DNA of 64,000 nt, from positions 2,486,501 through 2,550,500 of the forward strand of contig NZ_CP107811.1 of the NCBI RefSeq assembly GCF_036346105.1. Direction: 5' to 3'. Below the pieces are notes generated by a model. The model had not been told where the DNA came from. It saw only the letters and a program-made list of their open reading frames with translations, and searched no databases. Shown here one piece after another: positions 1 through 64,000 of this stretch. Each line of letters opens with the position of its first letter. The first letter of the stretch is position 1. The stretch comes from Streptomyces sp. NBC_00539 (GTDB taxonomy: Bacteria > Actinomycetota > Actinomycetes > Streptomycetales > Streptomycetaceae). Both the position numbers and the translations under genes were made by a program.

Positions 1-1965
1 CTCCGCGTCCGGTACGTCCGCGGCCAGGGCCCGCTCGTACAGCACCTTGCCCCGCGCCGCCCGGGCCGACGGGCTGCCCAGCCCGGTCAGGGTCCGCTCG
101 GCCTCCGCGAGCAGCTCCGGGTCGCGCTGGAGCGCCCACAGCCGAAGCAGCGCACCCGCGAGTTCCAGCTCGGCCTCCTCCGCCGCATCGGCGGGGCCGG
201 GCGGCGCCGACACGGCCCGGCGCAGCAGGGTCACGGCCTCGTACAGGCCGCGCCGCCCGCCCTCGGTGATCCGGGCCCGGGCCGTCCGTACGGCCCACTC
301 CCGGGCGGGCGCGGCGGGCGGCGGTTCGGTCTCCGGCCCGTCGGGCGGCGGCCCGGGCAGGTAGCGGCGCACGACCTTCGCCGAGACCTGGGCGAAGGCC
401 TGCGGGAGGCGGCCGGCGGGCACCCGTTCGCCGTCGGGCTCCAGGGGGGCGCCGGTCAGCTGCGAGACGGCGAGGGCCGGGAAGTTGCGCACGCCCCGCC
501 CGAAGTGGGCCCGTACGTACGCGGAGCAGTGCTTGAGCACCAGTGCGGCCTCGTCCCGGCCGAGCGGCCCCAGCAGCACGTCCTGCACGCCGGGGGTGAA
601 CTCGTACCACCCGGCGTCCGGCGCGCGCCGCAGCAGTCCGCTCAGCAGCACCTCGGCGAGGTCGGAGGGTTCCGAGTCGGGCAGCATCGTGCGCTGTACG
701 AGCCGCATCACGGGCAGTGTCAGGGGGGCCGCCGCCAGGTACAGGGCGAGTTGCACCGCGCCGGGCGCGGCCGAGGAGCGGAAACGCTGTACGAGCTCCC
801 GCGGCGGCCGTGCGGCCCGGGGCGGGGGTTCGGCCCCGGCGGGGTGGCGGGGCAGTACCCGCCCGACCTCGGCCGGTACGGGCCCGGTCCCGAGCCCTGC
901 GACGAGGCGGGCCCAGGCGCCGAGGGCGGCGGCGTTCGGCGGGAGCACGGGCACGGTGAGCCCGCCCGTGGGGCGCCCGGGCCGGGGCGGCCGGTCCGGG
1001 TGGAACTCCAGCTTGCGGGGGCCGCCTTCCGTACGGGTCAGCACCCCGCGCTCGGTCGGCAGCCGGCTGCGGTTCCACAGGCGCTGCGGCAGCGGCTGCA
1101 CCACCGCGCAGGGCGTGCACTGGGCCCACCGGTACAGCAGGCGCTGCGCCCGGCCCTCCCGCCACACGGGCCCGGCGCAGTCGGAGACGACCATGGTCAG
1201 CGCCCGGCCGGTGGGGTCGCGCACCTGGTCACCGGAGCGGAGCCCGGCGGTGGGGTGCGGGCCCCGGCCGACGGCGACGGCGCCGTCGGCCGACCGGTGC
1301 AGGTAGTAGACCTGGACGTCGCGGAAGGCCCCCAGCCGTTCGCACACGGACCGCAGTTCCTCGAACATGTCGTGCCACACCGCCATCGACGGTGAGGCGT
1401 CCATGACCAGGCGTACGGTCGCCTCGCGCCGGCTCTCCGGCCGGAACACCGGGATGACCAGCCCGAGGGCCCGGGCGCTGGCCTCGGCGGTGGCGGCCTC
1501 GTCGAGGACGGTCCGGGTGGGCGGCCCGGGCGGCCGGTGCCGCTGGAGGGCGCGCAGGGCCCGCTGGATCTCCAGGACCCTGGGCAGCGCCGCCGCGCCG
1601 GGCACCCGTACGGGCACCCCGCCCGCGGCGGGGAGTTCCGCGTCGCCGTCCGCCGTCCCGCCGCCCCTGGTGGCGTACAGCCGGACCGCGTCCCGCGGAT
1701 CGGGCTCTTCCCGTACGGGGTCCTGCGCGCGCGGGGCCGCCTCCTGCGGGCCCGCCTGCGGTCCGGGCCCCGGTGCCGGCTCCCGGACCGGGGCGTCACC
1801 GGCGTCCGGCGCCCCGGCCGGCCCCCGAGTCCGCCCGGCGAGCCACAGCGCGTCGGCGAGCTCCTCGGCGGACGGGTCGAGCCCGGCGCCCCGCAGCAGC
1901 GCGGCGAGGTCGCGGATGGGCTCGGCCGGGGGCACGGGGGCGGGGGCGGGGGGCACGGGCGTCAC
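1..1965 (-). CDS. SAV_2336-type protein with vWA/MIDAS domain (partial, C-terminus beyond window)
   Basis: Open minus-strand frame running off the left edge; the first 655 codons are present. The GTG start overlaps the stop of the MoxR gene as GTGA, implying translational coupling. A Pro/Ala-rich N-terminal linker is followed near residue 187 by V-M-D-A-S-P-S, a DxSxS metal-ion-dependent adhesion site (D189) of a von Willebrand A-like domain. A helical region ending the window part, near residues 560-655, looks TPR-like. Size, order and partners match the Streptomyces 'SAV_2336 N-terminal domain-related' family. In vWA-MoxR-VMAP ternary systems the vWA protein is thought to be a MoxR client or partner; its role here is inferred. 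Family assignment is from recalled resemblance and the MIDAS motif. The true C-terminus is not visible. Confidence 0.8.
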   Translation of the reverse strand, partial: MTPVPPAPAPVPPAEPIRDLAALLRGAGLDPSAEELADALWLAGRTRGPAGAPDAGDAPVREPAPGPGPQAGPQEAAPRAQDPVREEPDPRDAVRLYATRGGGTADGDAELPAAGGVPVRVPGAAALPRVLEIQRALRALQRHRPPGPPTRTVLDEAATAEASARALGLVIPVFRPESRREATVRLVMDASPSMAVWHDMFEELRSVCERLGAFRDVQVYYLHRSADGAVAVGRGPHPTAGLRSGDQVRDPTGRALTMVVSDCAGPVWREGRAQRLLYRWAQCTPCAVVQPLPQRLWNRSRLPTERGVLTRTEGGPRKLEFHPDRPPRPGRPTGGLTVPVLPPNAAALGAWARLVAGLGTGPVPAEVGRVLPRHPAGAEPPPRAARPPRELVQRFRSSAAPGAVQLALYLAAAPLTLPVMRLVQRTMLPDSEPSDLAEVLLSGLLRRAPDAGWYEFTPGVQDVLLGPLGRDEAALVLKHCSAYVRAHFGRGVRNFPALAVSQLTGAPLEPDGERVPAGRLPQAFAQVSAKVVRRYLPGPPPDGPETEPPPAAPAREWAVRTARARITEGGRRGLYEAVTLLRRAVSAPPGPADAAEEAELELAGALLRLWALQRDPELLAEAERTLTGLGSPSARAARGKVLYERALAADVPDAE

Positions 1966-2975
1966 CTCGGCCGGTCGAGGCGCTGGATGAGCAGGTCGGC
2001 GAGGTCCTCCCGGGTGGGCGGGGCGGCGTAGTGGGTCAGGTAGATGGCGTTGAGCAGTTGGTCGGCGGCGACCAGTTCGGACTGCGAGCGGCTGAGGAAC
2101 TCCCGGATCAGCTCGGCGCCCAGCTGGGCGGCCTCCTCCCCCAAGTGCGCCCGCACCAGGGTGGCGAGCCGTTTCTCGCCGGGCTGGCCGAGCTTGAGCT
2201 GGATGCACCGCCTGAGCAGCGCGGCGGGGAAGTCCCGTTCGCCGTTGCTGGTCAGGATGATGAAGGGGAAGGCCCGGCAGCGGATCCGGCCGTCCCGGAC
2301 GGTCACTTTGGTGCCGTCGTCGGTGAGGACCCGTACCTCGGGTTCGGAGTCCGCCACCCGTTCCAGCTCGGGGAGGGTGAACTCCCCCTCCTCCAGCACG
2401 TTGAGGAGGTCGTTGGGGAGGTCTATGTCGCTCTTGTCGAGTTCGTCGATGAGGAGCACCCGGGGGCGCGCGGTGGGCAGCAGCGCCGTCCCCAGCGGTC
2501 CCAGCCGGATGTACTTCCCGATGCCGGGCGCCGCGCCCTCGGCCGCTCCCCCGCTGGCGGCGATCTGTACGTCCTGCAGGCGCGCTATGGCGTCGTAGCG
2601 GTAGAGCCCCTCCTGGAGGACCGTGCGCGAGACGACGGGCCAGCGCAGGACGCGGCCCAGTTTCAGTTCGTGGGCGACGGCGTGCGCGAGGGTGGACTTC
2701 CCCGTTCCCGGGTAGCCCGTCACGAGCAGCGGCCGCCGCAGGTACAGCGCGGCGTTGATGGCCTCCAGCTCCTCGGGTTCGGGGCGGTGCAGCTCGGCGG
2801 CCTGCCGGTGCGCGCCGAGGCGGCGGGCCACGTTCTCGTCGGGGGTGCCCGCGGCTCCCGGGCCGTCCGCGACGGGACCGCCGTCGAAGTCCCGCCAGGG
2901 CGGCGGGTCCGGCAGGGCGTCGATCCCGTCGTGGGGGTCCCCGACGCCCCGGTAGATGAGCCACTCCTCGGTCAT
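1962..2975 (-). CDS. MoxR-family AAA+ ATPase
   Basis: 337 residues, normal for a MoxR ATPase. Walker A is GYPGTGKST at residues 87-95 and Walker B is VLLIDELDK at 173-181; a sensor-like LTSNGERDFP with downstream Arg residues follows. MoxR ATPases act as chaperones that remodel vWA-containing partners. Here the gene lies between a trypsin/VMAP-like gene (93 bp upstream) and a vWA gene that it overlaps by 4 bp, the expected arrangement for a vWA-MoxR-VMAP module. An ATG start is used. The leader just upstream contains imperfect copies of the start-site sequence (see findings). Cytosolic, with no membrane segments. Confidence 0.93.
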   Translation of the reverse strand: MTEEWLIYRGVGDPHDGIDALPDPPPWRDFDGGPVADGPGAAGTPDENVARRLGAHRQAAELHRPEPEELEAINAALYLRRPLLVTGYPGTGKSTLAHAVAHELKLGRVLRWPVVSRTVLQEGLYRYDAIARLQDVQIAASGGAAEGAAPGIGKYIRLGPLGTALLPTARPRVLLIDELDKSDIDLPNDLLNVLEEGEFTLPELERVADSEPEVRVLTDDGTKVTVRDGRIRCRAFPFIILTSNGERDFPAALLRRCIQLKLGQPGEKRLATLVRAHLGEEAAQLGAELIREFLSRSQSELVAADQLLNAIYLTHYAAPPTREDLADLLIQRLDRPR

Positions 2976-3033
2976 GTGCCCGCCCCCTCGATCATGTGCC
3001 CGCGCCCCTCGGCCATGGGCCCGCCCCTGCGTG
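2966..3033 (-). repeat. Imperfect triplication of the moxR ribosome-binding/start region
   Basis: On the minus strand three consecutive copies of a roughly 22-nt unit (GGGCACATGAYCGAGG-like) are present, each with a purine-rich stretch, GGGC and ATG. The third copy supplies the start codon of the MoxR gene. The upstream ATGs open only a 14-codon frame that terminates across the true start (ACATGA), so they could act as a short upstream reading frame. Confidence 0.55.
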
Positions 3034-3068
3034 GTCGATCCGGTGGTGTCCCGCCGGACGCGTGCCCC

Positions 3069-5171
3069 TCACAGGTCGCCCTGCAACGGTTCGTCCTCCG
3101 GGAGCGGCCGCCGCGGGTCCTGCCACAGCAGCGCCGTCCCCACCGCCCAGTACGCGTCCGGGTCCGCCCCGTACGCCCGTCCCCGCAGCGTCTGGAGCCG
3201 GGCCGGGAGCACCGCTCCCCGTCCGGCTTCGGCCAGTTCCTCGCGCAGGCCGCGGTGGAACGGTTCGCAGGACGCCCTGGGGTCGGCCGGGGGCCGGCGG
3301 CACACCACCACCCCGTACCCGGCGTCCCGCGCGTCGTGCAGCATCGCGAGCGTCGGGTCCTCGCCCGCGGCCCGGCACAGCACCGGCACCGTGTGGTCCA
3401 CCAGGGCGGCCAGCCACCCGGGCGCCGGGCGCCACTTGCGGCCCCGCGAGCAGTCGGCCCGCCGGTCCAGCAGCGGGCCCGCCTGCACCCTCGTCCACCG
3501 CTCGGCGGCTTCCGCGGGCGGGTCGCCGCCCGGGTGGCGCAGCACGACCGGCCGCTGCACGCCGACCGGGACCCCGCCCGACACCGTCCACTCGTCCACC
3601 GGGAGCCCGAACAGCTCCTCCGCCACGACCACCTCCAGCAGCGCGGCCGCCTCGTGGGTGTCGCACCGCCGGAACCCCTCGGCGAGCGGGGCCCGCACCG
3701 CCTCGGGCAGGTCCGCCAGCGTGACCCGGGTTCCGGAGGCCACCGGGGTCGCCTGCCCGGGCCGGTCCGGGCCGGCCAGGACGGAGACCCGCCAGTCGTA
3801 GACGTCCTCCCACACCTGGGCCCAGGCCTCCAGCAGGACCGACGGCGCCGGGGGCGGGAGTCCCACGGCCGGGCGGAAGGGACCGTGCACCATCTGCCCG
3901 GCCGAGGTGCGCCGGCGCCGTTCACGTTCCGCGAGGCCGCGTTCGTGGCGCTCGCCCAGTTCGCGGCGCAGCGGCCGCCACAGCCGCGCGGCGGTGGCCC
4001 GTACCCAGTCCCACAGTTCCTCGTCGGCGCCGGGCGCGGGCGGCTCGCGGTGGTCGGCGACGCTGACGTCGGTGGCGTAGCGCAGCATCGCGGCGGCCTC
4101 GCCGCCGGTCCCGGGCGGGTCGTGGAGCAGGCCGAGTCCGTCGCGCCAGGTCAGCGGGGCCGGTAAGCCCGTGTCGGGTTCGTCGCCGCGGGCGGCTTCG
4201 GCGAGGGCGCGGACGGCCTCGGAGGAGCCGGGCGGCGGCAGTTCGGCGAGCAGACCGCACAGGGTGGTGCGTTCGCCCGGGGTGAGGCGGGTGAGACGGC
4301 TGAGGCGGGTGGGGCGCTCAGGTCCGCCGTTGGTGTCCTCGTCCTCCGAGGGCAGCTCGTCGTGGACGTCCGTCCAGGTGCGGCGGCTGTCCAGGTCGCT
4401 GACGTGCTGGTCGTAGTGGTACAGGTCGTGGCCCTGCATCACCCGCCGGTACAGGCCGACCTGTCCGGTCGGGCCCGTCGGCAGGGTCCGCAGCTGGGCC
4501 ACCGACACCGCGATGCCCCCGCCGCCCGCCTGCCGGCGGGCCTTGACGATCCCGATGACCTCGCCGCGCGCCAGGTCCACCAGGGGGCCGCCGGACATGC
4601 CGGGTTCGATCTCGTCGTCGTCGCCGAGGCGGATCGCCGCGCCGTTCGCGGCGGTGCCGCGCAGCCGGGTGGTGCGGCCGGTGATCTCCCGTACCCCGAG
4701 GTCCTCGGTGACGCCGAAGTACGCGGCCTCGTCGAGGCGGGGCCTGGCCCGGTCGGTGAGGTAGACGCAGGCGTGCGAGATGGGCGCGAGTACCCGTACG
4801 AGGGCCAGGTCGGGCAGGTCCCACAGGGCGCGCGGGGCGGGCCGGCGTTCCTCCAGCCGTTCCGGCAGTACGCATTCCACGCGGCCGGCGACCGTGCCGG
4901 TGGCTCCCGCCGCCCCGGGGGAGCCGGCGACGGAGAAGGTGATGCCGACCTCGCGGCCCGCCAGACGCACCGCAGCACCCCCTTCGCCGATCACGTGGGC
5001 ACACGTGAGGACCCACCCGGGGGCGATGAAGAAGCCGCTGCCCCAGGTCGGACCGGTCCCAGGGGTTCCATACCCGTCCGCGGGCGCGTGGACGCGTACG
5101 GTGGCCGCCTTGACGAGGGGTTCGAGAAGCTCGAAGGCGCGCGCGGAGCCGCCCGTGCGCCCGTCCGGCAT
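3069..5171 (-). CDS. Trypsin-like serine protease with VMAP-C-like C-terminal region
   Basis: 700 residues. The N-terminal 230 residues form a trypsin/HtrA-type fold with an intact catalytic triad: His59 (LTCAHVIG), Asp121 (DLALVRV) and Ser193 (PGMSGGPLVD). There is no signal peptide, so the protease is cytosolic. Residues of about 280-400 are a Leu-rich helical segment reminiscent of effector-associated domains. The last 280 residues resemble the C-terminal domain of vWA-MoxR-associated proteins (VMAP-C), ending in ALLWQDPRRPLPEDEP. The gene heads a cluster with MoxR and vWA genes. By analogy with described ternary conflict systems the protease would be the effector released by MoxR/vWA signalling; this is inference. 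The start ATG has AGGGG upstream and a -10-like TAGCCT at 5206-5201. Confidence 0.85.
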   Translation of the reverse strand: MPDGRTGGSARAFELLEPLVKAATVRVHAPADGYGTPGTGPTWGSGFFIAPGWVLTCAHVIGEGGAAVRLAGREVGITFSVAGSPGAAGATGTVAGRVECVLPERLEERRPAPRALWDLPDLALVRVLAPISHACVYLTDRARPRLDEAAYFGVTEDLGVREITGRTTRLRGTAANGAAIRLGDDDEIEPGMSGGPLVDLARGEVIGIVKARRQAGGGGIAVSVAQLRTLPTGPTGQVGLYRRVMQGHDLYHYDQHVSDLDSRRTWTDVHDELPSEDEDTNGGPERPTRLSRLTRLTPGERTTLCGLLAELPPPGSSEAVRALAEAARGDEPDTGLPAPLTWRDGLGLLHDPPGTGGEAAAMLRYATDVSVADHREPPAPGADEELWDWVRATAARLWRPLRRELGERHERGLAERERRRRTSAGQMVHGPFRPAVGLPPPAPSVLLEAWAQVWEDVYDWRVSVLAGPDRPGQATPVASGTRVTLADLPEAVRAPLAEGFRRCDTHEAAALLEVVVAEELFGLPVDEWTVSGGVPVGVQRPVVLRHPGGDPPAEAAERWTRVQAGPLLDRRADCSRGRKWRPAPGWLAALVDHTVPVLCRAAGEDPTLAMLHDARDAGYGVVVCRRPPADPRASCEPFHRGLREELAEAGRGAVLPARLQTLRGRAYGADPDAYWAVGTALLWQDPRRPLPEDEPLQGDL

Positions 5172-5200
5172 CCCCTGCCCCCCTCAGGTCGAGTCTGTCA

Positions 5201-5206
5201 AGGCTA
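5201..5206 (-). promoter_or_regulatory. Possible -10 box for the protease-MoxR-vWA operon
   Basis: TAGCCT on the minus strand lies 29 nt upstream of the protease ATG. No good -35 hexamer was seen at the expected distance, so the call rests on the -10 and on position only. Confidence 0.35.
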
Positions 5207-5292
5207 GCGCCGGGGCAGGGAGGACGGGAGGTGTCTGTGATACGCGGATTATCCTGGCGGGAAACACCCCCTCACGTCTTACGGAGCCGGAC

Positions 5293-5475
5293 TTGTACTT
5301 CACCGATCGCGGCATCGAGGAGCTGGAGAAGCGGCGCGGCGAGGAGGAGGTCACCTTCGAGTGGCTCGCCGAGCAGCTCCGCACCTTCGTCGATCTCAAC
5401 CCGGACTTCGAGGTCCCGGTGGAACGCCTGGCGACCTGGCTGGCCCGCCTCGACGACGCCGAGGACGACGAGTAA
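5293..5475 (+). CDS. DUF6104 family small protein
   Basis: 60-residue acidic protein of unknown function, recognised as the small actinobacterial protein annotated DUF6104. It begins (TTG) L-Y-F-T-D-R-G-I-E-E-L-E-K-R. The TTG start is chosen because the family starts at this YFTDRGIEEL block and a CGGAG purine stretch precedes it. The frame stays open further upstream, but that part overlaps the divergent protease gene and has no family resemblance. Predicted mostly helical and cytosolic. A -10-like TATCCT lies about 40 nt upstream. It is followed by a strong terminator shared with the convergent sodN gene. Confidence 0.85.
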   Translation: MYFTDRGIEELEKRRGEEEVTFEWLAEQLRTFVDLNPDFEVPVERLATWLARLDDAEDDE

Positions 5476-5493
5476 CCCACCCCCGCGTACGCC

Positions 5494-5527
5494 GAAGGGG
5501 CCCGACCGTCACCGGTCGGGCCCCTTC
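5494..5527. terminator. Bidirectional terminator between DUF6104 gene and sodN
   Basis: A perfect 15-bp inverted repeat GAAGGGGCCCGACCG / CGGTCGGGCCCCTTC with a 4-nt loop lies between the two convergent stop codons. Confidence 0.9.
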
Positions 5528-5562
5528 TGCACCGGGCTGCTCCATCGGGCCGGGGGCCCGGA

Positions 5563-5958
5563 TCAGGCGGCCTTGGTCTCCCAGAAGATGCGGTCGATCT
5601 CGGCGATGAGTTCGAGGGCCTTCTGGCCGGTCGCCGGGTCGTTGGACGCCTTCGCGGCCGAGAGGGCCTTGAGGGTGTCGTTGACCAGGGTGTGCAGCTG
5701 GGGGTACTTCTCGAAGTGCGGCGGCTTGAAGTAGTCGCTCCACAGCACCGAGACGTGGTGCTTGGCGAGCTCGGCGCGCTGCTCCTTGATGGTGATGGCG
5801 CGCGCGCGGAAGTCGGCGTCCTCGTTGGCCTGGTACTTCTCCTGTACGGCCTTGACCGACTCGGCCTCGATGCGGGCCTGGGCCGGGTCGTACACGCCGC
5901 ACGGCAGGTCACAGTGGGCGGAGACCTTCGCCTTGGGGGCGAAGAGGCGGGTAAGCAT
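5563..5958 (-). CDS. sodN: Nickel superoxide dismutase
   Basis: 131 residues, the usual length of actinobacterial NiSOD. A 14-residue leader (MLTRLFAPKAKVSA) precedes the nickel hook HCDLPCGVY. After leader removal His1, Cys2 and Cys6 bind nickel and the enzyme dismutates superoxide to peroxide and oxygen in the cytosol as a hexamer. The leader must be removed by the SodX protease, encoded divergently next door. The ATG has a GAGGAGG ribosome-binding site. The promoter region shows TAATCT as a -10 about 40 nt upstream, inside a GCGAG-ATTA-CTCGC inverted repeat. In S. coelicolor sodN is activated by nickel through Nur; no clear Nur box was recognised here. Confidence 0.97.
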   Translation of the reverse strand: MLTRLFAPKAKVSAHCDLPCGVYDPAQARIEAESVKAVQEKYQANEDADFRARAITIKEQRAELAKHHVSVLWSDYFKPPHFEKYPQLHTLVNDTLKALSAAKASNDPATGQKALELIAEIDRIFWETKAA

Positions 5959-5992
5959 GGAGTTTGTCCTCCTCGTGATCGTCTTCTCAAGG

Positions 5993-6006
5993 GCGAGATT
6001 ACTCGC
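5993..6006 (-). promoter_or_regulatory. sodN -10 region within a short inverted repeat
   Basis: GCGAG-ATTA-CTCGC is a perfect 5-bp dyad whose centre contains TAATCT (minus strand, 6001-5996). That is a plausible -10 box 38 nt before the sodN ATG. The dyad may be an operator or an early transcript hairpin. Confidence 0.4.
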
Positions 6007-6129
6007 TCGGGATGCGGAATTCGCGGGCGGCCCCGTGGGCTTCGGACAAAAGTCCAGCGTCGTGCCGGCGGCGGTGAGCGAACCTACGGCGGCGTGCGGC
6101 AGCATGCGGGTGGGACGAGGAGGTCGTAC

Positions 6130-6549
6130 ATGGTGGACAGGGCGCGCCAGGGCGGGCAGTTCGGGCTGGCCGAGGTGTCGGGGCCCTCGATGGTCCCCAC
6201 CCTGCTGCACGGGGACCGGCTGGTGGTCCGCTACGGGGCGCCCGTGCGCCCGGGGGCCGTGGTGGTGCTGCGGCACCCCTTCCAGCAGGACCTGCTGGTG
6301 GTGAAGCGGGCGGTGGAGCGGCGGCCGGGCGGCTGGTGGGTGCTGGGTGACAACCCGTACAACGCGACCGGCGACAGCACCGACTACGGGACGGTGCCCG
6401 AGGAACTGGTGCTGGCGACGGCCGTGCTGCGGCTGCGGCCGCCGCCCGCCGGTCAGCGCTCGCTGAGGGCGCGGCTGTCCTGGGCGGTTTCGGCGCTGCG
6501 GCCGCTGCGCGCGGACTCCTCGGCCTCCAGCCGCTTGCGGGCGCGGTAG
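6130..6549 (+). CDS. sodX: NiSOD maturation peptidase (signal-peptidase-like)
   Basis: 139-residue S26-family protease. It has the catalytic Ser in V-S-G-P-S-M (Ser20) and Lys in VVKRAV (Lys59), plus the GDNPYNATGDS box of type I signal peptidases. There is no transmembrane anchor, as in the NiSOD-associated subfamily that trims the SodN leader in the cytosol. The ATG start is preceded by AGGAGG. It is transcribed divergently from sodN, whereas in many genomes sodX follows sodN co-directionally. Its last 97 bp overlap the 3' end of the convergent CGNR gene, so its Arg-rich tail is encoded opposite that gene's end. Confidence 0.93.
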   Translation: MVDRARQGGQFGLAEVSGPSMVPTLLHGDRLVVRYGAPVRPGAVVVLRHPFQQDLLVVKRAVERRPGGWWVLGDNPYNATGDSTDYGTVPEELVLATAVLRLRPPPAGQRSLRARLSWAVSALRPLRADSSASSRLRAR

Positions 6550-7082
6550 GCCGCCACGTTCGCCCGGGTGGCGCAGCGGTCGGAGCAGTAGCGCCGGGAC
6601 CGGTTGGTGGAGGTGTCGAGGTAGGCGTTGCGGCAGGGCGCCGCCTGGCACAGGCCGAGCCGGTCGGGGCCGTGCTCGGTGAGGTGGAAGGCCAGCCCGA
6701 AGGAGGCGAGGGCGGCGTATCCCGCGGAGGCGTTCGAGGGGTGATCGGCGAGGTGGATGTGCCAGTGGGGGCGGCCGTCCTCGTCGAGCGAGTCGTGGCC
6801 GGTCACCTGGGGGCTGACCGGGAACTCCATCAGCAGGGAGTTCAGCAGGTCGACGGCGAGCACGTGGTCCCCGCCGTCGGCGGCCTCGAAGACGGAGCGC
6901 AGCCGGCCCCGGACGTTGCGGAAGCGCGTGACGTCGGCGTCCGTGACGCGGCGTGCGGCCTGGACCCCGGCGCCGAAGAGGGCGCGTACGGCGTCCACCG
7001 AGGTGAGGGCGTCCTTGTTGCGGGCCGGCTCCTCGGTGTTGACCAGGCGCACGGCGTAGTCCGAGTAATGGGCCAGTTCCAC
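6453..7082 (-). CDS. CGNR zinc-finger / ABATE-domain transcriptional regulator
   Basis: 209 residues. The N-terminal part is the stress-induced ABATE-type domain typical of these proteins. The C-terminus has the CGNR zinc finger with C-X5-C, then N-x-Y-x-D-x-S-x-N-R-S-R-R-Y-C-S-x-x-C, followed by ATRANVAAYRARK. Proteins of this family are putative nucleic-acid-binding regulators; no target is known. A GTG start matches the conserved ELAHYSDYAVRLVNT opening. It overlaps the sodX 3' end by 97 bp in antisense, so simultaneous transcription could interfere. Confidence 0.9.
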   Translation of the reverse strand: MELAHYSDYAVRLVNTEEPARNKDALTSVDAVRALFGAGVQAARRVTDADVTRFRNVRGRLRSVFEAADGGDHVLAVDLLNSLLMEFPVSPQVTGHDSLDEDGRPHWHIHLADHPSNASAGYAALASFGLAFHLTEHGPDRLGLCQAAPCRNAYLDTSTNRSRRYCSDRCATRANVAAYRARKRLEAEESARSGRSAETAQDSRALSER

Positions 7083-7172
7083 GTCGAGTCCTTACGGCTG
7101 CGGATGAGGTCCCGGTAACGGCTGAGACAGCTACAAGGGTATTACGACCGCAGGGGTGCGCCGGGCAGCGCG

Positions 7173-7204
7173 GAGGGGCGGTACGGGAATCCGTACCGCC
7201 CCTC
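7173..7204. terminator. Terminator after the glutamate-type ABC operon
   Basis: A perfect 14-bp inverted repeat GAGGGGCGGTACGG / CCGTACCGCCCCTC with GAAT loop lies just downstream of the ATPase stop codon (minus strand). Confidence 0.85.
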
Positions 7205-7236
7205 TCACAGCACCCGCAGAGCAGCGCTCGACGCAG

Positions 7237-8004
7237 TTACAGCACCTTGGACAGGAACGCCTTCGTCCGGTCGTGCTGCGGGTTGCCCAGGACCTCGCGC
7301 GGGTGGCCGGATTCGACCACCACGCCGCCGTCCATGAAGACGAGGTTGTCGCCGACCTCGCGGGCGAAGCCCATCTCGTGGGTCACGACGATCATCGTCA
7401 TGCCCGATTCGGCGAGGTCCCGCATGACGTCCAGGACGTCACCGACGAGCTCCGGGTCGAGCGCCGAGGTGGGCTCGTCGAAGAGCATCAGCTTGGGCTC
7501 CATGGCCAGCGCGCGGGCGATCGCCACGCGCTGCTGCTGGCCGCCGGACAGCTGCGAGGGGTAGTTCCCGCCCTTGTCGCCGAGGCCGACGCGGTCGAGC
7601 AGCTTGACGGCGCGCTCGCGCGCCACCGCCTTGCTCTCGCCCTTGACCTGGACCGGCGCCTCCATGACGTTCTCAATGGCCGTCATGTGCGGGAACAGGT
7701 TGAAGCGCTGGAAGACCATGCCGATCTCGCGGCGCTGCGCGGCGACCTCGCTGTCCTTGAGCTCGTAGAGCTTGTCGCCCTTCTGGCGGTAACCCACCAG
7801 CTGGCCGTCCACCGACAGCCGCCCGGAGTTGATGCGCTCCAGGTGGTTGATGCACCGCAGGAAGGTCGACTTGCCGGAGCCGGACGGGCCGACCAGGCAG
7901 AAGACCTCGCGCGGGGCGACTTCGAGGTCGATGCCCCGGAGGATGTGGGCGGCGCCGTACGACTTGTGGACGCCTTCTGCCTTGACCATCGGCTGGGCGG
8001 TCAT
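7237..8004 (-). CDS. Polar amino acid (glutamate-type) ABC transporter ATPase
   Basis: 255 residues. Walker [10 protein letters not shown] at 39-47, Q-loop [10 protein letters not shown], signature LSGGQ at 152-156, Walker B LMLFDEP at 172-178 and switch His in VTHEMGF. Best fit is the GlnQ/GluA ATPase of a polar amino acid importer. The ATG overlaps the permease stop by 4 bp (ATGA). It is last gene of a three-gene operon (binding protein, permease, ATPase) that ends in a strong terminator. Cytoplasmic face of the membrane complex. The ligand cannot be fixed from sequence; glutamate is the usual annotation for this locus. Confidence 0.94.
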
Positions 8005-8951
8005 CGCGCGACCTCCGTACGGCGGAACATGTTGAGGTTGGCACGCAGGCGCTGGAACGGCGTCGGCGGCAGGCTCCGCGTGGAACCTCGGGCGAAGCGG
8101 CGCTCCAGGTAGTACTGGCCGACGCTGAACACGCTGGTCAGGGCGAGGTACCAGACGGATGCCACGAACAGCATCTCCATGATGGCACCGGCCGTGTTGC
8201 CGATGTTCGACGAGGCCCGCAGGAGCTCGGTGTACTGCACCGCCGAAACCAGTGAGGAGGTTTTCAGCATGTTGATGAACTCGTTGCCGGTCGGCGGGAT
8301 GATCACCCGCATCGCCTGCGGCAGCACGACACGGCGCATCGTCTTGGTCTGGGGCATGCCGAGCGCGTGCGCGGCCTCGGTCTGGCCCTCGTCGACGGAC
8401 TGGATGCCGGCCCGGACGATCTCCGCCATGTAGGCGCCCTCGTTCAGGCCCAGGCCCAGCAGGGCGACCATGAACGGGGTCATGACGGCGACGGTGTAGT
8501 TCTTGTAGATCGGCCCGAGGTTGATGTACTCGAAGATCAGCGACAGGTTGAACCACACCAGCAGCTGGACGTACACCGGGGTGCCGCGGAAGAACCAGAT
8601 GTAGAGCCAGGAGACGGCGCTGGTCACCGGGTTCTTCGAGAGGCGCATCACCGCGAACACGATGCCGAGCACGAGGCCCAGCGCCATGGCGGCGACGCTG
8701 ATGAGGATGGTGTTCCACAGGCCGCCGAGGACGGCCGGGTCGAACAGCTTGTCCCCGACCGTCGCCCAGATGACGTTGCCCTGGGAGAAGGCGTAGACGA
8801 GCCACGCCAGGAGCGCGACGACGATGACACCGCTGATCCAGCGGCCGTAGTGCCGTACGGGAATTGCCTTGATCGCCTCGTACGGGGTTCCCGAGGCGCC
8901 GGGTCCGGCCGGCGGGGTTGCGGCCGGACCCTTGTCGATCTTGTCAGTCAC
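8001..8951 (-). CDS. Amino acid ABC transporter permease
   Basis: 316 residues with a GTG start (VTDKIDKGP). A hydrophilic N-terminal 35 residues precedes five or so membrane segments. The His/Glu/Gln/Arg/opine permease pattern is present, including [10 protein letters not shown] and the EAA loop [24 protein letters not shown] that contacts the ATPase. It is the only permease in the operon, so it probably homodimerises. The gene lies 36 bp downstream of the binding-protein gene and is coupled to the ATPase gene. Confidence 0.93.
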
Positions 8952-8987
8952 AATGACTGCCCTTCAGTGGAGCGTGGAGCGCGGGAC

Positions 8988-9944
8988 TTACTGACCGGCG
9001 TTGACCGTCGCGGACTTGACGGCACTGTCCTGCACGTTCCACTTCTCCAGGGCCTTGGCGTAGGAGCCGTCCTTGATGGCGGCGTCGAGGGCCTGCTTGA
9101 GAGCGTCGCGCAGCTGCGTGTTGTCCTTGCTCACGCCGATGCCGAAGAGGCCGACGCCGGTCTGCTGGCCGGCGATCTCGAAGTCGTTGCCGCCGCCGGA
9201 GGTCTTCACGGTGTACGCGGCGACCGGGTAGTCGTTCAGGTCCGCGACGGCGCCGCCGGCCTTGACGCGGGTCTGCGCCTCGGCGTCGGTGTCGAAGGCC
9301 TGGATGGTGAGCTTCTTGTCACCGCACTTGTCGGCCTGCTTCTTGAACTCGTCCTCGTAGGTCGTTCCGCGCTGGACGGCGACGGTCTTGCCGCACAGGT
9401 CGTCCAGGGTCTTGACGCCCTCGGGGTTGCCCTTCTTGACGAGGAGCGAGAGACCGGAGGAGAAGTAGTCGACGAAGTCGATCCCCTTGCCGATCTTCTG
9501 GCCCTTGTCGTCCAGGCCCTCCTGGCGCTGCTTGTTGTCCGTGATCGAGGACATGATCGCGTCCTCGCGGCCGGTGTAGATCGAGGTGATCAGGCCGTCG
9601 AAGGTGCCGGCGGTGAACTGGACCTTCACACCGAGCTGCTTGGAGAGCGCGTCCGCGATATCCGGGTCGACACCGACGATCTTGCCGTTCTCGACGAATT
9701 CCATCGGGGCGTACGCGGAGTCGGTGCCGATCTTGATGACACCGGCGTCCTGGATCTTCTTCGGGAGGGCCGAGAAGAGCGGGGCGCTGCTGGACTTGGT
9801 GCCCGAGGAGGCCGAGTTCCCGGAGCCGCTCTTGGTCTGGTCGCCACAGCCGGTGAGGATCAGGGCGCCGGCGACCGCGATCGCACCGACCGCGGCGATC
9901 CGGGACCGTGCGGCGGTCGAACGACGGGTGGTGCTTGCGGTCAT
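8988..9944 (-). CDS. Amino acid ABC transporter substrate-binding lipoprotein
   Basis: 318 residues. A lipoprotein signal peptide with twin basic N-terminus ends in LILTGCGDQ, giving Cys33 as the lipidated residue. The mature part is a periplasmic-binding-protein type 2 (SBP_bac_3) fold, with IKIGTDSAYAPMEF, GVDPDIADALSKQLG and DGLITSIYTGREDAIMSSI as family landmarks. It captures a polar amino acid outside the membrane and delivers it to the permease. The chosen ATG has CCGGAGGAAC upstream. Longer upstream frames are rejected because the signal peptide fits this start. Confidence 0.94.
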   Translation of the reverse strand: MTASTTRRSTAARSRIAAVGAIAVAGALILTGCGDQTKSGSGNSASSGTKSSSAPLFSALPKKIQDAGVIKIGTDSAYAPMEFVENGKIVGVDPDIADALSKQLGVKVQFTAGTFDGLITSIYTGREDAIMSSITDNKQRQEGLDDKGQKIGKGIDFVDYFSSGLSLLVKKGNPEGVKTLDDLCGKTVAVQRGTTYEDEFKKQADKCGDKKLTIQAFDTDAEAQTRVKAGGAVADLNDYPVAAYTVKTSGGGNDFEIAGQQTGVGLFGIGVSKDNTQLRDALKQALDAAIKDGSYAKALEKWNVQDSAVKSATVNAGQ

Positions 9945-10469
9945 GAGCTGGTTCCTCCGGCAGTGGGGAAAAAAGCATCCGAGAAGGGTCGGGCACGCAC
10001 CATCGAGTGCAGCGACCTGTGTGATTACGGCATCTTGCCATTCGGACTGCGACATTCAGGGTGGTCGTCAGGTCAAAATCGGATAACGGGCCACCCGGGG
10101 TTCCGATCAGGACTGCGGCTGCGGGGCCGTGCGGCCGCACTATGCACTGCCGACCCGCTGTTTGGCCGCAGTTTTTGCGGTGGGTCTCGCCCCTCGGACG
10201 GTAACGTCCGGACTTTTAGGTGAAACCGGGGCAAGAGACCTGCGAACGTGAGGCAATCGACTCGTCCGGGCGGGCGTTTTTCAGGTAGAACAGATCCTTA
10301 CACCCCTCATCCGGGGCCCAGGGCGCGTGTGCGGCGCGCCCGCGCGTACGAAACCTCCCCTTCGCGGAGGCGGGACGAACCCGTCGATGCGGAGACGGAC
10401 GCGGTGCCCGCCCACCCCTTAACCAGGAGTGGCCACCCTCAACGATTAAAGACTTAAGGGGTCAAACAA
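9945..10469. other. 525-bp divergent intergenic region (ABC operon / malic enzyme)
   Basis: No convincing gene. It contains a small dyad CGGAC-GGTAAC-GTCCG at 10196-10211, AT-richer patches (TTTTTCAGGTAGAACAGAT near 10273) that may hold a promoter for malic enzyme, and TTGACC on the minus strand near 10077 that may be part of the transporter promoter. A 70-codon frame at 10248-10457 lacks coding character. Confidence 0.6.
10414..10462 (+). promoter_or_regulatory. Leader stem-loop overlapping malic enzyme Shine-Dalgarno
   Basis: ACCCCTTAA (10414-10422) and TTAAGGGGT (10454-10462) form a perfect 9-bp inverted repeat around a 31-nt loop. The right arm contains AAGGGG, 8 nt before the GTG of malic enzyme. 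Pairing would hide the ribosome-binding site; as DNA it could equally be an operator. Confidence 0.5.
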
Positions 10470-11672
10470 GTGGCAGCGGAGATCGTCAATCCTCGCAGCG
10501 ACAGCGTGACGGACAACAACCCCGACGCGGTGTTCGCACTGCACCGGGGCGGCAAGATGGCCGTGCAGGCCACCGTGCCGGTCCGCGACAAGGACGACTT
10601 GTCCCTCGCCTACACGCCCGGCGTGGCGAAGGTCTGCAGCGCCATCGCGGAGAACCCGGAACTCGTCAACGAGTACACGTGGAAGTCCAACGTGGTCGCC
10701 GTCGTCACCGACGGCACGGCCGTGCTCGGCCTCGGGGACATCGGTCCCGAGGCCTCCCTCCCGGTGATGGAGGGCAAGGCCATCCTGTTCAAGCAGTTCG
10801 GTGGAGTGGACGCGGTCCCGATCGCGCTCGCCACCAAGGACACGGACGAGATCATCGAGACGGTCATCCGTCTCGCCCCGTCCTTCGGCGGGGTGAACCT
10901 GGAGGACATCTCCGCCCCCCGCTGCTTCGAGATCGAGCGCCGGCTCCAGGAAGCCCTGGACATCCCGATCTTCCACGACGACCAGCACGGCACGGCCATC
11001 GTGACGCTGGCCGCCCTGCGCAACGCGGCGAAGCTCACCGGCCGCACCCTCGGCGACCTGCGCGCCGTGATCTCGGGTGCGGGCGCGGCGGGCATCGCCA
11101 TCGCCAAGATCCTCGTGGACGCCGGCATCGGCGACGTGTGCGTCACCGACCGCAAGGGCGTCGTCTCGGCGGACCGCTCGGACCTGACGGACGTCAAGGC
11201 CGAGATCGCGGGCCTCACGAACAGGACCGGCCAATCCGGCCCCCTGGAAGCGGCCCTGTCCGGCGCGGACGTCTTCATCGGCGTCTCCGGCGGCACGGTC
11301 CCCGAGGAGGCGGTGGCGACCATGGCGAAGGACTGCTTCGTCTTCGCCATGGCCAACCCGAACCCGGAGGTCCATCCCGACGTCGCGCACAAGTACGCGG
11401 CGGTCGTGGCCACCGGCCGGTCGGACTTCCCGAACCAGATCAACAACGTGCTGGCCTTCCCGGGCATCTTCGCGGGCGCCCTCAAGGTGCGCGCGACCCG
11501 GATCACCGAGGGCATGAAGATCGCCGCCGCCGACGCCATCGCGGGCGTCGTGGGTGACGAGCTCGCCGCCGACTACGTGATCCCCTCGCCGTTCGACGAG
11601 CGCGTCGCCGAGGCCGTCGCGGCCGCGGTCGCCGCCGCGGCGAAGGCGGACGGCGTGGCCCGCCTGGCCTGA
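10470..11672 (+). CDS. Malic enzyme (oxaloacetate-decarboxylating malate dehydrogenase)
   Basis: 400 residues, the bacterial short malic enzyme. It converts malate to pyruvate and CO2 with reduction of NAD(P). Landmarks are the Tyr48 region LAYTPGVA, the Lys103 region MEGKAILFKQFGG, the metal site around 152-174 including FHDDQHGTA, and the nucleotide-binding GAGAAGIA at 203-210. The GTG start gives the conserved N-terminus AAEIVNPRSDSVT. Cofactor preference cannot be read securely; I recall the S. coelicolor orthologue at this locus as NADP-linked and tied to triacylglycerol and antibiotic supply. The gene is monocistronic, with a strong terminator behind it and a structured leader ahead. 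Confidence 0.95.
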   Translation: MAAEIVNPRSDSVTDNNPDAVFALHRGGKMAVQATVPVRDKDDLSLAYTPGVAKVCSAIAENPELVNEYTWKSNVVAVVTDGTAVLGLGDIGPEASLPVMEGKAILFKQFGGVDAVPIALATKDTDEIIETVIRLAPSFGGVNLEDISAPRCFEIERRLQEALDIPIFHDDQHGTAIVTLAALRNAAKLTGRTLGDLRAVISGAGAAGIAIAKILVDAGIGDVCVTDRKGVVSADRSDLTDVKAEIAGLTNRTGQSGPLEAALSGADVFIGVSGGTVPEEAVATMAKDCFVFAMANPNPEVHPDVAHKYAAVVATGRSDFPNQINNVLAFPGIFAGALKVRATRITEGMKIAAADAIAGVVGDELAADYVIPSPFDERVAEAVAAAVAAAAKADGVARLA

Positions 11673-11706
11673 TCGCCGCTCCGGCGGGACGCGTGACCGT
11701 ACGGGC

Positions 11707-11745
11707 AAGGGCCCGGCCTGATGGATCCCATCCGGCCGGGCCCTT
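11707..11745 (+). terminator. Terminator after malic enzyme
   Basis: AAGGGCCCGGCC (11707-11718) pairs perfectly with GGCCGGGCCCTT (11734-11745) around a 15-nt loop, 35 bp after the stop codon. Confidence 0.88.
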
Positions 11746-12192
11746 CCCGTTGTACTCGAACCTGTCGCGGACGCACCCTCCTGGCCCCCGAACCGGGAGG
11801 GGTCGCCGCGCCAATCGTGTGTCCGGGCGCACGGCGAAGCGGCGTACGGCCACACGAAGAGAACCGCGGCGCAGAGGACAGGCTGCAGATGGCAGGCTCA
11901 TGACGAGCGCGCCGCATGGCCAGAATGTTACCCCTGCCGGAGGGCTTGAATGACATTCCGGTTCACCGCCGGGACACCTCAAACCGACTGGTGCAGGTGG
12001 AAGTTGAGGGATGGACTACTCCTTCCGCCTGGACGCAGCGGATGGCCCGTTCCAGACGCGGAAAACCCCCTGTCCGGTTCCCACGCTCGGCGGTGGTCGT
12101 CCGAGGTGGATGCGGCGAAGGCCTCGGGCCACTGCGACGAAGGCCTCACCCGCCGCGCCCCGACAGGGGTGGCCCCTCGCGCTACCGGGCGG
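11746..12192. other. 447-bp intergenic region without a convincing gene
   Basis: Lower GC than the surroundings, and codon usage in every frame lacks the third-position GC bias of the flanking genes. An 81-codon frame at 11950-12195 has a GGAGG before its ATG but poor codon bias. The region ends with the -10 box of the next gene. Confidence 0.5.
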
Positions 12193-12198
12193 TAGCGT
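12193..12198 (+). promoter_or_regulatory. -10 box of a probable leaderless promoter
   Basis: TAGCGT sits 6 nt before the ATG of the downstream dehydrogenase with no Shine-Dalgarno between. Transcription would start at or next to the A of ATG. Confidence 0.65.
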
Positions 12199-12204
12199 CG
12201 CGGC

Positions 12205-13167
12205 ATGTTCGCTGCCTATGCCGCCCGAATCGACCGCGACCAGCCGCTGAACGGCCTTGAACTGGGCGAACGCCCGGCTCCCGGGGCCCGCCCCGGCTGG
12301 GTGACCGTCAACGTCAAGGCCGCCTCCCTCAACCACCACGACCTGTGGTCGCTGCGCGGGGTGGGCCTCGGCGAGGACAAGCTCCCCATGATCCTCGGCT
12401 GCGACGCCGCCGGGACCGACCAGGACGGCAACGAGGTCGTCCTGCACTCCGTCATCGGCCAGAGCGGCCACGGGGTCGGCCCGGACGAGCCGCGGTCGAT
12501 CCTGACCGAGCGTTACCAGGGCACCTTCGCGGAGCAGGTGACGGTCCCCGCCTGGAACGTGCTGCGCAAGCCCGCCGAGCTGTCCTTCGAGGAGGCCGCC
12601 TGCCTGCCGACGGCGTGGCTGACGGCCTACCGGATGCTGTTCACCAACGCCGGTGTGCGGCCGGGGGACTCGGTCCTCGTCCAGGGCGCGGGCGGCGGCG
12701 TCGCCACCGCCGCGATCGTCCTCGGCAAGGCGGCCGGCCTGCGGGTCTTCGCCACGAGCCGGGACGAGGCGAAGCGCAAGCGCGCGGTGGAACTGGGCGC
12801 GGTGGAGGCGTACGAGCCGGGCGCGCGGCTGCCGCAGCGGGTGGACGCCGTCATCGAGACGGTGGGCGCGGCCACCTGGTCGCACTCGGTGAAGTCCCTG
12901 CGCCCGGGCGGCACCCTGGTCATCTCGGGCGCGACGAGCGGGGACCGGCCGGCGCACGCGGAACTGACGCGGATCTTCTTCCTGGAGCTGCGGGTGGTCG
13001 GCTCCACGATGGGCTCGAAGGACGAGCTGGAGGACCTGCTGTCGTTCTGCGCGGCCACCGGAGTGCGGCCCGTCATCGACGAGGTCCTCCCCCTGGACCG
13101 CGCCCGCGAGGGCTTCGGAAAGCTCGCCTCGGGCGACCTGTTCGGCAAGATCGTCCTCACGGTCTGA
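12205..13167 (+). CDS. Zinc-binding-type / quinone-oxidoreductase-like MDR dehydrogenase
   Basis: 320-residue medium-chain dehydrogenase/reductase. N-terminal GroES-like domain includes SLNHHDLWSLRG and ILGCDAAG. The Rossmann domain starts at VLVQGAGGGVATAAIVLGKAAG and continues GLRVFATSRDEAKR. The structural-zinc cysteine cluster of classical alcohol dehydrogenases is absent, so despite common 'zinc-binding dehydrogenase' naming it is closer to quinone oxidoreductases. It probably uses NADPH; the substrate is unknown. The ATG start is supported by a leaderless -10 box. The gene stands alone, convergent with the PadR gene. Confidence 0.88.
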   Translation: MFAAYAARIDRDQPLNGLELGERPAPGARPGWVTVNVKAASLNHHDLWSLRGVGLGEDKLPMILGCDAAGTDQDGNEVVLHSVIGQSGHGVGPDEPRSILTERYQGTFAEQVTVPAWNVLRKPAELSFEEAACLPTAWLTAYRMLFTNAGVRPGDSVLVQGAGGGVATAAIVLGKAAGLRVFATSRDEAKRKRAVELGAVEAYEPGARLPQRVDAVIETVGAATWSHSVKSLRPGGTLVISGATSGDRPAHAELTRIFFLELRVVGSTMGSKDELEDLLSFCAATGVRPVIDEVLPLDRAREGFGKLASGDLFGKIVLTV

Positions 13168-13359
13168 CGAAGACCCGGGCCACCGCTTCCGGCCTCGCCG
13201 GCGATCGAGGCGCGGCGTGCGGGTGCGGGGTGCGGGTGCGGGGCGGAGCCCCGGGAGGCCCCGGGAGGCCCGGCGCAGCGAGGGCCCACCCACCGGCCGG
13301 GGCCGACCGGGCCCAGCCGGACCGGGCCGCCCCGGCCGGGGCCTGCGCCCGGTCGGGGC
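13168..13359. other. Repetitive GC-rich spacer between convergent genes
   Basis: Contains short tandem GTGCGGG units near 13213-13240 and two copies of GGGGCCTRCGCCCGGTC near 13336-13373, the second reaching the PadR 3' end. No gene and no clean terminator hairpin were recognised. Confidence 0.5.
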
Positions 13360-14265
13360 CTACGCCCGGTCGGGGCGGAGCGCCGCCGTGACGCGGGCCG
13401 CCGCCGCGGCCAGGTGGGCGCGGGCCTCGGCCAGCTGCGCCGGCGACACCCCGTGGTCCCGCGCGGCGTCGCGGATGTCGTCGCGGAAGCGGTCCAGCAG
13501 CCGGTCCAGGTCCCGCGTCGGGTCGGCCGTCGGGGCCAGGTCCTCGGCCCAGTCCGACGGTGGCGTCGGGGCGCTCGGCCGACCGGCCTGCGCATCCGTA
13601 CCTCCGTGGCCGCCCGCGCCACCCAGCCACGCACCCGCCAGGCTCCCCAGCACGCCGCCCGACTTCGCGAACTGCTCCTGGAGCTGGCTCGCGATCCGCT
13701 GGACCTCCTCGCGCGCCCGCTCCTGCGCCTCCTTCGCCTGGCGGCGCGCCTGCTGCGCCTCCTCGCGCGCCCGGCGGCTCTCGTCCTTCGCCCGCCGCGC
13801 CTGCTCCTTCCACTCCGCCTTGGCCTTGCGGAGCTCCTCCTTGGCCGCCTTCCAGCCCTCGTCCTCGACGTGGTCGGCCGTCGCCGAGGCGGCCGCCGCC
13901 CGCATCTCGCGCCGCAGGTCCCCGGCCGCGCCCCGGACGTCGTCCCGGATCTCCGCGGCCAGTTCGGAGACCGAGTCGCGGATCTCCAGCTCCAGGTCGG
14001 CGAGTTCACCGACCCGGTCGGCCAGTTCGGCGCGGCCCGCCTCGGTGATGGAGTACACCTTGCGCCCGCCTTCGGTGGCGTGCGTGACCAGCCCCTCCGC
14101 CTCCAGCTTGGCGAGCCGGGGGTACACCGTTCCCGCGGAGGGCGCGTACAGCCCCTGGAACCGTTCCTCCAGCAGGCGGATCACCTCGTACCCGTGGCGC
14201 GGTGCCTCGTCCAGCAGCTTGAGCAGGTACAGGCGCAGGCGTCCGTGGGCGAAGACGGGCGGCAT
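13360..14265 (-). CDS. PadR-family regulator with long coiled-coil C-terminus
   Basis: 301 residues, about twice the length of a small PadR. Residues 1-80 are the winged-helix PadR domain (LYLLKLLDEAPRHGYEVIRLLEE ... GTVYPRLAKLEAEGLV ... YSITEAGRAEL). Residues of about 85-195 are a highly charged Arg/Lys/Glu/Ala helix, almost certainly a coiled coil. Residues 197-240 are Gly-rich, then a final helical domain begins at about 245. Its ATG directly abuts the TGA of the upstream DUF4097 gene, so the two are co-translated. PadR proteins typically repress their own operon; a palindrome-rich stretch upstream of the DUF4097 gene is a candidate operator. Confidence 0.93.
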   Translation of the reverse strand: MPPVFAHGRLRLYLLKLLDEAPRHGYEVIRLLEERFQGLYAPSAGTVYPRLAKLEAEGLVTHATEGGRKVYSITEAGRAELADRVGELADLELEIRDSVSELAAEIRDDVRGAAGDLRREMRAAAASATADHVEDEGWKAAKEELRKAKAEWKEQARRAKDESRRAREEAQQARRQAKEAQERAREEVQRIASQLQEQFAKSGGVLGSLAGAWLGGAGGHGGTDAQAGRPSAPTPPSDWAEDLAPTADPTRDLDRLLDRFRDDIRDAARDHGVSPAQLAEARAHLAAAAARVTAALRPDRA

Positions 14266-15189
14266 TCAGAGCACCTTCTTGTCGAGCGCGAGCGGGGCGG
14301 GGGCGTCGGGGCCCTCGGCCGCCGGGCGGCGCAGCAGGGCGATGGCGCCGGAGACGGTGGTGGCGCGCAGCGTCCCGGTGCCGGCGCCGAGCGTGCCGGT
14401 GATCCGCTTGGCGGCCCACTGGCCGGTGATCCGCAGGTCCTCGAAGGCGTTGGAGACGCCGCCGGTAGCGGTGTTGGCCTCCACGCGGGCGTCGGCGGGG
14501 TGCGGGAGGCGGATCGCCACCTGTCCGGAGACGGAGTTCAGGGTGATGTCCACGGGCCGCGTGTCGGCCGGGTCGAGCACGAGGTCGATGAGCATGTCAC
14601 CACTGACCGAGTCGGCCCGGACGCTGCCGCCCGCGCCGTCGACGACGGTCAGGCCGCCGGAGACGGAGTGGAAGGCGAGTTCGCCGTTCACGGACTGCGC
14701 CTCGACGCTCCCGGACACGGTGTTGGCCTTGACCCTGCCGGAGAGCCCGACCAGCGTCGTGTCGCCGCTGACGCCGTTGACGTCGGTGGCACCGCTGATG
14801 CCGGAGACGAAGGCGGCCGCGCTGACGGTGGCCAGCTGGACGAGGGTGGCGGCGGGCACGGTCAGGGTGACGGTGGCGCTGCGCTCCCAGGCCTTGCGGC
14901 CGTCGGCGGAGCCGGTCCAGGCCTTCCAGGGCTTGCCCTCGAACCACTTCTTGAAGCCCTGGGAACCGTTCCAGGGCAGGTCCTCGTAGGAGAGGGTGAG
15001 GGTGCCGCCCTCCTGTACGACGTGCAGGGGCGGCCCCTCGACCTCGGCCACTTCGAGGCGGGCCGGCCCGTCGTCTGCGGCGACGACGTTCACGGTGCCG
15101 CCGACGACGCGGACGCGGAGTTCGGTCACCGGCTGCTCGAAGGTGAGCTTCTGCGGTTCGGCGACGGACCACGTCATCTGCTCTGCCAT
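14266..15189 (-). CDS. DUF4097-family beta-strand repeat protein
   Basis: 307 residues, made of short repeated beta strands with recurring Val-Ser-Gly triplets (GVSGDT, TVSGSV, SVSGGL, SVSGDM, SVSGQV, TVSGAI), the pattern of DUF4097 / putative adhesin proteins. No signal peptide or membrane segment is visible, so it appears cytosolic in spite of the adhesin name. Function is unknown. It is first gene of an operon with the PadR regulator, with TGA and ATG abutting. The ATG start has AGGAGG 8 nt upstream. The family is often paired with PadR regulators in Streptomyces, suggesting a shared regulatory role. Confidence 0.88.
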   Translation of the reverse strand: MAEQMTWSVAEPQKLTFEQPVTELRVRVVGGTVNVVAADDGPARLEVAEVEGPPLHVVQEGGTLTLSYEDLPWNGSQGFKKWFEGKPWKAWTGSADGRKAWERSATVTLTVPAATLVQLATVSAAAFVSGISGATDVNGVSGDTTLVGLSGRVKANTVSGSVEAQSVNGELAFHSVSGGLTVVDGAGGSVRADSVSGDMLIDLVLDPADTRPVDITLNSVSGQVAIRLPHPADARVEANTATGGVSNAFEDLRITGQWAAKRITGTLGAGTGTLRATTVSGAIALLRRPAAEGPDAPAPLALDKKVL

Positions 15190-15238
15190 GGTTCTGATCC
15201 TCCTCGTGGACGCACGAACGGGGCTCGACGCTCGCAAC

Positions 15239-15271
15239 ATATCGCGTCTTCTGAGAACACGATATATCGCG
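15239..15271 (-). promoter_or_regulatory. Candidate PadR operator upstream of the DUF4097-padR operon
   Basis: ATATCGCG (15239-15246) is repeated at 15264-15271, the second inside the 10-bp palindrome CGATATATCG (15260-15269). ATATCG...CGATAT also forms an inverted repeat. This AT-rich dyad lies about 50-80 bp upstream of the operon start, where autoregulation would be expected. Confidence 0.5.
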
Positions 15272-15366
15272 GATCGGCGAAGTCAAGCGGCCGACACGCC
15301 GGCACGCGCGGGCAGCCCGGCGACCGGACGGGGTCCGGGGCCGGGGGACGTGGGTGAGGAGCGGGG

Positions 15367-16299
15367 TTACGCGGCCAGCAGCGGGCTCGCGTGGTGGTGC
15401 AGCCACGCCCGGTAGGGCGGGGTGCGCAGGGCTGCTTCGCGATAGGCGGCGCGGAGGTCCTCGTACACCTCGGCGTGCGCGCCCGGCCGGCTCGCCAGCA
15501 GCAGCCGTACGGCGAGCGGGTCGCCGGAGAGCGGCCGGATCGCCATGTCGTCGCGGGGGCCGGAGGTGGGCTGGCAGGGGGCGACGGCCTCGCCGGAGAT
15601 GATCAGCGAGGTCGCGGTGTGGTAATCGGCGTGCAGCACCGGCGGGTCCACGCCGGCGCCGGCGAAGACCCGCCGCAGGCCGTCCCACTCGCCGTCCACC
15701 GACGGGTCGACCGTCCAGCGGTCGGCGGCGAGTTCCCGTAACTCCACCACCGGCCGCCGCGCGGCGGGATGGTCCCGGGACATGGACACGAACTGCGGCT
15801 CCCGCTCCATCAGCACGCGCAGTTCCAGCCCCGGCGGCACCCGCAGCGGACACCCCTCGACCTCGTGCACGAACGCCACGTCCAGTTGCCCCGCGTCCAC
15901 CATCCGCAGCAGGGCGTTGGCCGACACGTCGACCACCAGCGAGGTCTCCGTCTCGGGCGAGCGCCGGTGCAGCCGGCGCAGCCACCCGGGCAGCGCCCGG
16001 CTCGCCGTGGAGCCGATCCGCAGGCGCGGCCCGCGGGCCACCGCGCGGGCGTCGGCCACCAGGGCGGCCATCTCGGCCAGCAGCGGGCGCGCCCGCCCCA
16101 GTACGGTGCGCCCGAACGGCGTGGGCCGGCAGCCGGTCCGTTCGCGGAGGAACAGCTCGCCCTCCAGGGCCCGTTCGATCCGGCGGAGCTGAGTGGTCAG
16201 CGAGGGCTGGCTCACGCCGAGCTGCCGCGCGGCCTTGTGCAGGCTGCCGGCGTCGGCGATGGCGCACAGTGCGCGCAGATGCCTGACCTCAAGCTCCAT
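15367..16299 (-). CDS. LysR-family activator of the adjacent metalloprotease
   Basis: 310 residues. N-terminal LysR helix-turn-helix (LRALCAIADAGSLHKAARQLGVSQPSLTTQLRRIE), then a type 2 periplasmic-binding-like effector domain. It is divergent from a snapalysin gene with about 208 bp between starts. In S. lividans and S. coelicolor such a LysR gene (snpR/mprR) sits divergent to snpA/mprA and activates it, so the same role is inferred. Dyads with the T-N11-A style of LysR operators lie next to the protease promoter. Confidence 0.92.
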   Translation of the reverse strand: MELEVRHLRALCAIADAGSLHKAARQLGVSQPSLTTQLRRIERALEGELFLRERTGCRPTPFGRTVLGRARPLLAEMAALVADARAVARGPRLRIGSTASRALPGWLRRLHRRSPETETSLVVDVSANALLRMVDAGQLDVAFVHEVEGCPLRVPPGLELRVLMEREPQFVSMSRDHPAARRPVVELRELAADRWTVDPSVDGEWDGLRRVFAGAGVDPPVLHADYHTATSLIISGEAVAPCQPTSGPRDDMAIRPLSGDPLAVRLLLASRPGAHAEVYEDLRAAYREAALRTPPYRAWLHHHASPLLAA

Positions 16300-16380
16300 G
16301 ACCAGAGGGTAGGGCGGCCCCCGTCGGCCGCACCAGCCACCGGTATCCCCCCTAATCCCGCCAATTTTACGGAAGTTGAC

Positions 16381-16416
16381 CTACCGAAAACCTACCGATA
16401 ACCCGGTGTTATCGGT
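16381..16416 (+). promoter_or_regulatory. LysR operator candidate upstream of snapalysin
   Basis: ACCGATAAC (16394-16402) and GTTATCGGT (16408-16416) form a perfect 9-bp inverted repeat. CTACCGA occurs at 16381-16387 and again at 16392-16398, an 11-bp (one helical turn) direct repeat. The dyad ends 91 bp before the protease ATG. Confidence 0.65.
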
Positions 16417-16507
16417 GGCTGACATCATCCGCCGAGCGGTGACGCTCCCGCAGACTCCGGTACCGAACGACCCACCCCCCACACCGGATGAGTAGGAGCT
16501 CCCCCAC

Positions 16508-17167
16508 ATGCGCCACTCCCGCACGGCCGTTCCGGCCGCCACCGCAGGTCTCGTACTGGCCGCCGCCCTGGCCGGTATCGCCCCCACCGCCAGCGCCGCC
16601 CCGGCCCCGTCCGGCAACCCCGCGAGTTACGCCGCCTACGAGCACTCGCAGGAGAACCAGGCCGCCAACCGCGCCTTCTTCGACGCCGTCCAGCGCTCGG
16701 TGGCGGAGCAGCGCGCCGCCAACCCCGGCATCCAGTCCGTCACCGTCACCTACAACACGCGCAACGCGCCCAGCTTCCGTACCGTGATAGCCCGTTCCAC
16801 GCAGATCTGGAACGGCTCGGTGTCCAACGTCAAGCTCCAGGAGGTGTCCTCGGGCGGGAACTTCTCCTACCGCGAGGGCAACGACTCACGGGGTTCCTAC
16901 GCGAGCACCGACGGCCACGGCCGCGGCTACATCTTCCTCGACTACGCGCAGAACCAGCAGTACGACTCCACCCGGGTGACCGCCCACGAGACCGGACACG
17001 TGCTGGGTCTGCCGGACCACTACTCGGGCCCGTGCAGCGAGCTGATGTCGGGCGGCGGGCCGGGCACCTCGTGCACCAACCCCTACCCGAACTCCACCGA
17101 GCGCTCCCGGGTGAACCAGCTGTGGGCGAACGGCCTGGTCGCCTCGGGCCTGGGCACCAAGAGCTGA
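16508..17167 (+). CDS. snpA: Secreted snapalysin-type small zinc metalloprotease
   Basis: 219 residues. Residues 1-33 are a Sec signal peptide ([20 protein letters not shown] then IAPTASAA). The mature protease carries [12 protein letters not shown], the extended HExxHxxGxxD zinc motif of M7 snapalysin, with two cysteines (GPCSE, TSCTN) likely forming the disulfide. It is secreted and degrades extracellular protein such as casein. AGGAG precedes the ATG. The divergent LysR gene is the probable activator. Family length and motif agree well; the symbol follows S. lividans usage. Confidence 0.93.
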
Positions 17168-17214
17168 CCCGCCGGGACCCTCCGCTGCGTTGGCCGCTGG
17201 GCCCACCCGCGGAC

Positions 17215-17263
17215 AACCCGCCGGTATAACCCGCCGGACCAACCCGCCGGTCTAACCCGCCGA
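17215..17263 (+). repeat. Four tandem 13-bp repeats (AACCCGCCGGNNN)
   Basis: AACCCGCCGG recurs at 17215, 17228 and 17241, with AACCCGCCGA at 17254, always 13 bp apart. The array fills the gap after snpA and runs into the 3' end of the convergent zinc-ribbon gene. Confidence 0.8.
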
Positions 17264-17455
17264 GCCCTGGTACCGGGGGCAGTCGGGGTCCGGGCAGGGC
17301 CCCGGACCCCAGTTCGGTACGAAGATCCCGAGGGACTTGCGCCGCCCGACGATCACCCGCTCGACGGGGCGCCCGCAGACCGGGCACGACTCCTGCTCGT
17401 GCCCGGTCTGCGCGGCGCCCGCCGCACCCGCACTCTGTCGCTCTTCACCGGCCAT
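17252..17455 (-). CDS. Small zinc-ribbon protein
   Basis: 67 residues. CPVCGRP at 24-30 and CPDPDCPRY nearer the C-terminus provide four cysteines in a CxxC...CxxxxC pattern, suggesting one bound zinc. Low-complexity Gly/Ala/Gln N-terminus. No function is known for this short actinobacterial family. The ATG is at the first Met that gives a compact protein; longer upstream frames overlap the acetyltransferase gene. The last codons lie within a 13-bp tandem repeat array. Confidence 0.72.
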   Translation of the reverse strand: MAGEERQSAGAAGAAQTGHEQESCPVCGRPVERVIVGRRKSLGIFVPNWGPGPCPDPDCPRYQGSAG

Positions 17456-17511
17456 ACCTCCACGGTAGGCCGGTTCGGCGCATCCGGCGGCGCGGGAGGG
17501 GGCGGGGAACC

Positions 17512-18114
17512 TCACGGCTGCGGCTTGCGCCACATCGGCCACATCAGCGGCCCGTCGGGCAGCCGCACCGCCGAGCCCGTGAACTGCCACCCGAGCCGCT
17601 CGTACAGCGCCTTGCTCCGCTCGCTGCTGGCCTCCAGGTACGCCGGCACGCCCTCGCGGTCGCACCGTTCCAGCACCGGCCGCATCAGCTCCGTACCCAG
17701 GCCCTCGCCCTGCCGTCCCGGCGCCACCGCGATCATCAGCAGGTACTCGTGCTCCTCGGCGGTGGGGTGCACCTCGCCCGTCAGCCGGCCGACCAGCTCG
17801 CAGCGCTCGTTGTCCGGGTCGGCCACCGCGCGCATCCTGGCCGGGACGTCGTCCTCGGCCGCCTCCCCCTCGTGGTCCCCGGCCGGGACCCGCAGCCACA
17901 GCGCCGCCGCCGAGCCGTCGGCCGCGTAGTCGATCCGGCCCTCCGCCAGCGCCACGTCCACGAACACGCCGAGGAACTTGCCGTGCACCGCCGCCCGGTG
18001 CGCCGGGTCGGGGAAGACCCAGCTGCTCACCGGGTCGTCGCGGAACGCCTCGTCCAGCAGCCGGGCCACGGCGTCCCGGTCCGACTGATCCGCCCTACGT
18101 ATCTCCAGCACCAC
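17512..18114 (-). CDS. GNAT-family N-acetyltransferase
   Basis: About 200 residues. GNAT motif A is visible as IAVAPGRQGEGLGTELMRPVLERC and motif B as YLEASSERSKALYERLGWQ, binding acetyl-CoA. The N-terminal IRRADQSDRDAVARLLDEAF is the usual GNAT opening. Start: GTG at 18114 giving VVLEIRRAD is preferred because GAGGGGTGGG lies just upstream; an ATG at 18144 would add 10 residues. Substrate unknown. It is separated from the encapsulin operon by a strong terminator. Confidence 0.87.
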   Translation of the reverse strand: MVLEIRRADQSDRDAVARLLDEAFRDDPVSSWVFPDPAHRAAVHGKFLGVFVDVALAEGRIDYAADGSAAALWLRVPAGDHEGEAAEDDVPARMRAVADPDNERCELVGRLTGEVHPTAEEHEYLLMIAVAPGRQGEGLGTELMRPVLERCDREGVPAYLEASSERSKALYERLGWQFTGSAVRLPDGPLMWPMWRKPQP

Positions 18115-18178
18115 GGAACCCACCCCTCGCTCACGTTGCAACAACAGTGAGTGATCCTAGAGTTGGGCCCCGGGCGCG

Positions 18179-18222
18179 GACAGGCCTGTTCCGGCACCAT
18201 GCGGTGCCGGAACAGGCCTGTC
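18179..18222. terminator. Very strong terminator downstream of the encapsulin operon
   Basis: A perfect 20-bp inverted repeat, GACAGGCCTGTTCCGGCACC at 18179-18198 and its exact complement at 18203-18222, around the loop ATGC. It lies 73 bp after the prenyl synthase stop (minus strand). Confidence 0.9.
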
Positions 18223-18242
18223 GCTCGCGGTCCTACGGAGCC

Positions 18243-18310
18243 TCCGGGTGCGGCGCGGTCACCCGGTGCGGCGAAGTCACCGGGTGCGGCGAAGTCACCG
18301 GGTGCGGCGC
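18243..18310. repeat. 18-bp tandem repeats at the 3' end of the prenyl synthase gene
   Basis: CCGGGTGCGGCGAAGTCA-like units repeat about 3.7 times, spanning the stop codon of the prenyl synthase gene. In another minus frame they encode a repeated His-Pro-Val-Thr-Ser-Pro unit. This looks like replication slippage. Confidence 0.75.
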
Positions 18311-19347
18311 GTGACGAACTCCGCCAGCGCCAGCAGGCCGCCCGCCGCCCCGTGGTCCGGTACGGCCCGCGACAGCTGCTGCACCGCCCGTCCCATCCGG
18401 TCCGCCGCGTGGGCCTGCGCCCAGTCGCGGCCGCCCGCCCGCTCCACCGCGTCGGCGGCCCTGCGCACGTCGTCCCCGGTCATCGGGCCGGCGTACAGCT
18501 CGGCCAGCTCCGCCCCGGCCGTCGTGCCCGAGGTGAGGGCGGCCACGACCGGGAGGGACTTCTTGCGGGCGATCAGGTCCGCCCCGGCGGGCTTGCCGGT
18601 GTGCCCGGGGTCGCCCCAGATGCCGATCAGGTCGTCGATCAGCTGGAAGGCCAGCCCGGCCTCCCTGCCGAAGCCGTCCATCGCGTCGACCTCGTCCGGA
18701 CCGGCCCCCGCGTACAGGGCGCCCAGCGCGCAGGCGCACCCCAGCAGGGCTCCGGTCTTGGCGGTGGCCATCGTCAGGCACTCGTCGAGCGAGACGTCCG
18801 GCCGCGCTTCGAAGGCGCAGTCCGCCTGCTGCCCCGCGCACAGCTCGATGACGCAGGCCGCGAGCCGGGCGGCGGCCGCCGCCGAGGCGGGGTGCGGGTC
18901 CTCCGCCAGCTGTTTCAGCGCGAGCGCCATCATGGCGTCGCCCGTGATGAGCGCGTCCGGTATGCCGAAGACGGTCCAGGCCGTGGCGCGGCCCCGCCTC
19001 CTGACGTCCTTGTCGATGATGTCGTCGTGCAGGAGCGTGAAGTTGTGCGCGAGTTCCACGGCCACCGCAGCGCGTACGGCGTCCTCCGCCTCCCCGTCGC
19101 CCGGCCCGCGCAGGGCCCGCGTCGCCGCGAGGACCAGGGCCGGGCGGATGGCCTTGCCCGGGTTGCCCGCGGCGGGGGTGCCGTCCGCGTGCTCCCATCC
19201 GAAGTGGTACATCGCCACGCGCCGCATGGAGCCGGGCAGGAGCTCGACCGTCCGGCGCAGTCGCGGGTTGACCGTCTCCCTCGTCCGTTCCAGCAGGGCC
19301 GCCGCTTCCTGGCCCTCGCCCGTGGTGACCGCACCGGTCGTCGCCAT
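18295..19347 (-). CDS. Polyprenyl diphosphate synthase, probable encapsulin cargo
   Basis: 350 residues of the trans-isoprenyl diphosphate synthase family. The first Asp-rich motif DDIID is at 108-112; the second reads FQLIDDLIGIWGD around 235-245, with Gly in place of the last Asp. It condenses isopentenyl and allylic diphosphates; product length is not predictable here. An N-terminal extension of about 25 residues (MATTGAVTTGEGQ) precedes the catalytic core and could contribute to targeting. It sits 32 bp downstream of the family 2B encapsulin gene in the same operon, the arrangement known for polyprenyl transferase cargo of family 2 encapsulins. No terpene cyclase or methyltransferase lies nearby. 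Confidence 0.93.
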   Translation of the reverse strand: MATTGAVTTGEGQEAAALLERTRETVNPRLRRTVELLPGSMRRVAMYHFGWEHADGTPAAGNPGKAIRPALVLAATRALRGPGDGEAEDAVRAAVAVELAHNFTLLHDDIIDKDVRRRGRATAWTVFGIPDALITGDAMMALALKQLAEDPHPASAAAAARLAACVIELCAGQQADCAFEARPDVSLDECLTMATAKTGALLGCACALGALYAGAGPDEVDAMDGFGREAGLAFQLIDDLIGIWGDPGHTGKPAGADLIARKKSLPVVAALTSGTTAGAELAELYAGPMTGDDVRRAADAVERAGGRDWAQAHAADRMGRAVQQLSRAVPDHGAAGGLLALAEFVTRRTR

Positions 19348-19379
19348 CGTGTGCCCCGCCGTGCCCCGAGCCGGCCGGC

Positions 19380-20792
19380 TCAGCGCCAGCGGCCGATCTC
19401 GACGTTCTCCAGGATGCCGAGCGCGTCCGGCACCAGGACCGCGGCGGAGAAGTAGGCGGTCACGAGGTAGGAGATGATCGCCTGCTCGCTGATCCCCATG
19501 AACCGCACCGACATGCTCGGCTCGATCTCGTCCGGGATGCCCGGCTGGTGGAGGCCGATCACACCGGAGGCGTCCTCGCCGGTGCGCATGCACAGGATCG
19601 AGGTCGTACGGGCGTCGCTGATCGGGATCTTGCTGCACGGGAAGATCGGTACTCCGCGCCAGGACGGTACGCGGTGGCCGCCGATGTCGACCGCCTCGGG
19701 GTAGAGGCCGCGCTTGTTGCACTCGCGTCCGAAGGCCGCGATGGCCTTGGGGTGGGCGAGGAAGAGGTTGGAGTCGCGCCGCATGCTGAGCAGCTGGTCC
19801 ATGTCGTCCGGGCTGGGCGCGCCGTCGTGCGGCTGGATGCGCTGGTCGTAGTCGGCGTTGTGGAGCAGACCGAAGTCGGGGTTGTTGACCATCTCGTGCT
19901 CCTGGCGCTCGCGCAGCGCCTCGACCGTGAGCCGCAACTGCTGCTCGGTCTGGTTCATCGGCTGGTTGTACAGGTCGGCGACGCGCGTGTGGACCCGGAG
20001 AACCGTTTGTGCGATGGAGAGTTCGTACTCGCGCGGGCGCGCCTCGTAGTCCACGAACGTGCCGGGGAGGACGGCTTCGCCCTGGTGGCCGGAGGAGAGC
20101 TCGATCGCGGCTTCGCCGTGCTTGTTGGTCCGCTGGGGCGGCAGCGAGCGCTGCGTGTCCACGTGCGCGCGCAGGGAGTCGACGCGGTCGGCGAGGAGCT
20201 GGAAGTCCTGGCGGGTCAGGACGAGCGCGGTTCCGGAGGTGACCGCCCTTGCCGTGTACTCCCAGATCGCCTCCTCGTCGACGAGGGCGTCCTCGCCGAA
20301 GAAGGCGCCGTCGGCGACGGTGCGCAGCACCGCGTCCTCGCCGTAGGGGCCGGGGCCGACCTGTTCGATGCGGCCGTGGGCGAGGAGGAAGACCTTGTCG
20401 GAGGGGCTGCCGAAGGAAGTCAGCTCCTGGCCGGGCGCGAAGTCGACCTGCTGGCAGCGGGCGGCGAGTTCGGTGAGGACGTCGAGGTCCTCGTAGTCGC
20501 GCAGGAGCGGCAATTCGCCGAGCTCGGCCGGGATCACCTGGACCTGGGTGCCGGTCTTGATGAACTCCACGATGCCGTTGCCGACGGAGTAGCTCAGCCG
20601 GCGGTTGACACGGTACGTGCCGCCCTGCACCGACACCCACGGGAGCATCTTCAGCAGCCACCGTGAGGTGATCTCCTGCATCTGCGGCGCGGACTTGGTC
20701 GTGGTTGCCAAGTTCCGCGCGGCCGAGGTGCCGAGACTCCGCTGGGGGCTCTGCGTCTGGGCCTCGGACTCGGAACCTGCCTGGACCGACAT
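19380..20792 (-). CDS. Family 2B encapsulin nanocompartment shell protein
   Basis: 470 residues, the normal length for family 2B. The N-terminal 40 residues are Ser/Thr/Gln-rich. Residues of about 100-205 form a cyclic-nucleotide-binding (CRP-like) domain ([20 protein letters not shown], then [10 protein letters not shown]). The remainder is the HK97-type shell fold typical of this family ([56 protein letters not shown]). Monomers assemble into an icosahedral capsid and ligand binding to the cNMP domain may gate it, though no ligand is established. It is first gene of an operon with a prenyl diphosphate synthase. Often misannotated as a Crp regulator because of the cNMP domain. The ATG has GGGAAA upstream. 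Confidence 0.93.
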
Positions 20793-21089
20793 GTGTTTCC
20801 CTTTCGATCACTCCATGGATCTGCGGGTCCAGGCTGTCAGTACGGGGCGTAGTGGGACCATTACACAAAAGGGTGGGACTACTCCGTCTGCGGGATGGGC
20901 ACTGTCATGGGCCGTTCGCGACGGGGCCGACGGGACGGGAGTGACGGGGCGGGAGCGACGCCGTCTGGCCGGATCCGCTCGCTCGCCGTACGAACCCCCT
21001 GGCTCGGAGTGACCGCTTCCACTACACCGGTACGTAACGAGGCGAGCACGTAAGGTGACCGCCACGCGCGTACTGCGAAGGAGGCGGCC
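20793..21089. promoter_or_regulatory. Divergent promoter region, encapsulin / PGRP amidase
   Basis: 297 bp. GTGGGAC occurs at 20852-20858 and again at 20873-20879, a direct repeat 21 bp apart (two helical turns) around an AT-richer ATTACACAAAA. This would be the -35 to upstream region for the encapsulin operon. No sigma consensus was assigned with confidence. Confidence 0.4.
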
Positions 21090-21680
21090 ATGTCCGCACC
21101 CATGTCCGCGGACCGGTTCATCGAAGCGCTGCGGGACGAGGGCCTGACCGTGGTGGAGGTCGGGGCCTGGCGCACCCACAACCGCAACCACAAGGGGCCC
21201 TGGGGCCCGGTGCACGGCGTGATGATCCACCACACCGTCACGCACGGCAGCGCGTACACCGTCTCGCTCTGCCGCGACGGCGACGAGGAGCTGCCGGGCC
21301 CCCTGTGCCACGGCGTGATCACCAAGGACGGCCGCGTCCACCTGGTCGGCTACGGCCGCGCCAACCACGCGGGCGCGGGCGACTCCGACGTCCTGGCGGC
21401 GGTGATCGCGGAGAAGCGCCTCCCGCCCGACCACCACGCCGACACCGACGGCAACCGCTACTTCTACGGCTTCGAGTGCGAGAACCTCGGCAGCGGCGAC
21501 GACCCCTGGCCGAAGGTCCAGCTGGACGCGATGGCCAAGGCGGCGGCCGCGGTGTGCCGGGTCCACGGCTGGGGCGAGCGCTCGGTGATCGGCCACCTCG
21601 AATGGCAACCCGGCAAGATCGACCCGAAGGGCTTCACGATGGACTGGTTCCGCGCCCGCGTGGCGGACCGGCTCAAGTAG
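21090..21680 (+). CDS. PGRP/amidase_2 family N-acetylmuramoyl-L-alanine amidase
   Basis: 196 residues of the peptidoglycan recognition / T7-lysozyme fold. Zinc ligands are readable as His in VMIHHTVTHGS, His in GRANHAGAG, and the C-terminal GHLEWQPGKIDPKGF block, which matches the H-x-x-W-x-P-G-x-x-DP signature of active amidases. It would cleave the MurNAc-L-Ala bond. No signal peptide is visible, so export (if any) is non-classical, or the enzyme acts in the cytosol or on phage-type substrates. AAGGAGG precedes the ATG. The TAG stop is followed in the same frame by an acetyltransferase-like segment. Confidence 0.9.
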   Translation: MSAPMSADRFIEALRDEGLTVVEVGAWRTHNRNHKGPWGPVHGVMIHHTVTHGSAYTVSLCRDGDEELPGPLCHGVITKDGRVHLVGYGRANHAGAGDSDVLAAVIAEKRLPPDHHADTDGNRYFYGFECENLGSGDDPWPKVQLDAMAKAAAAVCRVHGWGERSVIGHLEWQPGKIDPKGFTMDWFRARVADRLK

Positions 21681-21953
21681 CGAACCGTCCGCCCGCCCAC
21701 GCCCGACAACGGCTCCACCGCCACCGTCATCGCCCGTATCCTCCCCGCCCACCGCCGCCGGGGTCTGGGCGCCGGCCTCTACGCCCACGGCCTCGCCCAG
21801 GCCCGCGCCCTCGCCCCGGCCGCCGTCGAAACGGTGGTCCTGGCCTCCAACCCCGCCGGCCTGCGCTTCGCCCTCGCCCACGGCTTCACCGAAACCGACC
21901 GCTACCTGCTCCCGGGCGCCACCGTCCCGTACATCGACCTCCGCCTGGCCTGA
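21681..21953 (+). pseudogene. GNAT acetyltransferase C-terminal remnant
   Basis: 90 codons open up to TGA at 21951-21953, with no start codon of their own. The translation contains VIARILPAHRRRGLGAGLY, a clear GNAT acetyl-CoA-binding motif A, then LASNPAGLRFALAHGF (motif B) and ends YIDLRLA. The N-terminal half of the domain is missing. The segment begins immediately after, and in frame with, the TAG of the amidase gene. It keeps strong third-position GC, so decay is recent or the segment is somehow still translated. Confidence 0.72.
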
Positions 21954-22052
21954 CGCCGCCCCGCACGACTCGGCCGAGGTACGGCGCGGAGCAGGTGTGG
22001 ACAGGGCTGTGACGTGCGACGGCACGGGCACGAGCGCCCCACAATGGGAGGC

Positions 22053-23072
22053 GTGAACCGCCCCCCGAACCCCGACGCGCTCCTGCAGCAACGCCCGCCG
22101 TCCCCGGTGCAGGAGGTCCATGACGAGCGGTTCGGGCGGCACGGCGTCCGGCTGCTGCTGAAGCGGGACGACCTCGTGCATCCGGAGCTGCCCGGGAACA
22201 AGTGGCGCAAGCTCGCGCCCAATCTGCGGGCTGCCGTGGAGGGCGGGTACTGCGGGCTGGTGACCTTCGGTGGGGCCTACTCCAACCACCTGCGGGCCAC
22301 CGCCGCGGCCGGGCGGTTGCTGGGGATGGCGACCGTCGGGGTGGTGCGCGGGGACGAGCTGGCCGGGCGGCCGCTCAACGCCTCGCTGGCCCGCTGCGCG
22401 GCCGACGGGATGCGGCTGCACTTCGTCTCCCGCTCCGAGTACCGCCGCAAGGCCGAGCCCGGGGTGCAGGCCGGGTTGCTCGCCGCGGCCGGCGCGGACG
22501 GCGCGTACGTGATCCCGGAGGGCGGCAGCAACGCCCTCGCCCTGCTCGGCTGCGCCGAACTCGGCCGCGAGCTGCGCGGGGCCGGCGACGTCGTCGCCGT
22601 GGCCTGCGGTACCGGCGGCACGCTGGCCGGCCTCGCGGCGGGACTCGGGCCCGGCCAGCGGGCCGTCGGCGTCCCGGTGCTGGCCGGCGGCTTCCTGGAC
22701 GCGGAGATACGTTCCCTCCAGCGGCAGGCCTTCGGCGGCCCGGCGGGCGACTGGACGCTGGCCGAGGGCTTCCACCACGGCGGCTACGCCCGGGTCCCCG
22801 CCGAGCTGGAGGCCTTCGCCGCCGGGTTCGAGGCTCGGCACCGCATCCCCGTCGAGCGGGTCTACGTCGCGAAGCTGCTCTGGGCCCTGACGGCGCTGAC
22901 CGGGTGCGGGGCCTTCCCCCGCGGCACCACCCTCGCCGCGGTCGTCACGGGAGCGCCGGAGCCGTCAGCACCGGAGCCGTCAGTGCCGGAGCCATCGGCG
23001 CCGGGGCCGCCAGTCCCGGACCCGTCAGCCCCCGCCCCCTCCGGCACGGCTCAGACCGAGTCCTCCCGGTAG
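22053..23072 (+). CDS. ACC deaminase / D-cysteine desulfhydrase-like PLP enzyme
   Basis: 339 residues, fold type II PLP protein. The PLP lysine is in LPGNKWRKLAPNL, the Asn-containing loop is TFGGAYSNHL, and the phosphate-binding Gly-rich loop is ACGTGGTLAGL. Family members deaminate 1-aminocyclopropane-1-carboxylate or desulfurate D-cysteine; which one applies cannot be decided. GTG at 22053 is chosen because CACAAT, a good -10, lies 7 nt upstream, indicating a leaderless message. The natural fold seems to end at VVTG near residue 300; a Pro-Glu-Ser-Ala repeat tail of about 39 residues follows. The tail overlaps the convergent antiporter gene by 22 bp. Confidence 0.88.
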   Translation: MNRPPNPDALLQQRPPSPVQEVHDERFGRHGVRLLLKRDDLVHPELPGNKWRKLAPNLRAAVEGGYCGLVTFGGAYSNHLRATAAAGRLLGMATVGVVRGDELAGRPLNASLARCAADGMRLHFVSRSEYRRKAEPGVQAGLLAAAGADGAYVIPEGGSNALALLGCAELGRELRGAGDVVAVACGTGGTLAGLAAGLGPGQRAVGVPVLAGGFLDAEIRSLQRQAFGGPAGDWTLAEGFHHGGYARVPAELEAFAAGFEARHRIPVERVYVAKLLWALTALTGCGAFPRGTTLAAVVTGAPEPSAPEPSVPEPSAPGPPVPDPSAPAPSGTAQTESSR

Positions 23073-24631
23073 GCCGCGGCCTCCTCCAGGTCCAGCCGGC
23101 GCAGCAGCACCCGTAGCATCTCGTCGTCGATCTGCCGCCGGTCGCGCAGCGTCACGAACACCTCCCGCTCGGCCTCGATCATCTCCCCGGCCAGCCGCCG
23201 GTAGATGTCGTCGGCGGACTCCCCCGTCACGGGGTTGACCTCGCCGAGCCGTTCCCACACCGCGTTGCGCCGTCGCTCCATCACCGTCCGCAGCCGGTCA
23301 GCCAGCGGCCCCGGCAGGGCGTTGCGCGCTTCGGCCAGCAGCTCGTCCAGCCGGTCCTCCGCCGCCCGCGAGGCCTCGCTCTGCGCCTGGGCCTCCGCCA
23401 GCGTCTCCGCCTGGACGTCGCGCGGCGGCAGCCGCAGCAGCCGGATCAGCGGCGGCAGGGTCAGGCCCTGCACCACCAGCGTCGCGATGACCGTCGTGAA
23501 GGTCAGGAACAGGATCAGGTTCCGGTGCGGCACGCTGATCGGCACGGAGAAGGCGATGGCCAGCGAGACCACCCCGCGCATCCCCGCCCAGCCCACGATG
23601 ACGGGCGCCTTCCAGGTCGTCTCGGGCTCGCGCCTGCGGATCCGCTCGGACAGCACCCTGGGCAGGAACGTCGTGGGGAACACCCAGACGTACCGCGCCA
23701 CCACCACGGCCAGGAACACCGCCAGCGCGTACCAGGCCGCGCGCCAGCCCTCGTACTCGCCCAGCCCCTTGAGGACCACCGGCAGCTGGAGGCCGATCAG
23801 CGCGAAGACCACCGACTCCAGCAGGAAGGAGACCATCTTCCACACCGCGGTTTCCTGGAGCCTCGTCGCGAAGTCGACCTGCCAGTTGCGGTGCCCGAGG
23901 TACAGCGCGACCACGACGACCGCGAGCACGCCCGAGGCGTGCACCCGCTCGGCCGCCGCGTACGCGACGAACGGGATCAGCAGCGACAGGGTGTTCTGCA
24001 GCAGCGGCTCCCGCAGCCGCTTGCGCAGCAGGTGGATCGGCACCATCAGCACCAGCCCGACCCCGACGCCGCCCACGGAAGCGAGCAGGAACTCCGCGAT
24101 CCCGCCGGCCCAGCCGGAGCTGAGGCCGACGGCGGCGGCCAGCGCCACCTTGTAGGCCGTGATCGCGGTGGCGTCGTTGACCAGCGACTCGCCCTGCAGG
24201 ATGGTCGTGATCCGGTTCGGCAGTCCGAGCCGGCGCGCGATCGCCGTCGCCGCGACCGCGTCCGGCGGTGCGATCACCGCGCCGAGCACCAGCGCCACGG
24301 GCAGCGACAGCCCCGGCACCACGAGGTAGGCCACGTACCCCACGGCGATCGTCGCGAAGAGCACGTACCCCACGGAGAGCAGCGCGACGGGCCGTACGTT
24401 GGCCCGCAGGTCCAGGTACGAGCTCTCCACGGCGGCCGTGTACAGCAGCGGCGGAAGCAGCAGCGGCAGCACGATGTGGGGGTCGAGGGTGTACGAGGGC
24501 ACGCCCGGGACGTACGAGGCGATCAGGCCGACGGCGACGAGCAGCAGCGGTGCGGGCACCGGGGTGCGTCGGGCCACCCCGGCGACGATCGCGCTGCCCG
24601 CCACCAGGCCCACCAGCGGCAATACCTCCAT
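23051..24631 (-). CDS. CPA1-family Na+/H+ antiporter
   Basis: 526 residues with about 12 membrane segments in the first 400. The ion-binding region is present: APPDAVAATAIARR (the ND/DD-type motif in helix 5 is PPDAV here) and GESLVNDATAITAYK, followed by VGWAGMRGVVSLAIAFSVP. The last 120 residues are a soluble, charged, helical cytoplasmic tail. It exchanges protons for Na+ or K+ across the plasma membrane for pH and salt balance. ATG at 24631 has GAGGAGGG upstream. It is divergent from the UBP zinc-finger gene with only 63 bp between them. Confidence 0.93.
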   Translation of the reverse strand: MEVLPLVGLVAGSAIVAGVARRTPVPAPLLLVAVGLIASYVPGVPSYTLDPHIVLPLLLPPLLYTAAVESSYLDLRANVRPVALLSVGYVLFATIAVGYVAYLVVPGLSLPVALVLGAVIAPPDAVAATAIARRLGLPNRITTILQGESLVNDATAITAYKVALAAAVGLSSGWAGGIAEFLLASVGGVGVGLVLMVPIHLLRKRLREPLLQNTLSLLIPFVAYAAAERVHASGVLAVVVVALYLGHRNWQVDFATRLQETAVWKMVSFLLESVVFALIGLQLPVVLKGLGEYEGWRAAWYALAVFLAVVVARYVWVFPTTFLPRVLSERIRRREPETTWKAPVIVGWAGMRGVVSLAIAFSVPISVPHRNLILFLTFTTVIATLVVQGLTLPPLIRLLRLPPRDVQAETLAEAQAQSEASRAAEDRLDELLAEARNALPGPLADRLRTVMERRRNAVWERLGEVNPVTGESADDIYRRLAGEMIEAEREVFVTLRDRRQIDDEMLRVLLRRLDLEEAAAYREDSV

Positions 24632-24681
24632 CGAAGATCGACCCTCCTCGGTATCAACCGTCCTGTGCGCCCGCACGTCAG

Positions 24682-24687
24682 TACGCT
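24682..24687 (+). promoter_or_regulatory. -10 box of a probable leaderless promoter
   Basis: TACGCT ends 7 nt before the ATG of the UBP zinc-finger gene; there is no Shine-Dalgarno. Confidence 0.6.
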
Positions 24688-24694
24688 GGCCATC

Positions 24695-24955
24695 ATGAGC
24701 GAGTGCACCCACGTTGCCGAACTGCCGCGCCCCGAGCCCGTCCCGCTTGCCCTGACCTGCCCGGAATGTCTGGCGGTCGGCAGCCATCCCGTGCAACTCC
24801 GGATGTGTCTGGGGTGCGGACACGTGGCGTGCTGCGATTCCTCGCCCTACCGGCACGCCACGGCGCACCACCACGAGACGGGCCATCCGGTGATGCGCAG
24901 CTTCGAACCGGGCGAGACGTGGCGGTGGTGTTTTGTCGACGGTTCGATCGTCTGA
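24695..24955 (+). CDS. UBP-type zinc-finger protein
   Basis: 86 residues. A ZnF-UBP domain with CTH near the N-terminus, CPEC, CLGCGHVACC and the His-rich HATAHHHETGHPV binds zinc through paired Cys and His. In eukaryotes this fold binds the ubiquitin C-terminus; in Streptomyces the role is unknown. It is often found next to a Na+/H+ antiporter gene, as here, suggesting a shared function in ion homeostasis (inference). ATG is supported by the leaderless TACGCT box. Confidence 0.92.
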   Translation: MSECTHVAELPRPEPVPLALTCPECLAVGSHPVQLRMCLGCGHVACCDSSPYRHATAHHHETGHPVMRSFEPGETWRWCFVDGSIV

Positions 24956-25098
24956 GGCGGGGTAGGTCAACCCTCCGCCGGTTCCCCCGAATTGGGCCCG
25001 CAGACCCCTAGCCACTGTGTGTACCCGTGGGCTTACCATCGGTCACCGGCCGCAGGAACGGCGGGTGTCCCGGGCACTCCCAGCGGGTGCCGTGAGGG

Positions 25099-25740
25099 GT
25101 GCCGCGACACGATCACCCGGATCGCGATAGCGTCACCGGCGAACAGAGCTCGTACCACCTTGGAGGTGAGGGTGTCCCAGATCGCAGGCGAGCCCGCGAC
25201 CCAGGACTTCGTCGAAGTCCGGCTGCCGGCTGCGGGTGCCTACCTGTCGGTGCTGCGCACGGCGACAGCCGGTCTCGCGGCACGGTTGGACTTCACCCTC
25301 GACGAGATCGAGGACCTCCGCATCGCGGTGGACGAGGCCTGCGCGATCCTGCTCCAGCAGGCCGTGCCCGGCTCCGTCCTCAGCTGTGTGTTCCGGCTGA
25401 TCGACGATTCGCTGGAAGTCACCGTCTCGGCGCCGACCACGGACGGCCGCGCACCCGAGCGCGACACGTTCGCGTGGACGGTGCTGTCCGCCCTCGCCGG
25501 CAAGGTCGAGGCGACGGTCGAGGAGAACCGCACGGTGTGCATCAGCCTTTACAAACAGCGCGGCGCGGGGCCAGGCCCGGCGTGAGCGGCGGGGAGATCC
25601 CGGTGCGGGGCGGGGATCGGCCCCGGGTACGGCATGAGGTCGACGGCGGCATCCCGGAGCAGCAACACGCCCGGCCGCACCCGGCTGACGCGGATGCGGA
25701 AAGCGGCTTTTTGGACTCGGCGGAGCGACGGGCGGGCCCT
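25099..25740 (+). other. Open N-terminal extension of the SigH reading frame overlapping ushX
   Basis: The SigH frame stays open for 214 codons upstream of the ATG at 25741, across the whole of ushX in a different frame. A GTG at 25582 overlaps the ushX stop as GTGA, giving a 331-residue protein by translational coupling. S. coelicolor SigH is reported to exist as several N-terminally different forms, so part of this extension may be translated. The overlap may also be only a by-product of GC-rich codon bias. Confidence 0.5.
25172..25585 (+). CDS. ushX: RsbW-type anti-sigma factor (UshX-like)
   Basis: 137 residues of the GHKL serine-kinase-type anti-sigma family. The N-box is recognisable in DEIEDLRIAVDEACAILLQQA. 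It would bind and hold the SigB-type sigma factor encoded immediately downstream, releasing it when an anti-sigma antagonist binds. In S. coelicolor the equivalent gene precedes sigH, and BldG is a partner. GTG is preceded by GGAGGTGAG. The coding sequence is overlapped in the +1-shifted frame by the open N-terminal extension of the sigma gene. Confidence 0.88.
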   Translation: MSQIAGEPATQDFVEVRLPAAGAYLSVLRTATAGLAARLDFTLDEIEDLRIAVDEACAILLQQAVPGSVLSCVFRLIDDSLEVTVSAPTTDGRAPERDTFAWTVLSALAGKVEATVEENRTVCISLYKQRGAGPGPA

Positions 25741-26577
25741 ATGAGCGAGAACCAGCACGACGAACCACAATCCTCACAGCCACCCGCGGCCGTGGCCCAG
25801 GCGGCTCCGGCGCTGCCGGATCCGCGCGACCGCAGTGGCGCGCGGGCGCTGTTCTTCGAACTGCGGGAGCTGCCCGACGGTTCCCCGGAGCGGGCGGAGC
25901 TGCGCAACCGCCTGGTCCGGATGCACCTGCCGCTGGTGGAGCACCTGGCCCGGCGGTTCCGCAACCGCGGCGAGCCGCTCGACGACCTGACCCAGGTGGC
26001 GACGATCGGCCTGATCAAGTCGGTGGACCGGTTCGACCCGGACCGGGGCGTGGAGTTCTCCACATACGCCACGCCCACGGTCGTCGGCGAGATCAAGCGG
26101 CACTTCCGCGACAAGGGCTGGGCGGTACGGGTGCCCCGGCGCCTGCAGGAGCTGCGGCTCTCGCTGACCACGGCCACGGCGGAACTCTCCCAGCAGCACG
26201 GCCGCTCCCCCACGGTCCACGAGCTGGCGGAGCGGCTCGGGATCTCCGAGGAGGAGGTGCTGGAGGGGCTGGAATCGGCCAATGCCTACAGCACGCTCTC
26301 GCTGGACGTCCCCGACACCGACGACGAGTCGCCGGCGGTCGCGGACACGCTGGGCTCGGAGGACGAGGCGCTGGAGGGCGTCGAGTACCGCGAGTCCCTC
26401 AAACCGCTGCTGGAAGGGCTGCCGCCCAGGGAGAAGCGGATCTTGTTGCTCCGGTTCTTCGGCAACATGACGCAGTCGCAGATCGCCCAGGAGGTCGGCA
26501 TCTCCCAGATGCACGTCTCCCGCCTGCTGGCCCGCACCTTGGCCCAGCTGCGCGACAAGCTCCTCGTGGAGGAGTGA
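25741..26577 (+). CDS. sigH: SigB/SigF-type stress sigma factor (SigH-like)
   Basis: 278 residues from the ATG. Region 2 is LVEHLARRFRNRGEPLDDLTQVATIGLIKSVDRFDP followed by EFSTYATPTVVGEIKRHFRDKGW. Region 3 is ELSQQHGRSPTVHELAERLG and region 4 is the helix-turn-helix MTQSQIAQEVGISQMHVSRLLARTL. Directly downstream of an RsbW-type anti-sigma gene, as for S. coelicolor sigH, a sigma factor for osmotic stress and septation. The ATG has only a weak ribosome-binding site; the alternative coupled GTG is at 25582. It ends 19 bp before the convergent membrane-protein gene. Confidence 0.88.
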   Translation: MSENQHDEPQSSQPPAAVAQAAPALPDPRDRSGARALFFELRELPDGSPERAELRNRLVRMHLPLVEHLARRFRNRGEPLDDLTQVATIGLIKSVDRFDPDRGVEFSTYATPTVVGEIKRHFRDKGWAVRVPRRLQELRLSLTTATAELSQQHGRSPTVHELAERLGISEEEVLEGLESANAYSTLSLDVPDTDDESPAVADTLGSEDEALEGVEYRESLKPLLEGLPPREKRILLLRFFGNMTQSQIAQEVGISQMHVSRLLARTLAQLRDKLLVEE

Positions 26578-26596
26578 GCGGGGAGCCCGGTGGGAC

Positions 26597-27034
26597 TCAG
26601 GCGGCGGGCCCGATGCCCAGCGCCTCGGTCGCCGTCGGGTTCACCAGCAGGACCACGACCGCCAGCGCGGCCGCCGCCAGGGCCACCGCGGCGGCGGTCA
26701 GCGCACCTCCGGCGGTCCACAGCGTCCACGCCACCGGCAGCGCCATCAGCTGGGTGATCAACGCCGGGCCCCGGCTCCACCGGCGGCCCAGGCGCAGCCC
26801 CCGCGCCGCGATCAGCGGCAGCGCGGCGAGCGCGAGCAGGGTCAGGCCGCCGGTCTCTGACTGCTGCGCGGAGTCGACGTGGCCTGCGACGCCGACGAAC
26901 AGCAGGTAGCCGCCGAGGCCGGCCAGGGCCAGACCCTGGAGCGCGCACAGGACGGCGGCGGCGGTCAGCCGGCCGGGCAGCGCGGCGGCGGGCGCGTCGG
27001 GGGCCGGGGCATTCGGGGTCGGCTTCTCACTCAC
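26597..27034 (-). CDS. Small integral membrane protein
   Basis: 145 residues. An Ala/Pro-rich cytoplasmic N-terminus precedes about four hydrophobic helices (AAAVLCALQGLALAGLGGYL, TLLALAALPLIAARGL, ALITQLMALPVAWTLW, ALAAAALAVVVLLV). No catalytic motif. The GTG start VSEKPTP is chosen because upstream sequence runs into the kinase promoter. Function unknown; conserved position between the SigH-type gene and the lipid kinase is recalled from other Streptomyces. Confidence 0.78.
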   Translation of the reverse strand: MSEKPTPNAPAPDAPAAALPGRLTAAAVLCALQGLALAGLGGYLLFVGVAGHVDSAQQSETGGLTLLALAALPLIAARGLRLGRRWSRGPALITQLMALPVAWTLWTAGGALTAAAVALAAAALAVVVLLVNPTATEALGIGPAA

Positions 27035-27118
27035 TCCAGCAGGGTAGCCGCGCGCCGCCCGCGCCGGGGCGGACGGTGCCCGGGGACGGGCAGTATGGGC
27101 CGCCTCCGAGCGGGTGGG

Positions 27119-27124
27119 TAGGCT
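27119..27124 (+). promoter_or_regulatory. -10 box of a probable leaderless promoter
   Basis: TAGGCT ends 7 nt before the ATG of the lipid kinase gene. Confidence 0.6.
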
Positions 27125-27131
27125 GGCGCTC

Positions 27132-28097
27132 ATGCGTGCACTTCTCGTGGCCAATCCAGCAGCGACGACCACCAGTGCGCGTACGCGTGACGTCCTGACC
27201 CACGCCCTGGCCAGTGAGATGAAGCTGGAGGCGGTGACCACCGAGTACCGGGGTCACGCCCGTGACCTGGGACGCAAGGCGGCCCACGAGGGTCTGGACC
27301 TCGTCGTGGCCCTGGGCGGCGACGGCACGGTCAACGAGGTGGTCAACGGCCTCCTGCACGACGGGCCCGACCCGGACCGGCTGCCGGGGCTCGCGGTGGT
27401 CCCGGGCGGTTCGACGAACGTGTTCGCCCGCGCGCTCGGACTGCCCAACGACGCGGTCGAGGCGACCGGCGCCCTGCTGGACGCGCTGCGGGAACGGCGC
27501 GAGCGCACGGTGGGTCTGGGTCTGGCGGCCGGGGCCCCCGGCACGGAGGACGAGTCCGTCCCGGCGCGCTGGTTCACCTTCTGCGCGGGCTTCGGTTTCG
27601 ACGCCGGGGTCGTGGGCAGGGTCGAGCAGCAGCGGGAACGCGGCAAGCGTTCGACGCACGCCCTGTACGTACGACAGCTCGTGCGCCAGTTCCTCGACGA
27701 ACCCAACCGGCGGCACGGAACGGTCACCCTGGAGCGGCCCGGCGAGGAGCCCGTGCGGGACCTGGTGCTGTCGATAGTCTGCAACACCTCGCCCTGGACC
27801 TACCTGGGGAACCGTCCCCTGTACGCCTCCCCCGACGCGTCGTTCGATACCGCACTTGACGTATTGGCGCTGGACCGTTTGTCAACTCCGGCGGTCGCCA
27901 AGTACGCCACTCAGCTCCTGACCTCGACTCCTGAGCGCGGTCCACAGGGCAAGCACGCGGTGACTCTGCACGATCTGACCGACTTCACCTTGCATTCGAA
28001 GGTTCCGCTCCCCTTCCAGATGGACGGGGACCACCTGGGATTGCGGACCAGCGTTCGGTTCACAGGCGTTCGCCGTGCACTGCGTGTGATTGTGTGA
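27132..28097 (+). CDS. Diacylglycerol/sphingosine kinase-like lipid kinase
   Basis: 321 residues. Has the DAGK catalytic motifs: ALLVANPAA at the start, LVVALGGDGTVNEVVNGL (GGDGT nucleotide-binding loop) and VVPGGSTNVFARALGLP, with a C-terminal beta-rich substrate domain ending FQMDGDHLG. It phosphorylates a lipid alcohol at the membrane surface; the exact substrate is unknown. ATG is supported by a leaderless -10 box. It is followed by the long wblE leader. Confidence 0.91.
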   Translation: MRALLVANPAATTTSARTRDVLTHALASEMKLEAVTTEYRGHARDLGRKAAHEGLDLVVALGGDGTVNEVVNGLLHDGPDPDRLPGLAVVPGGSTNVFARALGLPNDAVEATGALLDALRERRERTVGLGLAAGAPGTEDESVPARWFTFCAGFGFDAGVVGRVEQQRERGKRSTHALYVRQLVRQFLDEPNRRHGTVTLERPGEEPVRDLVLSIVCNTSPWTYLGNRPLYASPDASFDTALDVLALDRLSTPAVAKYATQLLTSTPERGPQGKHAVTLHDLTDFTLHSKVPLPFQMDGDHLGLRTSVRFTGVRRALRVIV

Positions 28098-28419
28098 GTA
28101 GAAGAGCTAAAAATCCTTTCACTCGAACGTTTACACGCCGGTACACCCCCAGGAACTAGGGCTGTGACCTAGTCGACACCGACGAATCCAAAAAAACTTT
28201 CCGGAAGGGGTTGTATCCCCGTCCGAGGTTTGCGAATCTCTACATGGCGATCGGGACAGCCCGCACAACCCGGCACCCACACAGACCGCCAGAACCCCAC
28301 CACGAATCTTCGGACCCCCCAGTCGTCTTCTGGGGGCCAGCCCTTCCCTCACGGGGGGATTCGTGAAAGCGTTCACATTCACAAGCCACCTGTTCGCAAT
28401 ACAAGGAGATGGAGCAGCC
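28098..28419 (+). promoter_or_regulatory. wblE upstream region and structured leader
   Basis: 322 bp, AT-richer than the genes around it. Contains a dyad CTAGG-GCTGTGA-CCTAG near 28156-28172, GGGG-TTGTAT-CCCC near 28208-28221, and a perfect hairpin CCCCCAG-TCGTCTT-CTGGGGG at 28316-28336 that would lie in the 5' untranslated RNA. No promoter consensus was firmly assigned. No other gene is seen. Confidence 0.5.
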
Positions 28420-28677
28420 ATGGACTGGCGTCACAACGCCGTTTGCCGCGAGGAAGACCCGGAGCTCTTCTTCCCCATCGGCAACACCGGTCCTGCGCTG
28501 CTGCAGATCGAGGAAGCCAAGGCCGTCTGCCGCCGTTGCCCCGTCATGGAGCAGTGCCTGCAGTGGGCGCTCGAGTCCGGTCAGGACTCCGGCGTCTGGG
28601 GCGGTCTCAGCGAGGACGAGCGCCGCGCCATGAAGCGCCGCGCCGCTCGCAACCGGGCGCGCAACGCCAGCGCCTGA
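28420..28677 (+). CDS. wblE: WhiB-like iron-sulfur regulator WblE
   Basis: 85 residues. The four [4Fe-4S]-binding cysteines are C9, C37, C40 and C46 (C-x27-C-x2-C-x5-C), followed by GVWGGL at 58-63 and a basic C-terminus KRRAARNRARN, all typical of Wbl proteins. The start M-D-W-R-H-N-A-V-C-R-E-E-D-P-E-L-F matches WblE (the WhiB2/WhiB1 group) very closely. Wbl proteins bind the principal sigma factor and sense redox or nitric oxide. WblE is conserved and is thought to be essential or nearly so in Streptomyces. A Met 19 codons upstream is possible but not in the family pattern; AAGGAG precedes the chosen ATG. Confidence 0.96.
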   Translation: MDWRHNAVCREEDPELFFPIGNTGPALLQIEEAKAVCRRCPVMEQCLQWALESGQDSGVWGGLSEDERRAMKRRAARNRARNASA

Positions 28678-28742
28678 CATCGACTTTCGAGCCTCGAGCC
28701 GCAGCGCGTAGAACCCTGAGAAGCGCTCAGCAACGTGCTCTT

Positions 28743-28776
28743 GAGCCCCGGACCGGGAACCATCGGTCCGGGGCTC
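28743..28776. terminator. Bidirectional terminator between wblE and the sensor kinase
   Basis: GAGCCCCGGACCG (28743-28755) and CGGTCCGGGGCTC (28764-28776) form a perfect 13-bp stem with an 8-nt loop between the convergent genes. Confidence 0.88.
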
Positions 28777-28848
28777 AGTGCTGTGCGGGGCAGGTTCCGT
28801 AACCCTGAGTAAGGGTGCGGTCGCTGCGCTGCGTTACCGTCGGTCGCC

Positions 28849-30327
28849 CTACTTCTGCGGGCTGGCGGGGATGTCGAGGACGACCCGGGTGCCGCGCGGC
28901 TCGGCCCGGACCATGTCGAACGTGCCGCCGAGCTCTCCCTCGACCAGGGTGCGCACGATCTGGAGCCCGAGGTTGCCGGCCCGCTGCGGGTCGAAGCCCT
29001 CGGGCAGACCGCATCCGTCGTCCAGCACCTTGATCAGCAGCCGCGCATCGGCGCGGCCGGTGCCCGAGCGGGCTGCGGACACCTCGACCGTGCCGCCCTC
29101 CCCCTGGGTGAAGGCGTGCTCCAGGGCGTTCTGCAGGACCTCGGTCAGCACCATCGACAGCGGAGTGGCTACCTCCGCGTCCAGGATCCCGAACCGGCCG
29201 GTGCGCCGGCAGGCGACCTTGCCCGGCGAGATCTCGGCGACCATCGCGATGACCCGGTCGGCGATCTCGTCGAACTCCACGCGCTCGTCCAGGTTCTGGG
29301 AGAGCGTCTCGTGCACGATCGCGATCGAACCGACGCGCCGCACGGCCTCGTTCAGCGCCTCGCGGCCCTGGGGCGAATCCATCCTGCGGGCCTGGAGGCG
29401 CAGGAGCGCGGCCACCGTCTGGAGGTTGTTCTTCACCCGGTGGTGGATCTCCCGGATGGTCGCGTCCTTGGTGATCAGTTCACGTTCGCGACGGCGCAGT
29501 TCGGTGACGTCGCGGCACAGCACCAGGGAACCGATGCGGGTGCCCTTGGGCTTGAGCGGGATGGCGCGCAGCTGGATCACCCCGCCGTTGCCCTCGATCT
29601 CCGTCTCGCGCGGGGCCCAGCCGCTGGCCAGCTTCACCAGGGCCTCGTCCACCGGGCCGCGCGAGGGCGCCAGTTCGGCGGTGGTGGTGCCCAGGTGCTG
29701 GCCGACCAGGTCGGAGGCGAGCCCGAGGCGGTGATAGGCGGAGAGCGCGTTCGGGGACGCGTACGTCACCACGCCCTCGGCGTCGAGCCGGATCAACCCG
29801 TCCCCGACGCGCGGGGAGGCGTCCATGTCGACCTGCTGGCCGGGGAAGGGGAAGGAGCCCGCCGCGATCATCTGGGCCAGGTCGGAGGCGGACTGGAGGT
29901 AGGTGAGCTCCAGCCGGCTCGGTGTACGCACGGTGAGCAGGTTGGTGTTGCGGGCGATCACTCCGAGTACGCGGCCCTCGCGCCGTACGGGGATCGACTC
30001 GACGCGCACCGGGACCTCCTCGCGCCACTCCGGGTCGCCCTCGCGGACGATCCGGCCCTCGTCGAGGGCGGCGTCGAGGAGCGGGCGGCGGCCGCGCGGC
30101 ACCAGGTGGCCGACCATGTCGTCCTGGTACGAGGTGGGGCCGGTGTTCGGGCGCATCTGCGCGACCGAGACGTAGCGGGTGCCATCGAGGGTGGGGACCC
30201 AGAGCACGAGGTCCGCGAAGGACAGGTCGGAGAGCAGCTGCCACTCCGAGACCAGCAGGTGCAGCCACTCCAGGTCGGTTTCACTGAGAGCGGTGTGCTG
30301 GCGTACGAGGTCGTTCATGGAGGGCAC
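28849..30327 (-). CDS. PdtaS-like soluble sensor histidine kinase
   Basis: 492 residues, no membrane segment. An N-terminal GAF-like domain (residues of about 10-150), a PAS domain (about 170-280, VGDGLIRLDAEGVVTYASPNA), then a HisKA_2 dimerisation domain with phospho-accepting His in IREIHHRVKNNLQTVAALL and an HATPase_c domain (LTEVLQNALEHAF, DDGCGLPEGF, NLGLQIVRTLV). Matches mycobacterial PdtaS, which partners an ANTAR antiterminator regulator; no partner is encoded nearby. GTG at 30327 is preferred because TACGCT lies 6 nt upstream, a leaderless arrangement; an ATG three codons later is possible. Confidence 0.92.
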   Translation of the reverse strand: MPSMNDLVRQHTALSETDLEWLHLLVSEWQLLSDLSFADLVLWVPTLDGTRYVSVAQMRPNTGPTSYQDDMVGHLVPRGRRPLLDAALDEGRIVREGDPEWREEVPVRVESIPVRREGRVLGVIARNTNLLTVRTPSRLELTYLQSASDLAQMIAAGSFPFPGQQVDMDASPRVGDGLIRLDAEGVVTYASPNALSAYHRLGLASDLVGQHLGTTTAELAPSRGPVDEALVKLASGWAPRETEIEGNGGVIQLRAIPLKPKGTRIGSLVLCRDVTELRRRERELITKDATIREIHHRVKNNLQTVAALLRLQARRMDSPQGREALNEAVRRVGSIAIVHETLSQNLDERVEFDEIADRVIAMVAEISPGKVACRRTGRFGILDAEVATPLSMVLTEVLQNALEHAFTQGEGGTVEVSAARSGTGRADARLLIKVLDDGCGLPEGFDPQRAGNLGLQIVRTLVEGELGGTFDMVRAEPRGTRVVLDIPASPQK

Positions 30328-30714
30328 GGGGCGAGCGTACCCCGGGTATGGCCATGACTTTCCCCACGGCGAATACCAGGGAGTATCCAGGAGGGCCCTG
30401 CTCCGCGTACTGTTGGAGGAAGTGACGGGATTACAACCCCTGTCCTTGGATGGACAGGACAGATTGGTCTAGTCCACAATGGTTTAAGCTTCCGCCCTCC
30501 CCGCACAGGAGGACGGATCGAGGTAAGCCGCGCGCTCTGCCCTGACCGCGCAGGCCCCTCCCACCGGCCGCCGGGAACCGCACACCCGCCGGCCGTAAGT
30601 ACTCCGGGCTACGGTGCCGGGCGGGCTGAGGGTCCCGTCCTGCACCGTGGCCCAGAGGAAACACGACGACCCCGGGCAAGACCGTGGCGCGGAGGAAGCA
30701 CTCCCCGCGGACCC
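30328..30714. other. 387-bp intergenic region with an orphan DasR-box candidate
   Basis: No gene was found. It holds the kinase promoter, a 7-bp hairpin CCTGTCC-TTGGAT-GGACAGG at 30439-30458, a dre-like site at 30463-30478, and a GC-rich stretch up to the TetR 3' end. GGAGGACGG at 30509 resembles a ribosome-binding site but no start codon follows at the right distance. Confidence 0.55.
30463..30478. promoter_or_regulatory. Candidate DasR-binding site (dre), orphan
   Basis: ATTGGTCTAGTCCACA matches the dre consensus (A[C/G]TGGTCTAGACCA[C/G]T) at most positions. It lies 136 bp upstream of the sensor kinase start and not near any other gene start. Confidence 0.6.
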
Positions 30715-31308
30715 CTACCCCGGCCAGGCCCGCATCGCCGTCTCCGCGACCGCTTCCAGCTCCTCGCGGCCCGCCCCGTCGCGCGCCTGCTGGGACATCC
30801 CCTGGAGCACCGCCCCGACGTAGCGGGCGAGTGCCCTCGCGTCCGTGCCGACGGGCAGCGCACCGGTGGCGACGTCCGCCGCGATCCGGCTCTCGAAGGT
30901 CGCCAGGTTCTCGTTGCGCCGCTCCCGCAGGGCCTCGGCCACCTCGTCCGAGGTGGTGTTGATCGCCGCGCTGATGACCAGGCAGCCCTTGGGGTGGGCC
31001 GGATCGGTGTAGATGTCGGCGGCCTCGCGCAGCACGCGGCGTACGGCCGCGGCGGCGGTGGGCTCCTCGGCGAGGGCGACGGCCGCGAAGCCGCCGTACC
31101 GGCCGCCGTAGGCGGTGACGACCTCCTCGAAGAGCGTGCGCTTGTCGCCGAAGGCCGCGTAGAGGCTGGGCGCGCCGATGCCCAGCTCCCGGGTGAGGTC
31201 GGCGATGGAGGTCGCCTCGTAGCCGCGCTCCCAGAAGACGCGCAAGGCCGTGTCGAGGGCGGCGTCGCGGTCGAAGGAGCGGGGCCTGCCGCGCTGTCCG
31301 GTCACCAT
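30715..31308 (-). CDS. TetR/AcrR-family repressor
   Basis: 197 residues from the ATG at 31308 (a GTG two codons earlier is also possible). N-terminal HTH: FDRDAALDTALRVFWERGYEATSIADLTRELGIGAPSLYAAFGDKRTLF. Ligand domain includes HPKGCLVISAA and ARALARYVGAVLQGMSQQARDGA, of the kind common in repressors of divergent reductase genes. It is divergent from an SDR gene; paired TAGCG-type sites lie between them. A -10-like TATAGA is on the minus strand inside the first site, consistent with autorepression. Confidence 0.92.
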   Translation of the reverse strand: MVTGQRGRPRSFDRDAALDTALRVFWERGYEATSIADLTRELGIGAPSLYAAFGDKRTLFEEVVTAYGGRYGGFAAVALAEEPTAAAAVRRVLREAADIYTDPAHPKGCLVISAAINTTSDEVAEALRERRNENLATFESRIAADVATGALPVGTDARALARYVGAVLQGMSQQARDGAGREELEAVAETAMRAWPG

Positions 31309-31320
31309 GCGCACATTCTA

Positions 31321-31369
31321 TAGCGGCCATTAGGAAATCTGTTACGGTTCCTTCTGTAGCGATCACTAG
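31321..31369. promoter_or_regulatory. Paired TetR operator candidates
   Basis: TAGCGGCCATTAG (31321-31333) and TAGCGATCACTAG (31357-31369) are near-identical and each is a near-palindrome (TAGYGATCRCTA). They are 36 bp apart in the divergent TetR-SDR promoter region, and the first overlaps the TetR -10. Confidence 0.65.
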
Positions 31370-31391
31370 AGATTTTGGAAGGGGGCGCGTC

Positions 31392-32153
31392 ATGGGCGTG
31401 CTCGAGGGGAAGACGGCTCTGGTCACGGGTGGCAGCCGGGGCATCGGCCGGGCCGTGTCCCGGCGCTTGGCGCGGGACGGGGCGCTGGTCGCGGTGCACT
31501 ACGGCCACGACGGGGAGGCCGCGCGGGAGACGGTCGCCTCGATCGAGGCGGAGGGCGGCCGGGCCTTCGCGATCGGGGCGGAGCTGGGGGTCCCGGGCGA
31601 CGCGCGGGCGCTGTGGGCCGCGTACGACTCCCACCCGGGGGCGGAGGAGGGGCTGGACATCCTGGTCAACAACGCGGGGGCCGCGGACTTCGCGGGGATC
31701 GAGGACACGGACGAGGAGACCTACGACCGCGCGCACGCGCTCAACGCGAAGGCGCCGTTCTTCGTGATCAAGCACGGGCTGTCGCGCCTGCGGGACGGGG
31801 GCCGGATCGTCAACGTGACGGGCACGCCGGACCTCGCGCTGCCGGCGATCCTGGCGACGATCACGGCCAAGGGGGCGGTGAACGCGCTGACGGTGTCACT
31901 GGCCGCGGCGCTCGCGCCGCGCGGCATCACCGTCAACTCGGTGGGTCCGGGCGTCATCGAAACCGACCTCAACGCGGGCTGGCTGGCCGACCCGGCCGCC
32001 CGCGCGCACGTATCGGCCCGCTCGGTCTTCGGTCGGACCGGCACGGCGGAGGAGGTCGCGGACATCGTCGCCTTCCTGGCCTCGCCGGACTCCCGCTGGA
32101 TGACGGGCAAGCACCTGGACGCGACGGGCGGCCTCCAGCTCGCGCTGCTGTAG
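31392..32153 (+). CDS. SDR-family protein lacking the canonical Ser-Tyr catalytic pair
   Basis: 253 residues. The Rossmann motif TGGSRGIGR (12-20) and structural NNAG (93-96) are intact, and the conserved Asn is present (N118). However, the active-site Tyr of YxxxK is Thr156 (T-I-T-A-K, Lys160 kept) and the catalytic Ser position 13 residues earlier is Thr143. The protein may thus bind NAD(P) without normal dehydrogenase chemistry, or use other residues. It is divergently transcribed from a TetR repressor with shared operator-like sites. The ATG start has GGAAGGGGG upstream. Confidence 0.87.
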   Translation: MGVLEGKTALVTGGSRGIGRAVSRRLARDGALVAVHYGHDGEAARETVASIEAEGGRAFAIGAELGVPGDARALWAAYDSHPGAEEGLDILVNNAGAADFAGIEDTDEETYDRAHALNAKAPFFVIKHGLSRLRDGGRIVNVTGTPDLALPAILATITAKGAVNALTVSLAAALAPRGITVNSVGPGVIETDLNAGWLADPAARAHVSARSVFGRTGTAEEVADIVAFLASPDSRWMTGKHLDATGGLQLALL

Positions 32154-32274
32154 GCGGCCGCCGCGGGGGCCGTCGGGACCGCGCCGAGAGCCGCGCCGAG
32201 AGGCCGCCGGACGGGGATCGGATCACCATGGAAGAGGGGCGCAAGGCCCGCCACGAACGGGTCGATTCTGCTAG

Positions 32275-32290
32275 ATTGGTCTATACCACA
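32275..32290. promoter_or_regulatory. DasR-binding site (dre) upstream of nagB
   Basis: ATTGGTCTATACCACA, a near-palindromic match to the dre consensus, ends 27 bp before the nagB start. The GntR repressor DasR, encoded at 38165, would bind here and release on glucosamine-6-phosphate (known for DasR). Confidence 0.85.
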
Positions 32291-32317
32291 TCACCTCTCC
32301 AGATCGGCAGGCCCCGC

Positions 32318-33103
32318 GTGGAAGTTGTCATCGTCCCGAACGCCAAGGCAGGCGGCGAGCTCATCGCGGAGGCCATGGCCGCCCTGGTCCGCCGCAAGGC
32401 CGACGCCCTGCTCGGGGTGGCGACCGGCTCCACCCCGCTGCCGGTCTACGAGGCCCTCGCCGCCAAGGTCAAGGCCGGGGAGGCCGACGTCTCGAAGGCC
32501 CGCATCTGCCAGCTCGACGAGTACGTGGGCCTGCCGGCCGGGCACCCGGAGTCCTACCGCGCCGTCGTGCTGCGCGAGGTCGTCGAACCGCTCGGACTGT
32601 CCGAGGCGTCCTTCATGGGCCCCGACGGCTCGGCGGACGACATCGTGGCCGCCTGCGACGCGTACGACCGCGCCCTCGCCGCAGCGGGGGGCGTCGACCT
32701 CCAGCTGCTCGGCATCGGCACGGACGGGCACATCGGCTTCAACGAGCCCTGCTCCTCGCTGGCCTCGCGCACGCGGATCAAGACGCTGACCCACCAGACG
32801 CGCGTCGACAACGCCCGCTTCTTCGACGACGACATAGACCAGGTACCGCACCACGTCATCACCCAGGGCATCGGCACCATCCTCGACGCCCGCCACCTGG
32901 TGCTGCTCGCCACCGGCGAAGGCAAGGCGGAGGCCGTCGCGCAGACCGTCGAGGGGCCGCTGTCCGCGCTGGTCCCGGCCTCCGCGCTGCAGCTGCACCG
33001 GCACGCCACGGTGGTCGTGGACGAGGCGGCGGCGTCGAAGCTGAAGCTGGCCGACTACTTCCGGCAGACGTACGCCGACAAGCCCGCGTGGCAGGGGCTC
33101 TAA
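32318..33103 (+). CDS. nagB: Glucosamine-6-phosphate deaminase
   Basis: 261 residues, standard length. Converts glucosamine-6-phosphate to fructose-6-phosphate and ammonia. The active site is readable: Asp67 in QLDEYVGL, and Asp136 and His138 in GIGTDGHIGFNEP. GTG start at the conserved VEVVIVPNA. Upstream dre box puts it under DasR control. It is convergent with the dasD-dasCBA operon and separated from it by a terminator. Final enzyme of aminosugar catabolism, linking chitobiose uptake to glycolysis. Confidence 0.96.
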   Translation: MEVVIVPNAKAGGELIAEAMAALVRRKADALLGVATGSTPLPVYEALAAKVKAGEADVSKARICQLDEYVGLPAGHPESYRAVVLREVVEPLGLSEASFMGPDGSADDIVAACDAYDRALAAAGGVDLQLLGIGTDGHIGFNEPCSSLASRTRIKTLTHQTRVDNARFFDDDIDQVPHHVITQGIGTILDARHLVLLATGEGKAEAVAQTVEGPLSALVPASALQLHRHATVVVDEAAASKLKLADYFRQTYADKPAWQGL

Positions 33104-33126
33104 GCGGCGCCTCCCCCACGCGCCCC

Positions 33127-33165
33127 CGAAGGGCCGGACCCCCGTTTCGGGTGCCCGGCCCTTCG
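33127..33165. terminator. Bidirectional terminator between nagB and dasD
   Basis: CGAAGGGCCGG (33127-33137) pairs with CCGGCCCTTCG (33155-33165), with an inner ACCC/GGGT pairing. It lies between convergent stop codons. Confidence 0.88.
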
Positions 33166-33181
33166 TCGTCGGCGGCGCGCG

Positions 33182-34669
33182 CTAGACGCCCGCGATGACC
33201 TCCGCCGCCGCGCGCCCGCACACCCGGGACGCGCCGTGCGTCGCGATGTGCAGCGCACCCCGCGGCCCGGCCTGCGGCACGCCCATCTCCACCACCACCG
33301 TGTCCGGCCGCGCGGCGACCAGCGCGTCCAGGGCCTGCGTCATCCACCGGTGGCGGTGCGCGTCGCGGACCACCGCGACGACCGTGCGGCTGCCCGCCGC
33401 GGCCAGGATGTCCGCGGCCGTGGAGCCCTGCGGGTACACCGCCGAGGCGGTCTTCGGCAGCAGCGCCGCGAGCTCGGCGGCCACGCCCCACGGGGTCTCG
33501 TCGCCCACCGCGATGTTCGCGACGGGCGCGAGCGTGGCCACGTACGGGGCTTCGACGGCGCTCGCCCGTCCGGTCAGGACCAGCGCCCGTCGGGCCGCCG
33601 TCAGGCCGATGCCGGGCGCGCTCCCCTCCGGCGCGCCCGGCACCGCGGCGGCCCGCTTCCCGCGGGTCCATTCGGCGAGTTCACGGACCCGGGCGGCCGC
33701 GTCGGCGAGCCGTTCCTCGGGAAGCGTGCCCTCGCGCACGGCCGCGACCAGCGCGTCGCGCAGCCGCAGGACGGTGGCCTCGTCGGCGAGTCCGCCGCCC
33801 ACGCAGATCGCGTCGGCGCCTGCCGCGATGGCGAGGACGGAGCCGCGTTCGATCCCGTACGTCCCCGCGATGGCGTTCATCTCCATGCCGTCGGTGACGA
33901 TCAGGCCCTCGTAGCCGAGTTCCCCCCGCAGCAGCCCGGTCAGGATGCGCGGGCTGAGCGTGGCCGGGCGGGTGGCGTCGAGGGCGGGCACCAGGATGTG
34001 CGCGCTCATCACGGCCTTGGTCCCGGCTTCCACGGCGGCCTTGAACGGTACGAGTTCACGTGCCGCCAGGGTGTCCGGATCGGCGTCGATGCGCGGCAGG
34101 GCGAGGTGCGAGTCGACGTTGGTGTCGCCGTGGCCCGGGAAGTGCTTGGTGCAGGCGGCGACCCCGGCGGCCTGCAGGCCCTCGACGTAGGCGGCGGTGT
34201 GCCGGGCGACGAGGTGGGTGTCGGCGCCGAAGGACCGTACGCCGATGACCGGGTTGTCGGGGTTGGAGTTGACGTCCGCGGAGGGTGCCCAGTTGAGGTT
34301 GACCCCGCAGGCGGCGAGGCGGCGGCCCAGTTCGCGGGCGACGTCCCGGGTCAGGCCGGTGTCGTCGACGGTGCCCAGGGCCAGGTTGCCGGGGAAGGAG
34401 GAGCCTTCGCGGACCTCCAGGCGGGTGACGTCGCCGCCCTCCTCGTCGATGGCGACCAGGACGTCGTCCCGCTCGGCGCGCAGCTGGGCGGTGAGCCGGG
34501 CCAGTTGTCCTGGGGAGGTGATGTTGCGGCCGAACAGGCCGACGGAGTGCAGGCCTTCGCCGAGCCTGCGCAGCAGCCAGGCGGGGGCCGTGGTGCCCTC
34601 GAAGCCGGGCTGGAGGACCGCGAGGGCGTCGCGGGTGAGCGTGTCCGTCTGGTGCGCAAGGACAGTCAT
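33182..34669 (-). CDS. dasD: Beta-N-acetylglucosaminidase (GH3)
   Basis: 495 residues of glycoside hydrolase family 3 (NagZ-like). KHFPGHGDT at 175-183 is the GH3 N-acetylglucosaminidase signature with the catalytic His, and Asp260 in VTDGMEM is the nucleophile. C-terminal 150 residues form a second alpha/beta domain. There is no signal peptide, so it hydrolyses imported N,N'-diacetylchitobiose in the cytosol. It is 6 bp downstream of dasC at the end of the das operon, matching DasD of S. coelicolor. Products feed NagB. Confidence 0.95.
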   Translation of the reverse strand: MTVLAHQTDTLTRDALAVLQPGFEGTTAPAWLLRRLGEGLHSVGLFGRNITSPGQLARLTAQLRAERDDVLVAIDEEGGDVTRLEVREGSSFPGNLALGTVDDTGLTRDVARELGRRLAACGVNLNWAPSADVNSNPDNPVIGVRSFGADTHLVARHTAAYVEGLQAAGVAACTKHFPGHGDTNVDSHLALPRIDADPDTLAARELVPFKAAVEAGTKAVMSAHILVPALDATRPATLSPRILTGLLRGELGYEGLIVTDGMEMNAIAGTYGIERGSVLAIAAGADAICVGGGLADEATVLRLRDALVAAVREGTLPEERLADAAARVRELAEWTRGKRAAAVPGAPEGSAPGIGLTAARRALVLTGRASAVEAPYVATLAPVANIAVGDETPWGVAAELAALLPKTASAVYPQGSTAADILAAAGSRTVVAVVRDAHRHRWMTQALDALVAARPDTVVVEMGVPQAGPRGALHIATHGASRVCGRAAAEVIAGV

Positions 34670-34675
34670 GGGCCG

Positions 34676-35557
34676 TTATCCCTTCACGGCGCCGGCCGTG
34701 AGGCCCGCGGCCATCTTGCGCTGGACGATGAGGAAGAGGATGACGATGGGCAGCGCCATCATGGTGGAGCCGGCCATCATCGGGGCGAACTCCGTGCCGT
34801 TCTTGGTGGTGAAGTTGCCGAGCCAGACGGTGGCCGTCTGGTTCTGCTGGCTCATCAGCATCAGGGCGTAGAGGTACTCGTTCCACGCCTGGATGAAGCC
34901 GTAGACGGACGTGGCGACCATGCCCGGGGCGAGCAGCGGGAAGACGACGCGCAGGAAGGCGCCGGCGGGGGTGCAGCCGTCGACCATGGCCGCTTCTTCC
35001 AGCTCCTTGGGGATGTTGACGATGAAGCCGCGCAGCGTCCAGACGGTGAAGGGCAGGATGAAGGTCAGGTAGGTGATGATCAGGCCGCTGAGCTTGTCGT
35101 ACTGGCCGAGGTCGTTGAGCAGCAGGAAGACCGGGATGATCATCGCGACGAGCGGGATCATCTGGACCGCGAGGATGCCGACGATCACGATCTTGCGGCC
35201 GCGGAAGGCGAACCGGGAGATGGCCAGGGCGGCCAGCATGCCGACGGCGATTCCGATGACGACCACCGTGAGCGAGACGATCATGCTGCGTCCGACCGGT
35301 CCCCAGAAGTCGGAGATCTCCAGCGCGCGCCGGAAGTTGTCCAGCGTGAAGGTGGCCGGGAAGAAGTGCGGGTTCGGGTCGATCGCGTCCTTGGCCGGTT
35401 TGAGGGCCGTGTTCAGCATCCAGTAGACCGGGAACCCGGCGGTCACGAAGACGAGCAGGCCGAGGAGGTTCCAGCCGAGCCGGGACTTCTTCCTCTGCTT
35501 GTGGCGGCGGGAGCCGGGGGGCGCGGTGGCCGGGGCGGCCGCGGTGGTCGAGGTCAC
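34676..35557 (-). CDS. dasC: Chitobiose ABC transporter permease DasC
   Basis: 293 residues of the MalG/UgpE-type sugar permease family, about six membrane segments. EAA loop: PKELEEAAMVDGCTPAGAFLRVVFPLLAPG. The GTG start overlaps the dasB stop as GTGA, so the genes are translationally coupled; a longer open frame upstream is within dasB. Works with DasB and the lipoprotein DasA to import N,N'-diacetylchitobiose; the ATPase is not in the operon and is MsiK, encoded elsewhere in streptomycetes. The operon is inferred to be DasR-regulated. Confidence 0.95.
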   Translation of the reverse strand: MTSTTAAAPATAPPGSRRHKQRKKSRLGWNLLGLLVFVTAGFPVYWMLNTALKPAKDAIDPNPHFFPATFTLDNFRRALEISDFWGPVGRSMIVSLTVVVIGIAVGMLAALAISRFAFRGRKIVIVGILAVQMIPLVAMIIPVFLLLNDLGQYDKLSGLIITYLTFILPFTVWTLRGFIVNIPKELEEAAMVDGCTPAGAFLRVVFPLLAPGMVATSVYGFIQAWNEYLYALMLMSQQNQTATVWLGNFTTKNGTEFAPMMAGSTMMALPIVILFLIVQRKMAAGLTAGAVKG

Positions 35558-36549
35558 TCCACCTCTCCGATCTTGAGCATCTGGCGCATGTAGACGGCGA
35601 CCACGCCGAGCAGCAGCAGGACGGTGACGAGCGCGATCGCGGAGCCGCCCGAGTAGTCGTTGACCACGAAGGCCTGCTTGTACGAGTAGGTGGTCAGCAA
35701 CTGGAACTCGGCCTCGGGGTTGCCGTTGCGCATGACGAAGACCTGCGGGAAGACACCCATGTCCCAGATGACCGAGAGGGTCGTCAGCATGACGATGATC
35801 GGCTTGAGGATGGGGAGGGTGACGTGGCGGAACACGCCCCAGGCGCCCGCGCCGTCGAGGCGCGCGGCCTCTTCCAGCTCCTTGGGCACCTGGGTGAGGC
35901 CTGCGCTGAGGGTGATGACGACGAAGGGCACCGCGCCCCAGACCACGAGAAGCATGATCACGGCGAGGCCCTGGGGGCCGCTGGCGAACCAGTTGTGGCC
36001 GATCATGTCGACGCCGGGGAGCCTGCTCATCAGGTAGTTGAGGACGCCGTAGTCGGCGTCGAAGATCCACTTGAAGATGGCGGTGGCGACGATGATGGGC
36101 ATGCCCCAGCTCGCGACCAGGGCGATGCTGATGAGCGCCTTGACCCAGCCGGAGACCTTCTGGAGCAGCAGGGCGACGAGCATTCCGATGACCATGGTCA
36201 GGATGACCGCGCCGGCCGCGAAGACGAGGGTGCGCAGCACGACGGACCAGAAGACGCCGTCGCCGAGGACCTTGGTGAAGTTGTCGAGGCCGACGAACTC
36301 CGCGTCCTTGAAGCCCCAGAGCTCGGACTTGCCGAAGCTCTGGAAGGAGAGGGACACCAGCCTGAACAGCGGGTAGCCCATGACGAGGACGATGATCAGC
36401 AGGCAGGGGGCCAGCAGCAGCCAGGGGGTCGCGCCGGGGCCCTTGCGCCCCCGCTGCCCCGGCGCGGAGGTCTTGCCCGTCCCGGGTCCGGTGGAAGTCC
36501 GCTGCCGTGCCGGCGGCAGATCGGCGGTGGTTGTCTGTGCGGCACTCAT
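35554..36549 (-). CDS. dasB: Chitobiose ABC transporter permease DasB
   Basis: 331 residues of the MalF/UgpA-type sugar permease family. A hydrophilic Pro/Gly/Lys-rich N-terminal 40 residues precedes about six membrane helices. EAA loop: PKELEEAARLDGAGAWGVFRHVTLPILKP. Second gene of the das operon, 73 bp after dasA, with a strong intercistronic hairpin between them; coupled to dasC by a 4-bp overlap. Confidence 0.95.
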   Translation of the reverse strand: MSAAQTTTADLPPARQRTSTGPGTGKTSAPGQRGRKGPGATPWLLLAPCLLIIVLVMGYPLFRLVSLSFQSFGKSELWGFKDAEFVGLDNFTKVLGDGVFWSVVLRTLVFAAGAVILTMVIGMLVALLLQKVSGWVKALISIALVASWGMPIIVATAIFKWIFDADYGVLNYLMSRLPGVDMIGHNWFASGPQGLAVIMLLVVWGAVPFVVITLSAGLTQVPKELEEAARLDGAGAWGVFRHVTLPILKPIIVMLTTLSVIWDMGVFPQVFVMRNGNPEAEFQLLTTYSYKQAFVVNDYSGGSAIALVTVLLLLGVVAVYMRQMLKIGEVE

Positions 36550-36584
36550 CGCGTGCTCCTCGGGGGTCCCTCTCTTGACGGGCA

Positions 36585-36615
36585 GCGGGGCCCCGCCGGT
36601 CCGGCGGGGCCCCGC
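36585..36615 (-). terminator. Intercistronic hairpin between dasA and dasB
   Basis: GCGGGGCCCCGCCGG and CCGGCGGGGCCCCGC form a perfect 15-bp inverted repeat between the dasA stop and dasB start. As seen for other binding-protein genes, it may attenuate readthrough and stabilise dasA mRNA, giving excess binding protein over permease. Confidence 0.75.
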
Positions 36616-36622
36616 ACCCGGG

Positions 36623-37912
36623 TCACTTGGTGTTGATGACCTTGTCGATCTCGGCGTCGGCGGCCTTGGCCGCGTCCTCGACCGACTTCTTGCCGGTGCC
36701 GATGTCCTGGAGCATGGTCTGCAGGACCTTGCCCTTCTCGACCTGGCCCCAGCCGGGCGCGGTCGGGACGAACCAGGAGGACTCGGCGGCGGTGGCCGGG
36801 ACCTGGGTCTTGGGGTCGGCCTTGAGCGGGCCGAGGTCCGTCTTGTTGTTCGGCAGGTTGCCCTTGGCGATCAGGCCCTGCTGGCCCTGGGAGCCGGTGA
36901 AGGCGTTGATCCACTCGGAGGCGATGTCCTTGGCCTTGGACTTCGAGGGGACCGCGAGGTCCGAACCGCCGAGGAAGACGGGGAGGTTCTTGCCGCTCGG
37001 GCCGGGCATCACGAAGTTCTCGAGCTTGTCCTTGAGCCCGCCGACCTTGTCGCTCTTCGGGTCGGCCGCGGTGGAGCCCTCCCAGGCGGCGGCGAAGATG
37101 GCGGCGGAGTTGCCCTGGCCGAAGACGACCGGGCGGTCGGCCTCGTCCTTGGTCTTGTCCGCGTGCATGTACTTGTCGAGGAGTTCCTTGTACTGCTTGA
37201 GGCCCTTGACCGCCTCGGGGGAGGACAGGGAGCCCTTCCACGAGCCGCCGTCCTTCTTGGCGATGGCGCCGCCGTTGTCGTAGACGAAGGACATCGCGCC
37301 GTACCAGTCCGGCGAGGGCTGGTAGAGGGCGCTGAACTTGTCGCCCTTCGCGGCCTGGATCTTGTCGAGGGCGGAGGTCAGCTCGGCCCAGCTCTTGGGG
37401 GCGGCGGTGACGCCGACCTCCGCGGCCAGGTCCTTGCGCCAGGTGCCGACGCGGCCGCCGGCGTAGTACGGGACGCCGTAGGTCTTGCCGTCGTAGGTGA
37501 CGGACTGCTTCAAGGCGTCGAGCCAGGCGGCGGAGTTGTCGAACTTCGACGGGTCGATCTCGGAGAAGGCACCGGTCGACATGTAGCCGATCATCTCGGA
37601 GTTGCCCATCTCGACCACGTCGGGGGCCTTGTCCGTGGCGAGGACGGCATCGAGCTTGGCGTTCTTGTCCGGCCAGCCGTAGTACTCGTGCTTGACCGTC
37701 AGACCGGGGTGCTTGGCGACTATCGCGTCATCGGCCGCCTTGACCAGCTCCGGCCAGTTGTTCTGGGCGTCGACCGTCAGCCAGACGGTCAGCTCCTTGG
37801 CGCCGGACGCCTTGTCGGCCGTGTCGCCGCCCTTGCCGTCCGAGCCACCGCACGCCGCCAGGCCGATCACCATGCCCGCGACTCCAACCGCCGCGATGAG
37901 CTTGCGCTTCAC
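36623..37912 (-). CDS. dasA: Chitobiose-binding lipoprotein DasA
   Basis: 429 residues. Lipoprotein signal peptide (VKRKLIAAVGVAGMVIGLAAC) with lipobox LAAC, Cys21 lipidated. The mature protein is an SBP_bac_1 sugar-binding protein (KELTVWLTVDAQNNWPELV, VVEMGNSEMIGYMSTGAFSEI). It binds N,N'-diacetylchitobiose at the cell surface. GTG start with GAGGAGGGTGGC upstream. A dre site at 38005 lies about 93 bp upstream, so it is expected to be controlled by DasR, encoded divergently. Confidence 0.95.
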   Translation of the reverse strand: MKRKLIAAVGVAGMVIGLAACGGSDGKGGDTADKASGAKELTVWLTVDAQNNWPELVKAADDAIVAKHPGLTVKHEYYGWPDKNAKLDAVLATDKAPDVVEMGNSEMIGYMSTGAFSEIDPSKFDNSAAWLDALKQSVTYDGKTYGVPYYAGGRVGTWRKDLAAEVGVTAAPKSWAELTSALDKIQAAKGDKFSALYQPSPDWYGAMSFVYDNGGAIAKKDGGSWKGSLSSPEAVKGLKQYKELLDKYMHADKTKDEADRPVVFGQGNSAAIFAAAWEGSTAADPKSDKVGGLKDKLENFVMPGPSGKNLPVFLGGSDLAVPSKSKAKDIASEWINAFTGSQGQQGLIAKGNLPNNKTDLGPLKADPKTQVPATAAESSWFVPTAPGWGQVEKGKVLQTMLQDIGTGKKSVEDAAKAADAEIDKVINTK

Positions 37913-38004
37913 GCCACCCTCCTCAGGGATGCCTTCCTGCACTTCCCTTGCCCACCGCGGTGACATACGCGAAGTACTGAGCGTGGGGCCGGGATCCGAT
38001 CCAT

Positions 38005-38020
38005 ATTGGTGTAGACCAGT
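38005..38020. promoter_or_regulatory. DasR-binding site (dre) between dasA and dasR
   Basis: ATTGGTGTAGACCAGT fits the dre palindrome closely. A weaker copy, CTTGGCCTAGACCTTT, follows at 38029-38044. The pair sits in the dasA/dasR divergent region and could serve both promoters. Confidence 0.85.
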
Positions 38021-38164
38021 AACCGGAGCTTGGCCTAGACCTTTAGGGGTGTCAAGGGTCTAATGAGCGGGTGATCGGTCCGTTACCGGACCGACACCTG
38101 GGGGAGGGAGGAGGCCTGTCCTCCCACCCGTGTCACGATGTGACCGCACATATCGGAGGAGCCG

Positions 38165-38968
38165 GTGACGGCAGCGAAACTGGAGTCGGGAAGGCGGGCG
38201 GCGATGGCCACCGAAGGGGCGACCACGGAGCCGGAAGGCGGGCCGGCCACTCGCACGGCGCGGGTTCCCAAGTACTACCGACTCAAGCGGCACTTGCTCG
38301 ACATGACCGAGACCATGCCGCCCGGCACGCCGGTACCGCCCGAGCGCACGCTCGCGGCCGAGTTCGACACCTCGCGGACCACCGTCCGTCAGGCCCTGCA
38401 GGAGCTCGTCGTGGAGGGCCGGCTCGAACGCATCCAGGGCAAGGGCACCTTCGTCGCCAAGCCCAAGGTCTCCCAGCCGCTGCAACTGTCCTCCTACACG
38501 GAGGACATGCGCGCCCAGGGCCTGGAACCGACCTCCCAGCTCCTGGACATCGGCTACGTGACGGCCGACGACACCCTCGCCGGACTCCTCAAGATCTCCG
38601 CCGGCGGGCGCGTCCTGCGGATCGAACGGCTGCGCCTGGCCAGCGGCGAGCCGATGGCCATCGAGACCACCCACCTGTCGGCCAAGCGCTTCCCCGCGCT
38701 GCGCCGTTCGCTGGCCAAGTACACCTCCCTCTACACCGCCCTCGCCGAGGTGTACGACGTGCGCCTCGCCGAGGCCGAGGAGACCATCGAGACCTCGCTG
38801 GCCACCCCGCGCGAGGCCGGACTCCTCGGCACGGACGTCGGCCTGCCGATGCTGATGCTCTCGCGGCACTCGCTGGACGCCGACGGCGAGCCGGTCGAAT
38901 GGGTACGTTCGGTGTATCGCGGCGACCGTTACAAGTTCGTTGCCCGTCTCAAGCGGCCCGCCCCCTGA
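38165..38968 (+). CDS. dasR: GntR-family global aminosugar regulator DasR
   Basis: 267 residues. N-terminal GntR winged helix ([62 protein letters not shown]) and a UTRA (HutC-type) effector domain for glucosamine-6-phosphate or GlcNAc-6-phosphate. The sequence is very close to S. coelicolor DasR. GTG at 38165 is chosen for the GGAGG 5 nt upstream; ATG at 38204 would give 254 residues, the length I recall for the S. coelicolor protein. It represses nagB and das genes and links aminosugars to development and antibiotic production. Confidence 0.96.
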
Positions 38969-39096
38969 TACCTCATTGACTCTTGATCGGCCCTCGGTGG
39001 ACGCTCGTACCGCTATACGGACGGGGGCTTACGTCCACCGATCGGGCCCCCGTAGATTCCCTGCGCTCAGCAGTGATCAACGAGGGGACGAGGATC

Positions 39097-41310
39097 ATGC
39101 CGGAACCGGAAGCAACGGGCACGTCACGGGACACGGCGGGAGCCTCGTCAGGGGGGCTCTCGCCCAAGTCGGTCGCCGTGTGGGTGCTCGTCGCCCTCAT
39201 CGGGGCCATCGGCTGGGGCGTGCTCGCGCTCTCGCGCGGTGAGGAGATCTCGGCGGCGTGGCTGCTCGCCGCCGCGCTGGGCTCGTACGCCATCGGCTAC
39301 CGCTTCTACGCACGCTTCATCGCCGAACGCGTCCTGCGGGTGGACAAGACCCGGGCCACCCCGGCCGAACGCCTCGACAACGGTGTCGACTTCCACCCCA
39401 CCGACCGCCGCGTGCTCTTCGGCCACCACTTCGCCGCCGTCGCCGGCGCGGGCCCGCTGGTCGGTCCCGTCCTCGCCTCGCAGATGGGCTACCTGCCGGG
39501 GACCATCTGGATCGTGGCGGGCGTGATCTTCGCGGGCGCCGTCCAGGACATGGTGACGCTGTTCTTCTCCACCCGCCGCAACGGCCGTTCGCTCGGCCAG
39601 ATGGCCCGTGACGAGATCGGCCCCGTCGGCGGAGCGGCCGCGCTGGTCGCCGTCTTCGTCATCATGATCATCCTGCTGGCGGTGCTGGCCCTGGTCATCG
39701 TCAACGCGCTGGCCGACTCCCCCTGGGGCGTCTTCTCCATCGGCATGACCATCCCGATCGCCCTCTTCATGGGCTTCTACCTGCGCGTCCTGCGTCCGGG
39801 CCGGATCACCGAGGTCTCCCTGATCGGCGTCGCCCTGCTGCTGCTCGCCATCGTCGCGGGCGGCTGGGTCGCCGACTCCTCGTTCGCCGACGTCTTCACC
39901 CTGGACAAGCAGACCCTGGTCATCTGGATGGTCGCCTACGGCTTCGTGGCCTCCGTGCTGCCCGTGTGGATGCTGCTCGCCCCGCGCGACTACCTGTCCA
40001 CCTTCATGAAGGTCGGCACCATCGCCCTGCTGGCCATCGGCGTGGTCATCGCGATGCCCGTGCTCAAGATGCCCTCCGTCACCGACTTCGCCTCGCGCGG
40101 CGACGGCCCCGTCTTCGCCGGCTCGATGTTCCCGTTCGTCTTCATCACCATCGCGTGCGGCGCGCTGTCCGGGTTCCACGCGCTGGTCTCCTCGGGGACC
40201 ACCCCGAAGATGATCCAGAAGGAGACCCAGGTCCGGGTCATCGGCTACGGCGCGATGCTCACCGAGTCCTTCATCGCCGTCATGGCCGTGATCGCGGCCT
40301 GCATCATCGAGCCGGGCCTGTTCTTCGCGGTGAACTCCCCTGCCGGGGTCGTCGGCGCCACCGTCGAGAGCGCCTCCCAGGCGGTCACGCACTTCGGGTT
40401 CGCCATCTCCCCCGACGCCCTCGCCCAGGCCGCGAAGGACGTCGAGGAGACCACCCTGCTGTCCCGTACCGGCGGCGCGCCGACCTTCGCACTCGGAATG
40501 TCGCAGATCTTCTCCTCCGTCATCGGCGGCGCCGGGATGAAGGCCTTCTGGTACCACTTCGCCATCATGTTCGAGGCCCTGTTCATCCTCACCACCGTCG
40601 ACGCGGGCACCCGCGTCGGCCGCTTCATGCTCCAGGACACCCTCGGGAACGTGCACAAGTCCTTCAAGGACGTCAGCTGGAAGCCGGGCGTGTGGATCGC
40701 GAGCGCGGTCGTCGTCGGCGGCTGGGGCTACTTCCTGTGGGTCGGCGTGGAGGACCCGCTGGGTGGCATCAACCAGCTGTTCCCGCTGTTCGGGATCGCG
40801 AACCAGCTGCTGGCGGCGGTCGCCCTGGCGGTCTGCACCACGCTGCTCGTCAAGTCCGGCCGGCTCAAGTGGGCGTGGGTGACGGGCGTCCCGCTGGCCT
40901 GGGACGTGGCGGTGACCCTCACCGCCAGCTACCAGAAGGTCTTCTCCGACAACCCGAAGATCGGCTTCTTCGCGCAGCGCGACCTGTACCAGGACGGCAT
41001 CGACGCCGGGAAGGTCATCAAGCCGGCGAAGGACCTCGACCAGATGCACACCGTGGTCACCAACGCCACCGTGGACGGCGTACTTTCCGTGCTGTTCGCC
41101 CTGCTGATCCTCATCGTGCTGGTCGACGCTGCCCGGACCTGCGTCAAGGCGGTCCGCGCGCCGCAGGGCGTGACCCTCACCGAGGCCCCCTGGACCGAGT
41201 CGAAGATCGTCGCCCCGGCGGGGCTGATCGCGACCGCCGAGGAGCGGGCGGAGCTGGCCGCCGCCGGCCTCGACTCGGGCGGCGGCAAGACCAAGGAGCC
41301 GGTGGCGTGA
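39097..41310 (+). CDS. cstA: CstA-family carbon starvation / pyruvate transporter
   Basis: 737 residues with about 16 membrane segments. CstA landmarks: TPAERLDNGVDFHPTDRRVLFGHHFAAVAGAGPLVGPVLA and GQMARDEIGPVGG. In E. coli CstA and BtsT take up pyruvate or peptides during carbon limitation. ATG follows GAGGGGACGAGG. It overlaps the YbdD gene by 4 bp (GTGA), the classic cstA-ybdD pairing. Its position after dasR is a conserved-neighbour arrangement. Confidence 0.94.
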   Translation: MPEPEATGTSRDTAGASSGGLSPKSVAVWVLVALIGAIGWGVLALSRGEEISAAWLLAAALGSYAIGYRFYARFIAERVLRVDKTRATPAERLDNGVDFHPTDRRVLFGHHFAAVAGAGPLVGPVLASQMGYLPGTIWIVAGVIFAGAVQDMVTLFFSTRRNGRSLGQMARDEIGPVGGAAALVAVFVIMIILLAVLALVIVNALADSPWGVFSIGMTIPIALFMGFYLRVLRPGRITEVSLIGVALLLLAIVAGGWVADSSFADVFTLDKQTLVIWMVAYGFVASVLPVWMLLAPRDYLSTFMKVGTIALLAIGVVIAMPVLKMPSVTDFASRGDGPVFAGSMFPFVFITIACGALSGFHALVSSGTTPKMIQKETQVRVIGYGAMLTESFIAVMAVIAACIIEPGLFFAVNSPAGVVGATVESASQAVTHFGFAISPDALAQAAKDVEETTLLSRTGGAPTFALGMSQIFSSVIGGAGMKAFWYHFAIMFEALFILTTVDAGTRVGRFMLQDTLGNVHKSFKDVSWKPGVWIASAVVVGGWGYFLWVGVEDPLGGINQLFPLFGIANQLLAAVALAVCTTLLVKSGRLKWAWVTGVPLAWDVAVTLTASYQKVFSDNPKIGFFAQRDLYQDGIDAGKVIKPAKDLDQMHTVVTNATVDGVLSVLFALLILIVLVDAARTCVKAVRAPQGVTLTEAPWTESKIVAPAGLIATAEERAELAAAGLDSGGGKTKEPVA

Positions 41311-41504
41311 GCGGCGTCCGGGAGGCGCTGGCCAAGGCCCGGTACTACGTACGGGAGTTCTCCGGCGAGGCCGCCTACGACCGCTACGTGGCCCACGCCC
41401 GCTCCCACGACCCGGACGCCGAGGTCCTCACCCGGCGCGCCTTCGAGCGCGCCCGCACCGACGCCCGCGAAGCCGACCCGCGCGAGGGCTTCCGCTGCTG
41501 CTGA
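41307..41504 (+). CDS. YbdD/YjiX family small protein
   Basis: 65 residues. REALAKARYYVREFSGEAAYDRYVAH is the conserved YbdD/YjiX (formerly DUF466) opening; the C-terminus is rich in Arg/Glu and ends GFRCC. Always paired with cstA/btsT and required for transport activity in E. coli. GTG start overlaps the cstA stop. Followed by a terminator with a T-run. Confidence 0.93.
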   Translation: MSGVREALAKARYYVREFSGEAAYDRYVAHARSHDPDAEVLTRRAFERARTDAREADPREGFRCC

Positions 41505-41514
41505 ACCGGCCACG

Positions 41515-41551
41515 GGCCGCCGCGTATCTCCCGGAAACGCGGCGGCCTTTT
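41515..41551 (+). terminator. Terminator after cstA-ybdD
   Basis: GGCCGCCGCGT (41515-41525) pairs with ACGCGGCGGCC (41537-41547), immediately followed by TTTT, a canonical intrinsic terminator. Confidence 0.92.
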
Positions 41552-41578
41552 CCGTGCCCCCGCGGCACACTCGGTGCC

Positions 41579-42079
41579 ATGGACATCACCATCAGACGGG
41601 CGCTGCCGGCGGAGTACGAGACGCTCGGGGACATCACCGCCCGGGCCTACCTCGACGACGGCCTGCTCACGTACGGCGAGGACGATCCGTACCTCGCCAG
41701 GCTCCGGGACGTGGCCGGCCGCGCCGCGGCGGCCGAGGTGCTCGTCGCCGTGCTCGGCGACGGGCGCGTCGTCGGCGGTGTGACCTTCGCCGCGCCCGGC
41801 AGCGCGCTGTGCGACATCGCCCGCGCGGACGAAGCCGAGTTCCGCATGCTGGCGGTCGCCCGCGAGGGCCGCGGCCGGGGCGCGGGCGAGGCGTTGGTAC
41901 GGGCCTGCGTGGACCGCGCCCGGGCCCTGGAGGGGGTACGCAGGCTCGTGCTGTCGACCACCGAGGACATGCCGGCCGCACACCGGATCTACGAGCGCCT
42001 GGGCTTCGTACGGTCGCCGGATCGGGACTGGGAGCCCGTCCCCGAACTCGGTTTGCTCACGTACGGTCTCGCGCTGTAG
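41579..42079 (+). CDS. GNAT-family N-acetyltransferase
   Basis: 166 residues. IRRALPAEYETLGDITARAY opens the fold; motif A is FRMLAVAREGRGRGAGEALVRAC and motif B is STTEDMPAAHRIYERLGFVRSP. Substrate unknown. The ATG has no clear Shine-Dalgarno; a promoter was not identified. It lies between cstA-ybdD and the nrd riboswitch region. Confidence 0.88.
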   Translation: MDITIRRALPAEYETLGDITARAYLDDGLLTYGEDDPYLARLRDVAGRAAAAEVLVAVLGDGRVVGGVTFAAPGSALCDIARADEAEFRMLAVAREGRGRGAGEALVRACVDRARALEGVRRLVLSTTEDMPAAHRIYERLGFVRSPDRDWEPVPELGLLTYGLAL

Positions 42080-42089
42080 TCGGCGCGCG

Positions 42090-42105
42090 ACACAACATCT
42101 AGGGG
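42090..42105. promoter_or_regulatory. Candidate NrdR box upstream of the nrd riboswitch
   Basis: ACACAACATCTAGGGG matches the NrdR box pattern (acaCwAtATaTwGtgt) at 12 of 16 positions. It lies about 40 bp upstream of the predicted transcription start. A convincing second box at the usual spacing was not found. Confidence 0.5.
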
Positions 42106-42131
42106 GTCCCCCAGGAGGGGGCCCCCACATG

Positions 42132-42137
42132 TATGCT
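42132..42137 (+). promoter_or_regulatory. -10 box of the nrdABS promoter
   Basis: TATGCT lies 7 nt upstream of the first paired residue of the cobalamin riboswitch, so transcription would start at about 42144. Confidence 0.55.
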
Positions 42138-42144
42138 CGTGCTC

Positions 42145-42244
42145 GCTGTCGCCGCAGGGGAATCCGGTGTGAATCCGGAACTGTCCCGCAACGGTATGAA
42201 AGGCACCCATAGGTGCGTCCGAAGTCCGAGGACCTGCCGACAGC
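42145..42244 (+). ncRNA. Adenosylcobalamin riboswitch
   Basis: P1 is GCTGTCG (42145-42151) with CGACAGC (42238-42244). Inside are the conserved GGGGAATCCGGTG and GTGAATCCGGAACTGTCCCGC core segments, a variable hairpin GGCACCCATAGGTGC, and the B12 box GAAGTCCGAGGACCTGCC (42221-42238). Downstream sequence (to 42340) can form GC-rich hairpins, a possible terminator platform. In S. coelicolor such a riboswitch shuts off class Ia nrdABS when B12 is present, favouring the B12-dependent class II enzyme. Confidence 0.96.
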
Positions 42245-42407
42245 ACGCCCGGCTCGACCGAACCGGGAACAGCCACGTCCGGGCCTCGCGGTTGGGCCGG
42301 TGGACGCCGCGCGGCGCAAGCGTGCCCTGATGGGGGACGGCCCGTGCGCGCCCACTCGCGCCCCGCGCCGAAGGTGCCCCGGAGCCGAGTGAGGGAGAGC
42401 TCCCCCC

Positions 42408-44810
42408 GTGACCATCGCGCCCGCCGCACCGCGCGCCGAGTCCGACCCGTCCGACAACGCAACCACCGGCGGGGGCCATGGGGCCGCGCTGCTGCGTACC
42501 CTCACCGAGCTGACGGCTGACCTCCCCGACACCGACCCCGGCCGGGTCGCCGCCGCCGCCCTGCGCGGCCGCAGCGCCACCGCGGACGAGGCCGAACTGC
42601 GCTCGCTGGCCACCGAGGCCGCCGCCGGGCTGATCTCCGAGGACCCGGCGTACTCCCGGCTGGCCGCGCGCCTGCTCACGCTGGCCGTGCGCGACGAGGC
42701 TGCGGGCCAGGGCGCCACCTCCTTCGCCGCGTCCGTCGCGGTCGGCCACCGCGAGGGCCTGATCGCCGACCGTACGGCCGAGTTCGTGGCCGCCCACGCG
42801 AACCGCCTCGACGCGCTGGTCGAGCACGCGCTCGCCGAGGGCGCCGACGACCGCTTCGGCTTCTTCGGCCTGCGCACCCTGCACAGCCGCTACCTGCTGC
42901 GCCACCCCCTCACCCGTCAGGTGATCGAGACCCCGCAGTACTTCATGCTGCGCGTGGCCTGCGGTCTCGCCGCGGACGAGAGCGTGACGGCCGTCGAGGA
43001 AGTGGCCTCGCTGTACCGGCTGATGAGCCGCCTGGACTACCTGCCGTCCTCCCCCACCCTCTTCAACTCCGGCACCCGGCACCCGCAGATGTCCTCCTGC
43101 TACCTGCTGGACTCCCCGCTGGACGAGCTCGACTCGATCTACGACCGCTACCACCAGGTCGCCCGCCTGTCCAAGCACGCCGGCGGCATCGGTCTGTCGT
43201 ACTCCCGCATCCGCGCCCGCGGTTCGCTGATCCGCGGCACCAACGGCCACTCCAACGGCATCGTCCCGTTCCTCAAGACCCTCGACGCCTCCGTCGCCGC
43301 CGTCAACCAGGGCGGCCGCCGCAAGGGTGCCGCCGCCGTCTACCTGGAGACCTGGCACGCGGACATCGAGGAGTTCCTGGAACTGCGCGACAACACCGGT
43401 GAGGACCAGCGCCGTACGCACAACCTGAACCTCGCGCACTGGGTGCCGGACGAGTTCATGCGCCGCGTCAACGCCGACGCCGACTGGTCGCTGTTCTCGC
43501 CCGCCGACGTCCCCGAGCTGGTCGACCTGTGGGGCGACGACTTCGACGCCGCCTACCGCAAGGCCGAGGCGGCGGGCCTCGCCCGCAAGACGATGCCCGC
43601 CCGCGACCTGTACGGCCGGATGATGCGCACCCTCGCGCAGACCGGCCAGGGCTGGATGACCTTCAAGGACGCCTCCAACCGGACGGCGAACCAGACCGCC
43701 GAGCCCGGCACGGTCGTCCACTCCTCGAACCTCTGCACCGAGATCATCGAGGTCACCAACGACGGCGAGACGGCCGTCTGCAACCTGGGCTCGGTCAACC
43801 TGGGCGCCTTCGTCCTGGCGGAGTCGGGCGAGATCGACTGGGAGCGGCTGGACGAGACCGTCCGCACCGCCGTCACCTTCCTCGACCGCGTCGTGGACAT
43901 CAACTTCTACCCGACCGAGCAGGCCGGCCGCTCCAACGCCCGCTGGCGCCCGGTCGGTCTGGGCGCGATGGGCCTCCAGGACGTCTTCTTCCAGCTGAAG
44001 CTGCCCTTCGACTCCCCCGAGGCGAAGGCCCTGTCCACGAAGCTCTCCGAGCGGATCATGCTGGCCGCGTACGAGGCCTCGTGCGACCTGGCCGAGCGCA
44101 GCGGTCCGCTCCCCGCCTGGGAGCAGACCCGTACGGCCCGAGGTGTCCTGCACCCCGACCACTACGACGTCGAGCTGAACTGGCCGGAGCGCTGGGCCGC
44201 ACTGCGCGCCCGCGTCGCCGAGACCGGCATGCGCAACTCGCTGCTGCTCGCCATCGCCCCGACGGCGACGATCGCCTCGATCGCGGGCGTGTACGAGTGC
44301 ATCGAGCCGCAGGTCTCCAACCTCTTCAAGCGCGAGACGCTGAGCGGTGAGTTCCTCCAGGTCAACGCCTACCTGGTGGACGAGCTCAAGAAGCTCGGCG
44401 TGTGGGACGCGCAGACCCGCGAGGCGCTGCGCGAGGCCAGTGGCTCCGTGCAGGGCTTCGGCTGGATCCCCGCCGAGGTGCGCGAGCTGTACCGCACGGC
44501 GTGGGAGATCCCGCAGCGCGGCCTGATCGACATGGCGGCGGCCCGTACCCCGTTCCTGGACCAGTCGCAGTCGCTGAACCTGTTCCTGGAGACGCCGACC
44601 ATCGGGAAGCTGTCCTCGATGTACGCGTACGCCTGGAAGCAGGGCCTCAAGACCACGTACTACCTGCGCTCGCGCCCGGCGACGAAGATCGCGCGCGCGG
44701 CCTCCGCCAGCGCCGTGCCGGCCGCCGCCACCCCCCTTCCGCAGGCCGTCGACGCCGATGCGCTGGCCTGCTCCCTTGAGAACCCCGAGTCCTGCGAGGC
44801 CTGCCAGTAA
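42408..44810 (+). CDS. nrdA: Class Ia ribonucleoside-diphosphate reductase alpha subunit
   Basis: 800 residues. Catalytic residues readable: Cys231 (MSSCYLL), the Asn441-Cys443-Glu445 triad (SNLCTEI), redox partner Cys458 (AVCNLGS), and a C-terminal CEACQ shuttle. An N-terminal ATP-cone-like helical region precedes the barrel. Reduces ribonucleoside diphosphates together with NrdB. GTG start with GAGGGAGAG upstream. First gene of nrdABS, preceded by a cobalamin riboswitch and a candidate NrdR site; TAA overlaps the nrdB ATG (TAATG). Confidence 0.96.
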   Translation: MTIAPAAPRAESDPSDNATTGGGHGAALLRTLTELTADLPDTDPGRVAAAALRGRSATADEAELRSLATEAAAGLISEDPAYSRLAARLLTLAVRDEAAGQGATSFAASVAVGHREGLIADRTAEFVAAHANRLDALVEHALAEGADDRFGFFGLRTLHSRYLLRHPLTRQVIETPQYFMLRVACGLAADESVTAVEEVASLYRLMSRLDYLPSSPTLFNSGTRHPQMSSCYLLDSPLDELDSIYDRYHQVARLSKHAGGIGLSYSRIRARGSLIRGTNGHSNGIVPFLKTLDASVAAVNQGGRRKGAAAVYLETWHADIEEFLELRDNTGEDQRRTHNLNLAHWVPDEFMRRVNADADWSLFSPADVPELVDLWGDDFDAAYRKAEAAGLARKTMPARDLYGRMMRTLAQTGQGWMTFKDASNRTANQTAEPGTVVHSSNLCTEIIEVTNDGETAVCNLGSVNLGAFVLAESGEIDWERLDETVRTAVTFLDRVVDINFYPTEQAGRSNARWRPVGLGAMGLQDVFFQLKLPFDSPEAKALSTKLSERIMLAAYEASCDLAERSGPLPAWEQTRTARGVLHPDHYDVELNWPERWAALRARVAETGMRNSLLLAIAPTATIASIAGVYECIEPQVSNLFKRETLSGEFLQVNAYLVDELKKLGVWDAQTREALREASGSVQGFGWIPAEVRELYRTAWEIPQRGLIDMAAARTPFLDQSQSLNLFLETPTIGKLSSMYAYAWKQGLKTTYYLRSRPATKIARAASASAVPAAATPLPQAVDADALACSLENPESCEACQ

Positions 44811-45841
44811 TGAGCTCCACCGACACCGATGTTGCAACGAGCAAGAACCTGCTCGACCCGGGCTTCGAACTGACCCTGCGCCCCATGCGCTACCCGGACT
44901 TCTACGAGCGCTACCGGGACGCGATCAAGAACACCTGGACGGTCGAGGAGGTCGACCTCCACTCGGACGTCGCCGACCTCGCGAAGCTGACGCCGGGCGA
45001 GCAGCACATGATCGGCCGTCTGGTCGCGTTCTTCGCGACGGGCGACTCGATCGTCTCGAACAACCTCGTGCTGACCCTGTACAAGCACATCAACTCCCCG
45101 GAGGCGCGCCTGTACCTGTCGCGCCAGCTGTTCGAGGAGGCCGTGCACGTCCAGTTCTACCTGACGCTGCTCGACACCTACCTGCCCGACCCGGACGACC
45201 GTGCGGCCGCCTTCGACGCGGTCGAGGAGATCCCGTCGATCCGCGAGAAGGCGCAGTTCTGCTTCAAGTGGATGGACTCGGTCGAGAAGATCGAGCGCCT
45301 GGAGACCCAGGCCGACCGCCGCCGCTTCCTGCTGAACCTGATCTGCTTCGCCGCCTGCATCGAGGGCCTGTTCTTCTACGGTGCGTTCGCGTACGTGTAC
45401 TGGTTCCGCTCGCGCGGCCTGCTGCACGGTCTGGCCACCGGCACCAACTGGGTGTTCCGCGACGAGACCATGCACATGAACTTCGCGTTCGAGGTCGTGG
45501 ACACGGTCCGCAAGGAGGAGCCGGAGCTCTTCGACGACGCCCTCCAGCAGCAGGTCACCGACATGCTCAAGGAGGCCGTGGAGGCGGAGCTGCAGTTCGG
45601 CCGCGACCTGTGCGGTGACGGCCTGCCGGGCATGAACACCGAGTCGATGCGCGAGTACCTGGAGTGCGTCGCGGACCAGCGCCTGGTCCGTCTCGGCTTC
45701 CCGCCGGTGTACGGCTCGCAGAACCCGTTCTCGTTCATGGAGCTCCAGGGCGTCCAGGAGCTGACGAACTTCTTCGAGCGCCGCCCGTCGGCCTACCAGG
45801 TGGCGGTCGAGGGCACGGTCGACCTGGACGAGGACTTCTGA
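44810..45841 (+). CDS. nrdB: Class Ia ribonucleoside-diphosphate reductase beta subunit
   Basis: 343 residues, R2-type ferritin-like fold. Iron ligand region FEEAVHVQFYLTLLDTYLPD with the likely radical Tyr, and the second ligand set ETMHMNFAFEVVD. Generates the tyrosyl radical via a di-metal centre. The ATG overlaps the nrdA stop by one base. C-terminus ends VDLDEDF, the acidic tail that docks on NrdA. Confidence 0.95.
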   Translation: MSSTDTDVATSKNLLDPGFELTLRPMRYPDFYERYRDAIKNTWTVEEVDLHSDVADLAKLTPGEQHMIGRLVAFFATGDSIVSNNLVLTLYKHINSPEARLYLSRQLFEEAVHVQFYLTLLDTYLPDPDDRAAAFDAVEEIPSIREKAQFCFKWMDSVEKIERLETQADRRRFLLNLICFAACIEGLFFYGAFAYVYWFRSRGLLHGLATGTNWVFRDETMHMNFAFEVVDTVRKEEPELFDDALQQQVTDMLKEAVEAELQFGRDLCGDGLPGMNTESMREYLECVADQRLVRLGFPPVYGSQNPFSFMELQGVQELTNFFERRPSAYQVAVEGTVDLDEDF

Positions 45842-45862
45842 GTCCCCGCTCCAACGGCTTGG

Positions 45863-45868
45863 TAGCGT
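45863..45868 (+). promoter_or_regulatory. Internal -10 box ahead of nrdS leader
   Basis: TAGCGT lies 8 nt before an ATG at 45877 with no Shine-Dalgarno, suggesting a secondary leaderless promoter within the nrdABS operon. Confidence 0.5.
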
Positions 45869-45876
45869 CCCCGCCC

Positions 45877-45951
45877 ATGGGGAGAACGACGACCCGGGTG
45901 ACCGGGGTCCAGGGCGGGGGCGCTTCCTCGTGTCCGGGCTCGACGGCATGA
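45877..45951 (+). CDS. 24-codon leader ORF coupled to nrdS
   Basis: Short frame MGRTTTRVTGVQGGGASSCP ending STA. Its TGA overlaps the ATG of nrdS (ATGA at 45948), so translation of the leader would deliver ribosomes to nrdS, which lacks its own Shine-Dalgarno. Whether the peptide has a function is unknown. Confidence 0.4.
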   Translation: MGRTTTRVTGVQGGGASSCPGSTA

Positions 45952-46664
45952 CCGGCTCCGGGTGGGCCGGGCGGGCCCGGCTGCGGCCCGGGGGCCTGCT
46001 GTACGGGGGCACCGTCGGGTCCGCGACCGCGCACGCGCACCACTCCGTGCAGGTCATCGCCGCGCTGGGCGGGGACGGGCTGCTGATGGCCGGGCCGGAC
46101 GGGGAGCCCTTCCGGTGCCGGGCGTACGTGGTCCCGGCCGGGGTGCGTCATTGCGTGCTGGCGGGCGCCGCGCGCGGGGTGGTGCTGCACTACGACCCGC
46201 TCTCCTCGGCCGGCCGCGGGCTCGCGGCCCTGGCAGGGGATGCGGGAGGGCTCGTACCGGCCGCCGCGGACCTGCCCGCCGACCCCTTCGAGGCGGCGTG
46301 CGCGCTGGACCTGCTGCTCCCCGGCGGCCCGACGGCGCAGGCCGCCGCGCATCCGGGGCTGGCCCGGGTACTGGCGTGGCTGCCCGGGCGGGACGGCGTA
46401 CGGCTGTCCCAGGCGGCCGAGGTGGCCTGCCTGTCGGAGAGCCGCCTCGCGCACCTGTTCCGGGCGGAGCTGGGGCTGCCGTTCCGCCCGTACGTCCTGT
46501 GGCTGCGACTGATGCGGGCCGCCGAACTCGCCTCCCGGGGGCACACCCTGACGGACGCGGCGCACGGCGCGGGCTTCGCCGACGGGGCTCACCTCAGCCG
46601 GGTGTGGCGGCGCATGTTCGGGATCCCGCCGTCGGACTTCGGCCGCACCATCCAGTGGATGTAG
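45948..46664 (+). CDS. nrdS: AraC-family regulator NrdS
   Basis: 238 residues. N-terminal cupin-like domain (AHAHHSVQVIAALGGDGLLM, RAYVVPAGVRHCVL) and C-terminal double HTH (RLSQAAEVACLSESRLAHLFRAELGLPFRPYVLWLRLM, LTDAAHGAGFADGAHLSRVWRRMFGIPPSDF). Third gene of the S. coelicolor nrdABS operon is an AraC-type nrdS, matching this. ATG at 45948 is favoured by coupling with the leader; GTG at 45930 is the alternative. Target genes are not established. Confidence 0.88.
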   Translation: MTGSGWAGRARLRPGGLLYGGTVGSATAHAHHSVQVIAALGGDGLLMAGPDGEPFRCRAYVVPAGVRHCVLAGAARGVVLHYDPLSSAGRGLAALAGDAGGLVPAAADLPADPFEAACALDLLLPGGPTAQAAAHPGLARVLAWLPGRDGVRLSQAAEVACLSESRLAHLFRAELGLPFRPYVLWLRLMRAAELASRGHTLTDAAHGAGFADGAHLSRVWRRMFGIPPSDFGRTIQWM

Positions 46665-46711
46665 CAGGTTCGTTCAAGCGCCGACGGGCCCTGTGGCCGC
46701 ACCGTTGACGC

Positions 46712-47137
46712 ATGACGAACTTGCTGAGGACCTGCATCACCGCGTGTACGCCGAAGGCCATGCCGGCCGCCGTGCGCACGGCCTTCGAGGCCGAGCTGCG
46801 CCGCGCCCGCGACGCGCCCGACACGGACACCATGTGGGACGCCCTGGAGCGGGCGCACATCATCTCCCAGGCCTGGGCCTGGCCCCACACCCGTGCCCAC
46901 TGGCACATGTTCCGGCTCGCGGTGCGCTGCCGGGACCGTGCGGAGACGGTGGGGCAGGTGGTGCGGATCCTGGTGGCGGGGGCGGGATCGGTGACCGGGC
47001 GCGTGCCGTACGGCAACACGGGGCGTACGGCGGCGGGGCTGCGCACGCCGATGCCCCTCCCGGAGGACCTGCTGGTGCTGCTGGGCCGCGCCCCGGCGCG
47101 GCCCGCGGACGCTCAGGCGTTGGGGACGGTCTCGTAG
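46712..47137 (+). CDS. DUF3703 family protein
   Basis: 141 residues. The pattern [64 protein letters not shown] fits DUF3703; conserved His residues suggest metal binding but function is unknown. It overlaps the 3' end of the convergent peptide deformylase gene by 25 bp. Confidence 0.85.
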
Positions 47138-47748
47138 CGGGGGGTGCCCTCTTCCATCTGGCGCAGGGCGTCCTTGCGGTCGCGCTTGGAGAGGCGGTCG
47201 ATGTAGAGGTACCCGTAGAGGTGGTCGGTCTCGTGCTGGAGGCAGCGGGCGAAGTAGCCCGTACCGCGCACCTTGATCGGGTTGCCCTGGGCGTCCTGGC
47301 CCGTGACCTCCGCGTAGTCCGGGCGGGCCAGCGACGCGTAGGCGGTCGGGACCGACAGGCAGCCCTCGTTCGAGTCGTCCAGCACCCGCGTGGAGGCGGG
47401 CAGTTCGACCAGCTTCGGGTTGACCACGACACCGGTGTGGCGCACGCCCTCGTCGTCGGGGCAGTCGTAGACGAAGACCTTGGCGTCCACGCCGATCTGG
47501 TTCGCGGCCAGGCCGACGCCCTCGGCGGTCTTCTGGCTGGCGAACATGTCGTCGATCAGCTGCGCCAGTTCGTCGCCGAACTCGGTGACGTCCTTGCACT
47601 CCCGGTGCAGGACGGGGTTGCCGACCACCGTGATCGGGCGGGAGGTGCCGCGCTCGCGGTGGGCGAGCTCGCGCGCCTCACAGTCCTCCGTGTCCACGAC
47701 GTAGCCTTCGTCGTCGACCGGGACCACCTGGTTCTCCTGCTGCGCCAT
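47113..47748 (-). CDS. def: Peptide deformylase
   Basis: 211 residues. The three deformylase motifs are [17 protein letters not shown] and QHETDHLYG (Cys and two His bind the metal, Glu catalyses). Removes the N-formyl group from nascent proteins. An acidic N-terminal extension of about 30 residues is typical of streptomycete forms. ATG follows the start pattern [16 protein letters not shown]. Overlaps DUF3703 gene by 25 bp. Confidence 0.96.
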
Positions 47749-47814
47749 GTCCGCCGTACGCCTTCCGTAAGTCCGCGAGTCACCGATGTGACCGGTACAG
47801 CCTACGGCCCCGGC

Positions 47815-48801
47815 TCAGCAGACTTCTTCGAGATCGCGCCACTCGCGGCTGTCCGGGTTGTCCGCGACCCACCCGTCCAGCAGGCCGCGCACCAGACCGG
47901 CCGGCGCGGCGATGCCGCATTCCCGCTCGGGCACCCACAGGGATCCCGAGCCGGCCGTACGGTGCCCCAGCGGGCCGGGGTGGCCGGGTTCGCTGTGGTC
48001 GTGGGGGTCCAGGTGCTCGCCGTCGCCCTCGTCGCTCGGCATCGCGCTCTCCGAACAAGTGCGGCACAACAGGCGCACCGACGAGGACCAGTCCTCGGCG
48101 GCGAAGCCCGCGTCCGAGGCCAGCTGCTCCAGCGCGTCCCGGTCGGTCTCGGTCGCCGCTTCCAGCAGGACCACCCAGGTCGGCACCGGCGAGGGCGCCC
48201 ACAGCTCGATCTCGTCGAAGACCGGGTACGAGGGCCCCGCGGCGGTGATCCGCTCGCCGTGCGGGACGCCGTCGTGCAGGACCACCTCGCCCCAGCGCCG
48301 CCCCGAGGAGGGCAGCGGGATCGAGAGGACCTCTATCCGCGCCGGATCGAGCCTGCGGCCCCACACCACCTCGGCCTCGCCCTCCGGCGAGAGCCGCACG
48401 GCGGCGCTGCCCAGCTCCATGCCGACGGGCTCACCCGCTCCGGCGGCGTCGCCCGGCACCTTGAGCCCGTAGGCCTGCCAGGCCCGCCGGGCCAGCGGCC
48501 AGTCCTGGAGGGCGGTCGCCGCGATCCCCACGTTCCACCAGTCCGGGGCACCGGTCCCGCGGTCCAGCAGGGCCACCGCGCGCAGCCCGGCGGCCCGCGC
48601 CTGCTCCCAGTCGTGGCGGAACTTGTGCAGCAGGGCCAGGTTGAACCAGGACTCGGACAGCCAGGGTTCCAGGTCCGCCGCTCTGGTCAGGAGCGCGCCC
48701 GCGTCCTCGTACCGCCCGTCGCCGATCAGCGTGAACGCGCGGTCGGTGGCCTGCCGCCACGAGGCGGAGGGCCGATGCCGTACCTTCCCGAAGATCCTCA
48801 C
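47815..48801 (-). CDS. TPR-containing protein
   Basis: 328 residues. N-terminal third has about three tetratricopeptide units (RAFTLIGDGRYEDAGALLTRAADLEPWLSESWFNLALLHKFRHDWEQARAAGLRAVALLDR). The remainder is a beta-rich domain and an acidic/His-rich segment (GDGEHLDPHDHSEPGH) with a CRTC pair. Function unknown; TPRs suggest protein interactions. GTG start. Downstream of a structured repeat at 48815-48845. Confidence 0.8.
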   Translation of the reverse strand: MRIFGKVRHRPSASWRQATDRAFTLIGDGRYEDAGALLTRAADLEPWLSESWFNLALLHKFRHDWEQARAAGLRAVALLDRGTGAPDWWNVGIAATALQDWPLARRAWQAYGLKVPGDAAGAGEPVGMELGSAAVRLSPEGEAEVVWGRRLDPARIEVLSIPLPSSGRRWGEVVLHDGVPHGERITAAGPSYPVFDEIELWAPSPVPTWVVLLEAATETDRDALEQLASDAGFAAEDWSSSVRLLCRTCSESAMPSDEGDGEHLDPHDHSEPGHPGPLGHRTAGSGSLWVPERECGIAAPAGLVRGLLDGWVADNPDSREWRDLEEVC

Positions 48802-48814
48802 AATTCCCGCCTGC

Positions 48815-48845
48815 CTGGGGGCACCTCCCAGCGGTGGCTGGGGGA
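48815..48845 (-). repeat. Palindromic intergenic repeat
   Basis: A CTGGGGGCACCTCCCAGC...GCTGGGGGA block with a CCCAGC / GCTGGG hairpin lies just before the TPR gene start. Blocks of this appearance occur repeatedly between genes in Streptomyces chromosomes (recalled, not checked). Confidence 0.5.
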
Positions 48846-48932
48846 CTACGGTGCAGCCTTGCGGACACCCTCTCGGACACTCCTACTCGCATCCAACCAT
48901 GCCCACTCGGACGGCCGCTCATTACCCATGGG

Positions 48933-50240
48933 TTACCCCGGTGGGAGCGGCCCGACTCCGGCCCGTCCGTCCCTGGCCAGAACCCTTGCCAGGCACTCCA
49001 CGACCTCGGGCTGGAAGTCGCGCCCGGTACCGAGGCGCAGCCGTGCCAGGGCGGCCAGTGAGCCGCCCGGGTGACCTCCCCCGCCGCAGAGGTCCTCGTA
49101 CGCGTTGACCGCGCGCACGATCCGCGCGGCGACGGGCTGCTCCCGGTAGGGGTCCGCCTGGCGCTCCACCACGACGGCGACCTCCGCCGGCACCCCGGTC
49201 TGCCGGGCCACCTCCCCGCCGAGCCCCGCGATCCGGCGGGCCTCGGCGGCGGGCAGCGGGGCCGTCGCCCCGTCCGGGACGGGGTCGACGAGGGAGAGCT
49301 GGCCGATGTCGTGCATCAGGGCGGCGTACTCCAGCACCGTGAGCTCCCGCTCCGAGAGCCCCAGCTCCCGCCCGACGGCGCAGCTCAGGGCGGCCACCCG
49401 GCGGGAGTGCCCCGGGCGGGTGCAGCCGGCGATCTCGGTGGCGCGGGCGAGGGAGGTGATGGTCTGGCGGTAGGTGGTGCGCACGGCGGTGATCCGGTGG
49501 AAGGACATCTGGGTCAGCAGCAGCGGCACGCTGAACACGGGCAGCGCCCACAGCCCGGCCACGGCCGTCCCCAGCGCCATCACCAGGCCGGTCGCGCAGA
49601 CCGCGGAGCCGATCCCGGCCGGCGCGCGCAGCTCGTCGCGGAGCAGGCTGCAGTGGGGCCGGCCGGTGCGGGCCCCCGCCAGCGCGGCGGCGAGCACAGC
49701 GTCGCACAGGGCGGTGAGGCCGAGCAGCAGCACCAGGAACAGCACGAGGTACGGGCCCTGCCCGACCCGCCCCTCCAGCCGGCCGGAGTTGTGGAGCGGC
49801 TGGAAGCAGGCTCCGGCGAAGGCGACGGCCAGTACCCGCCGGGCCACGTGGTCGAAGGCGGGCCCGTGGCCCCGGGCGATGTGCGGGACGGTCCCGACGA
49901 GGGCCGCGGCGACGAAGACGGCGACGACCTGGAGCACCCCGTGGTGGGTGGGGTGCCCGGCGGTCCGGCCGAGCAGCGCGTAGGCGAGGGCGCCCGCGGA
50001 GCCCAGCGGCGCGGGCAGGCGGTCCTGCGCGCCGTCCGGTCGGCGGTCCGGCGGGCGGTCCCCGGCCGGGGCGGCCGCGTCGCGGTGGTCGCTGCGCGCG
50101 AGCTCGCCGATGCCGATGAGGGTGCCGAACGCGAGGGCGGTGGCGCCTTCCACGACCCCGTTCCACAGGGTGTGGCCGAGCGCCGCGAGGGCGAGCAGCG
50201 CGGCGGCCGCCCTGACGGCCCCGGCGGCGCCGGCCCTCAC
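48933..50240 (-). CDS. Membrane HD-domain protein, degenerate HD-GYP partner
   Basis: 435 residues. First 230 residues hold several membrane helices; the C-terminal domain has an HD core (GHSRRVAALSCAV, AALMHDIGQLSLVDP). However, the HHHERxDGxGYP segment of its neighbour is replaced by VVVERQADPYREQP, so the GYP motif and several metal ligands are lost. GTG start overlaps the stop of the HD-GYP gene (GTGA). Probably a non-catalytic partner of that protein; inference. Confidence 0.83.
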   Translation of the reverse strand: MRAGAAGAVRAAAALLALAALGHTLWNGVVEGATALAFGTLIGIGELARSDHRDAAAPAGDRPPDRRPDGAQDRLPAPLGSAGALAYALLGRTAGHPTHHGVLQVVAVFVAAALVGTVPHIARGHGPAFDHVARRVLAVAFAGACFQPLHNSGRLEGRVGQGPYLVLFLVLLLGLTALCDAVLAAALAGARTGRPHCSLLRDELRAPAGIGSAVCATGLVMALGTAVAGLWALPVFSVPLLLTQMSFHRITAVRTTYRQTITSLARATEIAGCTRPGHSRRVAALSCAVGRELGLSERELTVLEYAALMHDIGQLSLVDPVPDGATAPLPAAEARRIAGLGGEVARQTGVPAEVAVVVERQADPYREQPVAARIVRAVNAYEDLCGGGGHPGGSLAALARLRLGTGRDFQPEVVECLARVLARDGRAGVGPLPPG

Positions 50241-51607
50241 GCCCCGCCCCCGAGGCCCCGGGCGGGGGCGGGGGCACCGCTGCGCGGGGCCGCCACCTGC
50301 ACGTCGTCGTCGGAGGTCACCACCGGGTGCCAGCCGTGCCGCCCGATGGCGTCGACCAGGGCCCGCACCATGGCGGGGTCGAAATGCGTCCCGGCGCAGC
50401 GTTCCAGCTCGGCCAGGGCGACGGGGACCGGCCGGGCCCGGCTGTAGGAGCGGGTCGAGGTCATCGCGTCGAAGGCGTCGGCCACCGCCACGACCCGGGC
50501 CGGCTCCGGGATCTGCTCTCCGGCCAGCCCGTACGGGTACCCGGAGCCGTCGACGCGCTCGTGGTGGTGCAGGATCGCGGACCGGGCCTCCCCCAGGAAA
50601 CCGATGCCGCGCACCATCTCGTGCCCGTACTCGGGGTGCAGCTCGATGACCCGCCGTTCCTCGGGGGTCAGCGGCCCGTTCTTGCGCAGCAGCCGGGTGG
50701 GGACGCCGAGCTTGCCGACGTCGTGCAGGATCCCGGCGATCCGGACGACCTCCATCCGCTCGTCCGGCATGCCCAGCTCGCGGGCGATCATCGCGGAGGC
50801 CTGTCCGACGCGCTCACTGTGCCCGCGCGTGTAGCGGTCCTTGATGTCGACGGCCTGGACCAGCGCCCGGATCGTGGCCTGGTGGGCGGTGCGCTCGCGG
50901 GTGTACTGGGCGAAGACCCGGGAGGAGACGTACATCGGCAGCAGCACCAGCAGGGCGGCCGGCAGCCCGTAGGGGCTGCGCCACATCACGGCCGTCATCA
51001 GCCCGGCCAGGCCGTGGACGCAGTACGGGGCGAGGGACCGGCCGGGCAGTCCGCGCCAGGCGGTGGCCGCGGGGCGGCGTTCGGCGGTGGCCAGGATGCC
51101 GGCGTCGAGGGCGGTGAGCACCAGGCAGAAGACGACCGCGGCGGCCCCCGCGGGGAGCAGGGCGTACGGGAAATCCGCCACCCGGTACGCGGCGCCGGGC
51201 GCGGCGCCGCCGAGGCTGGCCGGCCCGTCCAGCAGCCGGTAGACCTGCCCGGCCGCCCAGGCGGCGTTCGCCTGCTGGGCGGCGTGCCAGGTCCGGCGCA
51301 CCGCCACGGGCCGCTGCACCACGGCAGCGGCGAATCCGGCGGGCAGCGCCACGAGCGCGGCTGCCGCCGGCGGCAGCAGGAACACGGCGGCCGGCACGAC
51401 GGGGAAGAAGGCGCCCATCCCCTCGGGCTCCCGGCTGCCGGGCAGCCGCCGGCTCCCGGTGAGTTCGCAGCCGACGCCCAGGACGCACAGCAGGGCGACG
51501 GCGGCCCACGGCGTAGCGGAACCGGTGAGCGCGGGGGCTGCGCACGCGCAGGCGGCGAGCACGGCGCACAGGATGAGGGCGCGCGCCCCCGGCGGAAGTG
51601 TCCGCAC
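50237..51607 (-). CDS. Membrane HD-GYP c-di-GMP phosphodiesterase-like protein
   Basis: 456 residues. About six membrane helices (MASE-like) in the first 250 residues, then a full HD-GYP domain: GHSERVG, GILHDVGKLGVP, HPEYGHEMV, HHHERVDGSGYPYGL and VADAFDAMTS. Family members hydrolyse cyclic di-GMP, a developmental second messenger in Streptomyces. GTG start with GGAGGAGGG upstream. Coupled to the downstream degenerate HD gene. Confidence 0.9.
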   Translation of the reverse strand: MRTLPPGARALILCAVLAACACAAPALTGSATPWAAVALLCVLGVGCELTGSRRLPGSREPEGMGAFFPVVPAAVFLLPPAAAALVALPAGFAAAVVQRPVAVRRTWHAAQQANAAWAAGQVYRLLDGPASLGGAAPGAAYRVADFPYALLPAGAAAVVFCLVLTALDAGILATAERRPAATAWRGLPGRSLAPYCVHGLAGLMTAVMWRSPYGLPAALLVLLPMYVSSRVFAQYTRERTAHQATIRALVQAVDIKDRYTRGHSERVGQASAMIARELGMPDERMEVVRIAGILHDVGKLGVPTRLLRKNGPLTPEERRVIELHPEYGHEMVRGIGFLGEARSAILHHHERVDGSGYPYGLAGEQIPEPARVVAVADAFDAMTSTRSYSRARPVPVALAELERCAGTHFDPAMVRALVDAIGRHGWHPVVTSDDDVQVAAPRSGAPAPARGLGGGA

Positions 51608-51798
51608 GGCACCCTCCTCCCCTGCACGGGCCGGGCCGGCACCGAAACCGACCGGTACCGGAAGGGGAGGATAAGTGGGGGCCGCGGCACAGCGGGCCGC
51701 ATTCGCGTATCGGGGCATACGGACGCCCCCGGATTAGCGCCTTCGAGTGAACGAAGGCTGCTTCCGGGGGCGGTTCACGCCGTTCGGGTCGCCGCCGC

Positions 51799-52101
51799 TC
51801 AGCCGGAGGACGGATCCGCGGTGACGTCGGTGTCCGGGACGGCCTGTCCCGAACGGATCAGTTCGATCCGTCCCATCACCTTCGAGCGCAGGTCGCTCGG
51901 TACGTCGTCCGACCCGCAGCACCGCTTGACCAGCTTCTTGACGGCCTGCTCCAGACCGTACTTCTCAAGACAGGGATTGCACTCGCCGAAGTGGGTCTCG
52001 AACTTCGTGCAGTCGCTGTCGGGCATCTCGTGGTCCAGGAACTCGTAAAGGTGGTCCAGGACCTCGGCGCACTCCGTCTCGTGCGGCTCTCCGCAGCTCA
52101 T
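51799..52101 (-). CDS. rsrA: Zinc-binding redox anti-sigma factor RsrA
   Basis: 100 residues. Contains C3, H7, C11, C31, H37, C41 and C44; the H-x3-C-x2-C motif (H37-C41-C44) with C3 binds zinc in the reduced form, and disulfide formation among these cysteines releases SigR. Closely matches S. coelicolor RsrA throughout. The ATG overlaps the sigR TGA by 4 bp. Part of the SigR-RsrA thiol-oxidative stress switch. Confidence 0.97.
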
Positions 52102-52742
52102 GAGCCCGAGCCTTTCAGGTCGTTCGACTCTCCCGCTCCGGCCGGGACGAGCCCGCGCTCGCGGGCGTAGTCCTCCAGCATTCCGCGGAGTTGACGGCGG
52201 CCACGGTGCAGCCGGGACATGACCGTACCGATGGGTGTACCCATGATGTCCGCGATCTCCTTGTACGCAAAGCCCTCTACGTCGGCAAGATAGACCGCGA
52301 TGCGGAATTCCTCCGGAATGGCCTGGAGCGCTTCCTTCACGTCCGAATCGGGCAGGTGGTCGAGCGCCTGCGATTCGGCGGAGCGCAGCCCGGTCGACAT
52401 GTGCGACTCGGCGCGCGCCAGCTGCCAGTCCTCGATCTCCTCCGCCGCACTGCGCTGGGGCTCGCGCTGCTTCTTGCGGTAGGAGTTGATGAACGTGTTG
52501 GTCAGGATGCGGTACAGCCACGCCTTGAGGTTGGTGCCCTCGCGGAACTGGTGGAAGGACGCGTACGCCTTCGCGTACGTCTCCTGGACCAGGTCCTCGG
52601 CGTCGGCCGGGTTGCGCGTCATGCGCAGCGCGGCGGAGTACATCTGGTCGAGGTAGCCGAGGGCGTCCCGCTCGAAGCGCGCGTTGCGCTCCGGGGTCGT
52701 CTCCTGCGCGTGGCCTTCGTCGGTCCCAGCGACAGGACCCAC
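52098..52742 (-). CDS. sigR: ECF sigma factor SigR
   Basis: 214 residues from the GTG at 52742. Region 2: [58 protein letters not shown]; region 4: [45 protein letters not shown]. Nearly identical to S. coelicolor SigR, which controls thioredoxin and other thiol-redox genes. GTG is preceded by GGAGGAG. The frame continues upstream for exactly 55 codons to an ATG (SigR-prime). A SigR-type promoter lies at 52956-52981, giving positive autoregulation. Coupled to rsrA. Confidence 0.95.
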
Positions 52743-52907
52743 CTCCTCCGACAGCGTGGCGACTCCGAAAGCGGATCCGCTCGAATCGGAGAATAGTCGA
52801 CCTTCCCGACCCTCCGCCGCTTGAAGCGTTCCGCGCTTGGGCGCGGGCAGCACCGTCCAGTCCAGGTCAGCGGCCTGCCGACGGTTCTGGCTGATGACCT
52901 GGGTCAT
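52743..52907 (-). other. N-terminal extension encoding SigR-prime
   Basis: 55 codons, [20 protein letters not shown]..., in frame ahead of the SigR GTG. In S. coelicolor transcription from the stress-induced promoter allows translation of SigR-prime with a 55-residue extension that makes it unstable. The same length here supports conservation of that negative feedback. Confidence 0.8.
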
Positions 52908-52955
52908 GCGCTCCCTCTCCTCAGACGAAGTTCCCGTACGTACCGACACCCGGTT

Positions 52956-52981
52956 AACGACAGGTCCGGGCGCCGCATTCC
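52956..52981 (-). promoter_or_regulatory. SigR-dependent promoter of sigR-rsrA
   Basis: On the minus strand GGAAT (52981-52977), an 18-nt spacer and GTT (52958-52956) match the SigR consensus GGAAT-N18-GTT exactly. It lies about 50 bp upstream of the SigR-prime ATG. Confidence 0.92.
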
Positions 52982-53075
52982 CGGGCGGGACAAGGGTTTC
53001 GGGCCCGCGGGGCCGCCCCGGGCGGCCGGCGGGGGCGGAGTGAGCGGGATCACCCGGGAATCCGTCAGATCGGTC

Positions 53076-53732
53076 TCAGACGGGGAGCCGGCCGAGCCAT
53101 CCGGCGACCGCCCCGGTGATCACCGTCAGCGCCTCCTCCTGGGTCACGCCGGCCCGTTTCGGCACTGCGAAGCCGTGGTCGCCGTGCGGGACGGGGACCA
53201 GTTCGTACGGGGTGTCCGGGCCGGGCGGCGGGAACTCCCCGGGGTGTCCGAAGGGGTCCCGGCCGCCTTGGACCACCAGGGTGGGCCGCCCCGCGCCCAG
53301 CAGCTCGTCGGCCCGGGACTTCTCGGGCCGGCCCGGCGGGTGCAGCGGGAACGCCAGGGCCAGCACCCCGGCCGCGTCCAGCTCGTCGGCGGTCCGGCAG
53401 GCCACGCGGGCACCGGCGCTGCGCCCGCCCGCGACGACGGGCAGCCCCGGCGCCAGCAGGGCGGGCCACAGGGCGCGCCAGCCCTCGTCCAGGACCTTGG
53501 GCGCGGCGGCGACCTTCTTCCCGGCGACCCGCCAGGGCTGCTCGACCAGTGCGACGGTGACCCCCTGGCCGGGCAGGGAGGCGGCCAGCGCCTGGAGGTC
53601 GCGGGCCTCGATCCCGCCCCCCGCGCCGTGGCTGACGGCGAGTACGAGCCGGGCCGCGCCGGCGGTGGCGGGACGCCAGGTGATCCGGGCCTCGCCCGCC
53701 GGGGTGTCGACGCTTTCGGTACGCGTGGTCAT
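53076..53732 (-). CDS. Alpha/beta-hydrolase family protein
   Basis: 218 residues. Alpha/beta hydrolase fold: SHGAGGGIEARDL oxyanion region, GGRSAGARVA nucleophile elbow (G-x-S-x-G, Ser in GRSAG), TLVVQGGRDPFG acid-containing strand, and VPHGDHGFAVP with the catalytic His. Related to small dienelactone hydrolase / KANL3-Tex30-type proteins. Substrate unknown. ATG supported by a -10-like CAGGAT 7 nt upstream, so the message may be leaderless. Confidence 0.88.
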   Translation of the reverse strand: MTTRTESVDTPAGEARITWRPATAGAARLVLAVSHGAGGGIEARDLQALAASLPGQGVTVALVEQPWRVAGKKVAAAPKVLDEGWRALWPALLAPGLPVVAGGRSAGARVACRTADELDAAGVLALAFPLHPPGRPEKSRADELLGAGRPTLVVQGGRDPFGHPGEFPPPGPDTPYELVPVPHGDHGFAVPKRAGVTQEEALTVITGAVAGWLGRLPV

Positions 53733-53764
53733 GGCGCCCATCCTGCCCGGGCGGGGAGCACGGG

Positions 53765-54580
53765 CTAGAACAGCGTGGCCTCTTCCGGCGCGGCGAGCTC
53801 GGTCAGCAGCTCCGGCCCGTTGTTGCGTACGTTGCTCACGGCGGTGGAGACCGGGTAGGCGCGCATCAGCCCGCCCGGCGGCGGCGCCAGCAGCGCCCGG
53901 AGTTCGTCCACGTCGCTGCGGGCCGGGTCCAGCCAGGGGTCCCACTTGTCGGGGGTCAGCATCAGCGGCATCCGGGGGTGGATGTCGGCGAGCGAGCGCG
54001 GGCCGTCCTCGGGCGCCACGGCCAGCGGAGCGGTCTCGGCCTCGGTGGTGATCACCGAACAGGTGGCCCACCAGGCGTTCGGGTGCTCGTCGGGCAGTGT
54101 CCGGTCGCGCCAGAACTCGTATATGCCGGCCATGGCGAACGGGGCGCCGTCGGCGGGGAGCACGAAGTACGGCTGCTTGCGCGCCCGCTTCTTCTTCCCC
54201 TCGACCTCCAGCTGCCGCTCGTCGTGGGCGGTGACCCACTCGAAGTAGCCGTCGGCCGGGATGATGCAGCGGCGCTGCGCGAAGGGGCGGCGGAAGGAGG
54301 GCTTCTCGGCGACCGTCTCGGCCCTGGCGTTGATCATCCGGGCCGCGCCCTCGGGGCCGCTCGCCCAGGAGGGCACGAGCCCCCACCTCAGCACCCGCAG
54401 TTGGCGAACCGGTCGCGGGCTCGGCGCGTCCTTCACAGGACGGTCGAGGACCACGTGGACCTCTTTCGTCGGCGCCACGTTGAAGTCGGGGGCCAGGGAC
54501 TCCGTCGGCTCCCACCGCTCGACGCCGAAGATCCGCGCCAGTTCCTCGGGCGCCCGGCTCGCTGCATACCTTCCGCACAT
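53765..54580 (-). CDS. SRAP-family DNA-protein crosslink protein (YedK/HMCES-like)
   Basis: 271 residues. Cys2 in MCGRYA is the catalytic nucleophile exposed after Met removal. The Asn in MINARAETV, the Glu in DGYFEW and the His in IHPRMPLML complete the SRAP active site. It forms a thiazolidine crosslink with abasic sites in single-stranded DNA to protect them. ATG at MCGRYA is fixed by the family; upstream in-frame sequence would destroy the free Cys2. Divergent from the M50-like protease gene. Confidence 0.95.
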   Translation of the reverse strand: MCGRYAASRAPEELARIFGVERWEPTESLAPDFNVAPTKEVHVVLDRPVKDAPSPRPVRQLRVLRWGLVPSWASGPEGAARMINARAETVAEKPSFRRPFAQRRCIIPADGYFEWVTAHDERQLEVEGKKKRARKQPYFVLPADGAPFAMAGIYEFWRDRTLPDEHPNAWWATCSVITTEAETAPLAVAPEDGPRSLADIHPRMPLMLTPDKWDPWLDPARSDVDELRALLAPPPGGLMRAYPVSTAVSNVRNNGPELLTELAAPEEATLF

Positions 54581-54633
54581 GGCTGACACACTGCCATGGC
54601 CCTCTCCCCCTACCGCAAGGAGTCCGCCACTCC

Positions 54634-55347
54634 ATGGACAGCACGATGACGGCCGGTCTGTGGGACCGGCTGAGCGGTATACAGACCGAGCCCGCGTGGT
54701 GGCTGGTGGTCGCGACGGGACTCGCGGCGCTGGCCGCCGTGGCACCCCGGCCCGTGTGGCGGCTGTCGCGGAACGCGATCACCATCGCGCACGAGGGCGG
54801 CCACGGACTGCTGGCGCTGCTGACCGGGCGCCGGCTCGACGGGATCCGGCTGCACTCCGACACCAGCGGCGTCACCGTGAGCCGGGGCAAGCCCAGCGGG
54901 CTCGGGATGGTGCTGACCGCCGCCGCCGGGTACACGGCGCCCTCGCTGCTCGGCCTCGGCGGGGCCGCCCTGCTGTCGGCGCACCGGATCACCCTGCTGC
55001 TGTGGGCGGCGACCGCGCTGCTGCTCGCGATGCTGGTGATGATCCGGAACGCGTACGGGCTGCTGACGGTGGTGCTGACCGGCGCGGTCTTCGTCCTGGT
55101 GTCCTGGCTGACGCCGGCCCAGGTGCAGGCGGTGTTCGCGTACGGGGTGGTGTGGTTCCTCCTGCTGGGCGGGGTCCGGCCGGTGTTCGAGCTCCAGGTC
55201 AAACGCCGCCACGGCGGCGCCCCGGACTCCGACGCGGACCAGCTGGGGCGGCTCACCCACGTCCACCCGGTGGTATGGCTGCTGTTCTTCCACGCCGTCG
55301 CGCTGTGCGCGCTGACCGGCGGGGCACGCTGGCTTCTCGGCCTCTGA
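54634..55347 (+). CDS. M50-family membrane metallopeptidase
   Basis: 237 residues with about six membrane helices. The zinc site HEGGH (IAHEGGHGLLALLTG) is the HExxH motif in a membrane helix, with a possible third ligand in the C-terminal half. Such proteins (M50B-like) are abundant in actinobacteria and their substrates are unknown. AAGGAG precedes the ATG by about 15 bp. It is transcribed toward aroA. Confidence 0.87.
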   Translation: MDSTMTAGLWDRLSGIQTEPAWWLVVATGLAALAAVAPRPVWRLSRNAITIAHEGGHGLLALLTGRRLDGIRLHSDTSGVTVSRGKPSGLGMVLTAAAGYTAPSLLGLGGAALLSAHRITLLLWAATALLLAMLVMIRNAYGLLTVVLTGAVFVLVSWLTPAQVQAVFAYGVVWFLLLGGVRPVFELQVKRRHGGAPDSDADQLGRLTHVHPVVWLLFFHAVALCALTGGARWLLGL

Positions 55348-55421
55348 GACGGCGCCGGTGGCGCCCGCCCGGCAGGTCCCCGAACGGGCCCCGGCCACGA
55401 TCCGGGCTTGGGCGAAGCCAC

Positions 55422-55427
55422 TAAAGT
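55422..55427 (+). promoter_or_regulatory. -10 box of a probable leaderless aroA promoter
   Basis: TAAAGT ends 7 nt before the aroA ATG; GGAGG lies in between, so a leadered message from an upstream start is also possible. Confidence 0.5.
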
Positions 55428-55434
55428 GGAGGCC

Positions 55435-56787
55435 ATGACCGAGACCCCCGCGCCCCACGCCCTCTGGCCCGCCCCGCTCGCGGACGGCGCCGTCCACGCC
55501 ACCGTCACCGTGCCGGGCTCCAAGTCGGTCACCAACCGGGCCCTCGTGCTCGCCGCGCTGGCCTCCGAGCCGGGCTGGGTGCGCCGCCCGCTGCGCTCGC
55601 GCGACTCCCAGCTGATGTCGGACGCGCTGCGCGCCATGGGCGTCGGCATCGAGGAGACCGTCTCCTCCAGCTCCGCGGGCGAGGGCGCCGGCGGGGAGGC
55701 CTGGCGGGTCATCCCGGCGGCCCTGCACGGCCCGGCCACCGTCGACGTCGGCAACGCGGGCACGGTCATGCGCTTCCTGCCGCCCGTCGCCACGCTCGCC
55801 TCCGGCGACATCCGCTTCGACGGCGACCCGCGCTCCTACGAGCGCCCGCTGGGCGAGGTCATCAACGCCCTGCGCGTCCTCGGCGCCCGGATCGACGACG
55901 ACGGCCGGGGCGCGCTGCCCCTGACCGTGCAGGGCGGCGGGGCGCTCGAGGGCGGCACCGTCGAGATCGACGCCTCCAACTCCTCGCAGTTCGTCTCGGC
56001 GCTGCTGCTGTCCGCGCCGCGCTTCAACCAGGGCGTGGAGGTCCGCCACACCGGTGACAACCTGCCCTCCATGCCGCACATCCGGATGACGGTCGAGATG
56101 CTGCGCGCGGCGGGCGCCCAGGTCGACACCCCCGAGGCGGGCGGCGAGAAGAACGTGTGGCGGGTCACCCCCGGCGCACTCCTGGGCCGCGACCTGGTCG
56201 TGGAGCCGGACCTCTCCAACGCGCAGCCCTTCATGGCGGCGGCCCTGATCACCGGCGGCACGGTGACCATCCCGGACTGGCCGCGCCGCACCACCCAGCC
56301 CGGGGACGCGCTGCGCCGGATCTTCACGGAGATGGGCGGCTCCTGCGAGCTGACCGACGCGGGCCTGGTCTTCACCGGCAGCGGCAAGATCCACGGCATC
56401 GACGTGGACCTGGGCGAGGTCGGCGAGCTGACGCCGGGCATCGCGGCGGTCGCGGCGCTGGCGGACTCCGAGTCCGTGCTGCGGGGCGTGCGCCACCTGC
56501 GACTGCACGAGACGGACCGGCTGGCGGCGCTCACCGCCGAGATCAACGGCCTGGGCGGCGACGTCACCGAGACCGAGGACGGGCTGCGCATCCGCCCGCG
56601 CCCGCTGCACGGCGGCGTGTTCCACACGTACGACGACCACCGGATGGCGACGGCCGGCGCGGTGATCGGCCTGGCGGTGGAGGGCGTACTGATCGAGAAC
56701 GTGGCGACGACCGCGAAGACCCTGCCGGACTTCCCCTCGATGTGGGCCGGGATGCTCGGCCTTCCGTCGCGGGGCGCGGGAGCGTAG
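55435..56787 (+). CDS. aroA: 5-enolpyruvylshikimate-3-phosphate synthase
   Basis: 450 residues. EPSP synthase motifs: [52 protein letters not shown] and [13 protein letters not shown]. Transfers enolpyruvate to shikimate-3-phosphate, the penultimate step to chorismate. ATG ([14 protein letters not shown]) matches actinobacterial starts. It lies 8 bp before rsgA, so the two genes are likely co-transcribed, as is common in streptomycetes. Confidence 0.96.
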
Positions 56788-56795
56788 GGCCCGTC

Positions 56796-57806
56796 ATGCG
56801 CAGGTACGGCAAGCACACCGACGAAGACGACATCCGCTCGCGCCCCAACCCCAAGGGCAACCGGCCGCGTACGAACATCCGCCCCAAGCACGAGGACGCG
56901 GCCGAGGGCTTCGTCCTGACCGTCGACCGGGGCCGGCTGACCTGCCTGGTCGGCGACCGCACGGTGCACGCGATGAAGGCCCGCGAACTGGGCCGCAAGG
57001 CGGCGGTGGTCGGTGACCGGGTCTGGATCGTCGGCGACCTGACCGGCAAGAAGGACACCCTCGCCCGGATCGTGCGGATCGAGGAGCGCAAGTCCGTCCT
57101 GCGGCGTACCGCGGACGACGACGACCCGTACGAGCGGGTGGTCGTCGCCAACGCCGACCAGCTGGCCATCGTGACGGCGCTGGCCGACCCGGAGCCGCGG
57201 CCCCGGATGATCGACCGCTGTCTGGTGGCCGCGTACGACGCCGGCCTGGAGCCGCTGCTGGTGCTCACCAAGTCGGACCTGACCTCCGCGGACAAGATCC
57301 TGGAGATCTATTCGACGCTCGGCGTGAACTACGTCGTCACCAACCGCGAGGAGCTGGCGGCCGGCGACGCGGCCGAGCGGGTGCGCGAGCGGCTGAACGG
57401 CCGGATCACCGCCTTCGTCGGCCACTCGGGCGTCGGCAAGACGACCCTGGTCAACTCCCTCGTCGCGGCGGGCCGCCAGCGCGCGACCGGACACGTCAAC
57501 GCCGTCACCGGCCGGGGCCGGCACACCACCACCTCCGCACTCGCGCTGCCGCTGCCCGGCGGGGACGGCTGGGTCATCGACACCCCCGGCGTGCGCTCCT
57601 TCGGCCTGCACCACGTCGACCCGTCGCGGGTGATCCTGGCCTTCCCGGACCTGGTCGGCGGCACGGAGGAGTGCCCGCGCGCGTGCAGCCACGACGAGCC
57701 GGACTGCGCGCTCGACCAATGGGTACAGGACGGTCACGCGGACCCGGCGCGGCTGTACTCGCTGCGGCGGCTGCTGGAGACGCGGGAGCGCCGCGAGGGC
57801 GACTGA
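56796..57806 (+). CDS. rsgA: Ribosome small-subunit-dependent GTPase A
   Basis: 336 residues, circularly permuted GTPase. N-terminal OB-fold (GFVLTVDRGRLTCLVGDRTVHAMKARELGR). G-motifs in permuted order: LTKSDL, then GHSGVGKTTLVNSL P-loop and DTPGVRSFGL. The C-terminal zinc motif C-P-R-A-C-S-H-D-E-P-D-C is present. Assists late 30S subunit maturation. ATG 8 bp after aroA. Confidence 0.95.
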   Translation: MRRYGKHTDEDDIRSRPNPKGNRPRTNIRPKHEDAAEGFVLTVDRGRLTCLVGDRTVHAMKARELGRKAAVVGDRVWIVGDLTGKKDTLARIVRIEERKSVLRRTADDDDPYERVVVANADQLAIVTALADPEPRPRMIDRCLVAAYDAGLEPLLVLTKSDLTSADKILEIYSTLGVNYVVTNREELAAGDAAERVRERLNGRITAFVGHSGVGKTTLVNSLVAAGRQRATGHVNAVTGRGRHTTTSALALPLPGGDGWVIDTPGVRSFGLHHVDPSRVILAFPDLVGGTEECPRACSHDEPDCALDQWVQDGHADPARLYSLRRLLETRERREGD

Positions 57807-57896
57807 CCGCGCGGGCGGCCGACCGTGCGGGCGACCGTGCGGGTGGCCCGCCGGCCCGGCGGGACGCTCGTGTTTGCCGAAGATCGTGTCGGGAAA

Positions 57897-57905
57897 AATG
57901 CATAA
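57897..57905 (+). promoter_or_regulatory. Promoter -10 of the SMR transporter gene
   Basis: TGCATAAT, an extended -10, lies in an AT-rich island (GGGAAAAATGCATAATCG) about 54 bp before the SMR start. Immediately downstream is the dyad GTGAC-ACGAC-GTCAC. Confidence 0.55.
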
Positions 57906-57958
57906 TCGCACCAGGTGACACGACGTCACGTGACGCGGGACGCGGGGAGGCACATGCC

Positions 57959-58282
57959 ATGGCGTGGCTGCTGGTCGTGGTCGCCGGGATCCTGGAGACC
58001 GGTTTCGCGGTGTGCCTCAAGCTCTCCCACGGGTTCACCCGGCTGTGGCCCACGATCGCCTTCGCCTCCTTCGCGCTCGGCAGCTTCGGCCTGCTGACCC
58101 TCGCGCTCAAGAAGCTCGACGTGGGCCCCGCGTATGCGGTGTGGACCGGCATCGGGGCCGCCGGCACCGCCATCTACGGCATGGTCTTCCTCGGCGACCT
58201 GGTCTCCACGCTGAAACTCGTCTCGATCTCGCTGGTCATCCTCGGCGTGATCGGGCTCCAGCTGTCCGGTTCGGCGCACTGA
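57959..58282 (+). CDS. SMR-family multidrug/guanidinium exporter (SugE-like)
   Basis: 107 residues, four membrane helices. The SMR glutamate is Glu13 in VAGILETGFAVCLKLSHGFTR, and the helix-4 pattern ISLVILGVIGLQL is typical. The sequence is closer to SugE/Gdx (guanidinium export) than to EmrE, though specificity is not certain. ATG has GGGAGG upstream. The 3' end overlaps the convergent TetR gene by 47 bp. Confidence 0.91.
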   Translation: MAWLLVVVAGILETGFAVCLKLSHGFTRLWPTIAFASFALGSFGLLTLALKKLDVGPAYAVWTGIGAAGTAIYGMVFLGDLVSTLKLVSISLVILGVIGLQLSGSAH

Positions 58283-58817
58283 CCAGCCCGAGCAGCCCGG
58301 CCGCCGCCGGCTCCTCGCCGGGGCCGGACGGGGCGACCACGTAGGACAGCGCCAGCCGTACGACCAGCTCGCACCGCTGCGCCGGCTCCGCCGGGAGCGC
58401 GGCGGCAGCCCGGTCCCGGACGGCGCGCACCAGCTCCCCGGGCCCGAGCGCGGGCAGGCCCGGCCGGGCGCCCCGCACGGGCGGAGCGGGCAGGCTGCCG
58501 TTCCACGACCCCGTCAGCAGGGCCCGTACGACGGGACGCGCGCGGGCCGCCCGCACGGTCCACTCGGCGATCGCCGCCAGCCCTTCGGCGGTGTCCGGCG
58601 ACGCCTCCAGGGCGCGGTCCACGCCCGTGAGGTACCAGTCGGCCTCCCGGCGCACCAGGGCGCGCCCCAGGCCCGCCTTCCCGCCGAACTCGTTGTACAG
58701 GGTCTGCCGGGACACCCCGGCGGCCGCCGCCACCTCGACCATCCGCACGGCGGGCCAGGCGCGCGCCCCCAGCGCCGCACCCGCCGCTTCCAGCAAGGAC
58801 TCCCGCGCCGCCGCCAT
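58236..58817 (-). CDS. TetR/AcrR-family regulator
   Basis: 193 residues. HTH: SLLEAAGAALGARAWPAVRMVEVAAAAGVSRQTLYNEFGGKAGL. C-terminal domain with WTVRAARARPVVRALLTGSWNG is common in this subfamily. Convergent with, and overlapping, the SMR gene, so it may repress that exporter or an unlinked target; not determined. ATG start. Confidence 0.9.
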   Translation of the reverse strand: MAAARESLLEAAGAALGARAWPAVRMVEVAAAAGVSRQTLYNEFGGKAGLGRALVRREADWYLTGVDRALEASPDTAEGLAAIAEWTVRAARARPVVRALLTGSWNGSLPAPPVRGARPGLPALGPGELVRAVRDRAAAALPAEPAQRCELVVRLALSYVVAPSGPGEEPAAAGLLGLVSAPNRTAGARSRRG

Positions 58818-58941
58818 CGTCGCCTCCCCCGCTCCCCTCCCCCGGTCGTCCTCCCGTCAGAGTTGACGGGGCGCCAGGTCCTGTCAAGGGCGCCCACCGG
58901 CCGCACCGTGGACGGCGTTCGCCGGTCGGCCGCGGTCTCGA

Positions 58942-58947
58942 TACTGT
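58942..58947 (+). promoter_or_regulatory. -10 box of a probable leaderless hisN promoter
   Basis: TACTGT ends 6 nt before the hisN ATG, with no Shine-Dalgarno. Confidence 0.6.
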
Positions 58948-58953
58948 TCGGCC

Positions 58954-59757
58954 ATGCCCGAGTATGACGATGACCTCCGCCTCGCCCTCGAACTCGCCGA
59001 CGCCGCCGACGCCGCCACCACGCAGCGTTTCCGCGCCCTGGACCTCCAGGTGGAGACGAAGCCGGACATGACCCCGGTGAGCGAGGCCGACAAGGCCGCC
59101 GAGGAGATCATCCGGGCCGGGATCCTGGCCGCGCGGCCCGACGACGCCATCCTGGGCGAGGAGTACGGGCTCAAGGGCGAGGGCCCGCGCCGCTGGGTCG
59201 TGGACCCGATCGACGGTACGAAGAACTACGTCCGGGGCGTCCCCGTGTGGGCGACGCTGATCTCGCTGATGGCCGAGGGCGCGGACGGGGTGTTCCGCCC
59301 GGTGGTCGGGGTGGTCTCCGCCCCGGCGCTGGGCCGTCGCTGGTGGGCGGCGAAGGGCGGCGGCGCCTTTGCGGGCGGCGCGCTCGGTGAGGCCACCGCG
59401 ATCGGCGTCTCGAAGGTCAGGGCCCTGGGCGACGCGTCGTTCGCGTACTCCTCGCTGACGGGCTGGGAGGAGCAGGGCCGGCTGCCCGGCTTCCTGGACC
59501 TGACCCGCGCGTGCTGGCGCACCCGGGGCTACGGCGACTTCTGGCCGTACATGATGGTCGCCGAGGGCTCGCTCGACCTGTGCGCCGAGCCGGAGCTGAA
59601 CCTGTGGGACATGGCCGCGATCGCGGTCGTCGTAGAAGAGGCGGGCGGCCGTTTCACCAGCCTCGACGGGGTCGACGGCGTGCACGGCGGCAACGCGGCC
59701 GCCTCCAACGGCCTGCTGCACGAGGAGATGCTGACGCGCCTGCGTCCGCGCCCCTGA
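58954..59757 (+). CDS. hisN: Histidinol-phosphatase (inositol monophosphatase family)
   Basis: 267 residues. Lithium-sensitive phosphatase motifs: GEEYG (metal Glu), VVDPIDGTKNYVRG and the C-terminal ELNLWDMAAIAVVVEEAGG. In actinomycetes this IMPase-like enzyme performs the histidinol-phosphate phosphatase step of histidine synthesis. ATG start supported by leaderless -10. Gene order next to the rsgA-SMR block matches other Streptomyces as recalled. Confidence 0.92.
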   Translation: MPEYDDDLRLALELADAADAATTQRFRALDLQVETKPDMTPVSEADKAAEEIIRAGILAARPDDAILGEEYGLKGEGPRRWVVDPIDGTKNYVRGVPVWATLISLMAEGADGVFRPVVGVVSAPALGRRWWAAKGGGAFAGGALGEATAIGVSKVRALGDASFAYSSLTGWEEQGRLPGFLDLTRACWRTRGYGDFWPYMMVAEGSLDLCAEPELNLWDMAAIAVVVEEAGGRFTSLDGVDGVHGGNAAASNGLLHEEMLTRLRPRP

Positions 59758-59948
59758 GGCGCGCTGACGCGCCGTCGGTGCGCTCGGCCGGGCGGGTGTT
59801 GCCGGGCGCGCCCCTCTTGATGACCCTGCGTACGCGTGGGAATCTGGGACTCCCCCGCTTGTGCGTTTGTGAAGCCCTTCTCTTGAGGCGGGCCCCTCGA
59901 CCGGCGCACCCACCCGGGCGGGGGCTCACCCAGGAGGTGGCTCTCTTC

Positions 59949-60344
59949 ATGCTCGTCCGCGACGCCATGAGCACCGTGATCCTCACCCTCGGACCCGCCC
60001 ACACCCTGCGACAGGCGGCCTGCCTGATGTCCGGCCGGCGCGTCGGCGCGGCCGTCGTCCTCGATCCCGACCACAGCGGCATCGGCATCCTGACCGAGCG
60101 CGACATCCTCAACTCCCTCGGCGCCGGCCACGACCCCGACCGGGAGTCGGTGGGCGCGCACACCACCAACAACGTCGTCTTCTGCACCCCGGACGCGACG
60201 GTCCAGGAAGCCGCCGAGGCCATGGCGCACGGCGGCTTCCGCCACCTGATCGTGCTGGAGGACGGCGGCCCGGTGGGCATCGTCTCGGTGCGCGACGTCA
60301 TCCGCTGCTGGGCACCGGCGCGGCGCAGCGCCGTACTGGCGTAG
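59949..60344 (+). CDS. CBS-domain pair protein
   Basis: 131 residues consisting of two CBS motifs (residues of about 5-60 and 70-128: TLRQAACLMSGRRVGAAVVLD ... GILTERDIL and VQEAAEAMAHGGFRHLIVLEDGGPVGIVSVRDVIR). Stand-alone CBS pairs bind adenine nucleotides and act as energy sensors; the partner is unknown. AGGAGGTGG precedes the ATG. Terminator downstream. Confidence 0.92.
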   Translation: MLVRDAMSTVILTLGPAHTLRQAACLMSGRRVGAAVVLDPDHSGIGILTERDILNSLGAGHDPDRESVGAHTTNNVVFCTPDATVQEAAEAMAHGGFRHLIVLEDGGPVGIVSVRDVIRCWAPARRSAVLA

Positions 60345-60374
60345 CGGCGCAGCGGCTCCCCGTGGCAGGTACGG

Positions 60375-60410
60375 CGACGGGCCGGCGCTCCGAGGAGTAC
60401 CGGCCCGTCG
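60375..60410. terminator. Bidirectional terminator between CBS gene and katA
   Basis: CGACGGGCCGG (60375-60385) pairs with CCGGCCCGTCG (60400-60410) around a 14-nt loop between the convergent genes. Confidence 0.87.
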
Positions 60411-60431
60411 TCTCGCTACGGCAAGCGTCCG

Positions 60432-61883
60432 TCAGCCGCGCAGGGCCTGGACCGCGGCGTCCAGCCGCTTGCCGAAGTCACCGTCCGCCTGGCGGAAGTT
60501 GTTGACCGCGCGGTCGACTATGTCGTCACGGGAGACCTTGGCGAGGAAGCCGGAGAGGTTCTCGATCAGACGGCCCTTCTCGTCCTCCGACATCAGGCGG
60601 TAGAGGTTGCCCGCCTGGACGAAGTCGTTGTCCTCGCGGTGGACCGGGGTGGCGTGGTTGCCCGTGCCACCGGTCAGCGGGACGGGCTGCCACAGCGGAC
60701 GGTCCGTCTGGAAGGGGCCGCCGAAGCTGTTCGGCTCGTAGTTCTTCGCACCCTTGTGGCGGCCGTCGTACAGGGCGCCGTCGCGGGAGTGGGTGCGCGC
60801 CTCGGTGGCGTGCGGACGGTTCACCGGCAGGTGGTCGGCGTTGATGCCGACGCGGTAGCGGTGGGCGTCGCCGTACGCGAAGAGGCGGCCCTGGAGCATC
60901 TTGTCCGGGGACGGACCGATGCCGGGGACGAAGTGGGCCGGGCTGAAGATGCTCTGCTCGACCTCGGCGAAGATGTTCTCCGGGTTGCGGTTGAGCTCCA
61001 GCTTGCCGATCTCGATCGGCGGGTAGTCCGCGTGCGGCCACACCTTGGTGAGGTCGAACGGGTTGAAGCGGTACTCGGCCGCCTCGGCCGCCGGCATGAT
61101 CTGGACCTGCACGGTCCAGCTCGGGAAGTCGCCGCGTTCGATGGCCTCGCGCAGGTCGCGCTGGTGCGAGTCGGGGTCCTCGCCGGCGAGCCGGTTGGCC
61201 TCGGCCTGGGTGAGGTTCTTGATCCCCTGGTCGGTCTTGAAGTGGTACTTGACCCAGAAGACCTCGCCGGCCTCGTTGTTCCACTGGAAGGTGTGCGAGC
61301 CGAAGCCGTCCATGTGGCGGTAGGAGGACGGGATGCCGCGGTCGCCGAAGAGCCAGGTCACCTGGTGGGTGGACTCGGGGCTCAGACCCCAGAAGTCCCA
61401 CACGTTGTCGGCTTCCTGCGAGCCGGTGTACGGGTCGCGCTTCTGCGTGTGGATGAAGTCGGGGAACTTGATCGCGTCGCGGATGAAGAAGACGGGGGTG
61501 TTGTTGCCGACGAGGTCGTAGTTGCCCTCTTCGGTGTAGAACTTCAACGCCCAGCCGCGCGGGTCCCGGCGGGCGTCGGCGCCGCCGAGGCTGTCGGCGA
61601 CGGTGGAGAAGCGCAGGAACGTCTCGGTCTGCTTGCCGACCTCGGACAGGAACTTCGCCCGGGTCCACTGCGAGACGTCACGGGTGACGGTGAAGGTGCC
61701 GTACGCACCGGCGCCGCGGGCGTGCACGACGCGCTCCGGGATGCGCTCGCGGTTGAAGTGGGCGAGCTTCTCCAGCAGCAGCTGGTCCTGGACGAGTACG
61801 GGGCCACCGACGCCGGCGGTCTCACTGTTCTGGTTGTCGGCGACCGGGGCTCCGGCCTCCGTGGTGAGCGGTCCCTGCGTCAC
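60432..61883 (-). CDS. katA: Monofunctional heme catalase
   Basis: 483 residues. Catalase motifs: catalytic His in [13 protein letters not shown], Asn in [11 protein letters not shown], proximal Tyr in [13 protein letters not shown], and the NADPH-site region. Destroys hydrogen peroxide in the cytosol. The GTG at 61883 is chosen because CAGGAGG lies 6 nt upstream and [20 protein letters not shown] matches the start of Streptomyces CatA; an ATG six codons earlier is the alternative. Promoter TTGACT-N16-TAGGAT with an ACAATG/CATTGT operator in the spacer. Divergent from a Fur-family regulator, which probably represses it. Confidence 0.96.
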
Positions 61884-61938
61884 GTGCGCCTCCTGCGTCA
61901 TTTCCTGCGTGTCCTGTCCTCGTGGTCAGCCGTACTCG

Positions 61939-61966
61939 ATCCTACAATGGACATTGTCTAAGTCAA
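61939..61966 (-). promoter_or_regulatory. katA promoter with embedded CatR/Fur-type operator
   Basis: On the minus strand TTGACT (61966-61961), a 16-nt spacer and TAGGAT (61944-61939) form a good vegetative promoter. The spacer contains the palindrome ACAATG-GA-CATTGT (61944-61957), resembling PerR/CatR boxes. Binding there would occlude RNA polymerase. Confidence 0.8.
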
Positions 61967-62020
61967 GCAGTCATCTAACTCCGCACGGGTTCGGGAGTTA
62001 CACCGAATCAGCCGCACTGT

Positions 62021-62026
62021 TAGGCT
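62021..62026 (+). promoter_or_regulatory. -10 box of a leaderless Fur-family gene
   Basis: TAGGCT ends 7 nt before the ATG of the Fur-family regulator. Confidence 0.6.
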
Positions 62027-62033
62027 TGGACTC

Positions 62034-62450
62034 ATGAGTGACCTGCTGGAACGACTTCGCGGACGCGGATGGCGCATGACCGCACAGCGGCGCGTCGTGG
62101 CCGAGGTGCTCGACGGTGACCACGTTCACCTGACGGCCGACGAGGTGCACGCGCGCGCGGTGGCCAAGCTGCCGGAGATCTCCCGGGCAACGGTGTACAA
62201 CACCCTGGGCGAGCTGGTCAGCCTCGGCGAGGTGCTGGAGGTGTCCACGGACCGCCGCGCCAAGCGGTACGACCCGAACGCCCACCGCGCGCACCAGCAC
62301 CTGGTGTGCGCCCAGTGCGGCGCGATCCGCGACGTCCACCCCTCGGGGGACCCGCTGGCCGACCTGCCGGATGCGGAGCGGTTCGGCTTCGTGGTCTCGG
62401 CGGTCGAGGTGACGTACCGGGGTGTGTGCCCGAACTGCGCGGGCGCGTAG
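62034..62450 (+). CDS. Fur/PerR-family peroxide-sensing repressor (CatR-like)
   Basis: 138 residues. Winged helix RMTAQRRVVAEVLDGDHVHLTADEVHARA ... ISRATVYNTLGELVSLGEV; metal residues H-x2-H-x-H region (AHRAHQHLVC), and structural zinc cysteines in CAQC and CPNC. Divergent from katA with one palindromic operator between, as for S. coelicolor CatR and other PerR-type repressors; peroxide would inactivate it. ATG is leaderless. Confidence 0.9.
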   Translation: MSDLLERLRGRGWRMTAQRRVVAEVLDGDHVHLTADEVHARAVAKLPEISRATVYNTLGELVSLGEVLEVSTDRRAKRYDPNAHRAHQHLVCAQCGAIRDVHPSGDPLADLPDAERFGFVVSAVEVTYRGVCPNCAGA

Positions 62451-62463
62451 CCGTACACGGAAG

Positions 62464-62497
62464 AAGGACCCGGAACCAGTCGGTTCCGGGCCCTTCC
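62464..62497 (+). terminator. Terminator after the Fur-family gene
   Basis: GAAGGACCCGGAACC (62464-62478) pairs with GGTTCCGGGCCCTTC (62483-62497) with one mismatch, around a 4-nt loop. Confidence 0.85.
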
Positions 62498-62551
62498 GCT
62501 TTCCGCTTCGCTTCCGTATTCGCTTCGCTTCCGTTTCCGGTCGCGAAATGA

Positions 62552-62586
62552 CCGAAGGCCCGGATCCATGGGATCCGGGCCTTCGG
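62552..62586. terminator. Terminator downstream of tRNA-fMet
   Basis: CCGAAGGCCCGGATCC (62552-62567) pairs perfectly with GGATCCGGGCCTTCGG (62571-62586). It lies 7 bp beyond the tRNA 3' end on the minus strand. Confidence 0.88.
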
Positions 62587-62592
62587 TTTCAG

Positions 62593-62666
62593 TAGCGGGG
62601 ACAGGATTTGAACCTGCGACCTCTGGGTTATGAGCCCAGCGAGCTACCGAGCTGCTCCACCCCGCG
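62593..62666 (-). tRNA. tRNA-Met (initiator, anticodon CAT)
   Basis: 74 nt. Reads CGCGGGGTGGAGCAGCTCGG at the 5' end, anticodon loop CTCATAA, T-loop GGTTCAAATCC and 3' CCCCGCTA. Two initiator hallmarks are present: an unpaired first base (C1 opposite T72) and three consecutive G-C pairs closing the anticodon stem (GGG/CCC). CCA is not encoded. A promoter lies just upstream: TTGCAT (62708-62703), 18-nt spacer, TAAAGT (62684-62679). Confidence 0.96.
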
Positions 62667-62678
62667 TCGGTAAACACG

Positions 62679-62708
62679 ACTTTACGTGACGCACCCCGGC
62701 AGATGCAA
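62679..62708 (-). promoter_or_regulatory. Promoter of tRNA-fMet
   Basis: Minus-strand TTGCAT, 18-nt spacer and TAAAGT, with the expected start about 6 nt before the mature tRNA 5' end. Confidence 0.75.
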
Positions 62709-62799
62709 ATCGCTTAACGATCGACCGGCTCGGCCCCGCGGGGGCACCTGCGGCGCCCCCGCACGCCCCCGCCGAAACCCCCGCGCACCCTCGCCAGGG

Positions 62800-64000
62800 C
62801 TACGCCGAGAGCTCCTCCGCCAGCGCGTCCCGCAGCCGCCCCGCCCGCTCGGAGACCTCTGCCGGCCCCAGCTCCATGGCCCGCACGCACCACTTCTGCC
62901 CCTCGTTGAGGTCCCCCTGCCGCGCCGCCAGCAGTGCCAGCCGCAGCGCCGCCCGCCCGTGGCCGGCCACCGCCGCCCGCGTCCACCACAGCGCCGCCTC
63001 CGGTTCGTTCCCCTCCCGGGCCAGCAGGAGCCCCAGGTTGAACGCCCCGTTGCGCGAGCCGGCCTCCGCCGCCTCCCGGTACCACCGCGCGGCCGCCGCC
63101 AGGTCACCCCGCGCCGCCGCCAGCATCCCGACCCTGACCTGGGCACGCCGGTGGCCCTGCTCGGCCGCGCGCTCGTACCACTCCTCGCTCTCGGTCCGCG
63201 CCGCCCCGCCGACCGGCTCGCCCAGCGCCACCGGCTCCGGCGGCGGGGCCAGCGACTCCAGCAGCGCGGCCAGCCTGAACGCCGCCTCCGCGCTGCCGCC
63301 GCCCGCCGCGCAGCGCAGGTGCCGTTCCGCCGCCCGCTCCTCGCCGTCCCGCACCAAGGCGATGCCGACCTGGAGCGCCGCGTCGGTGTGGCCCGCCGAC
63401 GCGGCCCGCTCGTACCACTTGAGCGCCGTGCGGTCCTCGTCCCGGCTGGCGAACAGGATCCCGAGGTTGAAGGCGGCGTCCACGCTGCCCGCCTCGGCCG
63501 CCTTGGAGAACCACGGCTCGGCCCCTTCCGCGTCCCCGCCCTGGAGCAGGAGGATCGCCAGGGCGTTGGCCGCCTCGCGGTGGCCCGCGTAGGCCGCCCG
63601 GCGGTACCACTGCTCGGCCTGCGCCGTCCGCTCCTGCGCGGCGCACAGCAGGGCGAGGTTGTACGCCCCGTTGTGGTCGCCCGCGTCCGTGGCGACCCGG
63701 TACCACTTCTCGGCCGTCTGGGTCTCGCCCCGCGCCGCGTGCAGGGCGCCCAGGGCGTTGGCCGCGTTGCCGTCGCCGTCCTCGGCGGCCCGCCGCCACC
63801 AGGTGGCCGCGCTCTCCTCGTCCCCGGCGTCGCGCAGCAGGAAGCCGAGGGCGCACGCGGCCCGCGCCTCCCCCTGCTTCGCCGAGGTCAGGTACCAGCG
63901 CCCCGCCTCCTTGAGCTCCCCGCGGGCCTCCAGCAGCGCGCCCAGGTGCAGCGCGGCGCGGCGGTGCCCGCGCGCGGCGGCCTGCCGGTACCACTGCTCG
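62800..64000 (-). CDS. Sel1-like/TPR repeat protein (partial, N-terminus beyond window)
   Basis: At least 399 residues, open to the right window edge. Made of about 10 repeats of roughly 36 residues with the pattern W-Y-x2-A-A-x2-G-x4-A-x-x-L-G-x-L-x3-x-G (for example EQWYRRAAYAGHREAANALAILLLQGGDAEGAEPWF), i.e. Sel1-type solenoid. Such proteins scaffold protein complexes; no partner is evident. The C-terminus ends RDALAEELSA. In streptomycetes a large TPR protein occupies this position next to the initiator tRNA, as recalled. The start lies outside the window. Confidence 0.88.
   Translation of the reverse strand, partial: EQWYRQAAARGHRRAALHLGALLEARGELKEAGRWYLTSAKQGEARAACALGFLLRDAGDEESAATWWRRAAEDGDGNAANALGALHAARGETQTAEKWYRVATDAGDHNGAYNLALLCAAQERTAQAEQWYRRAAYAGHREAANALAILLLQGGDAEGAEPWFSKAAEAGSVDAAFNLGILFASRDEDRTALKWYERAASAGHTDAALQVGIALVRDGEERAAERHLRCAAGGGSAEAAFRLAALLESLAPPPEPVALGEPVGGAARTESEEWYERAAEQGHRRAQVRVGMLAAARGDLAAAARWYREAAEAGSRNGAFNLGLLLAREGNEPEAALWWTRAAVAGHGRAALRLALLAARQGDLNEGQKWCVRAMELGPAEVSERAGRLRDALAEELSA

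What the first reader, a model, noticed from the sequence alone, without database searches (positions are those of the whole stretch)
1..5171. Trypsin/VMAP-like, MoxR ATPase and vWA-type SAV_2336 protein in one operon
Seen: a cytosolic trypsin-fold protein with an intact His59-Asp121-Ser193 triad fused to a VMAP-C-like region, a MoxR AAA+ ATPase with intact Walker motifs, and a protein with a DxSxS MIDAS at D189, in that order with a 4-bp coupling between the last two. Known: vWA-MoxR-VMAP ternary systems were proposed from comparative genomics as NTP-dependent conflict or defence systems. Inference: MoxR/vWA gate the protease, which would cut a host target on invasion. Its trigger and substrate have no obvious description.
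Basis: partly seen in the sequence, partly recalled or inferred. Interest (0 to 1): 0.75.

Follow-up and report, generated by a model that had tools for sequence, protein, structure and literature searches.

The report
Protease-ATPase-peptide conflict operon in Streptomyces
This is a member of a predicted bacterial immune-like system in which an ATP-driven switch is thought to control a protease and a home-made modified peptide; in Streptomyces it sits at one fixed chromosome spot that different species fill, empty or swap, much like an immune-gene locus.

Summary
The trio is real: an HtrA-like trypsin fused to VMAP-C, a MoxR ATPase, and a vWA/SAV_2336 protein. The window edge cuts the operon. 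Four more genes follow on the same strand: an FxSxx-COOH peptide (FxsA), a cyclophane-forming radical-SAM enzyme (FxsB), an HExxH enzyme (a family now named alpha-ketoglutarate peptide hydroxylase) and a TIR-NTPase-TPR protein (FxsT). This is the FxSxx-type VMAP ternary system that Kaur et al. (2020) predicted by comparative genomics, so the kind is known; I found no functional test. What I add: (1) the operon occupies one fixed site, between kgd and DUF6104, occupied in 54 (plus 9 contig-cut) and empty in 38 of 119 genomes read; (2) three operon types are each one clade on their own MoxR tree but scattered on the host's kgd tree, so types replace one another at this site; (3) the peptide's tail changes with the maturase set; (4) the protease triad is intact in 75 of 75; [quoted passage not shown] Defence is plausible, not shown.

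The parts
3069..5171 (-). VMAP protein, 700 aa: HtrA/DegS-like trypsin domain (about 1-243; triad H59, D121, S193), variable all-helical middle (about 240-427), VMAP-C (456-686)
1962..2975 (-). MoxR-clade AAA+ ATPase, 337 aa, with the N-terminal WLIYRG and PPWRDF motifs reported as peculiar to VMAP-system MoxRs
   Evidence: AAA_5 E 3.2e-8; W5, G10, W27, R28, K93, D177, E178 in 76/76; motif forms from Kaur et al.
1..1965 (-). vWA/SAV_2336 protein, 1056 aa, first 655 codons only in the window (the gene runs 1206 bases past window position 1): helical N-extension, linker, Rossmann-like vWA with D189 and D262, C-extension, TPR-like superhelix
   Evidence: NF041121 458.8 bits; model of the S. cirratus relative, 92% identical over the best tblastn segment; TPR matches by Foldseek
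5275..5475 (+). DUF6104 gene, the fixed left neighbour of the operon; not a member. Outside the window, same strand as the operon and downstream of it (locus L002 coordinate = window + 14000): FxsA 64-aa peptide ending FDSGVV (L002 12700-12506), FxsB radical SAM (12394-11117), HExxH protein (11120-9867), FxsT TIR-NTPase-TPR (9793-6791), then kgd on the other strand (2732-6670), the fixed right neighbour
   Evidence: PF19599 E 3.8e-36; NCBIfam TIGR04268 40.5 bits (cut-off 28), TIGR04269 442 (370), TIGR04267 139 (40), NF040586 830 (300); map

Best explanation
It is an FxSxx-type VMAP ternary conflict operon of seven genes. Shown by sequence and comparison: gene content and order, intact catalytic motifs, a fixed site with gain, loss and type replacement. 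Inferred: FxsB joins Phe59 to Ser61 of the FxsA peptide in a cyclophane and the HExxH enzyme hydroxylates it (probably Asp60), giving a small intracellular ligand. The MoxR ring with the vWA-TPR protein forms an ATP-driven switch that holds the HtrA-like VMAP protease inactive; an invader (or the change it causes) bound by the variable helical middle of VMAP or by the TPRs triggers remodelling. The protease then cuts a partner within the system, most likely the vWA-TPR protein or the peptide precursor, and this releases or presents the modified peptide to FxsT, whose TIR domain acts as the terminal effector (NAD depletion and arrest or death of the hyphal compartment). The step from peptide to FxsT is the least certain.
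For: Identity: VMAP-C, Trypsin_2, AAA_5, NF041121 and the four Fxs families all pass their curated cut-offs, and the set equals Kaur's FxSxx subtype: TPRs alone fused to the vWA protein, a radical-SAM/SPASM gene, and a separate TIR-AP-ATPase gene downstream of the peptide genes. Unity: 41 of 41 loci keep the six large genes in the same order and strand. Selection for catalysis: triad 75/75, MoxR residues 76/76, HExxH His/Glu/His 70/71, 71/71 and 71/71. Regulated protease: the VIA-align list is HtrA/Deg-type proteases, with DegS stress sensors near its top; Foldseek mixes these with tPA, plasmin and factor D. Chemistry: the enzyme MscB joins Phe C4 to Ser C-beta (passages of PMC11002830; that MscB is of the FxsB family is recalled), and an HExxH domain beta-hydroxylates Asp/His only after cyclophane formation (passages of PMC12636437). 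Peptide tails follow the maturases: [FY]-x-[NS] plus 2-3 residues ends 37 of 44 peptides of FxsB+HExxH loci and 0 of 16 of HExxH-only loci; Y-x-D is in 10 of 11 tails of FxsB-only loci and 1 of 16 of HExxH-only loci. Conflict-like evolution: fewest occupancy changes on the kgd tree 30; three types need 2 changes on the MoxR tree but 16 on the kgd tree.
Against: No experiment on a VMAP system turned up in the listings or in the passages opened. PADLOC lists only weak, generic hits, so it is not a catalogued defence system. The TIR Glu90 is not fixed: 70 of 86 overall, and Ala in 7 of 14 FxsB-only loci (5 full, 2 contig-cut), so NAD cleavage cannot be general. No Trypco gene is next to it although trypsin-type VMAPs often have one. 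The VMAP protein has no phage match and one weak plasmid match, so nothing ties it to mobile defence islands. The kgd tree is weakly supported: starred branches alone force only 8 changes for the empty state and 3, 2 and 4 for the three types. Fast divergence and turnover also fit competition or kin-recognition roles.
Confidence: 0.5

Rival explanations
1. Kin or self recognition / interference competition rather than phage defence: the modified peptide is a signal or toxin specific to the operon type, and FxsT plus the ternary complex is the cognate receptor or immunity.
For: Three types with matched peptides at one site, replaced between species, many species lacking it at that site (38 empty of 119), association with multicellular bacteria (Kaur section 9).
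Against: In the window's own locus the seven genes and kgd fill the stretch with gaps of 111 bp or less inside the operon, leaving no room for a transporter gene; other loci were not searched for one, and no signal-peptide or membrane prediction was run.
Confidence: 0.2
2. Housekeeping stress control: MoxR-vWA acts as an assembly chaperone and the HtrA-like protease as a quality-control enzyme, linked to neighbouring oxidative metabolism (kgd, nickel superoxide dismutase).
For: MoxR-vWA pairs do act as chaperones elsewhere (Kaur section 8); the site is beside core metabolic genes; HtrA-like fold.
Against: The site is empty in 38 of 119 genomes, with 30 changes at the fewest on the kgd tree. 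VMAP falls to a median 38% identity in 32 distant full loci, while the best kgd C-terminal matches stay at 72-99% and DUF6104 at 84-98%. Position next to sodN is not fixed.
Confidence: 0.12
3. The protease acts on a host or phage protein directly, and the peptide genes are a separate, merely co-located biosynthetic unit.
For: VMAP occurs without peptide genes: at this site 4 of 54 occupied loci have VMAP, MoxR and vWA but no full-length FxsT, FxsB or HExxH match; Actinacidiphila L236 is a further case. Conversely L120 and L154 have the Fxs genes without the trio.
Against: The Fxs gene set is clade-consistent with the MoxR gene (2 changes on MoxR and FxsT trees), and 41 of 41 VMAP-selected loci keep all.
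Confidence: 0.15

Closest known systems
VMAP ternary system, FxSxx peptide-processing subtype (Kaur, Burroughs, Iyer and Aravind, eLife 2020, PMC7159879; sections 8, 9, 12, 19, 24, 35 part 1 and 36 read, plus passages)
   Same: Gene order VMAP-MoxR-vWA; trypsin at the VMAP N-terminus; TPR-only vWA tail; FxSxx peptide; radical SAM/SPASM; HExxH gene; separate TIR-AP-ATPase-TPR gene
   Different: No neighbouring Trypco gene; the HExxH gene, called a metallopeptidase there, belongs to a family NCBIfam now names a peptide hydroxylase; the paper ties diversity and the 33% chromosomal position to arm recombination, whereas here one fixed insertion site accounts for the position
Triceptide (three-residue cyclophane) RiPPs, FxsB branch (PMC11002830, passages read)
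   Same: FxSxx-COOH precursor and FxsB family maturase over the cut-offs
   Different: Here the cluster is embedded in a ternary ATPase-protease-STAND operon; the C-terminus is FDSGVV, one residue longer than FxSxx
HtrA/DegS regulated serine proteases
   Same: Same fold by VIA-align and a Ser-His-Asp triad
   Different: No PDZ family listed by Pfam; fused to VMAP-C; signal peptides were not tested
DGR-diversified VMAP systems of Thiohalocapsa and cyanobacteria (PMC10907252, passages read)
   Same: Ternary core with trypsin VMAP
   Different: Diversity there by targeted hypermutation; here by whole-operon replacement at one site

Membership tests
VMAP ternary system | VMAP-C domain at the C-terminus of the first protein | tested here: met
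   PF20028 E 2.5e-33, residues 456-686, full profile
VMAP ternary system | Gene order 5'-VMAP-MoxR-vWA-3' | tested here: met
   Window and 40 of 40 fetched relatives
VMAP ternary system | MoxR N-terminal motifs WxhapG and PsWRxa | tested here: met
   WLIYRG and PPWRDF; W5, G10, W27, R28 in 76/76
VMAP ternary system | vWA with two metal-site aspartates at the ends of strands 1 and 4 | tested here: met
   D189 in 77/78 and D262 in 77/78 readable rows; in the model of the L217 relative the equivalents D182 and D255 lie at or just after strands 176-182 and 248-253. That the fold is a vWA was not confirmed by a structure match: TPR hits filled the list
VMAP ternary system | vWA N-terminal extension motif [D/E]xxx[D/E]xxxa | tested here: inconclusive
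   The consensus helix reads E-x-x-x-D-x-x-W with D31 and W34 invariant in L217 numbering, one residue shorter than the published form
VMAP ternary system | Trypco1 or Trypco2 gene beside trypsin-type VMAP (frequent, not universal) | tested here: not met
   The only Trypco1 match in the genome is 4.2 Mb away; Trypco2 has no match
FxSxx subtype | FxSxx-COOH peptide gene | tested here: met
   TIGR04268 40.5 bits, cut-off 28; a sibling model, NF041709 YxD-tail, scores 43.2 but under its cut-off of 55; one extra C-terminal residue
FxSxx subtype | Radical SAM/SPASM maturase and HExxH protein | tested here: met
   TIGR04269 442 bits (cut-off 370); TIGR04267 139 bits (cut-off 40); CxxxCxxC at 64-71 and HEVQH at 274
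FxSxx subtype | Separate TIR-AP-ATPase-TPR gene; TPRs only on the vWA protein | tested here: met
   NF040586 830 bits; TIR_2 E 9e-20, TPR_12 E 3e-42, NB-ARC only E 5e-4 and under its cut-off; vWA tail a helical superhelix matching TPR folds, Pfam TPR only at E 0.08
Anti-phage defence system | Protects against phage or plasmid | not testable with these tools
   No convincing PADLOC family; needs infection assays

The most novel reading that the evidence does not exclude
The kgd-DUF6104 junction is a dedicated immune-allele site of Streptomyces. Each allele encodes an NLR-like TIR-STAND receptor plus its own enzyme-tailored peptide, and the peptide is an endogenous licence or guard that the HtrA-like protease and MoxR switch create or destroy on infection. 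This would be a RiPP-controlled STAND immune system whose specificity changes by swapping whole operons, much like R-gene or allorecognition loci.
Probability: 0.22. Interest if true: 0.85.

Novelty: new member of a known kind. Interest (0 to 1): 0.5.

Why it matters
These ternary systems were predicted in 2020 and I found no functional test in the library searched. A fixed site with natural empty, occupied and swapped states among close relatives gives ready-made comparison strains and a clean deletion design. If the peptide proves to be the controlling ligand, it would join two fields, modified ribosomal peptides and STAND-type immunity. It also replaces a chromosome-arm explanation for the systems' position with a specific, checkable site.

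Tried and rejected
VMAP-C fold: the whole-protein search was filled by trypsin-fold chains, so nothing can be said about VMAP-C. Sequence search of the vWA-protein profile against solved structures gave four weak hits to designed helical proteins. MoxR by sequence gave only weak Midasin and RuvB matches. Protease specificity from the S1-pocket position (E187, placed by eye): E or D in 40 of 75, otherwise mixed, so no prediction. Mobile carriage of the VMAP protein: no phage match, one weak 39%-coverage plasmid match. PADLOC hits to RT-Protease XI and IetA read as generic protease or ATPase similarity. Paper searches for FxsB with cyclophane (0 papers), FxSxx-COOH (2 papers, one relevant) and triceptide or FxS (swamped by fragile-X papers) gave little. 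The HExxH protein as a peptidase (Kaur) was set aside for the hydroxylase reading because of the NCBIfam name and PMC12636437 passages; that preprint also shows a relative with backbone cleavage, so cleavage is not excluded. In one search the three loci typed VMAP+MoxR+vWA+FxsT have an FxsT match of only about 31% coverage, probably the vWA protein's own TPR tail; L102 was set to empty by hand because its one vWA match lies about 17 kb from the site. The first parse used a wrong column and was redone. The papers and 100 other than those named as passages were seen only as listings.

Full report
On the minus strand the window carries a 700-aa protein with a trypsin-type domain and VMAP-C (PF20028 E 2.5e-33; Trypsin_2 E 2.8e-14), a MoxR AAA+ ATPase, and the start of a protein matching NCBIfam NF041121 at 459 bits against a cut-off of 200. 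The MoxR and third genes overlap by 4 bp. No Pfam vWA model fires on the third protein, so 'vWA' rests on NF041121, the two aspartates and a predicted Rossmann-like domain.

The window edge hides most of the system. The window lies at G000:C1:2486501-2550500. Fetching the flank shows that the third gene runs 1206 bases past the window start (1056 aa), followed on the same strand by a 64-aa peptide ending FDSGVV, a radical-SAM protein, an HExxH protein overlapping it by 4 bp, and a 1000-aa TIR-NTPase-TPR protein. All four pass NCBIfam cut-offs: TIGR04268 40.5/28, TIGR04269 442/370, TIGR04267 139/40, NF040586 830/300. For the peptide a sibling model (NF041709, YxD tail) has a slightly higher score but is under its own cut-off.

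This is a known, predicted kind. Kaur et al. (eLife 2020; I read sections 8, 9, 12, 19, 24, 35 part 1 and 36) describe VMAP ternary systems with this gene order, trypsin at the VMAP N-terminus, and a subtype in which an FxSxx peptide, a radical-SAM/SPASM gene and a separate TIR-AP-ATPase gene go with a vWA protein that carries only TPRs. The features I tested are met except a neighbouring Trypco gene (frequent, not universal in their account; the one Trypco1 match is 4.2 Mb away and Trypco2 has none) and the exact form of one vWA helix motif. Their HExxH 'peptidase' belongs to a family that NCBIfam now calls an alpha-ketoglutarate peptide beta-hydroxylase; passages of PMC12636437 support hydroxylation of Asp or His after cyclophane formation, and also show that a relative can cleave the backbone. 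Passages of PMC11002830 report a Phe C4 to Ser C-beta link by MscB; that MscB belongs to the FxsB family is my recollection.

A fixed site. VMAP-C occurs in 206 of 247 genomes of the window's genus, which is Streptomyces judging by its named relatives. The full VMAP protein matches at E 1e-70 in 47 of 247. Of the 46 hits other than the window's own I fetched 40; six (G028, G070, G112, G116, G147, G198) were left out, five of them starting within 5 kb of a contig end. All 40 plus the window's locus have VMAP, MoxR, vWA, FxsB, HExxH and FxsT matches in one order and strand (in L046 FxsB matches only in part), and DUF6104 upstream in 41 of 41. To remove the selection, I searched for kgd, the other neighbour: found in 120 of 121 genomes. 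Reading the DNA beside it for 119 of those 120 gave: 54 occupied (22 with all six large genes, 15 without FxsB, 12 without HExxH, 3 plus 1 with VMAP-MoxR-vWA but no complete Fxs genes, 1 without VMAP), 9 occupied but cut by a contig end, 38 empty (75-583 bp between kgd and DUF6104; one of them set by hand), 4 with a lone HExxH gene, 2 with FxsT fragments, 2 partial, 8 with other inserts, 2 unresolved. In two occupied loci (L108, L127) DUF6104 lies between kgd and the operon, and in several it is inverted. In the named set, chosen by VMAP similarity, DUF6104 lies upstream in 76 of 80; the other four contigs begin within about 100 bp of VMAP. The set includes three Actinacidiphila, one of which (L236) has no Fxs match.

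Gain, loss and replacement. On a 582-bp kgd tree of 120 genomes the occupied/not state (66 versus 52, two uncounted) needs at least 30 changes; well-supported branches alone force at least 8 for the empty state (I added G070 as occupied by hand). The window's clade of 11 holds seven full operons and four lone HExxH genes, one of which (L073) has Phe for the first His of the motif. In 49 genomes with one of the three main types, each type is one clade on the MoxR tree (2 changes) and the FxsT tree also needs 2, but the kgd tree needs 16 (shuffled mean 22; starred branches force 3, 2 and 4). So types have been replaced at one site. The kgd tree is short and weakly supported in many places, and recombination may carry kgd along; 16 and 30 are parsimony counts on that tree, not firm minima.

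Constraint inside. The triad is intact in 75 of 75 VMAPs, MoxR residues in 76 of 76, vWA aspartates in 77 of 78 each, while sequence diverges: medians over 32 distant full loci are VMAP 38%, HExxH 44%, vWA 44%, FxsT 51%, FxsB 59%, MoxR 74%. The MIDAS serines vary (S191 in 59, S193 in 55 of 78 readable rows). TIR Glu90 is present in 70 of 86 and replaced by Ala in 7 of 14 FxsB-only loci.

Peptides follow maturases. By profile search peptides were found in 44 of 48 loci with FxsB and HExxH, 11 of 14 with FxsB only and 16 of 20 with HExxH only (two more of the first group had been seen). The tail [FY]-x-[NS] plus two or three residues (WGFNNAF, AFDSGVV) ends 37 of 44 of the first group and 0 of 16 of the third; Y-x-D (YEDAP, YDDGP) is in 10 of 11 tails of the second group and 1 of 16 of the third. 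Many share a leader-like block (LPDL..LDL..LR). The seeds came from the three groups themselves, hits are stop-to-stop frames (at least one, L160, looks doubtful), and absence in the missing loci is not informative.

The one-third position. Kaur et al. [quoted passage not shown] In 54 of the 120 genomes, hand-listed for a kgd contig of at least 6.8 Mb, kgd lies at a median of 0.323 from the nearer end, 42 of 54 within 0.28-0.38. VMAP-C copies in these genomes (45 of 54 have one; four rows under the cut-off dropped, 91 rows merged to 87, two on other contigs left out) show the peak: 35 of 85 at 0.28-0.38, p 7e-6 against uniform. It belongs to copies within 25 kb of kgd (23 of 29); the other 56 have 12, p 0.45. 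The bin was chosen after seeing the kgd position, contig length stands in for chromosome length, and G079 and G068 have two copies near kgd.

Mechanism and status. The most likely reading is a conflict system in which a MoxR-vWA switch restrains an HtrA-like protease, and a cyclophane peptide links it to the TIR-STAND effector. Intact motifs and co-inheritance are supported; trigger, substrate and effector action are inferred. Kaur propose that the VMAP protease frees vWA-linked effectors; PMC10907252 (passages) has the vWA protein sensing and VMAP acting; the present data do not choose. I found no experimental test of a VMAP system in the listings or in the passages opened of PMC10910872, PMC10907252, PMC12839542, PMC8195603 and PMC9239279, and no mention of this site: 'DUF6104', 'oxoglutarate' and 'synten' do not occur in the Kaur text.

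Noticed in passing
G000:C1:5445738-5454198 (outside the window): A second FxsT gene with a long FxsB-type gene (open frame 761 aa) in the same genome. No VMAP-C lies there, as the genome has one VMAP-C match, and no second TIGR04267 match is listed.
   Followed up: no
L073, L074, L076, L077 (between DUF6104 and kgd): Four close relatives keep only the HExxH gene of the operon, as an almost full-length match; in L073 the first His of the motif is Phe. Decay or re-use is open.
   Followed up: partly
L143 (G007), insert between DUF6104 and kgd: The site holds a different large gene whose translation reads as trypsin-like followed by a P-loop NTPase (IAGMGGL), as if another conflict system used the same site; read by eye only.
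   Followed up: no
L120 (G109) and L154 (G014): FxsA, FxsB, HExxH and FxsT without MoxR, vWA or VMAP in a 15-kb segment, hinting that the peptide-effector half can stand alone.
   Followed up: no
window 5695-7082: Nickel superoxide dismutase gene and a CGNR zinc-finger regulator beside the operon. sodN is next to the site in much of the window's clade, but more than 10 kb from kgd in every other species in which it was seen.
   Followed up: partly
FxsT residue 90 in FxsB-only loci: The presumed TIR catalytic Glu (placed by eye) is Ala in 7 of 14 FxsB-only loci but Glu in 33 of 37 loci of the two HExxH-bearing full types.
   Followed up: no
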